From assembly GCA_028707085.1 (NCBI GenBank), contig JAQTUW010000024.1, positions 1-41,838 of the forward strand: 41,838 bases of DNA. Reading direction: 5' to 3'. The DNA is from Methylococcales bacterium (GTDB taxonomy: Bacteria; Pseudomonadota; Gammaproteobacteria; Methylococcales; Methylomonadaceae). The position numbers and the translations under genes were made by a program. The notes under the pieces were generated by a model. It was not told where the DNA came from, ran no database searches, and saw only the letters and a program-made list of their open reading frames with translations. Positions 1-41,838 of this stretch are shown here, one piece after another (the stretch's first letter is position 1; each line of letters begins with the position of its first letter).

Positions 1-1
1 T

Positions 2-604
2 GCAACCCTGTTCGCCAAGGTCGCGGTAGGAACCGAGGTGCGCATTCTGCATCAACCGTACCTGGCCGCCTGGTTCAGAAACCGCCTGTATATCCAGGCG
101 TATGCGCCGCTGGAAAAATGGGCGGGCGGCAAGGCGGCGTTGCAAAACGAATTCCGCAACAAACTGGAAACCCTGGCCGTCAGCCATCGCCTGAAGCTGC
201 AATGGCCGGCGGTGCAGGCCGTGCTGGATCGGGCGGACGGCCTGCCGGTGGCGATCGACGACAGCGGTAACGTCGAGGCGGTGGCCGACGCCGGCTGGCT
301 GGAGCATCCCTGGAAACTGCGGGGAACCTTCATTCCCGCGCGGGTCGGCGAAGACGACTGGTCGGTCAGGACGGAAGGCGCGTTCGATCAGGATACGGCG
401 AAAAAACTGGCGGAAATGCTGAACCATCAAGGGCCGGCGATTCCTTCGTATCCAATGTACGAGGACGGTGGGTTCCTGGTGATATCCGGGCCTTTCGGCA
501 GCCAGGCCGAAGCGGAAAAAACCGCCCGGAAAATAGAACAAGACTTCGAAATCATCTCGGTGGCGGTTCCACCGGCGATAAAATCCATTCCCGACGCCGA
601 ATAA
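2..604 (+). CDS. L,D-transpeptidase (ErfK/YbiS/YcfS type), C-terminal part
   Basis: The gene runs in from the left edge; the frame is open from base 2, so the GTG at 38 is an internal valine codon and not a start. The first residues (LFAKVAVGTEVRILHQPYL) match the stretch that follows the catalytic SHGCIRL motif in ErfK/YbiS L,D-transpeptidases, which build 3-3 peptidoglycan cross-links or attach lipoproteins to peptidoglycan in the periplasm. The catalytic Cys and the signal peptide lie outside the window. The last 60 or so residues (FLVISGPFGSQAEAEKTARK) resemble a SPOR-like sugar-binding segment, a common tail in this family. A 9-bp inverted repeat (613-635) follows the stop but has no T-run, so I do not call it a terminator. 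Family assignment is firm; substrate is unknown. Confidence 0.85.
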   Translation, partial: ATLFAKVAVGTEVRILHQPYLAAWFRNRLYIQAYAPLEKWAGGKAALQNEFRNKLETLAVSHRLKLQWPAVQAVLDRADGLPVAIDDSGNVEAVADAGWLEHPWKLRGTFIPARVGEDDWSVRTEGAFDQDTAKKLAEMLNHQGPAIPSYPMYEDGGFLVISGPFGSQAEAEKTARKIEQDFEIISVAVPPAIKSIPDAE

Positions 605-623
605 AGGGCAGGGCGGCAGGCGT

Positions 624-983
624 CTAGCCTGCCGCGTCACAGGACAGATTCCGGCAAGCCATAAAAACCCCGCGTGCAGGTAGTGGTTCAGTTTGAAATT
701 TAAAAATTTTGGGCAACAAAAAACCCGTCGAAGCGGGCTTGAACCCGGCGAGAATTTTTATGTTATCGTTATTATGCTTTTCAATTGCAGATTTGATGGC
801 GACAGATGTATCGGTATCTGATTTTATGAGCTGAACAAGTATGTCTCTAATGGCGACTTCAACGCTTTTTGATTCCTTTGCAGCGCACCCAAAAGCCTTT
901 CCAAACTCGGTAGGGCTTAGGGCATGAATAACTCTTGATTCAAGCTGATTGCTTGTGGCGTAATCATTGTCAGAACTTTCCAT
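624..983 (-). CDS. hypothetical protein, 3' end doubtful
   Basis: I do not recognise this 119-residue protein. It starts at an ATG at 983 with a weak GAG upstream. Residues 1-75 are polar, predicted helical and lower in GC than the flanking genes. The last 40 or so residues are translated through a hairpin with a T-run (see 717-737), which is unusual for a real C-terminus. The natural stop may have been lost by a frameshift or recombination, or the tail may be fortuitous. It lies just downstream of, and in the same direction as, the 71-residue gene at 1034-1249, so the two may be cotranscribed. Confidence 0.45.
   Translation of the reverse strand: MESSDNDYATSNQLESRVIHALSPTEFGKAFGCAAKESKSVEVAIRDILVQLIKSDTDTSVAIKSAIEKHNNDNIKILAGFKPASTGFLLPKIFKFQTEPLPARGVFMACRNLSCDAAG
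717..737 (-). terminator. rho-independent terminator inside the tail of the 624-983 frame
   Basis: On the minus strand a CCCGC/GCGGG-type stem with a CGAA-class tetraloop (724-737) is followed directly by a T6 tract (plus-strand A-run 718-723). It ends transcription of the 1034-1249 / 624-983 pair. Its position before the predicted stop codon makes the end of the 119-residue frame suspect. Confidence 0.6.
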
Positions 984-1033
984 GCGCTCACAGACCTAAA
1001 CTTTTAGCAAGTGGGCTGCTGGAACGTACTGTT

Positions 1034-1249
1034 TCAAAGATTCCCCGCTATGGGAGTAAAAACCCCTATGGTTTTTTTATCAGTGCTTTCGACTAAGACA
1101 CTGACAACAAACCGCAATAAGCTTTGTTCATCAGTAAAATTCCATTGCTCTTTTGCTTTTATAAATTTTTCCCTATCCCCGTTATCTAGCGTAAGCGTGA
1201 GAACAGGAATGCCTGGAGGACTCTTTGCTTCTTTTGCTATAACTGCCAT
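1034..1249 (-). CDS. small hypothetical protein
   Basis: This is a 71-residue charged protein (MAVIAKEAKSPPGIPVLTL...) starting at ATG 1249. The central segment, with the core DEQSLLRFVVSVLVEST, resembles small DNA-island proteins with a single amphipathic helical domain, but I cannot name a family. It precedes the 119-residue gene on the same strand with a 50-nt gap. Both genes are AT-richer than the neighbouring L,D-transpeptidase and GH17 genes, which suggests an acquired cassette. Confidence 0.5.
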   Translation of the reverse strand: MAVIAKEAKSPPGIPVLTLTLDNGDREKFIKAKEQWNFTDEQSLLRFVVSVLVESTDKKTIGVFTPIAGNL

Positions 1250-1500
1250 GATAATTTCCTGTTTTTTATGGCTTTTTTTGCCCTAATTTTTGTGAGAAGT
1301 TTACCAGTCCGGTGGGGAATTGGCTATAGTTGCGCCCAATTTCGCAATTAAAATTCAGTCTAAAAGACCTTCTTTTTGTAAGGCCCGCGCTTTTTAGGCT
1401 CTGGTTGTAGTTCGCTGATTCGGCATCGCGGGTTCCAGCATGCCAGCAAGGAATCCGCTTGGTATTGGCGTCGATAGCGCTTCCTCCCGTGTGCAAACTC
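1250..1500. other. intergenic region without a supported gene
   Basis: Between the small hypothetical genes and the GH17 promoter I see no convincing gene. A 76-codon frame on the minus strand (1266-1496) has no recognisable features. GC is lower than in the surrounding genes. Confidence 0.4.
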
Positions 1501-1531
1501 TTTACACATTTAAAAACAACCCCGATATAAT
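1501..1531 (+). promoter_or_regulatory. candidate sigma-70 promoter for the GH17 gene
   Basis: TTTACA (1501-1506) and a perfect TATAAT (1526-1531) are separated by 19 nt, slightly longer than optimal. The start codon is 80 nt downstream and is preceded by GGAG at 1600-1603. Confidence 0.45.
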
Positions 1532-1610
1532 CTGCCGGTTTTTTTCGCGCCTTTCTTTCAGCCGCTCGTCGGCCGTCTGCCGGTAACCGCTATTATTTAT
1601 GGAGTTTTAG

Positions 1611-3287
1611 ATGTTTTCGAAACGTGGTTTGGTTGCTATCGTACTGACGGCCTGCGCCGTGATTTCAGTGCTGTACTGGCAGAGCATGAGCCGGCCGGTG
1701 ACGGTCGCCGACGCCCTGACCGATCACCTGAGCTGCGTCTCCTATTCGCCCTTCCACAAAGCGGATCAAACCCCGTTCAACCGCGCAAGCGCCATCAGCG
1801 CCGCGCAAATCGAAGTCGATTTGACCGAATTGGCCGGCCGTTTCGACTGCGTGCGCACCTACACCGTGACCCAGGGTATGGAAGCGGTGCCCGGCATCGC
1901 CGAAAAACTGGGCATCAAAGCCTTGCTGGGCATCTGGATAGGCCGCGAACGCGACGAAAACGAAAAAGAACTGGCGGCGGGAATCGCGTTGGGGCAAAAA
2001 TACCCCGCCACCATCCGCGCCATCGTGGTAGGCAACGAGGTATTGCTGCGCCGGGAACAGCCGCCGGCCATGATGCGCGACTATATCCAGCGGGTAAAGG
2101 CCGCCGTCAGCGTCCCGGTCACCTATGCCGACGTCTGGGAGTTCTGGCTGCGCTACCGGCAGGATTTGCTGGATTCGGTATCCTTCGCCACCGTACATAT
2201 CCTGCCCTACTGGGAAGACGACCCGGTGGGCATCGAACAGGCGGTGGAGCACGTCAGCCATATTTACCGGCAAACCAGCGCCGAATTAACCGGCAAGCAG
2301 GTGCTGATCGGCGAAACCGGCTGGCCCAGCTACGGCCGTCAGCGGCAGGAAGCCGAACCCACGCTGGTCAATCAGGCCCGCTTCATCAGGGAATTCGCGG
2401 TACGCGCCACGCTGGAAAATATCCCCTACAACGTCATCGAGGCTTTCGACCAACCCTGGAAGCGCAATTCGGAAGGCGCGGTCGGCGGCTATTGGGGCAT
2501 CTACTCCGCCGACGACGTCGCCAAGTTTCCGTTCAAAGGCCCGGTCGCCGAAGCCGCCGCCTGGAGCGACGCCGCCTATGCGACGATGGCGCTATTCGCC
2601 GCGGGGCTGATGCTGATCAGGCCCCGACAGCGGCGGGTGGCCGCGCTTGCCGCGTCGCTGGCCATCGGCGTCGCCGGCGGCGGGGCCTGGATCGGATACT
2701 GCCGCGATCTGCTGATGACCAACCGCTCGCTGCTGGAATGGGCGTTCACCGGCCTGTACGCCGGCCTGCTGCTGGTCGCCGTCTTTGCGCTGGGCAGGCC
2801 GCTGGCCGTCTGGTGCGCCGGCGGCCAGCGGCCGCAGTCGCCGGCCCCGGTGGCCGAGCTGTCGCCCTGGCGGCGAAACGGCCATTCGCGTTTCACGGCC
2901 GCCGCCCGGCTGCTGGGCGCATTGCGCTTCCTGTTCCTGTTCAGCGCGGCGATGATCTGCCTGCTGCTGGTGTTTGACGTGCATCCGCACGACTTTCCGC
3001 TGGCCCTGTTCAGCGTGCCGGCAATCGGCTTTGCCCTGCTAAGCTGGATAACAGGCGACAGCCAGACCGGCGTCGAGGAAAAGCTGCTGGCCGGCTGGCT
3101 CGGCTTCGCCGGGCTATGGATTGCGGTCAGTGAACACCTGATCACCGTGCAGGACAAGCCGTGGCAGATTGCCGACGGCCTCAACCAGCATGCGCTGGCC
3201 TGGAGCTTTTTATGCCTGTTATTGGCAGGCTCGGTGCTGCGCCCGGCCGGTTTCGACCTGCGTGCGGGCCAGCGTCAAAACGCCTAG
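1611..3287 (+). CDS. membrane-anchored GH17 beta-1,3-glucanase/glucanosyltransferase-like protein
   Basis: This 558-residue protein starts at ATG 1611, seven bases after GGAG. Residues 8-25 form a signal anchor. Residues about 35-310 are a glycoside hydrolase family 17 domain: VVGNEVLLR carries the acid/base Glu143 and LIGETGWPS the nucleophile Glu235, spaced as in GH17 barrels. From about residue 320 there are six to seven hydrophobic segments, so the catalytic domain is tethered to the inner membrane by a multi-pass C-terminal part, as in bacterial NdvC-like glucosyltransferases that remodel cyclic or branched beta-glucans. It faces a GH3 beta-glucosidase gene across a small membrane-protein gene, which suggests shared work on a beta-glucan. 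The end overlaps the convergent gene at 3219 by 69 nt. Hydrolysis versus transglycosylation cannot be told from sequence. Confidence 0.85.
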   Translation: MFSKRGLVAIVLTACAVISVLYWQSMSRPVTVADALTDHLSCVSYSPFHKADQTPFNRASAISAAQIEVDLTELAGRFDCVRTYTVTQGMEAVPGIAEKLGIKALLGIWIGRERDENEKELAAGIALGQKYPATIRAIVVGNEVLLRREQPPAMMRDYIQRVKAAVSVPVTYADVWEFWLRYRQDLLDSVSFATVHILPYWEDDPVGIEQAVEHVSHIYRQTSAELTGKQVLIGETGWPSYGRQRQEAEPTLVNQARFIREFAVRATLENIPYNVIEAFDQPWKRNSEGAVGGYWGIYSADDVAKFPFKGPVAEAAAWSDAAYATMALFAAGLMLIRPRQRRVAALAASLAIGVAGGGAWIGYCRDLLMTNRSLLEWAFTGLYAGLLLVAVFALGRPLAVWCAGGQRPQSPAPVAELSPWRRNGHSRFTAAARLLGALRFLFLFSAAMICLLLVFDVHPHDFPLALFSVPAIGFALLSWITGDSQTGVEEKLLAGWLGFAGLWIAVSEHLITVQDKPWQIADGLNQHALAWSFLCLLLAGSVLRPAGFDLRAGQRQNA

Positions 3288-3599
3288 CAAAAAACCGATG
3301 GCGGCCGATTCGCCGTTATGCAGCACCAGGCTGGCGATGCCGACGATCCCGGCCCATAGGCTCAGGTGGTCGGAGCGGGTCAGCGCCGCAACCGCGCCCA
3401 GGCACAGCGTAAAATAGCCCATGGCGTTGCTGTTGTAGAAAATCACCACGATCAGGCTGTGCAGCCGGCAGGCCAGCGTCTGTCCGCCGGCTTCGCAAAA
3501 AAAGGCCAGTTGCTGTTCCTCTATCAAATGGCGTCTGGCCCACCAGGCCAGGCACAGCGTGAACAGGATAAGCAGCCAGGGCAGAGATTTAAGTTTCAT
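3219..3599 (-). CDS. small inner-membrane protein of unknown function
   Basis: I chose ATG 3599 (MKLKSLPWLLILF), with GGAT eight bases upstream, over a TTG eight codons earlier; this gives 126 residues. There are about four hydrophobic segments, with HLIEEQQLAFFCEAGGQT forming a charged loop after the first. The C-terminus overlaps the end of the GH17 gene on the opposite strand by 69 nt. It sits 26 nt downstream of the GH3 gene on the same strand and is probably cotranscribed with it, so a role in glucan export or processing is possible but unproven. Confidence 0.6.
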   Translation of the reverse strand: MKLKSLPWLLILFTLCLAWWARRHLIEEQQLAFFCEAGGQTLACRLHSLIVVIFYNSNAMGYFTLCLGAVAALTRSDHLSLWAGIVGIASLVLHNGESAAIGFLLGVLTLARTQVETGRAQHRACQ

Positions 3600-3625
3600 A
3601 AGATCCAAAAATAAGTCGTGCAAGT

Positions 3626-6142
3626 TTAGTGTGGTTTGGCGTGCAGCAGAATATCCGCGTCGGCGACAGGCTGTCCGGTCTCGGACAACAGGCTAAGCCG
3701 ATACGCCCCCGGCGACACCGTCCAGGCCATACCGGCCTCGTCAAAGTGGCGGAAAGCCCGGGCGTCCAGACCAAATGTCACATCGGCGGCCCGGCCCGGC
3801 TTCAAAAAAACCTTTTTAAAGCCCTTCAGCTCCCGCTCCGGCCGCGCCAGTGGCGGATTCAGCGCACCGACGTAAAGCTGGGCGACATAAGCGCCGCTAC
3901 GCCGACCGGTGTTTTTAACCCTGGCCCGCACTTCGACCAGCGGATGGGCGGCATCGTCGTCCAGCACCTTCACTTTAACGATGTGGCTGGAAAAACGGCT
4001 ATAAGACAGCCCGTAGCCGAAGCGATACGCCATCTGTTGCGGATGCCGGTCGAAATAGCGATAGCCGACAAAGATATCGTCGCTGTAAGTGGCGACGCCG
4101 TCAACGCCGGGGTAGGTTTTTGCCGCCGGCGAATCCGCCCAGGTTTTCGGAAACGAAACCGGCAGCCGCCCCGACGGATTGACCTTGCCCAGCAAAATGT
4201 CGGCGATGGCCAGCCCGCCCTGTCCGCCCGGAAACCAGGCATAGACGATGGCGCGGACTTTGGACGCCCAGTCGCCCATCTCGATCGGCGAGCCAGCCTG
4301 CACCACGACGACGGTGTTGGGGTTGGCGGCGGCGGTTTGCAAAATCAGCTCTTCCTGGGCGGCGGAAAGTCGCAAACTGGTTCGGTCGAAGCTCTCGCTT
4401 TCGGTTTTCACCGACTGGCCGACAAACAGCAAGGCGTAATCCGCCCGCCCGGCCGCCGAAGCCGGTTTTCCGGCCCCGGCCCCGGCGGCCTGCAAGCCGG
4501 GTTCGGCGATGGCCAGTTGCAGGCTGGCCAGCCCGTCCAGTTTATAGAACTCCACCCGTAGCCGGTAAGTCCGGCCGGCGGTCAATTGCTGGCGCACGGT
4601 TTCATCGACGAACGGCGCCTGATCGGCATCCGCCCGCCAGTGGTCGTAGATCAGAACATCGTCCAGATAAACCCGCGCCGCCGGCGTAAAGGCCAGATGA
4701 AACGCATGCTCGCCGCTCTGCCTGGGGGTCAGGGTGGTGTTCCAGCGGGCGGAAAAGCGATTCGCGCTCACCGCCTCGGCCGGCGCGGCCCACTCCCAGT
4801 CGAAATCGATGGCCGAATACCCCTGGCTATGCGCCGGCGGCCCCTCAAGGCGGGTATTGTTAAAAAACTCGCCCTGAATCGGAGCGGCGACGATTGCCGG
4901 CAGCGGCGTCCTGTCGCCGGGCAGGGTCATGCTGTCGTCCACATCCAGGGTAATGTCCGCCCCGGTTTCGCGGATACGCTGCCGCAAACCGGCCAGCGCC
5001 GACACGGCGGCCGGATCGTTCACAAAGGAACTGCCGCCGCCGCCGCTACGGACGCGGCTGGCCGAAGGCCCCAGCACCGCCACCGACATTTTTTTCCGTG
5101 CCGGCAAAGGCAGTAGCGCCTGATCGTTTTTCAGCAGCACGATGCTTTCCCGGGCGATTTCAAGCGCCGTTCGCGGGTGGTAGCCGACAAACTTTTTAGC
5201 CGGCGCCGCCTCGTCAAACAGCCCCAGGTGGAAGAGGGCGGTCAAAATTCGGCTCACCTTGTCGTCGATCAACGCCAGCGGTACTTCGCCGGCCTGCACG
5301 GCTTTCAACAGTTCGCCGCCGAAATACACCGGGGCGGGCATTTCCAGATCCAGGCCGTTCAGAGCCGCGCCCAGCGTGGAATGAGTCCCCATCCAGTCGG
5401 AAACCACAAAGCCGCCGAAGCCCCATTCGGTTTTCAAAATATCCAGCAGCAAATGCCGGTTTTCGGAGCAATAATCGCCATTCACCTTATTATAAGCCGC
5501 CATCACCGAAACCGAACCGGCCTCGACGCCGGCGGCAAAGCCGGGCAGATAAATTTCCCGCAACGCCCGTTCGCTGACCTGCGCGTCGATGTGGTCGCGG
5601 CCCCATTCCTGGTTATTGGCGACGAAATGCTTGATGCTCGCCCCTACGCCCATGGACTGCAAGCCCTTGACATAGGCGGCGGCAAGCTGGCCGGTCAAAA
5701 ACGGATCTTCGCCGTAGCCTTCAAACACCCGCCCGCCCCACGGGATGCGGGCGATATTGACGGTCGGGCCCAGCAACAGCCTTTTGCGCTGCGAACGGGC
5801 TTCCTCCCCCAGCTCCCGCGCCATCCGCCCGGTCAGGCCGGGGTCGAAGCTGGCCGCCAGGGCGATGGCGGCGGGCCAGGCGGTCACCCCCTGTCCGCCG
5901 CGCACCCCGACCGGGCCATCGGTCATTTCCAGCGCCGGAATCCCCAGCCGGCCGATGGCGTGGGTGGCGAAGCCGTCGCCGCCAAGCAGCGAAATCTTCT
6001 CCGCCAGGCTCATCTCGCCGACCAGTTTTTCAACCCGGGCCTGAATGGCCGCGCCCGTGTCGCCGCCGGCCGCCGGCGTTCCAAAACCGCAGCCGGCCAA
6101 TAGCCACAACAGCCTAAAGGCCCTCAACAAATATCTGTTCAT
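3626..6142 (-). CDS. bglX: GH3 beta-glucosidase with PA14 domain, lipoprotein
   Basis: This 838-residue protein has a lipobox (LLAGC, Cys18), so it is probably anchored in the outer membrane. The GH3 N-terminal barrel spans about 40-320, with the conserved KHF (171-173) and the nucleophile Asp249 in VVSDW. The GH3 C-terminal alpha/beta domain is split by a PA14-like insertion (about 415-560, containing FNNTRLEGPP and VYLDDVLIYDHW). It resumes with QSVKTESESFDR and SFPKTWAD and is followed by a fibronectin-III-like tail from about 725. PA14 insertion is typical of a subgroup of GH3 beta-glucosidases that cleave short oligoglucosides. The start at 6142 follows GGAA by seven bases. The neighbouring GH17 gene suggests glucose release from beta-1,3-type glucan fragments; exact linkage is not readable. 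The symbol bglX indicates family only. Confidence 0.88.
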   Translation of the reverse strand: MNRYLLRAFRLLWLLAGCGFGTPAAGGDTGAAIQARVEKLVGEMSLAEKISLLGGDGFATHAIGRLGIPALEMTDGPVGVRGGQGVTAWPAAIALAASFDPGLTGRMARELGEEARSQRKRLLLGPTVNIARIPWGGRVFEGYGEDPFLTGQLAAAYVKGLQSMGVGASIKHFVANNQEWGRDHIDAQVSERALREIYLPGFAAGVEAGSVSVMAAYNKVNGDYCSENRHLLLDILKTEWGFGGFVVSDWMGTHSTLGAALNGLDLEMPAPVYFGGELLKAVQAGEVPLALIDDKVSRILTALFHLGLFDEAAPAKKFVGYHPRTALEIARESIVLLKNDQALLPLPARKKMSVAVLGPSASRVRSGGGGSSFVNDPAAVSALAGLRQRIRETGADITLDVDDSMTLPGDRTPLPAIVAAPIQGEFFNNTRLEGPPAHSQGYSAIDFDWEWAAPAEAVSANRFSARWNTTLTPRQSGEHAFHLAFTPAARVYLDDVLIYDHWRADADQAPFVDETVRQQLTAGRTYRLRVEFYKLDGLASLQLAIAEPGLQAAGAGAGKPASAAGRADYALLFVGQSVKTESESFDRTSLRLSAAQEELILQTAAANPNTVVVVQAGSPIEMGDWASKVRAIVYAWFPGGQGGLAIADILLGKVNPSGRLPVSFPKTWADSPAAKTYPGVDGVATYSDDIFVGYRYFDRHPQQMAYRFGYGLSYSRFSSHIVKVKVLDDDAAHPLVEVRARVKNTGRRSGAYVAQLYVGALNPPLARPERELKGFKKVFLKPGRAADVTFGLDARAFRHFDEAGMAWTVSPGAYRLSLLSETGQPVADADILLHAKPH

Positions 6143-6289
6143 ATACTAATTCCGGTTTCCGGATAATAGCCAGCAAATCCCGCCGGGCCGCTTCCCGGCC
6201 GGCAAATCCCTGGACGCGCAAAAGGAAAAATGACATCAGCCGGCCATTTTACAAAAATCAGCCCAAAAATATCAGTTCTAAAATGGCCT

Positions 6290-6319
6290 TTCGACTATAA
6301 GGCCGACGTTTGCTACAAT
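6290..6319 (+). promoter_or_regulatory. candidate promoter for gyrA
   Basis: TACAAT at 6314-6319 lies 18 nt after TTCGAC (6290-6295), about 100 nt ahead of the gyrA ATG. The -10 box is good and the -35 weak. No strong Shine-Dalgarno precedes 6418. Confidence 0.3.
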
Positions 6320-6417
6320 ACCACTTTTAATCCCCCGAGCCGACTGCAGAATGGATTCGACGCTCAGGCACACTGTGTAACCCGCCGGCAATTCGGCGGC
6401 ACTGGAAATACGGACAC

Positions 6418-9030
<2,613 letters not shown>

Positions 9031-9032
9031 GC

Positions 9033-10112
9033 ATGTCCAGAATCCATAATTTTAGCGCCGGGCCGTCCATGCTGCCCGAAGAAGTGCTGCAACAGGCCCG
9101 CGAAGAAATGCTGGACTGGCGGGGCAGCGGCATGTCGGTCATGGAAATGAGCCATCGCGGCAAACAGTTCATGTCCATCGCCGCCGCCATGAAAAACGAC
9201 CTGATCGAACTGCTGGCCATCCCCGACAATTACCAGGTGCTGTTTTTACAAGGCGGCGCCAGCGCCCAATTTTCGCTGATCCCGCAATGCCTGCTCAACG
9301 GCAGGACGCAGGCCGCCTACGTCAACACCGGCTCCTGGTCTACCGCCGCCATCCGCGAAGCCGGCAAATACTGCCGGGTGCAGCTCGCCGCCAGCGCCGA
9401 AAGCAACCGCTTCACCCACATTCCGGCCTTCGCCGACTGGACGCTGGACGCCGACGCCGCCTATCTGCACTACACCTCCAACGAAACCATACACGGCGTG
9501 GAGTTTTCAGCGATACCGGAAACCGGCGACGTGCCGCTAGTCTGCGACATGTCCTCCAATATCCTCTCCCGGCCGGCTGACATTAGCCGCTACGGCCTAA
9601 TCTACGCCGGCGCCCAGAAAAACATGGGGCCATCCGGGGTCACGGTAGTCATCGTTCGCAACGACCTGCTCGACCTGGCCGGCGGCAGCGTACCGCCGGT
9701 ATTCGACTACCGCCAGCAAGCCGACGCCGACTCGATGCTCAACACCCCGCCGACCTATAACTGGTATCTACTCGGCCTGGTGCTGCAATGGCTGAAAACA
9801 CAAGGCGGCATCGCCGCCATCGAACAGCGCAATATCCGCAAAGCCGGCCGGCTATACCAGGCCATAGACGCCTCCGCGCTCTACAGCAACCCGGTCGATC
9901 CCGCCTGCCGCTCCAGAATGAACGTACCGTTCGTACTAGCCGACGCCGCCCTGGACAAAACCTTCCTCACCCAAGCCGAACAAAACGGCCTGGGCTCGCT
10001 ACAAGGCCACCGCTCAGTCGGCGGCATGCGAGCCAGCATCTACAACGCCATGCCCGAAGCAGGCGTAGACGCCCTAATCGACTTCATGGCCGAATTCGAA
10101 CGCACCCACTAA
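9033..10112 (+). CDS. serC: phosphoserine aminotransferase
   Basis: This 359-residue fold-type I PLP enzyme transfers the amino group from glutamate to 3-phosphohydroxypyruvate (serine synthesis) and also acts on the C4 hydroxy-oxo acid of pyridoxal phosphate synthesis. Visible motifs: N-terminal NFSAGPSMLP, FLQGGASAQF (about 71-80), CDMSSNILSRP and the PLP lysine 196 in YAGAQKNMGPSG. Length is full for the family. The ATG follows gyrA by 2 nt, with AGAGGA upstream. In many gammaproteobacteria serC is followed directly by pheA; here a 500-nt gap with a REP-like array intervenes. Confidence 0.98.
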   Translation: MSRIHNFSAGPSMLPEEVLQQAREEMLDWRGSGMSVMEMSHRGKQFMSIAAAMKNDLIELLAIPDNYQVLFLQGGASAQFSLIPQCLLNGRTQAAYVNTGSWSTAAIREAGKYCRVQLAASAESNRFTHIPAFADWTLDADAAYLHYTSNETIHGVEFSAIPETGDVPLVCDMSSNILSRPADISRYGLIYAGAQKNMGPSGVTVVIVRNDLLDLAGGSVPPVFDYRQQADADSMLNTPPTYNWYLLGLVLQWLKTQGGIAAIEQRNIRKAGRLYQAIDASALYSNPVDPACRSRMNVPFVLADAALDKTFLTQAEQNGLGSLQGHRSVGGMRASIYNAMPEAGVDALIDFMAEFERTH

Positions 10113-10131
10113 CAACCCCACCCCATAAACC

Positions 10132-10372
10132 CATAGGGCGCAATAGCGCCAGCGTATTGCGCCGCAAGGCAATAGCGCCAGCGTATTGCCCCGAACGAAT
10201 TGTCAAAAATTGCAAATTAAAACAGTTAAAAAAAGCATAGGGCGCAATAGCGCCAGCGTATTGCGCCGCAAGGCAATAGCGATAGCATATTGCGCCGCAA
10301 GGCAATAGCGCCAGCGTATTGCCCCGCAAGGCAATAGCGATAGCGCCAGCATATTGCGCCGCAAGGCTACCC
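10132..10372 (+). repeat. REP-like array A (serC-pheA gap)
   Basis: Two blocks begin with CATAGGGCGCAATAGCG and are joined by the linker (core TTGCAAATTAAAACAGTTAA). Within blocks the 29-bp unit alternates palindromic arms GGCGCAATA/TATTGCGCC with TATTGCC/GGCAATA. The centre of each hairpin loop (GCGNNAGCG) varies between copies. The array starts 20 nt after the serC stop. The rest of the gap (10373-10622) contains no supported gene. Confidence 0.9.
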
Positions 10373-10622
10373 ATGTAAAATACCCCCTCCCAAACAAAGC
10401 CGCAAAGCCCGACAAAACCATAACCCATTGATTATAATCGCAAGCCGGCTCCACAACGCCCCAGACCGGTTTCGCCACTTTACATATACCCGCCGCTAGG
10501 TAATCATAACCCAATTATCGAACGGCTTAAGCCCCAAATCGTCCACCGCTCCCAACCACACCCGGGACAAACGGACGACCCCGGGCGGCAACGGACTACC
10601 CCAGGAATAACCGCGACAGATT

Positions 10623-11708
10623 ATGACGACCATCATTCCACTTCCAGAATTAAGAGAAAAAATAGACGCCATCGACCGGCAAATTCTGACGCTGATCAAC
10701 CAGCGCGCGGAATGCGCCGTCGAAGTAGCCCGCACCAAGCAGGCGGCCGGCGAAACCGGCAGCTTTTACCGACCGGATCGCGAAGCCCAGGTCTTGCGCC
10801 GCATCCGGGAACTCAACCCCGGGCCGCTGGCCGCCGACACCGCCGCCCACCTGTTCCGCGAACTCATGTCCGCCTGCCTGGCGCTGGAAAAACCGCTGGA
10901 AGTCGCCTACCTCGGCCCGCAAGGCACCTTTACCCAGCAGGCGGTGCTCAAGCATTTCGGCCACGCCGTCAAAGACGTGCCGTTCGCCACCTTTCACGAC
11001 ATCTTCAAAGCCGTCGAAAACGGCCATTGCCAGTTCGGCGTCGTGCCGGTGGAAAACTCCACCGAAGGCGTCATCGCCCACACCCTGGACTTGTTCATGG
11101 ACTCCACCCTGCAAATCTGCGGCGAAGTGGAAATCCGCGTACACCAGAACCTGCTCGGCAAAATGGCCGCCATCGGCGAAATCAAGGAAGTCTACTCCCA
11201 CCAGCAATCGCTGGCGCAATGCCGGCAATGGCTGGCCGTCCGCCTGCCCGGCATACCCTGCACCGCCGTCAGCAGCAACGCCGAAGCCGCGCGGCTGGCG
11301 GCGGCCGACAGCCGCAAAGCCGCCATCGCCGGCATGGCGGCGGCCGAACTGTACGGCCTGAACAGCATCGAAAAAAATATCGAGGACGAAGCCGACAACA
11401 CCACCCGCTTTATCGTCATCGGCCAGCAACAGCCGGTCTCCACCGGCGCCGACAAAACCTCCATCCTGGTATCGGTGGGCAACCAGCCCGGCGCGCTGCA
11501 CAAAATCCTGGCCCCGTTCGCCGAATACGGCATCAGCATGACCCATATCGAATCCCGCCCCTCCCGGCAGGCGCTATGGGAGTATGTGTTTTTCATCGAC
11601 ATCGACGGCCACCGCGACGACCCCCAGGTCGCCAACGCCCTGACAGCCCTGCAAAACAACGTCAAAATGCTAAAGATTCTGGGTTCCTACCCCAGGGCGG
11701 TCATCTAA
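10623..11708 (+). CDS. pheA: bifunctional chorismate mutase / prephenate dehydratase (P-protein)
   Basis: This 361-residue enzyme converts chorismate to prephenate and then phenylpyruvate, the committed route to phenylalanine. Residues 1-90 are an AroQ-type chorismate mutase (LREKIDAIDRQILTLINQRA, then RPDREAQVLRR). Residues 92-268 are the prephenate dehydratase domain, with VPVENSTEG (142-149) and the catalytic TRF motif (261-263, NTTRFIVIG). Residues 278-355 are an ACT domain with GALHKIL (290-296) and ESRP (310-313), the phenylalanine-binding motifs for feedback inhibition. AGGAA lies rather far (about 16 nt) upstream of the ATG. The usual downstream partners hisC and aroA are absent; the next gene is convergent. 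Confidence 0.98.
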   Translation: MTTIIPLPELREKIDAIDRQILTLINQRAECAVEVARTKQAAGETGSFYRPDREAQVLRRIRELNPGPLAADTAAHLFRELMSACLALEKPLEVAYLGPQGTFTQQAVLKHFGHAVKDVPFATFHDIFKAVENGHCQFGVVPVENSTEGVIAHTLDLFMDSTLQICGEVEIRVHQNLLGKMAAIGEIKEVYSHQQSLAQCRQWLAVRLPGIPCTAVSSNAEAARLAAADSRKAAIAGMAAAELYGLNSIEKNIEDEADNTTRFIVIGQQQPVSTGADKTSILVSVGNQPGALHKILAPFAEYGISMTHIESRPSRQALWEYVFFIDIDGHRDDPQVANALTALQNNVKMLKILGSYPRAVI

Positions 11709-11715
11709 AAAAAGC

Positions 11716-12261
11716 CTAATGAATATGCACTTCCCGGGATTTCGCCTTATCGCTTCTGCGCAAGGTATAATCATCCTGACTGCCGGGCATCGGCAAGCCC
11801 TTGCTGTCCAGTTGCACCAGCGTGCCTTCATCCTTTATGGCGAACAGGCGTTTGGCGGCGTCCTTGTTGGAAGTCAGCGACAAAGTGCGGCTTTTATCGT
11901 CCCACTCGTATTTGCCCTTATCGTAAAACTCCCTGGATGAAGCCCGGGCGTACTGCGTCACCAGCAGATAATTGTTCTTCTGCTTCAGCGACAAAGTCAT
12001 TTTAAAGCCGTCGCAATCTTTTTCCAGACAAGGCAGATAGCCGTAAAACACCCCGCGAAAGGCTTCAGACTCCCCGGCCGCAGCCGCATGGGCCGAATGA
12101 TCCACCCCGCCGCCCTGCTGACGAATGAGTTCCCGCGCCTTAAGCGCTTTTTCCTGAAGCTGCATATCGGATTCCGCCCGGGCGACAGGCAGCGTCAACA
12201 GCCATGCCCCCAAAAAAAGCCAAGCCCCATTGTTTTTAATTTTTATTTTTGATATTTGCAT
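11716..12261 (-). CDS. NlpE-like periplasmic protein
   Basis: This 181-residue protein has a cleavable signal peptide ending at Ala29 (LPVARA). The region 68-175 follows the NlpE N-terminal fold: a GVFYGYLPC motif, then MTLSLKQKNNYLLVTQY, a WDDKSRTLSL strand and LVQLDSKG near the end. E. coli NlpE is an outer-membrane lipoprotein with a CxxC motif that activates the Cpx response and is linked to copper. Here the motif is CLEKDC (Cys78, Cys83), wider than CxxC, and there is no lipobox, so the protein is probably soluble in the periplasm. His-rich segments (DHSAHAA; HIH at the C-terminus) would suit metal binding. Family assignment is moderately sure; function is inferred. Confidence 0.7.
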   Translation of the reverse strand: MQISKIKIKNNGAWLFLGAWLLTLPVARAESDMQLQEKALKARELIRQQGGGVDHSAHAAAAGESEAFRGVFYGYLPCLEKDCDGFKMTLSLKQKNNYLLVTQYARASSREFYDKGKYEWDDKSRTLSLTSNKDAAKRLFAIKDEGTLVQLDSKGLPMPGSQDDYTLRRSDKAKSREVHIH

Positions 12262-12431
12262 AGACGATTCTTTCTGTTTCTATAGGTAATAGGGCCAGGC
12301 CAAAAGCGCCCGCCCGCCGGACAGGCCCCGTAACCCGGATGCCGTGCTCTCCAGCCTATATCCTATCATGTTACCGGCGGTATATTTCAAGTGGGGTTTA
12401 GGCCGGGCGCATGACCAATTTGGCGAACGCC

Positions 12432-12477
12432 AAAAAAAAGAAAGGCCGCCTTTCCTCCCGATCAGGAAAGGCGGCCT
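12432..12477 (-). terminator. strong rho-independent terminator after the exported protein gene
   Basis: A perfect 14-bp stem (12443-12456 with 12464-12477; arm AGGCCGCCTTTCCT) has a 7-nt loop and, on the minus strand, is followed by TTTC and a T8 run. It ends the 12504-13319 transcript. Confidence 0.9.
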
Positions 12478-12503
12478 CTTGCCCGTAGGGCTAAAAGCAG
12501 GAT

Positions 12504-13319
12504 TTACGCAGACTTGCGGCGTTTAAAGCCGACAAAGCCGGCCAGAGCCGAACCGAACAGCCAGACTGCACCCGGTACAGGCACGGCACTGACGGCTGTG
12601 CCGGAAATCACTACATTGTCGAAACGAACGTTTCCAGAGGAATTGTTGTAAGCAGTGCCGTTATAAGCCACATCATCCGCGCCGGTCGCCGCATTGACGA
12701 TACGGATGCCGAAATTCGCATCGTTGTTCGCCAGAATCACACCGCTCAGATCGGCGCTAATGCCGTTATACCAGTTTTGGCCGCCGGTTTGATCGAAGTA
12801 AGTACCGGTTACGGTATTGGCGCTGCTGGTGTTGGTCATGATATACGCCGAATCCGCCGCATAACTCAGCGTCGAAGCGTTGATCCAGTTCGTACCGTCA
12901 GTGGTGTACTCCAGTTCGAATTTGGCGGGCGCCTGGGTGGTAAAATAAAGATCGAAAGACACGCTGATATTTTTGTAACCGACCGTGCTGGTATCGAACT
13001 CCGCGCCCTGGGAGCCGATCGGCGCCTGCGACGACCAACCGTTTCCAGGCGAAGCGCCGCGAACCCGCCAGGCATTTGAAGCCGAGCCGGTTGAAGCGCC
13101 GGCGGTAGCGATAATATCGTCGCTATTGACGCTGGTAGTGCCGTTATAACTATTGGTCATGCCCAGCGCGGTCGCGACGCCGGTTCCGGTAGAAGGCGCA
13201 GGGCTGTTATTGGCCGCAATCGCCATGCTGTCAAAATTCCAGTCCGTAATGGTGTCGGCTTGAGCCCCCGACAACGGAGCGGCGAACAATATCGCCAAGG
13301 AAAGAACTTTCATTTTCAT
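12504..13319 (-). CDS. exported protein with PEP-CTERM-like sorting tail
   Basis: This 271-residue protein has a signal peptide (MKMKVLSLAILFAAPLSGAQA) and mature start DTITDWNFDS. The mature part is Asn/Thr/Ser/Gly-rich and beta-predicted, like extracellular matrix proteins. The C-terminus has VPVPGAVWLFGSALAGFVGF followed by KRRKSA: a short Pro motif, a membrane helix and a basic tail, the layout recognised by exosortase/PEP-CTERM systems in methanotrophs and relatives. No exosortase gene is in the window. The gene stands alone with its own strong terminator. Confidence 0.8.
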   Translation of the reverse strand: MKMKVLSLAILFAAPLSGAQADTITDWNFDSMAIAANNSPAPSTGTGVATALGMTNSYNGTTSVNSDDIIATAGASTGSASNAWRVRGASPGNGWSSQAPIGSQGAEFDTSTVGYKNISVSFDLYFTTQAPAKFELEYTTDGTNWINASTLSYAADSAYIMTNTSSANTVTGTYFDQTGGQNWYNGISADLSGVILANNDANFGIRIVNAATGADDVAYNGTAYNNSSGNVRFDNVVISGTAVSAVPVPGAVWLFGSALAGFVGFKRRKSA

Positions 13320-13621
13320 TAATTCACCCGATTTGAATTGTTATTAAGAATCTGGCTCATTAAATGAAACAAAGCCAGCACCCACAACTCTAACCCATGA
13401 CTATTACTAAATTATGAATACCCCAGCCGCCCATCGTTTATATTCCCGGCCACCCCCCCCTTTATATTCCATTAACATATTAACTATCAACAACCTAAAA
13501 ATGTTCCCGGAAACATTAAAACCAACCCCCCCGCCAACACAAATCTTTATTAACAAACATTTACAAACATTTACACTCCCCCCCCAAAAACCACCCAATC
13601 ATACGCCGCAATAACAAAGCA
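13320..13621. other. G-poor intergenic region with C-tracts and a palindrome
   Basis: No gene is supported. On the plus strand this stretch is nearly free of G from about 13477 to 13605 and contains three C7-C8 runs (13453-13460, 13526-13532, 13578-13585). An 18-bp near-perfect palindrome (AATGTTCCCGGAAACATT, 13499-13516) and a direct repeat of ACAAACATTT (about 13551-13572) also lie here. It is upstream of the 12504-13319 gene and may hold its control region. Confidence 0.5.
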
Positions 13622-13664
13622 CATTGCCCCGCACGAAAGCGTATTGCCCCGTAAGATCGCGCCC
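13622..13664 (+). repeat. REP-like element B, degenerate
   Basis: This is a single decayed copy: ATTGCCCCGCACGAAAGCG, then TATTGCCCCGTAAGAT and CGCGCC. It has the same orientation as the other copies. It lies in the gap before the MgtC-type gene. Confidence 0.6.
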
Positions 13665-13857
13665 AACAAATTCAAACAAATCCAAAAACCCGCCATTAAT
13701 ACCTGAAATGGGCTAACATATTGCTCGCCGGCTTAAACCTGCATTTAATGCCGATAAATGACAAAGTTCGCCCCTATAGCCAACCCCGAAACCCCGAACC
13801 TTGGCGGCGCTGCAATGCATCAAACAAACCGGACGCCCGCCGCCGGGCGGAGATCGC

Positions 13858-14574
13858 ATGGAATCACTACACAACATCAACACCGCATCGCTTCTGGACA
13901 CCTTCGTCAGTCTCTCGACTGCATTCATACTCGGCGCGCTGATCGGACTTGAACGGCAATATCGTCAACGCACAGCAGGACTTCGCACCAACGTCCTGGT
14001 CGCGGTAGGCGCCGCCGTATTTGTCGATATGGCGAATCGGCTGGACGGACACCAGGGCGCGGTGCATGTCGCCGCTTATGTCGTCTCCGGCATCGGCTTT
14101 CTGGGCGCCGGGGTCATCATGAAAGGCGACGGCAACATTCGCGGCCTAAACACCGCCGCCACCCTTTGGGGCGCCGCCGCCGTCGGTGCCTGCGCCGGCG
14201 CGGATCTGATCATGGAAGCCATGCTGGCCGCGCTATTCGTGCTGGCCGGCAACACCCTGCTGCGCCCGGTTGTCAACGCCATCAACCGCAAACCCATCGA
14301 CGACGAAAACAGCGAAGCAACCTACGCCGTCTGCGTCATCTGCGCCCGGCAATTTCAAAAACAAACCCGGGATCAGCTCGAATCTTTACTCGAATCCGCC
14401 AGCTACCCGGTCAGCGACTTTGACGTCCATCCATTCTTCCAGAACGAAGTACAAATCTTCGCCACCCTATTACCCACATCCGTAGACTCCGACGAACTGG
14501 ACAACATCGTCAATAAACTCATGACCCTACACGCAGTCAGCCAGGCATACTGGAATCCAAGCACCAGCGACTAA
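13858..14574 (+). CDS. MgtC/SapB family membrane protein
   Basis: The start at ATG 13858 follows GGAG at good spacing; the open frame extends 19 codons further up to a TTG that has no ribosome site. The 238-residue protein has four to five membrane segments in residues 12-140, with the family signatures LGALIGLERQYRQRTAGLRT and VSGIGFLGAGVIMK. A soluble C-terminal domain from about 155 (TYAVCVICARQFQKQTRDQL...) resembles the ACT-like tail of longer MgtC proteins. MgtC proteins inhibit F-type ATP synthase or influence magnesium-limited growth in pathogens; in free-living bacteria the role is less clear. No known magnesium leader can be recognised upstream. Confidence 0.9.
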   Translation: MESLHNINTASLLDTFVSLSTAFILGALIGLERQYRQRTAGLRTNVLVAVGAAVFVDMANRLDGHQGAVHVAAYVVSGIGFLGAGVIMKGDGNIRGLNTAATLWGAAAVGACAGADLIMEAMLAALFVLAGNTLLRPVVNAINRKPIDDENSEATYAVCVICARQFQKQTRDQLESLLESASYPVSDFDVHPFFQNEVQIFATLLPTSVDSDELDNIVNKLMTLHAVSQAYWNPSTSD

Positions 14575-14708
14575 TAAAAAAAGCATAAAAAAGCATAAGT
14601 TGAGATATACCGCGCGGCCACAATTGTGGCCGATAGGCTTTGTGGCTCTGTCGCTAACCCGATAATTCGCAACGCCCAAGAGAAACGCCAGCTTGCCGCT
14701 ATTGCGGC

Positions 14709-14885
14709 ATGGCTTGAAAAACGCTGTCGTTGATCGGCCAGTGTCTGGAAGCCGTCAATGTCGAAGCGGTAGTGGGCAGTCAAATTCCGGTATCGCAAGG
14801 GATCAAGACTTCGGATTTGTTGAAAACGATGGTAGGCCTGTTGTGTATAGGCAAAAGTGATTTCGAAGCCGTTGAGCCGTTTCGG
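14709..14885 (+). pseudogene. IS1380-family transposase remnant
   Basis: The frame reads ATG GCT TGA and then LSLIGQCLEAVNVEAV, KTSDLLKTMVGLLCIGKSDF and EAVEPFRR, which matches the beginning of IS1380-type DDE transposases. Codon 3 is a stop and homology ends after EAVEPFRR, so only about 55 of the usual 400 or more residues remain. Immediately upstream, a perfect 16-bp palindrome GGCCACAATTGTGGCC (14616-14631) lies where an IS end could be. No DDE triad is left. Confidence 0.75.
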
Positions 14886-14959
14886 AGAAAGGGCGGGGCG
14901 GCTCCTGATTGTGCCGCTTATGCCTTTGTCTTGGTGTATGGGCTTGCATCCTGCCTTTT

Positions 14960-15273
14960 TGAGTGCGGCAAGCGGTCGCCCGTTCCGGTTCATCTTGAAC
15001 CAATCAAACGCCACTGTTACCAATGTTTATCTTGCTCTTTACCCCAAAGAACCCTTGGCGACTGTTCTTAATGAAAGCCCCGAATTAGCCCGTCAGGTTT
15101 GGGAAATTCTTGACCGAATTTGCCCTGAATCCATGTTGGCGGAAGGGCGGGTCTATGGTGGTGGCTTGCATAAACTAGAGCCTAAAGCGTTAGCTAATGT
15201 TCCGGCGCCAGAGCTTGACAAATTTTTATCTGAAATGACAGGTAAAGTAATTGGGCAGGAATTGGCGGCTTAA
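14960..15273 (+). pseudogene. C-terminal remnant of a DNA (adenine-specific) methyltransferase
   Basis: In the frame ending at 15273, FRFILNQSNATVTNVYLALY and EGRVYGGGLHKLEPKALANV match the C-terminal end of class I N6-adenine DNA methyltransferases of restriction systems. The catalytic NPPY part and all N-terminal sequence are missing. The remnant is joined, with about 75 nt of unclear sequence, to the IS1380 fragment. An insertion followed by deletion probably destroyed a restriction-modification gene here. Confidence 0.7.
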
Positions 15274-15461
15274 CATGACAGATCAAACCAATCCAATCCA
15301 CTAAACTTAAGAGAAAATCCCTATACAATCAATCTGTCAAGTGCTGAAATTCGTCATTAAGTTGCTGTTATATAATGAAAAAATAATGTCCGCCTGATTT
15401 CCATACTATTTTGGTCAACTTTATTGGCTTCATTCATTCGTTAGAGCTTCTTGATCAATCC

Positions 15462-18400
15462 CTACAAACTCAAAACATGCAACCCCGCATTAAAACTGGC
15501 CTGGCTTAAATCCTGCACCCCCACCAACTCGATCAAGGTATCCCCCCCGCCATAAACCGCGCCCTGGGCATTAGCCTGCTCCACCAAATAAGTATTATGA
15601 TCAAAAACAAACCAGGCAACGCCATGCTGGGCAAGATCGCCCGCCCCGCTTGCCGAACTCAACGCCGCCTCAACCCAGGAAGCCAACTGCGTCGCATCTC
15701 CGGAAACAGCCGTCACCGCGCTGCCGCTCAAAGCCGTAGCGTTAAAACTACCGGCATCGGCCAGCGTCAGCCTATCCCCGCTCGCCGCCCCGCTGATCAC
15801 CGTCAAATTGCTCAAATCGCTATTCGGCCCCACGCTAAACGCGGTCGCCCCCGCCGTAACGCTCAAACTCAGCGTAGCGCTGTAAGTATCGGTAAAATAC
15901 CCGCTGTCCACCACCGGCGTAAACTTCTCCACGTTATTGCCAAGCTGGTTGGCCACATACACATTACCCAAGCTATCCACGCTCAGGCTCGCCACATCGC
16001 TCAACCCTGTCCGCAGCGTCGTCAGCAACACCCCGCCGCTGGAAAACTCGGATACGGTATGCCCATCCTTATCCGCCACAAACACATCCCCGTGACTATC
16101 CACGGCCAGCGCCACAGGATTCTGCAAAGAATTGGCGTCGGTATGCAACAGCACACCGGCGGCGGAAAACTCCTCCACATAACCCGCGACGCCGCCGCCG
16201 GGATTATTGCAGACATACACGTCTCCAGAGCTGTCCACCGCCACGGCGACAGGTGTGGAAACCCCGTCGGAAAAAGTGTTCAGCCGCGCGCCGCTGGCGG
16301 AATATTCGCTGACGGTATTCGCGCCGCGATTGACCACAAACAAATCGCCGCTGCCGTCCACCGTCAGGCTCACCGGCTTGTCAATGCCCGAGCTGATCAC
16401 CTGCAGCAGCACGCCGGCGGCGGAAAACTCCTCCACATAGCCGACGCTGCTGATTGCGCCCGTCAGGCAAGCCACAAACACATCGCCCTTGCCATCCACC
16501 ACCACGCTTTGCACATCGCTCATGCCGGTAAAGGTCTGCACCAGCGCCCCGCTGGCGGAATACTCCACCACCGAACCATCGCCGTATTGATCGGTATTAT
16601 AGTTCGCCACATAAACATTGCCGGCCGCGTCCACCGCCAGGCTGCTGGGCAGCGACACCCCGCCGTTAATTTTGAACAGCAAGGCGCCGGCAGCGGAATA
16701 AGCCGTCAGGCTACCGGCATGCAAAGCCCCGCTAGTACCATTATTATTCGCCACGAAGATCACTCCGGCAGCGTTCACCGCCACCGCCACCGGATCATTC
16801 ACGCCTTTGCTCAGGGTCAGAACCGGGCGGGCGGCGGGCAAATAAACATTGCCGGTAAAGGCCAGACTAAAATCCACCGTCGCGCTTAAACCCTGGGCCG
16901 GATCAAACCGCAGGTTCGCCAGTTCGGCCTGTAACTGCGCCGCCGTGGTCGCCGCCAGGCTATAACTGACGGTATTGCCGGAAACCGTGGCGGCGGAAAG
17001 GCCGCCGCCGCTCAGCGCCCCGTCGCCGCTGGCGAAGCTGATGGTCACTCTGTCGCTTTGCGTCGCATTGGCGTCGCTAAAGCTGATATTGGCAAACGGG
17101 CTAAGCTGCGTCGCATCGCTGATGCTGCTCGCCGTCAACCCGCCAACCGCCATGCTGTTGTCGCCGCTCACCAGCACGGCGATGCCGCTATTGGCCGTGG
17201 AGCCGGCCCCGTCCCAGTTGGCGGTGGTAGCCAGGCTGTAACTGCCGCCGGCGTATAGCGGGAACAGCGCGTTCACGGCGGCCTTGTCCGCGCCGCCCAG
17301 GGTTAGGGTAAAGCCAGCGCGGTCATGCATCAGCTTGACCAGGCTGTCGCCAACGCCGCTCAGCGTATAGCCGCTGCTGCCGGCAAGCAGGCTAATATCG
17401 CTTAAAACCACGCCCTTGGTCAGAGAATCGCCGGTTACCGTTAACACCCCCGTATAAGCGTCATAACTGACCGTGGACAGCACAGGATCAGTGCCTATCT
17501 TGATGTTTATCTTTTCCAGCAGCGGCGTCTGCGCCGTATTGTTCAGCGCGGCGGAAGAGCCGGACACCGACAGCGTGATCGGCGCGGCCAGCGTAGTCGC
17601 GGAAGGGAACAGTTGCAGATCCGGGCTAAACTGCAATTGCCGCAACGCCGCCTGCAAGGCGGCGGCGGAAGACGCGGTCAGCGTATAGCCGCCCTTGCCG
17701 CCGCTCAGCCCCGCCCCGCTCAAGGTGCCGTCAGCCGCCGGGTAGGAAATGCTGGCGGTCAAGGTCTGGTTGACGCTATCGCTTAGCCTCAGGCCGGCAA
17801 AGGGCTTAATGCTGGCGAAATCGTTCACAGTCATCGCCGCCTTCCCCCCGGACAGGCTGATGCTGCTGTGGCTCACCGATACCAGGCTGCCGCCGGCCGT
17901 GGTGTACGCCCCATCCCAGCCGGCGGCGGCCTGCAAACTGTACAGGCCGCCGCCGGTACCGTTGCCGGCGGCGAACAGCGCGTCCACCGCGCTTTCCCCG
18001 GCAGCGCCCAGTTGTACGCTAAAACCGCCGCTGCTACTGGCGATCACCTTGTCGCTGCCGGCCATAAGCGTATAATGGCCGCCGCCATTGCTCAGCGTCA
18101 AATCGCCCAGCGCCAGAAGGCTGGCGACCAATCCGCCGCCGCGCACCTGCAACACCCCGCTCAGAGCCTGGTAACTGGCGGCGGACAGCGCCGCCGCCGG
18201 CAAGCTGCCGCTAACGCTAACCTTGGTGGCGCTGCTGCTGACGGTATCCAACGCCGCCGAGCCGCCAAAGGCCGTGCTGTCGTCGCTCACGCTCAGGGTA
18301 AAATTGGTGATGGTGCTGCCGCCCACGGCAACCTGACGCAGGGTCGGGGTAAACACCAGCCCGCGCAGCTCGCTCTGCAAATTCGCGGCGCTGGTCGCCG

Positions 18401-19727
18401 CCAGGGTATAAGCGCCGTCGCCGCCGCTCAGTCCGGCCCCGCTCAGGCTGCCGTTGGCGGCAGTAAAGCTTATGGTCGCGCTGTCGCCGCCGGCGCTGTT
18501 GCTGTCGGTAAGCTTAATATTTTTGAACGGATCAACGGTCGCGGAATCGCTCAGCACCGCGCCGGTAGTGAATCCGCTCAACCCCAGCGACACATAGGAA
18601 GCGGTCACCTTGGCCGTATCCGCCAGCGAGCCGGCGCCGTCCCAGCCCGCCGCCACGGCCAGCGTGTACGCTGTCGTTTTGCCGCCGCCGCCATTGCTGC
18701 TGAAAACCGAATTCACCCCGCTCTGGTCGGCCCCGCCCAGCGTCAAGATAAAACCGCCGCCGGCAAAATGGCTAATGCTGTCGCCGCCGCCATTCAGGGT
18801 ATAGCTTTTGCCGCCGGCGCTCACGCTAAAATCGGCCAGATTCAGGTTTTTCGCGCTTGTCCCCAAATCGACGCCAGTCACATGAAAGACGCCGCTGGTC
18901 GCATTATAAACGGCGGTTTTCAGCCCGGCGGCGGTGCTGTTCGCGGTTTCCTTCTGGTTGATGCTAATCTCGGTCAGGCTGGTGTTGGGGCCGCTGATAC
19001 TCAGCGCCAGCGTGGTGCTAACGCTGTTGCCGCCCACCACCTGATGCAGGGTAGGGGTAAATACCAGCCCGTCCAGCTCCCGGGCCAGGCTGGCCGGCGC
19101 AGTCGCGGACAGCGTATAAGTCGCCGTGCCGGCGACAACCGTAGCCGCCGAAAGCCCCGCGCCGCTCAGCACGCCATTGGCGGCGCTAAAGGAAATCGTC
19201 GCCCCCACCGTATCGCCGCTGTGGACGCCGCTCAGCTTCAGACTGTGAAAAGGCTTTATGCCGGCGTTATCGTTAAACGTGTTGCCGGTCTGGTAGCCGC
19301 TGGCGGATTCAGCCGCGCTCACCTGCATGCCCTGGCTATAATACACCGGCAAGCTGCCGCTACCCTCCCAGCCGGCGAGGGCGTATAGCTGGTAGCCGAA
19401 ATAATTAGCGATATACTGGGGGGCTTCGTTGACACCGCTGTAGGTTATCTGCGTGCCGCCATATCCCGTGCCGTCGGCCGGAAACAGCTTCGCCGCGTTA
19501 ATCCGGTCGGCGCTGCTCAACGTCACGCTAAAACCGCTGGCGCTAAAATTGCTTAGCGTATCGTTGGCGGTCAGCTTAAATAAGCTACTGCTACCGCTAC
19601 CGCTGCCGGAAGTTCCATACAGGTACAAATCGCTGATCTTGACCCCGGAAACCAGGTTAGCGCCGGTCACAGTCAACACCCCGGTGCTGGCGTTATAACT
19701 GACGCTGGTAATACTGGGACTACTCAT
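15462..19727 (-). CDS. large modular surface protein with four tandem domains, NHL-type propeller and bluetail-like C-terminus
   Basis: I chose ATG 19727, with TTTAGGAG ending 9 nt upstream, over the TTG at 19733; this gives 1421 residues. Residues 1-970 hold four diverged copies of a 235-265-residue module, each opening with a signature like VSYNASTGVLTVTG (about 9, 272, 516, 751), then FTLTLGGAD, AGWDGAGS and LSGAGLS segments. Residues about 975-1290 are a beta-propeller of NHL-like repeats (VAVDSSGDVYVCNNPGG, LAVDSHGDVFVADKDGHTVS). Residues about 1309-1421 match the putative surface 'bluetail' domain, with LTLADAG, a WVEAALSSA segment and GDTLIELVGVQDLSQASFN close to the end. There is no signal peptide; the Gly/Ser/Ala-rich composition, lack of Cys and C-terminal domain suit type I secretion. 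No transporter lies nearby. Function is unknown; an adhesin or matrix protein is likely. Confidence 0.8.
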   Translation of the reverse strand: MSSPSITSVSYNASTGVLTVTGANLVSGVKISDLYLYGTSGSGSGSSSLFKLTANDTLSNFSASGFSVTLSSADRINAAKLFPADGTGYGGTQITYSGVNEAPQYIANYFGYQLYALAGWEGSGSLPVYYSQGMQVSAAESASGYQTGNTFNDNAGIKPFHSLKLSGVHSGDTVGATISFSAANGVLSGAGLSAATVVAGTATYTLSATAPASLARELDGLVFTPTLHQVVGGNSVSTTLALSISGPNTSLTEISINQKETANSTAAGLKTAVYNATSGVFHVTGVDLGTSAKNLNLADFSVSAGGKSYTLNGGGDSISHFAGGGFILTLGGADQSGVNSVFSSNGGGGKTTAYTLAVAAGWDGAGSLADTAKVTASYVSLGLSGFTTGAVLSDSATVDPFKNIKLTDSNSAGGDSATISFTAANGSLSGAGLSGGDGAYTLAATSAANLQSELRGLVFTPTLRQVAVGGSTITNFTLSVSDDSTAFGGSAALDTVSSSATKVSVSGSLPAAALSAASYQALSGVLQVRGGGLVASLLALGDLTLSNGGGHYTLMAGSDKVIASSSGGFSVQLGAAGESAVDALFAAGNGTGGGLYSLQAAAGWDGAYTTAGGSLVSVSHSSISLSGGKAAMTVNDFASIKPFAGLRLSDSVNQTLTASISYPAADGTLSGAGLSGGKGGYTLTASSAAALQAALRQLQFSPDLQLFPSATTLAAPITLSVSGSSAALNNTAQTPLLEKINIKIGTDPVLSTVSYDAYTGVLTVTGDSLTKGVVLSDISLLAGSSGYTLSGVGDSLVKLMHDRAGFTLTLGGADKAAVNALFPLYAGGSYSLATTANWDGAGSTANSGIAVLVSGDNSMAVGGLTASSISDATQLSPFANISFSDANATQSDRVTISFASGDGALSGGGLSAATVSGNTVSYSLAATTAAQLQAELANLRFDPAQGLSATVDFSLAFTGNVYLPAARPVLTLSKGVNDPVAVAVNAAGVIFVANNNGTSGALHAGSLTAYSAAGALLFKINGGVSLPSSLAVDAAGNVYVANYNTDQYGDGSVVEYSASGALVQTFTGMSDVQSVVVDGKGDVFVACLTGAISSVGYVEEFSAAGVLLQVISSGIDKPVSLTVDGSGDLFVVNRGANTVSEYSASGARLNTFSDGVSTPVAVAVDSSGDVYVCNNPGGGVAGYVEEFSAAGVLLHTDANSLQNPVALAVDSHGDVFVADKDGHTVSEFSSGGVLLTTLRTGLSDVASLSVDSLGNVYVANQLGNNVEKFTPVVDSGYFTDTYSATLSLSVTAGATAFSVGPNSDLSNLTVISGAASGDRLTLADAGSFNATALSGSAVTAVSGDATQLASWVEAALSSASGAGDLAQHGVAWFVFDHNTYLVEQANAQGAVYGGGDTLIELVGVQDLSQASFNAGLHVLSL

Positions 19728-19767
19728 CCACAAAATCTCCTAAAAAATAACAACCCAACCCAATCAT

Positions 19768-19916
19768 GCGGCGCAATAGCGACAGCGTATTGCGCCGAAC
19801 AAATTTAAAAAAAAAGCATAGGGCGCAATAGCGTTAGCGTATTGCGCCGCAAGGCAATAGCGAAAGCGTATTGCGCCATAAGATTACGCCATAAGATTAC
19901 GCCATAAGATTGCCCC
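19768..19916 (+). repeat. REP-like array C
   Basis: Two palindromic blocks are joined by a shortened linker (AAATTTAAAAAAAAAGCATA). The right end carries three tandem copies of a 13-bp derivative, GCCATAAGATTAC. It fills most of the gap between the surface-protein and DUF3570 genes, in the same orientation as the other arrays. Confidence 0.85.
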
Positions 19917-19977
19917 AAACGACTGCCTCCATAAATTAACCAAACACTCAAAACACCTAGCCGCATAAAACGCCTCC

Positions 19978-22740
19978 CTATAAGCTAAACATATACCCCC
20001 ACTGTATCGCCAGCGTGCCTATCCGCTCCAGTTGATAACCGTTGTAATTGGTGGACATGGGCTGTAGCCATTCCACGCTCAGGCGGTTTCCGGCAAATGT
20101 GCCCCTGGGTATGCTTACCGTCAACCCCAGACCCAGATCGACAAAAGTACCGCCGTAGTTTTGCGGGTAAATATCCGGCATCCTATACATCCTCATTGAT
20201 CCGCCAGACATTAAGCTCTGGTTGGTCACAGCATTGTTTTGGGAATAATCCGAAATAGCCCCTTGCTTGGTGTACAGCACGCGCAAGGTGTTGCTTAGCC
20301 AGTCGTTCCACTGGTAGCCGCCCCAGACTGTGCCCTGGGCGATGTCGCCGTAGCGCCAGTGCATGTAATTCTGCTTCTGCAAGCGTAGCGTGCCGCCGAG
20401 TTGCCCGCCCCAGGAAAAAGCCCCGTTTTTGCCGGTATAAGTCAGGCTGGGGTTGTAATCCCAAGTGCCGCTGCCGTTCTGCATGTCATAGGGAAACAGC
20501 CGGGCTGTCACCGCATCCAGCTCCCCCCAGGTTCGGATGGTGCCGGTCGGCGCGGTCAGGCCCTGGCTGGTGAACAGCTTGTGGTCGCCGTCTTCAAACA
20601 GTTTCAGCATCGCATACATGCCGGTATCGCCAAAGCCACCGTTGCTCTCCCAGTCGCGCATGCCGATGCCCATGCCCATGCCCTGGCTGGGCGGCGGCAT
20701 GGACGGGGTGTTATACATATTCATGGTCATGCTCATGTATTGCGGCATCAGCATCAGGTTAAGCCAGTCGGTGGGGGCGTACATCAGGTTCAGCATGTGC
20801 ATATTCATGGTCATGCCGGAGTTGCACATCATATAGGGCGAATTTTGACCGCATAGCCCATTATTGCCGCCCTGCGTGCCGATCTGGTAGCCGTTGCCCT
20901 GATTCTGCTGCATGAAGCGGTAACCCAGCATGACTTCGCCGGCCGGCATCATTTCCGCGAACATCAGTCCGGCCGGCAGGGCGGCGTTGTGGCGCATGTG
21001 CGCCATGCCATCCATGCCCGCCATGTCGTCCATGCCGCCGTCGAACAGTTCGCTCCAGCTTGCCGCGCCGGCTTTGGCCAGCTTGCCCAGGTCGGCGCGC
21101 AGATTGGCGTTGGCCACATAATAGCTAAAATCCATGTAATTGCCGGAGCCGGCCCCGGCCAGCGTCAAGGCGCTCTGGTGGGTGTAATATTCAAAACCCA
21201 GCTCCAGCTTCAGGCCGCGGGCAAAGTCTTTGGCCAGCACCCCGCCGCCGCTCAGCGTGCCGTAGGCGGCCAGCCGCTGGTCGCTGGAATAGGCCTGGTT
21301 ATTGTTGGTGATATCGAAAAAATAAGGCGCGAAGAAAGACGCCGCCGTCTGGCTGTAATACCGGCCGCTGGGGGTGAACGTCCAGCCGCCGCCCAGGTTT
21401 TGCCGCCATTCCAGCGCAAAGGTATGGGCGTTGACGCCCCAGTCGTCGTGGAAAAAGTTGTAGCTAAGCTTGGGAGCGGCGTCCAGCGCTTCAATGTAAT
21501 GCAGGTAACTGGTGTCCCAGGTGAACTGGTTGCGCAGATTCGGGCGTTTTTCCGCTATCACACTGCCGTTTATCAAGGTCTGCTGGTACCCGGCATACTG
21601 TGAGTTTGATAGCTGAAGATTCAGTACCGACTTGTAGGGGTTGGCCATAAAGCCGTTGCTGTTGGTATAGCTGAAACCGGCGCTGAGCAGCCCGTTCTTG
21701 CTGACCACCTGGCTTAGGCCCAGCTTTACGGCCCAGTCTTCGCGGACGCCGTTTAAATAAGTTCCAGTACCGTCGCCAGCCAGTTGCTGTCGGCTGGTAG
21801 CGTAATTGTTATAAGTTACATCAGGCATTTCCAGAGCGTGGGTTGAACTGTTGGTGTAGCTTAGGCCATAGCTGAAGGTGGTCTGCTTCTGGTTATAGTA
21901 AAACCGCCCGCCCAGATTGCCGAAGCGGGACAAATAGTCGCGTTCGATGGATACCCCGCCGCCTATGTCTATGGAGGCGTTGTCCCAGTCGTAGCCGAAT
22001 TTGGCGTCGCCCTGGTTACGGATTTCCGGCGAGGCGTAGCCCAGCACCTGGGTCAACTGGCCGACCGGCGCCAGTTTGACGATGCTCTGCCCGGTTACGC
22101 TATTGGTCTGGGTCTGCGCCTCATAGAAGAGTTGATGCTGAGCATTGACAAGGTATGGGTAAGCGGTACCGAAGGCAGGGGTGGCCCCGCTGCCGGTTTG
22201 GGAATAGGCTAACCCTGACGATTCTGTTTGAAAACGATTCACGCCCGGCGCAGTAAATTGCGGCGACGCCCCGGACCACAGATCCTGATCGAAATTAAAG
22301 CCAAACCGGGTTCTGTCGTCGATGTGGAAATTGCCGTAGGCGTGTTCGCTATCGACATTGATGGGCGTATAGCCGTTGTGTATCTGTCCGGCGCTGTTAT
22401 TCACGGTGGTGATATTGTTGCTGGTGGTTTGGGACGAGAGCATGGAATAAATCGGCCGGGTCGATTCCTCATAATGGCTGAATTGCAGCCCGATGTCATC
22501 GTCGGTATCCTCGGCGTCATCGGCCTGAACCGCGGTCATGCCCGGCAGCGCCAGCGCCGACAGATACAAGGCTTGCAGCGCCGCGCAACGCAGCGCGTCG
22601 CGCCGGGTTTTAGCGGCGGGCCGGCGCGGCGGGCCGGCCGGGCGACGGTCGCCGAGGATGCGCCGGCAGGCCGCGGCCAGCGTCTTTAGGCTGGAAGGCG
22701 CAAGGGTTGCGGGTTTAAATCCGGATTCAGTTACAGCCAC
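19978..22740 (-). CDS. DUF3570 outer-membrane protein fused to a second, Met-rich beta-barrel
   Basis: The GTG start at 22740 is set by GGAGG five bases upstream and lies inside the last codons of the DUF4266 gene (14-nt overlap), so translation is coupled. The 920-residue protein has a long Arg-rich leader and a signal sequence cleaved near Ala73 (GMTAVQA). Residues about 80-560 are a DUF3570-type barrel with many alternating aromatic strands (GFNFDQDLWSGASPQ, KLGLSQVVSKNGLLSAGF). Residues about 566-695 are very rich in Met and His (DDMAGMDGMAHMRH, MTMNMHMLNLMYAP), and the rest (to 920) resembles a separate transporter-like outer-membrane barrel family ending in AIQWGYMFSL. Typical DUF3570 proteins are about 400 residues, so this looks like a fusion. 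Metal handling at the outer membrane is a plausible inference. Confidence 0.8.
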   Translation of the reverse strand: MAVTESGFKPATLAPSSLKTLAAACRRILGDRRPAGPPRRPAAKTRRDALRCAALQALYLSALALPGMTAVQADDAEDTDDDIGLQFSHYEESTRPIYSMLSSQTTSNNITTVNNSAGQIHNGYTPINVDSEHAYGNFHIDDRTRFGFNFDQDLWSGASPQFTAPGVNRFQTESSGLAYSQTGSGATPAFGTAYPYLVNAQHQLFYEAQTQTNSVTGQSIVKLAPVGQLTQVLGYASPEIRNQGDAKFGYDWDNASIDIGGGVSIERDYLSRFGNLGGRFYYNQKQTTFSYGLSYTNSSTHALEMPDVTYNNYATSRQQLAGDGTGTYLNGVREDWAVKLGLSQVVSKNGLLSAGFSYTNSNGFMANPYKSVLNLQLSNSQYAGYQQTLINGSVIAEKRPNLRNQFTWDTSYLHYIEALDAAPKLSYNFFHDDWGVNAHTFALEWRQNLGGGWTFTPSGRYYSQTAASFFAPYFFDITNNNQAYSSDQRLAAYGTLSGGGVLAKDFARGLKLELGFEYYTHQSALTLAGAGSGNYMDFSYYVANANLRADLGKLAKAGAASWSELFDGGMDDMAGMDGMAHMRHNAALPAGLMFAEMMPAGEVMLGYRFMQQNQGNGYQIGTQGGNNGLCGQNSPYMMCNSGMTMNMHMLNLMYAPTDWLNLMLMPQYMSMTMNMYNTPSMPPPSQGMGMGIGMRDWESNGGFGDTGMYAMLKLFEDGDHKLFTSQGLTAPTGTIRTWGELDAVTARLFPYDMQNGSGTWDYNPSLTYTGKNGAFSWGGQLGGTLRLQKQNYMHWRYGDIAQGTVWGGYQWNDWLSNTLRVLYTKQGAISDYSQNNAVTNQSLMSGGSMRMYRMPDIYPQNYGGTFVDLGLGLTVSIPRGTFAGNRLSVEWLQPMSTNYNGYQLERIGTLAIQWGYMFSL

Positions 22741-22954
22741 AACCGCCTCCAGACGCTGAAGAACTGGCCGCCCCGGCCGCTTCGCGGCTGGCGTAATTGT
22801 GCTGGCGCAAGCTGGCCTGAACCGGAGACATCTCCACCGCCATGATGTTTTTGGCCAGATTGCCGCGCTCCCACGGCTGCACCACGCTACAGCCGCACAG
22901 CAACGCCAGACCCAGGCCGGCCGCGCATAAATTAAAGTTTGTAACAGGCATCAT
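22727..22954 (-). CDS. DUF4266 small lipoprotein
   Basis: This 75-residue lipoprotein has a lipobox around Cys22 (ALLCGCS). The mature part has the DUF4266 signature VQPWERGNLAKNIMA, then LRQHNYASREAA and a Gly/Cys tail GGGCGCN. DUF4266 genes habitually precede DUF3570 genes, often with ApbE-type flavin transferase and thioredoxin genes that are not present here. The ATG at 22954 follows GGAG. Its final codons contain the ribosome site and start of the DUF3570 fusion gene, so the two form an operon. Confidence 0.88.
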   Translation of the reverse strand: MMPVTNFNLCAAGLGLALLCGCSVVQPWERGNLAKNIMAVEMSPVQASLRQHNYASREAAGAASSSASGGGCGCN

Positions 22955-23029
22955 ATTGATTCTCCAAGGTATTACATTTTCCTTTCAAGGCATTATTATT
23001 TTTTTATGCTTTTCCAACTATTCAAAACA

Positions 23030-23550
23030 TACGGCGCAATAGCGAAAACGGACTGCCCGAATGAGTAGGGATGACCAACCATGAAAGCCCATATCCATAG
23101 GGCGCAATAGCGCCAGCGTATTGCGCCGCAAGGCAATAACGAAAGCATATTGCCCCGCAAGGCAATAGCGATAGCATATTGCCCCGCAAGGCAATAGCGA
23201 TAGCGTATTGCGCCGCAAGGCAATAACGAAAGCATATTGCCCCGCAAGGCAATAACGAAAGCGTATTGCCCCAAACGAACAGTCAAAAATCGCAAATTAA
23301 AACAGTTAAAAAAAAGCATAGGGCGCAATAGCGACAGCGTATTGCGCCGCAAGGCAATAGCGCCAGCATATTGCCCCGCAAGGCAATAACGCCATCGTAT
23401 TGCCCCAAACGAACAGTCAAAAATCGCAAATTAAAACAGTTAAAAAAAAGCATAGGGCGCAATAGCGACAGCATATTGCGCCGCAAGGCAATAGCGCCAG
23501 CATATTGCCCCGCAAGGCAATAACGCCATAAGATTGCCCCAAATAGACGC
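23030..23550 (+). repeat. REP-like array D, downstream of the RAYT gene
   Basis: About 520 bp hold three to four blocks, each opening with CATAGGGCGCAATAGCG (the first of all with a degenerate form), with many 29-bp units and two almost identical linkers (GTCAAAAATCGCAAATTA plus an A-rich stretch). It stops within 5 nt of the RAYT stop codon. Loop variants include GCGCCAGCG, GCGATAGCG, ACGAAAGCG and GCGACAGCG. Confidence 0.93.
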
Positions 23551-23553
23551 AAA

Positions 23554-24090
23554 TCAACGCCGCTCCCCCGCCACATCAAAAAGGGGCAAGCTTGTCGCCC
23601 AATTGGCGGGATATAACCCCTGCTCGACATAGCGATGAAAAGTCGAATAAGGCCAATCCGCCACATGCGTGACCAAACCATGTTTAAGCGGATTGATATG
23701 GCAATAATCCAGATGCGCGGCATAATCGGCATCATCGACAATCAAATGTTCCCAAAAACGGCGTTGCCAAATGCCGCGTTCGCCCCTGGCGACCCGCACC
23801 GCAGACCGCCTTTCCGTCAGCGGCAACGTCCTGGAAAAACTTTGTTTAATCACCCGCCAGCGGTTGGCGTTATCAACATCGCCCTTGGGCAATGTCCAGA
23901 CGCAATGCAGATGATCGGGCATCACCACCCACGCATCGATATGAAACGGCCAGCGTTTGCGAGTATGCATAACCGCTTGGCGCAGGCTGTCGATATGACA
24001 AACCAAAAGATCGTTAGACTTTCTTTCCAAAAGATTAACCGTAAAAAAGTATGTGCCACCCGGAATGCGGTGGCGGCGATAGTCGGGCAT
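23554..24090 (-). CDS. REP-associated tyrosine transposase (RAYT, IS200/Y1-like)
   Basis: I chose ATG 24090 (MPDYRRHRIPGGTYFFTVNL), the normal RAYT start; an upstream TTG would add nine residues. The 178-residue protein is full length. It has the metal-binding HUH motif in VVMPDHLHCVW, the GIWQRRFWEH segment, and the helix with the candidate catalytic Tyr followed by a diagnostic tail: LDYCHINPLKHGLV, then DWPYSTFHRYV and GLYPANW. RAYTs are single-strand-specific Y1 nucleases that recognise REP palindromes and are thought to spread them. This one lies between arrays D and E of a palindromic repeat found at seven further places in the window, so the repeats are its likely substrate. All motif residues look intact. 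Confidence 0.93.
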   Translation of the reverse strand: MPDYRRHRIPGGTYFFTVNLLERKSNDLLVCHIDSLRQAVMHTRKRWPFHIDAWVVMPDHLHCVWTLPKGDVDNANRWRVIKQSFSRTLPLTERRSAVRVARGERGIWQRRFWEHLIVDDADYAAHLDYCHINPLKHGLVTHVADWPYSTFHRYVEQGLYPANWATSLPLFDVAGERR

Positions 24091-24171
24091 TTTTTTATAT
24101 TTATGCTGGTTGTACAAATTCAGGATTAATCAAATCATTCCAATAATTAATACCGGCTTTCCTTATATTAA

Positions 24172-24385
24172 ACATAGGGCGCAATAGCGCCAGCGTATTG
24201 CGCCGCAAGGCAATAGCGCCAGCATATTGCCCCAAACGAACAGTCAAAAATTGCAAATTAATAAACTCAAAAAAAGCATAGGGCGCAATAGCGATAGCGT
24301 ATTGCGCCGTAAGATTGCGCCGAACGAATTGTCGAAAATTGCAAATTGAAGTAATCAAAAAAAGCATATTACCCCGCAAACTTGC
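24172..24385 (+). repeat. REP-like array E, upstream of the RAYT gene
   Basis: Two blocks with 29-bp units and two linkers (TTGCAAATTAATAAACTC and TTGCAAATTGAAGTAATC versions) end in a partial copy, CATATTACCCCGCAA. Together with array D it brackets the RAYT gene. Confidence 0.9.
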
Positions 24386-24463
24386 CCCCAAACACCAATT
24401 ATCCGAAGCCATCCCTGGCCTCGATCCCCATGCCGATAATCCTTTTGTTCCGATTGGGTGTAA

Positions 24464-25750
24464 CTACGCGCCGCGTTTTCCGAAGCGAGGTTTGCGCAAC
24501 AAACCCTGGCCGGCGACAAGGCCGCTGAGCATCATCCAGAAGGCGGCCGGCACCGGTACCGCCGAGACGCTGCTGACAGCCTGGAAGCCGACGCCGGCAT
24601 ACAAAGTGTTTGTCTGCACTTGACCCACCAGCGTACCGCTGTCGTTAACGCCGTAGATCACGGTACTGGTGACTGCTTCGCCGCCGATGGTGCCGGCATA
24701 ATCCAGTTGAGCGTTGGTGAAGAGATTGGTCAGGTAGTCATAGGTAAAACCGTGGAATACGCCGTTACTGTCCGAATAATAGCCGACGGCCTCGCCGACA
24801 TTGTTCAGGCCGGTCACCACGGTCACGTCATAACCGCTACCAACAGCGCCGGCGTTGGGATCGGTCACGGTCATCCAGTTGCCGGTGGTGGCGTTGAAGA
24901 CCAGGCCGAAAGTGTCTGCCGTGCCATCTTGGTAATAACCTGACACATAAACATCGCCGCCATGGTCGGCCGCGCCGGTAAAGCCGGTAAAGTCATTGCC
25001 GTTAGCCTGAGCCGCCGCACCGGACAGACCGTCGAAGTTGAAGTCGCCGTAGCCGCCATTGGCGATGCCCGCCAGCGTAGCGCCGGTGTTGTTATAAATA
25101 AAGGCTGCTTGGGAGCTATTGCCGCCAAGGATGGCTAGCGTGCCGACCACCACGCCGTAGCTGCCGGCGCTGCCGCTGCTTAGGCCCTGGGCATAGGTGC
25201 TGCTAATGTTTTCGGTGCTGGTCAGGGAGGTATCGCCGCCGGCATAGCTGTTGGTGTCGGCAATCACGACGCCGCCGGCCGGGCTGCTGGTGCTGTTGCC
25301 GACATAGGAGCCGGAGGTGATGCCGGTGGAATTGGCCAGAGAGAAAGTCAGGTAGCCATTATTGTTAATGCCGGTGACGCCGTTGTTCTGGTAAGGAGTA
25401 CCCGTGCCGTAGGTGAGGCTTAAACCGCCGGGATTGTAGATGCCACTATATCCGCTGTTGCTGGTAACGCCGCTGGTGCCGACAAATCCGTAATAGTCGC
25501 CGGACGCCAGACCGCTGATGACCCCGGCTGCGGAACGATAACTAAAATCGCCGGCGATGGTGCCGGCGTTGTTGATGCCGACGAATTCGCTGGATGAGCC
25601 ATTGGCGTTGCTGGCGTTGTCGGTGTCGAAAGTCGTGGTCGGCACGCTCCAGGTGTAATCCGCCAGCGCATTGCCGCTGACCAGCAGGCCCAGAACGGCC
25701 GCCGCCAGCGCCCGGCGCGGCAGCGGGTAAAAAGTGTTTGCCAAATGCAT
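24464..25750 (-). CDS. exported protein with PEP-CTERM-like sorting tail
   Basis: This 428-residue protein has a signal peptide (VLGLLVSGNALA, then DYTWSVP). The mature part is Gly/Ser/Asn/Thr-rich, with repeated short motifs such as FVGINNAGTIAG, GVNDSGTLVGQ and NNVGEAVGYYSD. These are HAF-like strands of about 40-60 residue spacing that suggest a beta-propeller or solenoid. The C-terminus has VPVPAAFWMMLSGLVAG and then RKPRFGKRGA, the same sorting-tail type as the protein at 12504-13319. It is probably surface-attached or secreted through an exosortase route; the processing enzyme is not in the window. The start follows a weak GGAG. Confidence 0.8.
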   Translation of the reverse strand: MHLANTFYPLPRRALAAAVLGLLVSGNALADYTWSVPTTTFDTDNASNANGSSSEFVGINNAGTIAGDFSYRSAAGVISGLASGDYYGFVGTSGVTSNSGYSGIYNPGGLSLTYGTGTPYQNNGVTGINNNGYLTFSLANSTGITSGSYVGNSTSSPAGGVVIADTNSYAGGDTSLTSTENISSTYAQGLSSGSAGSYGVVVGTLAILGGNSSQAAFIYNNTGATLAGIANGGYGDFNFDGLSGAAAQANGNDFTGFTGAADHGGDVYVSGYYQDGTADTFGLVFNATTGNWMTVTDPNAGAVGSGYDVTVVTGLNNVGEAVGYYSDSNGVFHGFTYDYLTNLFTNAQLDYAGTIGGEAVTSTVIYGVNDSGTLVGQVQTNTLYAGVGFQAVSSVSAVPVPAAFWMMLSGLVAGQGLLRKPRFGKRGA

Positions 25751-26041
25751 TGAGTTCTCCAGTATTTATGTTGTGAAAAGCTATGGTGAAAAGCCATATT
25801 CCTGTCTCGCAACCAGATAGTAAGCAAAAATCATGCGCAAATAGACAAGCAGACAACGGCGAATTTGCCGGTCACCTTTTTAAGTCTTTATTTTCATGAT
25901 ATTAAAATACTTAATTATTATTATTCGGTCATAGAGTAGGCTCAGCCATATGCCGCAAATAAAGCCATGCAAAGCCGGAACCACGGCAAATGCCGTATTT
26001 AATTTAAGTTATGTGTTATTTAACATAGTTTAATTAATAAC
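25751..26041. other. AT-rich gap upstream of the sorting-tail gene
   Basis: No gene is supported. GC is clearly lower than in the flanks. The control region of the 24464-25750 gene must lie here, but I see no convincing promoter. Confidence 0.4.
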
Positions 26042-26640
26042 CCATAGGGCGCAATAGCGCCAGCGTATTGCGCCGCAAGGCAATAGCGCCAGCGTATTGC
26101 GCCGCAAGGCAATAGCACCAGCGTATTGCCCCGCAAGGCAATAACGCCATCGTATTGCCCCAAACGAACAGTCAAAAATCGCAAATTAAAACAGTTAAAA
26201 AAAAGCATAGGGCGCAATAGCGATAGCGTATTGCGCCGCAAGGCAATAGCGATAGCGTATTGCGCCGTAAGGCAATAGCGCCAACGTATTGCCCCGCAAG
26301 GCAATAACCCCAGCGTATTGCGCCGCAAGGCAATAGCGATAGCGTATTGCCCCGCAAGGCAATAACGCCAGCGTATTGCCCCAAACGAACAGTCAAAAAT
26401 CGCAAATTAATAAAATCAAAAAAAGCATAGGGCGCAATAGCGATAGCGTATTGCGCCGTAAGGCAATAGCGCCAGCGTATTGCCCCGCAAGGCAATAACG
26501 CCAGCGTATTGCCCCGTAAGATTGCCCCGCAAGGCAATAACGCCAGCGTATTGCCCCGTAAGATTGCCCCGCAAGGCAATAACCCCAGCGTATTGCCCCG
26601 TAAGATTGCCCCGCAAGGCAATAACCCCAGCGTATCGCGT
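26042..26640 (+). repeat. REP-like array F, the longest
   Basis: About 600 bp hold three linker-separated blocks. Besides the 29-bp unit, 26505-26630 contains three tandem copies of a 42-bp higher-order unit (29-bp unit plus a 13-bp GTAAGATTGCCCC insert) that differ by only one or two bases. The first and second linkers are nearly identical. The minus strand is free of stops over long stretches, which yields frames of 90-150 codons made of repeated peptides; these are by-products of the repeat. Confidence 0.95.
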
Positions 26641-26800
26641 CGAATAAATTGATGAAAATCGCAAGTTAATAGGCATTAAAAATGCCAAAAATAAGGCATA
26701 TAACTCAAATAACCCTGTTTTGCGTGCTTTAACATAGTTTAATTAATAATATTTTCCATATGCCGTCAACATAATCATTACAAATCAATATATTAAAAGT

Positions 26801-26817
26801 TTGGCATGCAGGTTGCT
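26801..26817 (+). promoter_or_regulatory. sigma-54-type (-24/-12) promoter
   Basis: TTGGCATGCAGGTTGCT has the invariant GG and GC separated by exactly 10 nt and matches the TTGGCAN6TTGCW consensus closely. The expected start of transcription is near 26828, giving an mRNA leader of about 175 nt before the ATG at 27005. The leader has two potential hairpins (26829-26844, GCGAC/GTCGC; 26864-26882, GCTGA/TCAGC). Confidence 0.7.
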
Positions 26818-27004
26818 AAAGTAAAGATGCGACAAGGAAGTCGCCTTGGGAAAGGTATTTCGCGCTGACAGGGATCATCAGCCGGAATGCGAATGCGTAC
26901 GATCTGGAACAGGCCATATACCCCGACCCATCGCCGCATGCTTTGTCAGAAAAAACCCGGCCGCAGCAGCGGCTGTTTACTTCACACTTTTAAAGGAATG
27001 ACCC

Positions 27005-27895
27005 ATGAAACATGCAATAAGCAAAACCCTGCTGGCCACCGCACTGGCTTCCATGAGCATCGGCGGCGCAGAAGCGCACTCCATCCTCAACGGCTATTTG
27101 AGCGCAGCCAGCGCAACTACCGGCTATGACGTGTTCCGCACCACCTGCTTTACCGACAACGCCAGCTCACCGGTCGGTTTGACCGACGCCGCCGGCAACC
27201 AGTGGACCCTGCCTTTTATCAATGCCTCCGGCACCCCCAACGTAACATCCCAGATAGTCTTCGCGCTGTCCAAAGTCGGCTCTACCGCCTACCCCGCCAA
27301 CACCAACGCTGACGCTATCACCGCCACCGTGGCCTATGGCGACGCCGGCAACGTCTCCTGCAATACCTCCGGCAACACCAACGCCAGCGGTCAGCCCAAT
27401 CTGGACAGCGATTGCACCGGCGGCGCCAACCTCAATAACATACTGTCTGCACTGGACGGCACCGTTGAAGCCACCACCATCAGCTCCACCCATACCTCGC
27501 TGGAATGGGAAAGCGTGGCTTCCAACCCGGACCTCCAACCGCCTATCAGCGGCACCAAACTGCTGTCTCCTTTGAACGGAACCAATCTTAAAGGCTGGGT
27601 CTGGGGCAGTCTGCAACCTAAAGGCATAGACCAAACCGGCGGCGCTTACACCAACGCCAACGGCGAGTATGTGATTATCATCAAAAACCAGAGCACCAGT
27701 AACGCGCATCAGTATGACTTTATCGGGCATTGTGTGGACGCCGCTGCCGCCAGCAACCCCAATGCCACTGTTGACCCGACCTACCATACCGGCCAAGGCT
27801 CGGGATGGATCGTGAACAATCCCGGCACTTCCGGCGCTTATCTGAGCGAAGGCGCCGACTACTCACAAGTCGTGACAGACGGCCATTCTCATTGA
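27005..27895 (+). CDS. secreted protein with predicted N-terminal histidine, unknown family
   Basis: This 296-residue protein has a clear signal peptide with the AEA cleavage motif (IGGAEA), so the mature chain would begin with His25 (HSILNGYLSA). The mature part is Thr/Asn/Gly-rich and beta-predicted, has four Cys (48, 119, 137, 243) and few His, two of them in NAHQYDFIGHC (235, 242) and two in the C-terminal DGHSH. A free N-terminal His is characteristic of copper 'histidine brace' proteins (LPMOs, CopC), but I see no other signature of those families, so copper binding is only a hypothesis. AAAGGA precedes the ATG. It is a single-gene unit bounded by the sigma-54-type promoter and a strong terminator. 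Confidence 0.75.
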   Translation: MKHAISKTLLATALASMSIGGAEAHSILNGYLSAASATTGYDVFRTTCFTDNASSPVGLTDAAGNQWTLPFINASGTPNVTSQIVFALSKVGSTAYPANTNADAITATVAYGDAGNVSCNTSGNTNASGQPNLDSDCTGGANLNNILSALDGTVEATTISSTHTSLEWESVASNPDLQPPISGTKLLSPLNGTNLKGWVWGSLQPKGIDQTGGAYTNANGEYVIIIKNQSTSNAHQYDFIGHCVDAAAASNPNATVDPTYHTGQGSGWIVNNPGTSGAYLSEGADYSQVVTDGHSH

Positions 27896-27953
27896 TGCTT
27901 TTCCGGCCTGAACTGGGCTGAGGCTTCAATCTGCCTGCTTATTTGCAGGCGCT

Positions 27954-27987
27954 CACAGTCCAGGTTCGCCTGGACTGTGTTTTTTTT
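27954..27987 (+). terminator. strong rho-independent terminator
   Basis: An 11-bp perfect stem (CACAGTCCAGG/CCTGGACTGTG, 27954-27979) with a TTCG tetraloop is followed by T8. It isolates the secreted-protein transcript from the FKBP gene, whose start is only 20 nt further on. Confidence 0.92.
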
Positions 27988-28007
27988 AACCGAACTTGTT
28001 ATTCGCC

Positions 28008-28787
28008 ATGAAAATACCATCCCATATTATTTTGCTGACTGCGTTCTGCGCCGCCGGCGCGCAAGCCGGGGAAGCCAGCCTGGAAGACCTGGAAGGCAAG
28101 GCCGGCTACGCCATAGGCTGGCAAACCATGAATACCCTTCAGTCCGACGGTACGGAACTGGATTACGACGCCTTACTGGCGGGCCTGGAAGACGCCCACG
28201 CCGGCAAGGCGGCCCAGTTATCGGCTACTGAAATGCGTAACGGCATGGACTATTTCACCACCCTTAAAACCCTTAACCGCCAGGCCCGGCTGGACAAAAT
28301 CAAAAAGGACGGCAAGGCGTTTCTGGAGCAGAACCGCGAGCAGGCGGGGGTCACCGCGCTGGCCAGCGGCCTGCAATATCAGGTGCTGCAAAGCGGCGAC
28401 GCATCCGCCCCCGGCCCCGGCGCAGATGACGGGGTGCGCATCCGTTATCTGATCAACGACATAGAGGGCAAGGAACTGGGCAAAAGCCCGGACGACCCGA
28501 CCCACGCCGTGCTGATGAACGCGCTGATTCCCGGCTGGAAAGAAGCGCTGCTGCTAATGAAGCCCGGCGACCGCTGGCGGCTGTTCCTGCCGCCGGAACT
28601 GGCCTATGGCGAAAAACCCGCCAACAGCCAGCTTAAACCCAACCAGACCCTGGTGACGGAACTGGAATTGGTGGCCGTGGCGTCCGCGGACGAAATGAAA
28701 TTCCAGGAGCAGTTGCATGCGCAGGCTCGGGCGGAGCCGCGTCCAGCGACCGTGGTGCCGGGCAGCCAGTTTAGTTTTTCCAAATGA
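28008..28787 (+). CDS. FKBP-type peptidyl-prolyl cis-trans isomerase, periplasmic
   Basis: The ATG at 28008 gives a 259-residue protein with a signal peptide ending near Ala20 (GAQA). Residues 24-115 are the FKBP N-terminal dimerisation domain (YAIGWQTMNTL, helical, Lys-rich). Residues 120-225 are the FKBP catalytic domain, with ASGLQYQVLQSG, VRIRYLI, LIPGWKEALLLMKPGDRW and LAYGE, as in FkpA/Mip. Such enzymes assist folding of exported proteins. No Shine-Dalgarno is visible, and the preceding terminator leaves room for a leader of at most about 20 nt, so how it is transcribed is unclear. The position after a secreted-protein gene suits a folding helper. Confidence 0.88.
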   Translation: MKIPSHIILLTAFCAAGAQAGEASLEDLEGKAGYAIGWQTMNTLQSDGTELDYDALLAGLEDAHAGKAAQLSATEMRNGMDYFTTLKTLNRQARLDKIKKDGKAFLEQNREQAGVTALASGLQYQVLQSGDASAPGPGADDGVRIRYLINDIEGKELGKSPDDPTHAVLMNALIPGWKEALLLMKPGDRWRLFLPPELAYGEKPANSQLKPNQTLVTELELVAVASADEMKFQEQLHAQARAEPRPATVVPGSQFSFSK

Positions 28788-28826
28788 GGCTGAAGAATTA
28801 CCCTTGCTCTTGCAAGCGTTCGGCCT

Positions 28827-28902
28827 CCCTCTTTGAAAACAGGGGTTAGGGGAGAGCGTATTAATTAAATAACCCCCCCTTAATTCCTCTTTTTCAAAGA
28901 GG
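28827..28902. repeat. 75-bp imperfect inverted repeat
   Basis: The left arm (28827-28855: CCCTCTTTGAAAA then CAGGGGTTAGGGG) pairs with the right arm (28871-28902: AACCCCCCC, then CCTCTTTTTCAAAGAGG). The right arm contains its own hairpin. It looks like a small MITE-type element unrelated to the REP-like family. It lies between the FKBP gene and the lipoprotein gene. Confidence 0.6.
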
Positions 28903-28953
28903 AAATTGAACGATTGCTTGACCTTTGGATTATCAATTAAATTGAAACAAGTT

Positions 28954-29850
28954 ATGAATATGTCTGAAAAGTATTATTTTGTTGTTTTATCAATGCTGAC
29001 TCTGGCTTGCGGCTGCGCGGCCGGGCCGGACAGTCTGCATGGGGCGGCGGTTTTTGCCGAATGCCCGGTTACCGCCCCCGCCAACGACGCACAGGCAAAC
29101 CCCGCCGCCGCCTGCGCCGAACAGGTTTCCATATATGGCGACGCGGTGTGGGTGCCGGTTTTCGGCCCTTTATATGATGCGGCGGTAAACGAATCCCCGG
29201 ACAGCGAGCCGGGCCTGACCGTGCTGGCTACGCTATTGCCCGGCATAGGGCCGGCCTTGCAGACCGGACTGGGGGCGAAGCGCTGCCTGACAAAGTGCCT
29301 GCCGCCCGCCGCCGCGCAGGCCGACACCACGCAGACCAAAGCGTATTTCGATCTGGCGCTGGATGTGTCCGACGACAACTGCCGGCATTTTCTGGACACG
29401 CTGGACAGCGGCGAAACCGCAACCGCAGCGACCGTCGGCAGCCTGGGCCAGGGCCGGCTGGAAGCGGTGCTGATCGACACCATCCGCCAAAACCGGCGTC
29501 AGGCCCGGCAGATTTTGCAGCAAGCCAAACCCACAGCGGCGGAAGTGCAAAGCCTGATTGGCGCATACGACGGCCTATGCTCGCTAGAACACGCCCTGGC
29601 GACCCTGGAGGATGCGACCCGCAACCAGCTTTCCGGGAGTTTCACCAGCGACAAGGCGGAACAAAAAACCTGGCTGACGAAGTCCGGGATAACGGCGCAG
29701 AATACGGAAAGCGACGGAAAGCCCAAGGACAAGATCCGCCATATCAACAACATCCTCAAATCAACAACGCCCCGCTTACCCACCCCGACGCATGGCGGAA
29801 ACCCAGCAAACAAAAAACATAAAAATCAAAAAAAGCATAGGGCGCAATAG
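28954..29850 (+). CDS. lipoprotein of unknown function, 3' end made by a repeat
   Basis: I chose ATG 28954 (MNMSEKYYFVVLSMLTLACG), which places a lipoprotein-type signal at the N-terminus with the modified Cys at 19 or 21. The mature part is Ala-rich and helical, with paired Cys (CAEQ, CLTKCLPP, DDNCRHF). I recognise no family. The last residues (NKKHKNQKKHRAQ) and the TAG stop are encoded by the linker and first palindrome of array G, so the original C-terminus has been replaced or extended. Total length is 298 residues. Confidence 0.65.
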   Translation: MNMSEKYYFVVLSMLTLACGCAAGPDSLHGAAVFAECPVTAPANDAQANPAAACAEQVSIYGDAVWVPVFGPLYDAAVNESPDSEPGLTVLATLLPGIGPALQTGLGAKRCLTKCLPPAAAQADTTQTKAYFDLALDVSDDNCRHFLDTLDSGETATAATVGSLGQGRLEAVLIDTIRQNRRQARQILQQAKPTAAEVQSLIGAYDGLCSLEHALATLEDATRNQLSGSFTSDKAEQKTWLTKSGITAQNTESDGKPKDKIRHINNILKSTTPRLPTPTHGGNPANKKHKNQKKHRAQ

Positions 29851-30102
29851 CGCCAGCGTATTGCGCCGCAAGGCAATAACCCCAGCATATTGCCCCAAAC
29901 GAACAGTCAAAAATCGCAAATTAATAAAATCAAAAAAAACATAGGGCGCAATAGCGATAGCGTATTGCGCCGCAAGGCAATAACCCCAGCATATTGCCCC
30001 AAACGAACAGTCAAAAATCGCAAATTAATAAAATCAAAAAAAGCATAGGGCGCAATAGCGATAGCGTATTGCGCCGCAAGGCAATAGCGAAAGCCTATCG
30101 CG
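29825..30102 (+). repeat. REP-like array G
   Basis: Three short blocks each start with CATAGGGCGCAATAGCG and are separated by two nearly identical linkers (TCGCAAATTAATAAAATC type). The left edge overlaps the end of the lipoprotein gene; the right edge runs into the resolvase fragment (GCGAAAGCCTATCGCGC). Confidence 0.92.
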
Positions 30103-30134
30103 CGATTTTTTACATTTTTACATTTTTGTGCATA

Positions 30135-30276
30135 TTGAAATTCTAATAAACGGAAGGAGCCAACGCCAAGCCGACGGGCTACATCCTCGACAGTGATCTC
30201 AGGGTCGGTTAATAAGGCACGAACTTGTTTCAAGTCCTTCTCCGCCAGTGCGCGCGGACGCCCACCCTTACGGCCT
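30135..30276 (-). pseudogene. C-terminal HTH fragment of a serine recombinase (resolvase/invertase)
   Basis: On the minus strand GRKGGRPRALAEKDLKQVRA and then LLTDPEITVEDVARRLGVG match the C-terminal helix-turn-helix of Tn3-type resolvases. The frame is closed by a stop just upstream of GRK, there is no catalytic N-terminal domain, and the downstream side diverges into array G. It is a relic. Confidence 0.75.
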
Positions 30277-30356
30277 CACGAATAATCTCCCTTCCTGTAA
30301 GGCATCCAGTTGCTGGTGTGGCTTCTGGTCACGCGAAAAGACGCGGGCGTAGCCAA

Positions 30357-30721
30357 TTAACATTGCTTAATATCCGTTTGCGAAAAATCGTTGCCGACAA
30401 ACAGCAACGGTTCATCAAGCAACTTGGCTAGTGCGTAGACAGCACAGTCGCCCATGTTCAACTGTGCCGGGTGCCTTGTCCTTTTCCATAGCGCCGGGAT
30501 GCTTCATTAGCGAGACGGGCTTGCTGCTCGTCGAAAGGCATGACTATTGCGCCGATTTCTTCCAGGAAACGTTGCAGCTTGCTCGGCATGGTGTGATGTT
30601 CTCGCGCCCGCACAGCGATGTGGGCCTCCAGCAGACTCACTGCCGATATGCGGCATACGGCATGTGCTTCCAGTGCGGCGATAATCCGCTCTATCATCGC
30701 TGTTCCGGGAGAATAGATCAA
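30357..30721 (-). pseudogene. broken VapC-type PIN-domain toxin
   Basis: The segment MIERIIAALEAH, then ISAVSLLEAHIAVRAR and RRYGKGQG is the middle of a VapC RNase toxin. After YGKGQG the frame ends early. In another frame [17 protein letters not shown] and [15 protein letters not shown] complete the protein to a TAA at 30357. A frameshift near 30478 therefore separates the halves. The N-terminus with the first catalytic Asp is also missing, and no vapB antitoxin is visible. Inactive. Confidence 0.75.
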
Positions 30722-30830
30722 CAGACAGTATAGGGAGATTGATTTTGGAGAAAAGAGCGTATTGCACTGTGTTTACATCCTTATCTCTAAAACCCTCGTT
30801 TTCGGGGGATACGCAATAGCGACAACCCCC

Positions 30831-31181
30831 CTACCTTCCAAACCGCGTCCTACACTTGACAATATCCCTGACCGTAGACTTGCTGCACTCGAACTTCTCC
30901 CCCAATTGCGCATAAGTCACCACCCCGCCGTCGCCGTACAACTCCCGGATCAGCTCGCAATCCGCATCCGACAAAAACACCTTGGGATGCTTCTCGCCCC
31001 GCACATGCCCCGGCCTGACCGCCTTCGGCTGCGCCCACTCCGGGCGGTTCAGCGTAGACCAGGCGATCACCACCCAGTCGGCGCTGGGCCTGCCCAGCAC
31101 CACCTCGCCGGTGTTCAACAACAGCAGGCAATCGTAATGAATCGGCACCGGGTTGGTTTTGGCGCGTAACCACTCTATCAT
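30831..31181 (-). CDS. phage-type small protein with C-terminal HTH
   Basis: This 116-residue protein lies directly after the terminase large subunit gene (2-nt gap, same strand). The N-terminal half (LRAKTNPVPIHYDCLLLLNT) has no recognised fold. The C-terminal part (VVTYAQLGEKFECSKSTVRD) looks like a helix-turn-helix of the kind found in HNH-adjacent or regulatory phage proteins. It is the last recognisable prophage gene on this side; no portal or capsid genes follow. Confidence 0.55.
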   Translation of the reverse strand: MIEWLRAKTNPVPIHYDCLLLLNTGEVVLGRPSADWVVIAWSTLNRPEWAQPKAVRPGHVRGEKHPKVFLSDADCELIRELYGDGGVVTYAQLGEKFECSKSTVRDIVKCRTRFGR

Positions 31182-31183
31182 GT

Positions 31184-32704
31184 TTAAAACCTCTCAAAAG
31201 GATCGTGACCTATCGGTTGCCCCCGGCGCTCCGGTGGGCGGATGCCGGCGGATTTTTTAAATACCGGATACGCGAACGACAACGCCAGCGCATCGGCCTT
31301 GTTGGGGGAGGGCAGGCGGCGCTTCTTCATGTCCCGCTTACTCTCCAGTTGTATCTTGCCGTCCATGCGCGGCACGGTTTCCGGGGAAATCAGATCGGCG
31401 TACAGTTCCCGATCCTCCGGGATGCAGCCGCCGCTCTTCAGCCAGTCGCGCATCTGTTTCCACATCTCCGCCCGTTTATTCAAACATCCAGGATCAGCCG
31501 CCGCGCCGCCGAACCACACCAGCGTCCAGTCCCGGCCCAGCGTGCCGCCGGCGGAGACGATGCCGGTGCCGTAGCCGGCGTCCACGAATACCGCATCGGC
31601 CCGCTGCTCATCCTCGTGGCGGGCCAGAATGTTGGCGATATGGATATCGTTGTCATTTTTGGGGATGACGTTCAAAATTTTGAACAACAAACCCTGGCGC
31701 AAGGCGATGATCAACTGGTCGTCGCCCTCCCAGGCCGGGTCGCAGGTCAGAATTTTCGGCGCGAAATCGAACTGATCCAGCCGCAACGGCCGGCCGTAGG
31801 CGGCGTCGGCGTCGGCGGTGGCGATGAACTGCTTGCTGGACAGACTGGGAAAAACGCCGCGCACCCGGATTTTGACAAAATCCGAGTCCTCGCCATAATC
31901 GTCGATCCACTGTTGAATCTGCGCCTTGTTGGTGATGGCCACCCGGCGGCTGTCGATTTGCCGGGTCAGCCAGCGGTGACGCATGCCGTGGAAACATCTG
32001 TGAAAATCGCCGCTGTTGCGGGTGGGGTTGCCGAACTTGAAAAACATCGGTTCGCCGTCGGTCAGTCCGCCTTCGGCGACTTCGGCAATCGCATCAGGAA
32101 TGGCCGAAGCTTCGTCGAAAATGTAAAACGCTGTGGAATCGGCGGCGTGCAGGCCGGCAAAGGCTTCGGCGTTTTCCTCGCGACAGGTCTGGGCGCTGAC
32201 CAGCCAGCTTTCCGGGTGGTCAACATGGCAGATTTTCATCGCCCCTTTGCCGCTGCGGATGATCCACCAGTGGGCGGTGACGCTTTTTTTGCTCCATTTA
32301 CAGATTTCCGCCCAAGTCTTGCCGGCCAATTGCTCGCAGGTATTGGCGGTGACGATGCCTTTGGCGAACGGCCGGGTGGACATGATCCAGTTCACCAGCC
32401 AGGCGGTAATCGCGCTTTTACCAATACCGTGACCGCTGGCCACCGCCATGCGCACGGCGTCCACCGCATGAACGCCGTCGAAGCGGCGGCGTCTCACTTC
32501 CGCGCCCAATTGATCCAGAAATTCGCAAGCCCACAGGTCGGGGCCATACCGGCAGTTGAAGCGGTTTTGGTAAACCGCCTGTAGTTCGACGATCTGCAAA
32601 GCCGGGTCGCTGTCCCAGGGATAAGCGAACAGCACGAAGCCCAGTGGATCGGCGTAAAACCGCGCCATCCACCCGGCCAGTTCGGCATCCGCCCCCCCGC
32701 TCAC
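31184..32704 (-). CDS. terL: phage terminase large subunit
   Basis: This 506-residue packaging motor has a Walker A GHGIGKS (91-97), a Walker B FYIFDEAS (193-200, with catalytic Asp197-Glu198), and an RNase-H-like nuclease domain from about 315 with acidic motifs CDPAWEGDD (321-329), FVDAGYGTG (373-381) and NKADALALSF near 475. Full length for the family. The GTG start overlaps the stop of the small subunit gene by four bases (GTGA). The gene looks intact although the prophage around it is truncated. Confidence 0.93.
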   Translation of the reverse strand: MSGGADAELAGWMARFYADPLGFVLFAYPWDSDPALQIVELQAVYQNRFNCRYGPDLWACEFLDQLGAEVRRRRFDGVHAVDAVRMAVASGHGIGKSAITAWLVNWIMSTRPFAKGIVTANTCEQLAGKTWAEICKWSKKSVTAHWWIIRSGKGAMKICHVDHPESWLVSAQTCREENAEAFAGLHAADSTAFYIFDEASAIPDAIAEVAEGGLTDGEPMFFKFGNPTRNSGDFHRCFHGMRHRWLTRQIDSRRVAITNKAQIQQWIDDYGEDSDFVKIRVRGVFPSLSSKQFIATADADAAYGRPLRLDQFDFAPKILTCDPAWEGDDQLIIALRQGLLFKILNVIPKNDNDIHIANILARHEDEQRADAVFVDAGYGTGIVSAGGTLGRDWTLVWFGGAAADPGCLNKRAEMWKQMRDWLKSGGCIPEDRELYADLISPETVPRMDGKIQLESKRDMKKRRLPSPNKADALALSFAYPVFKKSAGIRPPERRGQPIGHDPFERF

Positions 32705-33273
32705 AGCTCACCCTCCACCGCGCCAACCTGATCAATAACCCGGCCTTCCTCAACATCTTCATCCGTCAGGCGGATGCGCTCCCGCCCGGCGCGGATCAGA
32801 TGCGACACCGAGGTCGTGATCTCCAGTTTTTCGTGAAGCAAGCCCAGATGCCGGGCCGCCAGTTCCAGTTGCTTGCCCTTGTCCCAGAATTTGACCAGCT
32901 TGGTCGTGCCGATCACCACGCCGTTGGTGTTCTTGACCTCCTGAACCCGGATGGACGCCACCGCCGCCGCCATATCCTCCGGCCAGTCCTGAATCGGCAA
33001 CAACGCGCCGTTGGCGTCGAACAGGCGGCGCGGATCGCAGAAGGCCAGGCGGGCGATTTCCAGCAGCACCCGATCCTGGTCGATTTTCACGCGTTGCATA
33101 CGGGTCGCCATGCCCGAGGCTATCGCCGCCTGGATGGCCGGGTTTTTAAGGAGGCGGCAAGGCGTGCTTTCAGATTTTGCGAGAATATAACCAGCACGGG
33201 TAGCCGCCTGCCGACCGTTCAGATCTATCAGATATTCATCGACAAAAGCCTGCTGTTTTCGAGTTAAAGCCAT
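32701..33273 (-). CDS. terS: phage terminase small subunit
   Basis: This 190-residue protein starts at ATG 33273 (MALTRKQQAFVDEYLIDLNG), the typical beginning of the Terminase_2 DNA-recognition domain; a GTG two codons earlier is an alternative. The helix-turn-helix region is QAATRAGY...ESTPCRLLKNPAI. The C-terminal part (EEGRVIDQVGAVEGEL) would contact the large subunit. The 4-nt overlap with the large subunit gene shows an operon. Confidence 0.88.
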   Translation of the reverse strand: MALTRKQQAFVDEYLIDLNGRQAATRAGYILAKSESTPCRLLKNPAIQAAIASGMATRMQRVKIDQDRVLLEIARLAFCDPRRLFDANGALLPIQDWPEDMAAAVASIRVQEVKNTNGVVIGTTKLVKFWDKGKQLELAARHLGLLHEKLEITTSVSHLIRAGRERIRLTDEDVEEGRVIDQVGAVEGEL

Positions 33274-33369
33274 AAACACAAAAATGGTTGATATGAACCG
33301 GATTCTACTGCATGACCGCCAAAACGCAACTGCCAGGTGCGGATGAAGCGCCGCTCGGCCTGCGCCGGC

Positions 33370-33639
33370 TCAAGCCGCCGCCGAATCGCCGGCGTCCCGT
33401 CGCAGCAACGGATATTTAACCTCGATGCGAAACCCCAGCCCATTTGCCCGCGCCCAGGCTTTAAGCCGGGCCGTGCTGACGGTGCGCGGCGGGCCGAACT
33501 GGCGGACGCCGTTGGCGTCCACCCCGATCACCAGCAGCCCCGGCAAAGCCCAGGCATCGATTTGCGTCGGACAAGCCAAAATAAAATGCCGGTCGCCGAC
33601 TATGGCCCTGCGCTGATACGGGTAATCCAGAGTTTCCAC
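33370..33639 (-). CDS. hypothetical phage protein
   Basis: This 89-residue protein uses a GTG start with a near-ideal ribosome site (AAGGAGATATACC) directly upstream. It contains VGDRHFILACPTQIDAWALP and a basic C-terminal half. I do not recognise the family. It lies on the same strand and 96 nt upstream of the terminase genes, as part of the prophage. Confidence 0.6.
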   Translation of the reverse strand: METLDYPYQRRAIVGDRHFILACPTQIDAWALPGLLVIGVDANGVRQFGPPRTVSTARLKAWARANGLGFRIEVKYPLLRRDAGDSAAA

Positions 33640-33761
33640 AGGTATATCTCCTTTTTCAATGTTCGCGATTCAAAAAACGGCACTCAACAACCGTTAATAT
33701 TTTCTATTACATAATGCGCCAAACAACACGCAATAACCCAATTTCAACACCAACCCACAAC

Positions 33762-34156
33762 ATAGGGCGCAATAGCGACAGCGTATTGCGCCGAACGGAT
33801 TGTCGAAAATTGCAAATTAAAACAGTTAAAAAAAAACATAGGGCGCAATAGCGAAAGCGTATTGCGCCGCAAGGCAATAGCGAAAGTGTCTTACGCCGCA
33901 AGGCAATAGCGCCAGGTATTGCGCCGAACGGATTGTCGAAAATTGCAAATTAAAACAGTTAAAAAAAACATAGGGCGCAATAGCGAAAGCGTATTGCGCC
34001 GTAAGGCAATAGCGAAAGCGTATTGCGCCGTAAGGCAATAGCGAAAGCGTATTGCGCCGCAAGGCAATAGCGAAAGCGTCTTACGCCGCAAGGCAATAGC
34101 GAAAGCGTCTTACGCCGCAAGGCAATAGCGAAAGCGTCTTACGCCGCAAGGCTATG
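33762..34156 (+). repeat. REP-like array H, inside the prophage
   Basis: Three blocks are separated by two identical-looking linkers (TTGCAAATTAAAACAGTTAA with an A-run). The last block has three consecutive copies of a derived unit with GCGAAAGCGTCTTACGCC replacing TATTGCGCC. It ends 1 nt before the stop codon of the gene at 34158. Its presence inside the prophage shows that at least this array arrived after phage integration or came with it. Confidence 0.93.
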
Positions 34157-34157
34157 G

Positions 34158-34604
34158 CTATCGTCCAAACCCTCGTGCCGCCAGCATCAACCGTCTGCGA
34201 TATTCCGCCTGTTCCGCCTCGCTCAACCGCCGGTAACTCAACTGCGCCGCCACGATGACCCGGAAACGCTGAATATCGTCGCCGCGCCACCAGATTTTGC
34301 TCTCGGCGGCCTTCAGCACATAACGCCGACAACGGTCGTCCAGCCGGATAAACTCTCTGGCCAGATACACCAGCCGCTCCGCATACGGCCAGCGAATATT
34401 ATCCTTGCCCAACTGTTTGGCCTCGCCCGGGCGCTGCGGCTCAAACGTTTGCTGCCAGAAGCGCAAGGCCGGGCAACCCTGCATGAATGGCAGCGGCAGC
34501 AACACCTCCGGCGCATAACCGGCGATATAATCCTGCAACGTTAGCCGCAGGCCGCCGGGGGCGTCAGTCTCAACGGCCGGGGCGGTCTTGAACTTTTTTG
34601 CCAT
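34158..34604 (-). CDS. hypothetical phage protein
   Basis: ATG 34604 (MAKKFKTAPAVETDAPGG) has AGGAG at good spacing. The 148-residue protein is Arg/Ala-rich with two amphipathic helices at the C-terminus (LSYRRLSEAEQAEYRRRLML). Its start overlaps the end of the replication-type gene by 35 nt. Function is not recognisable; position suggests an early phage gene. The stop abuts array H. Confidence 0.6.
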   Translation of the reverse strand: MAKKFKTAPAVETDAPGGLRLTLQDYIAGYAPEVLLPLPFMQGCPALRFWQQTFEPQRPGEAKQLGKDNIRWPYAERLVYLAREFIRLDDRCRRYVLKAAESKIWWRGDDIQRFRVIVAAQLSYRRLSEAEQAEYRRRLMLAARGFGR

Positions 34605-35403
34605 GATATTGCTCCTCGGCGATTTTGATGAATTTGGCCGGATGGATGATAAAATCAAAAGAAGCCAGAAATGGCGAACCATCCCGGCCACGGCTGCGGC
34701 CCATCAGAAAATCCGAACGGGCGATATGCCGGAAATAATTGCCCCAGCTTTCCAGGTCGTCCAGTTCGTCCGCCCACAAGGCCCGCATTTGCCGACGCCG
34801 GCTATCGGTTAGCTTGTAAACTCTGGGTAGCGTCGGCAGGCAGTCGTGGTACAAATCCACAATCGCCTGGTAAGGCGGCGCGACGACGGTGTTTGCGGCT
34901 CTGCCGTCAGGCAGGCTTGAATGATCCTGATTCCCGGTAAGCGGATGAGTGGGGTGGTTGGCCGTGGGCCGGGCAGCGGCGGTGACGGGCGGTATCGGCG
35001 CGCAGTCCGGGCCGGGCGCGGCCTGGATTGCGGCATGGCTGTCATGGGCCGGTTGCCGGGCGGTCATGGGGTGGTTGCCGGCGACGGATTTACCGGCATC
35101 GGCCAGCGGCAGAAAAAAAATCAGATAATCGGCGTCGGCGATTCGTTCTATCAGTCCGGCCCGTTTCAATTGTTCGATGGAGGCGCGGATACAGTCCTTG
35201 CTGGCTTTGGGGCGGATCTGCCGGTTTACGAACTCCTGTGCCGTCTCGGCCAGCATGCCCAGGCTGATGCGCCGGCAGGGGCCGCCGCAGACGCGACTGC
35301 CGTAATCCATGTAACGGCGGATGCCGCGCAGATAAATGACCTGCGCCCGTAAAGGCAGGCCCTGCAACGCGTCGTCTTCTTCATCATTCCATGAGGTGCG
35401 CAT
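34570..35403 (-). CDS. phage replication-type protein (winged-helix N-terminus)
   Basis: This 277-residue protein has an N-terminal region (about 1-105: LPLRAQVIYLRGIRRYMDYG, then CIRASIEQLKRAGLIERI) that reads as a winged helix. A Pro/Ala-rich linker (105-180) follows, then a C-terminal domain with LWADELDDLESWGNYFRHIA and SFDFIIHPAKFIKIAEEQYH. This last part is the common C-terminus of phage replisome-organiser or DnaT-like proteins. It is the first large gene of the leftward early operon, 300 nt downstream of the operator-containing promoter. Role at the phage origin is inferred. Confidence 0.65.
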   Translation of the reverse strand: MRTSWNDEEDDALQGLPLRAQVIYLRGIRRYMDYGSRVCGGPCRRISLGMLAETAQEFVNRQIRPKASKDCIRASIEQLKRAGLIERIADADYLIFFLPLADAGKSVAGNHPMTARQPAHDSHAAIQAAPGPDCAPIPPVTAAARPTANHPTHPLTGNQDHSSLPDGRAANTVVAPPYQAIVDLYHDCLPTLPRVYKLTDSRRRQMRALWADELDDLESWGNYFRHIARSDFLMGRSRGRDGSPFLASFDFIIHPAKFIKIAEEQYHGKKVQDRPGR

Positions 35404-35415
35404 CGCCGCTCCGCA

Positions 35416-35658
35416 TTACAATGGCCGCAGCAGCGGCGTTTTTTGACGTACCGGCCTGCGCCGGCTCTGACCGCCTGACGCCGTGTAGCAGCCTGCTAAA
35501 AAACCGCGCGATTTAGCCCCTGCAAAAAGGCCCGGCCGTAGCCGGGCAGTCAGGGCGGAAAACGTCGGCAGACTATTACCCCGGTCTGCTGGCGGGTTAA
35601 GGGCGGCGGCGAGACGGTAAACCCGCAAATACCGGTAAACAGCGACAGTGAGCAGCAT
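35416..35658 (-). CDS. possible small leader ORF of the prophage early operon
   Basis: From ATG 35656-35658 a frame of 80 codons (MLLTVAVYRYLRVYRLAAAL..., LFAGAKSRGFLAGCY) runs to 35416. Similar short frames with AGAKSxGFL segments occur upstream of phage replication genes, but there is no good ribosome site, and the frame runs through a strong terminator hairpin. It may be a leader peptide or only conserved RNA. Confidence 0.3.
   Translation of the reverse strand: MLLTVAVYRYLRVYRLAAALNPPADRGNSLPTFSALTARLRPGLFAGAKSRGFLAGCYTASGGQSRRRPVRQKTPLLRPL
35524..35546 (-). terminator. terminator/attenuator in the early leader
   Basis: On the minus strand a 6-bp GC stem CCCGGC/GCCGGG with a TACG tetraloop is followed by CC and T5. 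It lies between the early promoter (about 35700) and the first large gene (35403), so early transcription must pass it; this is the position of an antitermination-controlled terminator in lambdoid phages. Confidence 0.65.
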
Positions 35659-35703
35659 AAGATTTAGCGTAAAGCGCAATAAAAAATGAAAAAACACCTG
35701 CTA

Positions 35704-35732
35704 AATTTAGCGTAATGCTAAATATATTGCAA
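35704..35732 (-). promoter_or_regulatory. prophage early promoter with operator palindrome
   Basis: Reading leftward, TTGCAA (-35, 35727-35732) and TAAATT (-10, 35704-35709) are 17 nt apart. The spacer and -10 are covered by the palindrome ATTTAGC-N5-GCTAAAT (35705-35723). A further, less perfect site (ATTTAGC at 35662-35668) lies downstream, and a half site (TTTAGCAA) near 35747. The divergent repressor gene starts at 35797, so these are likely its operators. Confidence 0.65.
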
Positions 35733-35796
35733 GCTTTTTAACAATTTTAGCAATCCGCACATTTACATTTTGTTAATTGCTGCTTAAATACATGCC

Positions 35797-36543
35797 ATGA
35801 ACATGACCAATAAAGAAATCAGACTCCATAACCTGCAACGGCTGCTTGAGCATTCGGGGCTAAGCAAGACTGCGTTCGCCGTCAAGGTCAACACTTCGCC
35901 GGCCTATATCAGCCAGATGCTCAGCAGCAAGACCCGCCGGGCGATGGGCGAGCAGGTCGCCAGAGGCATAGAATACGCCTACGGCAAGCAGACCGGCTGG
36001 ATGGACGCCCTGCATCCGCCGGAAGAATATCTGCCGGAGACTGTGCGCCGTCCCAAAATTGAATCCAATGCCGAATGGTACGGCGGTTTCGAAATCATTG
36101 ACGACGATCAGCCGCCGGGCGCCGATGAAGTTTCGTTGCCATATTATAGGGAATTGGACATCGCCAACGGCCCAGGCCGAACCGAGGTGATCGAATACCA
36201 TCAACAAAAACAGCGGTTCGCAAAGTCCGTGCTAAAAGCCGCCGGCGTGCCTGCTGCCGCGGCCTTCTGCGCCATCATCTCCGGCAGTAGCATGGAGCCG
36301 GTGTTGCCGGAAGGCGCGACGCTGGGCATAGACACCAGCCGAACCACTGTGCGCGACGGCGAACTGTACGCCCTGGATCACGCCGGCGGCCTGCGGGTGA
36401 AGATCGTCTACCGCATGCCCGGCGGCGGCCTGCGCTTGCGCAGTTACAACCACGAGGAATGGCCGGACGAAAATTATACGGCCGAAGAAGCCGCATCCAT
36501 CAGAGTGCTGGGGCGGGTGTTCTGGTGGTCGGTGCTGCGTTAG
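35797..36543 (+). CDS. prophage repressor, XRE-type HTH plus S24 peptidase domain
   Basis: This 248-residue protein has a lambda-repressor-like helix-turn-helix in residues 8-60 (LSKTAFAVKVNTSPAYISQM). The C-terminal LexA/CI-like domain has catalytic Ser165 (ISGSSMEPVLPEG) and Lys202 (GLRVKIVY). An Ala-Gly bond occurs at 149-150 but is close to the Ser for a usual cleavage site, so self-cleavage is uncertain. The gene diverges from the early operon across a region with three ATTTAGC-type sites. Both domains look intact. Confidence 0.92.
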   Translation: MNMTNKEIRLHNLQRLLEHSGLSKTAFAVKVNTSPAYISQMLSSKTRRAMGEQVARGIEYAYGKQTGWMDALHPPEEYLPETVRRPKIESNAEWYGGFEIIDDDQPPGADEVSLPYYRELDIANGPGRTEVIEYHQQKQRFAKSVLKAAGVPAAAAFCAIISGSSMEPVLPEGATLGIDTSRTTVRDGELYALDHAGGLRVKIVYRMPGGGLRLRSYNHEEWPDENYTAEEAASIRVLGRVFWWSVLR

Positions 36544-36570
36544 GGGGCTGTCTTAAGTGACAGGACGGAT

Positions 36571-37539
36571 ATGACTCCATCTCACGACTCGGCTTATAAA
36601 AAACTGTTTTCCAGCCCGGAACTGGTTCGCGATCTGGTCATGGGGTTTATTCCCGATCCCTGGCTGCAAAGCCTGGATTTCGGCACGCTGGAAAAAATTC
36701 CCGGCGACTACATCAGCGATGACGACCGGCAGCGCCGCAACGACGTGGTTTGGCGGGTTCAGGTCGATGAAGACTGGCTATACCTGTATATCATCATTGA
36801 GTTTCAGCGTACCGTCGATCCTTTCATGGCGGTACGGATGCAGGTTTATCTCGGTCTGTTGTACCAGGATCTGATTCGCCGTCATGACTATCTGCCCGGT
36901 AAACGGCTACCGCCGGTGTTGCCGATAGTGCTCTATAATGGTGACAGCACATGGACAGCCGCCACCGATATTCAGGAGCTTATTGTCGGTCTGCCGGAAT
37001 TTGCAGCAAGGTATCAGCCGAGTTTAAAATACTTGCTGATCGATGAAAACAGCTACAACGATGCAGAACTGGCGGCGAAAACCAATCTGCTGGCGGCTGT
37101 GATGCGTTTCGAACGGCCGAAAGATCCGGACAGTCTGGTGGAAGTGATAGACGCCCTGATACTATGGCTGGAACATAAGCCGGAACTGAAACGCACATTT
37201 ACCATCTGGATAGGCGCGGTGCTGGCCCGGTATAATCAAAAAGGGCAGGTTTTAGCCAAATTCAATGACCTGGAGGAAATTAAGATGACATTGGCAGATC
37301 GGATCGAGAGTTGGAAGCTTGCATTTAAAGAGGAAGGCCTACGGGAAGGCAGACAGGAAGGTCGGCAGGAAGGTCGGCAGGAAGGTGAGGGCCTGGCGTT
37401 GCAATTGCAGTTAAGCAAGCGTTTCGGTAGTTTGCCGCATGAGTATATCGCCAAAATTGGTGCAGCCAGCAAGGAGCAGATTGAGTTATGGCTCATCAGG
37501 GTGCTGGATGCCGACAGCCTGGAAAGTGTGTTCAGGTAG
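36571..37539 (+). CDS. Rpn family recombination-promoting nuclease/putative transposase
   Basis: This 322-residue protein starts HDSAYKKLFSSPELVRDLVM, the hallmark of the Rpn/transposase_31 family. The PD-(D/E)XK core shows RNDVVWRV (Asp58) and YIIIEFQ (Glu77-x-Gln79), followed by LPIVLYNGDSTW. The E. coli Rpn proteins nick DNA and promote RecA-independent recombination. The C-terminal part has a perfect short repeat, REGRQEGRQEGRQEG (12-nt DNA repeat, about 37340-37387), and a DUF4351-like end (LSKRFGSLP). The repeat is prone to slippage and in Rpn proteins such EGxxEG stretches are usual. It follows the repressor gene by 27 nt; whether it belongs to the prophage is unclear. Confidence 0.88.
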   Translation: MTPSHDSAYKKLFSSPELVRDLVMGFIPDPWLQSLDFGTLEKIPGDYISDDDRQRRNDVVWRVQVDEDWLYLYIIIEFQRTVDPFMAVRMQVYLGLLYQDLIRRHDYLPGKRLPPVLPIVLYNGDSTWTAATDIQELIVGLPEFAARYQPSLKYLLIDENSYNDAELAAKTNLLAAVMRFERPKDPDSLVEVIDALILWLEHKPELKRTFTIWIGAVLARYNQKGQVLAKFNDLEEIKMTLADRIESWKLAFKEEGLREGRQEGRQEGRQEGEGLALQLQLSKRFGSLPHEYIAKIGAASKEQIELWLIRVLDADSLESVFR

Positions 37540-37567
37540 GCAGGCAATAAAAAAATGACAATTCAAG

Positions 37568-38230
37568 TTATTCTGACGATAGAGTAGTTTTAATATCAAC
37601 TACCAGGGTTTCGACGGTGAATGGCGGGGACAAATGTCCCGCCATTTGTCCTTTTGGATTTACCAGAATCAGTTGCGCAGAGTGCTGGAATTCATATTGG
37701 CCCGTCGCCTTGTTTTCTTCCTTAAAAGCGACCAATTCAAGATTGCTGGCGAGTGCTTCGATTTGCTGCGCCGAACCCGTCGCAGCCTGGAATTCCGGGT
37801 CGAAATGGTGGATATATTCGGCAAGGCGTTCAGGCGTGTCGTGCTCAGAATCGATGGACAAAAAGAGCACTTTGAGTTGTTTTGCATCGTCGCCAAGTTT
37901 TGCTTTCGCAGCTTGTAATAAGGCCAGGGTGGTGGGACAAACCTCCGAGCAATAGCTATAGCCAGCAAACACTATAGTCCAGTGACCGCGAAAATCAGCC
38001 AGCGTAAATGGCGTGCCGGCGGCGGAAACTAAATTGAACGCGTCTATTTTGCGCGGTTCCGGAAGAAAAGAACCATTCAGCAGGCTTTGTTTGTGCGGGG
38101 AAAACCATAATTCCTTCGCGATTATCCCCAAAACGGCAATAGCGGTTAGGAACAGGACGACTCCGATCAACCGAGCAAATCTGTTGTTGTTAATAGGGCT
38201 ATCGGTGATCGGCAATTCAGGATTGGTCAT
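37568..38230 (-). CDS. SCO1/SenC/PrrC-type copper chaperone-like protein
   Basis: ATG 38230 (MTNPELPITDSPINNNRFAR) gives 220 residues and overlaps the end of the YkgJ gene by 14 nt. A single N-terminal membrane anchor (about 20-42) is followed by a thioredoxin-like periplasmic domain with the copper motif CSEVC (Cys94, Cys98) and the distant ligand His183 (EFQHSAQLILV). SCO proteins deliver copper to cytochrome c oxidase CuA or act as thiol reductases. No oxidase genes are in the window. The intact Cys-Cys-His set argues for metal binding. Confidence 0.9.
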   Translation of the reverse strand: MTNPELPITDSPINNNRFARLIGVVLFLTAIAVLGIIAKELWFSPHKQSLLNGSFLPEPRKIDAFNLVSAAGTPFTLADFRGHWTIVFAGYSYCSEVCPTTLALLQAAKAKLGDDAKQLKVLFLSIDSEHDTPERLAEYIHHFDPEFQAATGSAQQIEALASNLELVAFKEENKATGQYEFQHSAQLILVNPKGQMAGHLSPPFTVETLVVDIKTTLSSE

Positions 38231-38837
38231 CGACTTTTTTCGGCTTATTCTTTGTAATGTGCATAATTTCATTCAACGCCTCTTTTATGCGATGAAGAGG
38301 CGTATCAGATTTCCAGCCAAAGGCGTGATGCCGAAATCGCGGTGCAAATTGCCATTGCGCAAACCACTCGTGCAATTCGCGGGATTCGCCCAGTGCACTG
38401 AGACGACGATCGATAACGTCATGGTTGCCCCATACCACGTCCGCCAACGCGCCAGCGTCTACGCACGATTCGATGTCATGACAGTAAAGCCCCAAGTCGC
38501 GCTGGACATAGAAACCGTATGTTCGGCAAGCGATCGGGCGGTGGGCATAGATCAGGCAGGCGCTTTCCGCCTGATCCAGCAACGGGCAGACGATGGGGCG
38601 TGACGGTTTGCCGGCCAGCGCGGCGATTGTCTGGCCGAGTTCCAGAAGTCGCTCCGGGGATAGCGCCGCGAGGCCTTCTTGCAGCCAATCCCATTCCTCG
38701 GCAGTGAGCCTGGGTACTTCGGCAAGCCGTCGGCAACAGCCGTCGCAGCCCTGACGGCATAACCAATCCGGATGGCCGTCGCGGATGGCTGTTACGCGCG
38801 TTTCGATATCTGCATGGATTTGGGCAATTGTATTCAC
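38217..38837 (-). CDS. YkgJ family cysteine-cluster protein
   Basis: This 206-residue protein starts with GTG 38837. It has a CxxxCxxCC cluster (Cys27, 31, 34, 35 in WLCRQGCDGCCRR) and a second group, CPLLDQAESACLIYAHRPIA and CRTYGFY, as in the putative zinc- or iron-binding YkgJ/UPF0153 proteins. Biochemical role is unknown. It is the first gene of a pair with the SCO protein (14-nt overlap). A phage-type promoter/operator copy lies 440 nt upstream in the same direction. Confidence 0.85.
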   Translation of the reverse strand: MNTIAQIHADIETRVTAIRDGHPDWLCRQGCDGCCRRLAEVPRLTAEEWDWLQEGLAALSPERLLELGQTIAALAGKPSRPIVCPLLDQAESACLIYAHRPIACRTYGFYVQRDLGLYCHDIESCVDAGALADVVWGNHDVIDRRLSALGESRELHEWFAQWQFAPRFRHHAFGWKSDTPLHRIKEALNEIMHITKNKPKKVDDQS

Positions 38838-38995
38838 CTGGGTATACTGCCTTTTTAACCGCGTATTGAAAAGCCTTTCTCAAGGGCTGAGCCGGAAGCC
38901 TCGATCTGGTTACACTGTATCAGGGCTACTGGCTGATAGTCTATATACCCTTCAAAAAACCTATTGTTGAAAATATGAATACGCGACAAGCCAAC
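38838..38995. other. gap upstream of the YkgJ gene
   Basis: No gene is supported here. The ribosome site of the GTG start is weak. This stretch and the 39037-39280 stretch would be the leader of any transcript from the promoter at 39283-39310. Confidence 0.35.
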
Positions 38996-39036
38996 CCATA
39001 GGGCGCAATAGCGAAAGTATAAAGTATATTGCGCCG
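38996..39036 (+). repeat. REP-like element I, single copy
   Basis: One CATAGGGCGCAATAGCG palindrome has an insertion in the loop (AAAGTATAAAGTATATTGCGCC) and ends CCGCATGGC. It has the same orientation as all the others. Confidence 0.75.
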
Positions 39037-39282
39037 CATGGCTGCAAGATGCGGTTCGCGCCTCACAGCATTAAATTAATTTTCCGTGATTTGAAAAGAA
39101 CGGGCCTCTCACCCGCTTGCCGATTTAGCTCTGATTGTCGGGGCGAGGTGAACCGGTAAAATTTATTCCCCTTGCCCTTGCCGACCCATCGTCACGGCTA
39201 ATCAGTAGCAGTTTGCTAATCTACGTAGTTCAGCCGGTTTTACAGGTCAACTAACCCGAAACAACTGAATGGACTCTTATTA

Positions 39283-39310
39283 AATTTAGCATACAGCTAA
39301 ATATTGTCAA
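39283..39310 (-). promoter_or_regulatory. second copy of the phage promoter/operator
   Basis: Reading leftward, consensus TTGACA (39305-39310) and TAAATT (39283-39288) are 16 nt apart, with ATTTAGC-N5-GCTAAAT (39284-39302) in the spacer. Arms and spacing are identical to the site at 35705-35723; only the central five bases differ. The 250 nt behind it have no supported gene but contain short frames reminiscent of phage leaders (SARARGINFTGSPRPDNQS). It points toward the YkgJ-SCO genes. Confidence 0.6.
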
Positions 39311-39413
39311 GTAGCTAGCCAGGCTTACCTATAGCGGCTTGCAATCAAAAATCAGTAAACCTGCAATTATCTCGCGCAAACCAGAATTATTTGCAACTGA
39401 AACCTTAACGGAT

Positions 39414-39740
39414 TCAGATCGATAATCCAGCCAAGTGCATACGATCCCTTTGCCCACTGGCACGGATCAGATCAAGCGGGTTGGCGAACAGGGCCTTGTA
39501 CGATTCAAGCACAAAATCGAACGCTCCAGACCAATCATCAGGAGCTTGAAATAGATCGCATGTCATGTATATGACTTTGGAATTGGGAAATCGGTTTTTA
39601 CATTCGGAAATGGCGGTAGGCGAAATGTCGAAAGCCATAATATCAAAACCGAAGCATATAACTGTTCAAACCATTCGAGTGGCCGTCCAGCGGCGATTGC
39701 TTCTTGAGCTAACTGCCGAGCCGTAGAACGATGATTCAAC
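39414..39740 (-). pseudogene. SAM-dependent methyltransferase with internal deletion
   Basis: Two pieces of one class I methyltransferase gene lie head to tail in different frames. The first is the N-terminal segment (ARQLAQEAIAAGRPLEWFEQ), the second a later segment (GFDIMAFDISPTAISECKNR, then DLFQAPDDWSGAFDFVLES). The joint is near 39650; the SAM-binding glycine motif between them and the C-terminus after LESY are missing. Not functional. Confidence 0.75.
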
Positions 39741-39805
39741 CCGGCCCGTAAGCGGGATAAATACCTTATAATCCACCCCAGCAGCTCATTCCCATCCCGC
39801 GACTC

Positions 39806-40918
39806 ATGACCACCAAACCCCATATCAGCTATCTGGACAGCATCCGCGGCCTGGCCGCGCTCTGCGTCATCACAGAGCATTTCATCATCGCCTACGGCCT
39901 GCCTTGCGCAAACGCCGACTGTCAGCGGATTCTGGACACCGCGCCGTTCAATTTCTGGTGGAATGGCGCCGCCGCCGTGTCCATGTTCTTTGTGTTAAGC
40001 GGCTTCGTGCTGTCGCTAAAATATTTTCATTCCGGCCGCAGCCCCGACCTGCAACGCTTTCGGCCGGTAGCTTACCTGATAACCCGGCTATGCCGCATCT
40101 GGCTTCCATATGCGCTAATGGTTCTAATCAGCGCCCTGATTTTTCTGCAAACCGCCGACAACCCGCTGCCGGCCACGCTGCTGCCAGCCAGCGACTGGCT
40201 ATCCGCCATGTGGCATGGTAAATCCCTATCCGTCGCCGATTTTTTCCGGGAAGCCTTTTTACCGGCCTTGCCGGTCGAGGCGGTGCTGATACCGCAAGCC
40301 TGGACATTAAACATCGAACTCAATCTGTCGCTGCTTTTGCCGCTGGGTCTGCTGCTAATTGAAAAAGGCGCAGCCTGGCTGATATTTTTCGCGCTGTTCG
40401 CCATGGCCTTTCTGGGTGTCAATTATTTTTTGCTGCATTTCATGCTGGGACTGCTGATCGCCCGTTACCAGCAACCCATCGTCAGCCGTTTGAAAACCAG
40501 TCGCAGTCAGCGGCGACTGACGCTGATAGGCGGTTTTCTGCTATACAGCACCGGCGACCTGCTGACCGATCTGCTGCCGGAATTCATCATCTGGTGGCAG
40601 ACCGGACTGGGCGCCGGTCTGCTGCTGCTGTTTGCCTTAAGCTCGGAAAAAACCCAAAACCTGTTGTCGCACCCCGTTCTACACCATTTGGGCCGGATTT
40701 CCTACAGCGCCTATCTGCTGCACATGCTAGTGCTGCTGTGCCTGACACCGCATATTCTGCGGGTGCTGGAAACGCTGACCCGCAACCACGCCACGCTCTG
40801 GCTGGGCGGCTATCTATTAACGGTGACAATCGCGCAACTGCTGTCCCTGTTAGCCTACCGGCTGCTGGAAACCCCGGCCATCAGCCTAGGTAAACGGCTG
40901 GCCGGAATCGGCCGCTAA
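39806..40918 (+). CDS. acyltransferase family 3 (OafA/YrhL-like) membrane protein
   Basis: This 370-residue multi-pass protein starts LDSIRGLAALCVITEHF, with the catalytic His25 of the family. FFVLSGFVLS, ITRLCRIWLPY and PQAWTLNIEL follow in the usual order, and about ten membrane helices continue to LHHLGRISYSAYLLHML near the end. Acyltransferase-3 proteins O-acetylate or O-acylate polysaccharides and cell-wall sugars at the inner membrane. Length is full. The start has no clear ribosome site. The acceptor is unknown. Confidence 0.88.
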   Translation: MTTKPHISYLDSIRGLAALCVITEHFIIAYGLPCANADCQRILDTAPFNFWWNGAAAVSMFFVLSGFVLSLKYFHSGRSPDLQRFRPVAYLITRLCRIWLPYALMVLISALIFLQTADNPLPATLLPASDWLSAMWHGKSLSVADFFREAFLPALPVEAVLIPQAWTLNIELNLSLLLPLGLLLIEKGAAWLIFFALFAMAFLGVNYFLLHFMLGLLIARYQQPIVSRLKTSRSQRRLTLIGGFLLYSTGDLLTDLLPEFIIWWQTGLGAGLLLLFALSSEKTQNLLSHPVLHHLGRISYSAYLLHMLVLLCLTPHILRVLETLTRNHATLWLGGYLLTVTIAQLLSLLAYRLLETPAISLGKRLAGIGR

Positions 40919-40942
40919 GCCCGGCAGAACCCCGCTGCCTAC

Positions 40943-41838
40943 TCAACTGTCTCGCTCCCGAATTCTTTCCGCGAACAGCGGGAATAATAACACCGAAATC
41001 ATCCCGGCGCTGACCAGCACTGCGGCGCGATCCGCCGTCATCAGCCCGGATGAAACGCCGATCTCGGTAATAATCACGATCAACGGCAGACCGGTAGCCG
41101 AATACAGCGCGAATGGCAGCCTGTCCTTTTCGGCCAGCACCTTGCCGTAGAGCAGCACCGGCACGCCTCTGATCAGAATCAGCAGCCCCAGGAAAACGAT
41201 GATCTGCACCGGCACCAGCGGGTCTGACCATAGCGAAGCCAGATCGAAACGCATGCCGGCGGCGATGAAGAAAAACGGCACCAGAAAGCCATAGCCGATG
41301 GCGTCCAGTTTTTGGCGCAGCAACAGGCCGCCTTCGCCCTTACCGTCCGGGTTCGAGGCCAGGCCGCCTTCGCCCCTGCTGGCCAGGCTCACCACCATGC
41401 CGGCGGCGAAAGCGCCAATCACCACATTAAAGCCGAATTCCCCGGCCAGCACCACCAGCAAGGCTTGCAGGGCGATACACAGCCTGACTGGCAACTGGCC
41501 GCTGCTCTGCATGGTCTGCACCAGCAAATCCACCAGCTTCGAGGAACGGACATGGGTGACCAGATAGGCCGACAAAAACAGGATGCCGACAAAAATCGCC
41601 ATCAGCAAGGTATGCAATACCGGGCTATGCGCCGGAATGATCAGCGCGGAGATCACCAGCAGCGGGCCAATCTCGCCCATGGCCGCGGCGGATAGCAGCA
41701 ATTTGCCGAACTCGGTCTCCAGCATGCCCTTGTCGCGCAGTATGGGCGCCACCACGCCCAGCTCCGTGGTCGAAAGCGCCACGGCGGCCAGCAGCGGCGA
41801 CTGGATGAAGCCGATGGAATGCAGAAAATACATGCTCA
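40943..41838 (-). CDS. cation:proton antiporter (CPA2/KefB-type), C-terminal part
   Basis: The frame is open to the right edge, so the true start lies outside; the ATG at 41833 is internal. About nine membrane segments are visible. LLAAVALSTTELGVVAPILR corresponds to the conserved transport-core helix of the Na+/H+ exchanger domain (where many members have TSxxVV/ELG), and GEFGFNVVIGAFAAGM, GYGFLVPFFFIAAGMRFDL and SATGLPLIVIITEIG follow. It ends RIRERDS with no TrkA-N domain, so it is the short type. It is convergent with the acyltransferase gene. Confidence 0.85.
   Translation of the reverse strand, partial: SMYFLHSIGFIQSPLLAAVALSTTELGVVAPILRDKGMLETEFGKLLLSAAAMGEIGPLLVISALIIPAHSPVLHTLLMAIFVGILFLSAYLVTHVRSSKLVDLLVQTMQSSGQLPVRLCIALQALLVVLAGEFGFNVVIGAFAAGMVVSLASRGEGGLASNPDGKGEGGLLLRQKLDAIGYGFLVPFFFIAAGMRFDLASLWSDPLVPVQIIVFLGLLILIRGVPVLLYGKVLAEKDRLPFALYSATGLPLIVIITEIGVSSGLMTADRAAVLVSAGMISVLLFPLFAERIRERDS

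Follow-up and report, generated by a model that had tools for sequence, protein, structure and literature searches.

A RAYT gene among tandem arrays of ATAG-tagged REP-like hairpins in a Methylococcales bacterium

Pairing of RAYT genes with REP elements is known, with one RAYT for each REP family. In the 41,838-bp stretch of Methylococcales DNA analysed here (hereafter the window), a RAYT gene is bracketed by tandem arrays of a palindromic repeat. Is this repeat the substrate family of the neighbouring enzyme, and how did the arrays arise?

The RAYT ORF occupies 23554–24117 of the minus strand and encodes 187 aa counted from TTG in the ORF listing. Translation more probably begins at the ATG at 24090 (giving 178 aa), because homologues begin with M[PS][DN]YRR in the alignment. 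The protein matched NCBIfam NF047646 (REP_Tyr_transpos) with E = 6.3e-59 (198 bits against a cut-off of 80), and a profile of nine RAYTs matched the E. coli TnpAREP structure 4er8 with E = 1.9e-62; a Pfam search at 1e-3 gave no match. Its HUH motif is MPDHLH (H69xH71), and the alignment showed that the catalytic Y138 and N142, equivalent to Y115 and N119 of E. coli TnpAREP, are intact, which confirmed an earlier note on this DNA that had described an intact Y1/RAYT protein with its HUH in MPDHLH. At the sequence level, this makes it a TnpAREP of the E. coli type whose HUH/Tyr site is intact. The E. coli residues reported to contact the tag of the hairpin include Q95, E100, H101 and R104 (PMC6006769, PMC8266576). 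Similar to the E. coli protein, to which the match is nearly full length, the enzyme retains W94, Q95, E100 and H101 (W117, Q118, E123 and H124 here), whereas V127 (numbered from TTG) stands at the position of R104.

Besides this gene, the genome holds two more matches to the RAYT, a distant one on contig C49 (29% identical) and a second RAYT on C21 (9013–9432; L002, L079; 63% identical), which is cut off by the contig end. The C21 RAYT keeps the arginine at position 104, and its adjacent palindrome has another sequence and a GTAG tag. Its REP family numbers 3 copies in the genome in a comparison count, so not every REP family here reaches a high copy number.

Seven arrays, 2,323 bp in total, were found in the window; two flank the RAYT gene and five lie elsewhere. 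The features are as follows.

23554–24090, minus strand: RAYT / TnpAREP gene, 178 aa from ATG, its ORF open to TTG at 24117
23098–23540, plus strand: array downstream of the RAYT gene, in which each of 3 ATAG-tagged canonical hairpins precedes derived units of 29 bp; two AT-rich tails
24173–24372, plus strand: array upstream of the RAYT gene, with 2 ATAG-tagged canonical hairpins, a derived unit and AT-rich tails
24173–24204, plus strand: example of a canonical unit with a C-ATAG tag (single-stranded DNA fold −11.5 kcal/mol, z −2.9)
23029–23056, plus strand: degenerate half-palindrome (CATACGGCGCAATAGCGAAAACGGACTGC) at the left edge of the finding
10132–10367, plus strand: array between serC (9033–10112) and pheA (10623–11708)
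13608–13672, plus strand: degenerate repeat remnant
19764–19922, plus strand: array with 2 canonical hairpins, one having CATGC for CATAG
26043–26660, plus strand: longest array, in which 3 canonical hairpins are accompanied by many 29-bp units and by a higher-order unit of 42 bp (29+13)
29836–30100, plus strand: array with 3 canonical hairpins and a 104-bp period
33761–34155, plus strand: array of 3 canonical hairpins in which the simplest unit, of 76 bp, occurs (hairpin and tail without a derived unit)
38993–39025, plus strand: left half of a tagged unit, in degenerate form (CCCATAGGGCGCAATAGCG...)

Between the end of the left flanking array (23540) and the RAYT stop codon lie 13 nt; the right array starts with CATAG at 24173, 55 nt from the TTG and 82 nt from the ATG. 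Both arrays share one orientation. The earlier figures of seven other repeat places and about 2.4 kb of repeat were also fair, given five further arrays with remnants near 13.6 and 39.0 kb, and 2,323 bp in arrays plus remnants. Both the concentration of REPs around a RAYT and their clustering in tandem have been published before (PMC8266576, PMC3733652). At 26479–26635, the 42-bp unit (29+13 bp) is present in 3.7 copies with a 99% match and is apparently the youngest expansion. The array at 33.8–34.2 kb sits within a phage-like remnant (30831–36543) that encodes a small terminase (PF03592) and a Peptidase_S24 repressor-like protein (PF00717).

The canonical unit consists of C-ATAG followed by GGCGCAATA-GCGNNAGCG-TATTGCGCC. 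Folding of the unit as single-stranded DNA gave a 9-bp stem, an inner 2-bp stem and a 1-nt bulge; the palindrome stands directly 3' of the tag, and two canonical units had z values of −2.9 and −3.5. The y and z REPs of the E. coli REPtron are likewise hairpins with a bulge and a 5' tetranucleotide. In total, the window contains 18 canonical units (17 tagged CATAG and 1 CATGC), 38 derived 29-bp units and 11 AT-rich tails. The derived units start with GC-AAGGCAATA, carry the tag in 0 of 38 cases, with CCGC or CCGT at its place, and are missing part of the stem. Palindromic repeats in long tandem arrays, as described before, are thus present, but most units (38, against 18 canonical ones) are untagged, shortened derivatives. 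The order within an array is a canonical unit, then 29-bp units in any number including none, then an AT-rich tail and the next canonical unit. The shortest repeat period is 76 bp (hairpin and tail, at 33.8 kb), further periods are 104, 132–134 and 220 bp, and one array has the 42-bp unit. In large GTAG REP clusters, singletons or dimers are described as tandemly repeated with flanking DNA (Di Nocera 2013, PMC3733652); the arrays here are tandem as well but form a three-level repeat of tagged unit, untagged 29-bp derivatives and AT-rich tail.

All tagged canonical units in the window (17/17) and all derived units (38 plus, 0 minus) lie on the plus strand. The window therefore has no inverted pair of close REPs, as in a REPIN, and no regular alternation of orientation, as in a BIME, since one orientation runs across all of its arrays. 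Outside the window, one inverted pair of tagged units was found, on C2. A CRISPR-like array was ruled out, as the 29-bp units abut without spacers; cas genes were looked for only by Pfam scans of selected ORFs. No match of the window to an Rfam family reached gathering score, so a known structured RNA was ruled out. Coding repeats were ruled out too, the many minus-strand ORFs over the arrays being an effect of stop-free 29-bp units. Long array ORFs such as RRNTLSLLPCGAIR... on the minus strand exist only since the 29-bp unit is without a stop, and they may get annotated as hypothetical proteins.

The array sizes are read from a draft assembly, of which the window is one entire contig (C20), and an artefact of assembly or contamination has to be weighed. 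The genome (3.016 Mb) is in 73 contigs, repeats by contig ends are hard to assemble, and C12 has an N gap. With a completeness of 99.89 and a contamination of 0.31, gyrA, serC and pheA on the same contig as the arrays, a single match to pheA in this genome, and repeat units that vary among themselves instead of being identical copies, we regard such an artefact as very improbable.

The pattern GGCGCAATA-N9-TATTGCGCC matched the window 26 times at up to 3 mismatches, 18 of them exactly, against a mean of 0.06 in shuffled sequences. The genome-wide count proposed in the earlier note gave 28 exact palindromes and 32 with up to 1 mismatch, and 0 for the reversed-pattern control. The window, a 41.8-kb contig, holds 18 of these 32, where 0.44 would be expected. 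After copies were merged into sites by hand, 7 of 18 sites fell in this 1.4% of the genome (expected 0.25, p = 2.8e-9). Single tagged copies occur on nine other contigs, and a second cluster, with tandem 28/29-bp units and a run of N inside, was seen on C12 (23142–27164; L078). REPs are usually present in over 100 copies per genome (PMC2817692); the 32 genome-wide copies at up to 1 mismatch fall below that number. In Marinomonas MWYL1, REPs are concentrated by their tnpA, which its authors read as recent arrival and local multiplication (PMC8266576). Similar to the repeats of its REPtrons Ma and Mb, those of the window lie near their own RAYT gene; Ma and Mb have a GTAG tag, and the accessible portion of PMC8266576 does not mention composite arrays, whereas the window has ATAG and composite arrays.

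The array between serC and pheA bears on when the repeats arrived. Here the two genes are separated by 513 bp, with the 236-bp array in the interval (10113–10622), whereas all 29 same-genus loci examined, out of 36 other genomes, show a spacing of 4–14 bp and no hairpin. The composite 146-bp stretch was matched beyond its palindrome (in the tail and 29-bp units) in 0 of 36 other same-genus genomes, and in its palindrome part only in 12 of 36; in some genomes, this search scored 23 of up to 40 candidates. This gap, together with the tail and 29-bp units left unmatched in those 36 genomes, points to a recent acquisition of the arrays in this lineage. Both observations fit arrival by RAYT action or by duplication alike and cannot tell the two apart.

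Duplication could have acted alone. An ordinary REP may have been duplicated by replication slippage and recombination into a selfish or passive minisatellite, with the RAYT uninvolved in the present arrays. The 29-bp units without a tag (0/38) and without part of the stem would fit such a history, as would higher-order periods of 76, 104, 132–134 and 42 bp that resemble tandem duplication, and the placement of every unit on one strand. It covers growth inside arrays, but neither the tagged units found at seven distinct sites spread over 24 kb nor the single copies on other contigs, each of which begins with C-ATAG or a near variant, and we consider it unlikely. Less probable still is that the hairpins are kept for a host function, such as transcription end, mRNA stability or binding of gyrase or IHF, with the RAYT as a domesticated manager or neutral neighbour. 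The hairpins are intergenic, and roles of this kind have been published for REPs (PMC2817692, PMC3733652); however, no Rfam family reached gathering score in the window, and the serC–pheA array is missing in relatives and is therefore not an old host element at that place.

Comparison with relatives ties the palindrome to the RAYT. A RAYT homologue is present in 127 of the 151 genomes of the family sample. Two RAYTs that are 79% (L050, in genome G053) and 81% (L052, in G050) identical to that of the window have the GGCGCAATA/TATTGCGCC palindrome on both sides, as does the window RAYT; their flanking copies are inverted and carry GTAG tags, unlike the two arrays in the window, which point in the same direction. 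Since RAYTs of 79–81% identity have the same palindrome on both sides, the pairing is, as far as sequence comparison goes, inherited. This supports the earlier claim that the RAYT is embedded in its probable REP-like substrate family. Other RAYT clades have other palindromes, for example with GTCCGATTA or GTACGATTA arms. Among 49 RAYT loci of 10 kb or more, 54 tagged palindromes were counted within 450 bp of the RAYTs (44.1 kb) and 9 at a distance of 2–4.3 kb (132.3 kb).

Whether the repeat follows the RAYT clade from genome to genome, as the earlier note had proposed, depends on the pattern searched in the 151 family genomes. Of the 13 genomes whose RAYT is at least 69% identical, 12 contain the broader tagged palindrome (TAGGGYGCAATA..TATTGCRCC), compared with 36 of the 138 remaining ones (p = 3.7e-6); the exact N9 palindrome shows no significant co-occurrence (3/13 versus 13/138, p = 0.14). 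Abundant repeats without a RAYT of the clade, named earlier as evidence against the proposal, were in part found: one genome (G124) has 20 copies of the broader tagged pattern, and its best RAYT among the matches listed is 54% identical. Such hairpins can outlive or lack a near RAYT, or be served by another RAYT. At another locus of G050 (C35, 8897–9315; L427, 598–1016), a relative in the same family, a 140-bp unit with GTAG-type palindromes is repeated 3.0 times, each copy including part of the upstream sequence. Similar to the arrays of the window, it consists of tandem palindrome-bearing units; it differs in its GTAG-type tags and unit sequence, and no 29-bp expansion was seen in it.

The tag of the window family departs from the REP definition, which is GT[A/G]G plus a palindrome (PMC3686654); no change in GTAG is reported to be tolerated in the E. 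coli REP (PMC8266576). Of the 31 strict-pattern copies of this genome, 29 have A at position −4, 2 have C and none has G, so that none begins with GTAG or GTGG, and 30 have C at position −5; the conserved start is thus C-ATAG, also at single copies in unlike surroundings. The earlier description of the repeat needs correcting here, as ATAG rather than GT(A/G)G is the tag in 17 of the 18 canonical units. E. coli combines R104 with GTAG, and the window combines V127 with ATAG.

To relate tag and residue, the flanks of 251 RAYT loci were scanned for palindromes that adjoin xTAG or GTGG and whose arms have a length of 8 or more, and 230 RAYTs were kept after 8 short and 13 duplicate proteins were dropped. 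The tags over these loci were GTAG (265), ATAG (63), GTGG (8), TTAG (4) and CTAG (4), the last two being at the chance level of the scan. RAYTs with arginine at position 104 comprised 93 G-only, 3 ATAG-only, 3 mixed and 74 with none; those with another residue comprised 20 ATAG-only, 15 G-only, 2 mixed and 20 with none (Fisher p = 1.9e-11). Five loci whose ATAG hairpin is chance-like and unlike a REP were relabelled by hand (L161 and L222 from ATAG to none; L113, L144 and L243 from mixed to G), which left 96 G and 1 ATAG with arginine, and 15 G and 20 ATAG without. With these hand-edited labels, position 104 ranked first of the alignment columns scanned (p = 2.6e-13; next column 2.7e-6), and positions 100 and 101 were also in the top five. 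The sole exception to the tag rule, L265, has arginine at 104 together with REP-like hairpins tagged ATAG and TTAG. Losing R104 does not suffice for ATAG, because GTAG is found at 15 of the 35 non-arginine RAYTs whose tag is clear. An additional, class-wide set of 83 RAYTs (87 less 1 short and 3 duplicates) had 41 G-only and 3 ATAG-only loci with arginine and, among only 7 non-arginine cases, 1 ATAG, 1 mixed and 1 G. The direction was the same, with p = 0.17 for the raw count, which retains three arginine loci with ATAG hairpins unlike REPs (L344, L354, L363), and p = 0.09 for REP-like hairpins.

The link between tag and residue might also reflect shared ancestry only, a few RAYT clades happening to have both ATAG and a non-arginine residue. 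The tag label is clustered on the tree. A tree built without columns 125–130 gave 8 tag changes in its best form, an argument for repeated change; at least 3 changes are forced by supported branches, and these could be one gain and two losses. Independent pairs on supported branches number only 3 (sign test p = 0.25). Nine near-neighbour contrasts, chosen by eye with the labels already seen, gave 8 for the tag rule and 1 against (next best column net 4). In the plain scan as well as in these contrasts, position 104 comes out ahead of every other column, and it is a known tag-contact residue (PMC8266576, PMC6006769). On this evidence, we doubt that ancestry alone accounts for the link. ATAG was seen in the clade of the window, in a second clade of the same family (in which E100 is replaced by A) and in several Xanthomonadaceae-group RAYTs. 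The tag rule thus appears strong in one direction, arginine going with GTAG, and weaker when taken as a switch, GTAG being retained at 15 RAYTs that lack the arginine. The occurrence of ATAG with loss of the arginine suggests a simple recognition rule.

We consider it likely that the locus represents a REPtron, made up of a RAYT (TnpAREP) gene and a REP-like hairpin family of its own, in which the enzyme spreads ATAG hairpins near its gene, the change of R104 to V explains the tag, and the untagged units grew later. This is argued by the match in family and fold, the same palindrome at RAYTs of 79–81% identity, the enrichment near RAYT genes (54 versus 9), the local expansion (18/32), the uniform C-ATAG start, the acquisition in this lineage and the tag rule; it is weakened by the non-arginine RAYTs with GTAG, by the few independent pairs on the tree, by G124, with its many related hairpins without a near RAYT, and by the two flanking arrays pointing the same way, unlike those of L050 and L052. 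The RAYT would act on the palindromic repeat and cut it: it would bind the folded single strand, read ATAG and the stem and nick beside it, and nicking would spread tagged hairpins, mostly near its own gene. ATAG would be read in place of GTAG owing to V127 at the site of the tag-contact arginine. The 38 untagged 29-bp units and AT-rich tails may have arisen later by tandem duplication of a tagged unit, and they are probably not substrates themselves.

A literature search covering mainly open papers returned no ATAG-tagged REP class and no link to position 104; ATAG was sought at the start of words, so ATAG inside longer strings would be missed, and in this form it is absent from the accessible text of PMC3733652, PMC2817692, PMC3686654, PMC8266576 and PMC12306157. 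We give an even chance to a broader proposal, that ATAG hairpins are a REP class of their own, reached several times in Methylomonadaceae-type and Xanthomonadaceae-type genomes through a joint change of residue 104 and tag. The switch would separate two RAYT systems in one cell, a notion prompted by the presence of a V/ATAG and an R/GTAG RAYT in this genome, and the switched system would then have been amplified locally, with one array splitting serC from pheA.

The serC–pheA array is a natural example of how a REP-like array can come to lie between two closely spaced genes. Recognition of a REP family by its RAYT, and with it the reason for private hairpins in each RAYT lineage, was dissected for only three RAYT/REP pairs in PMC8266576. 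A natural ATAG class tied to one contact residue would offer a direct test of RAYT recognition. ATAG hairpins would also widen the definition of REPs, and searches that require GT(A/G)G would miss them.
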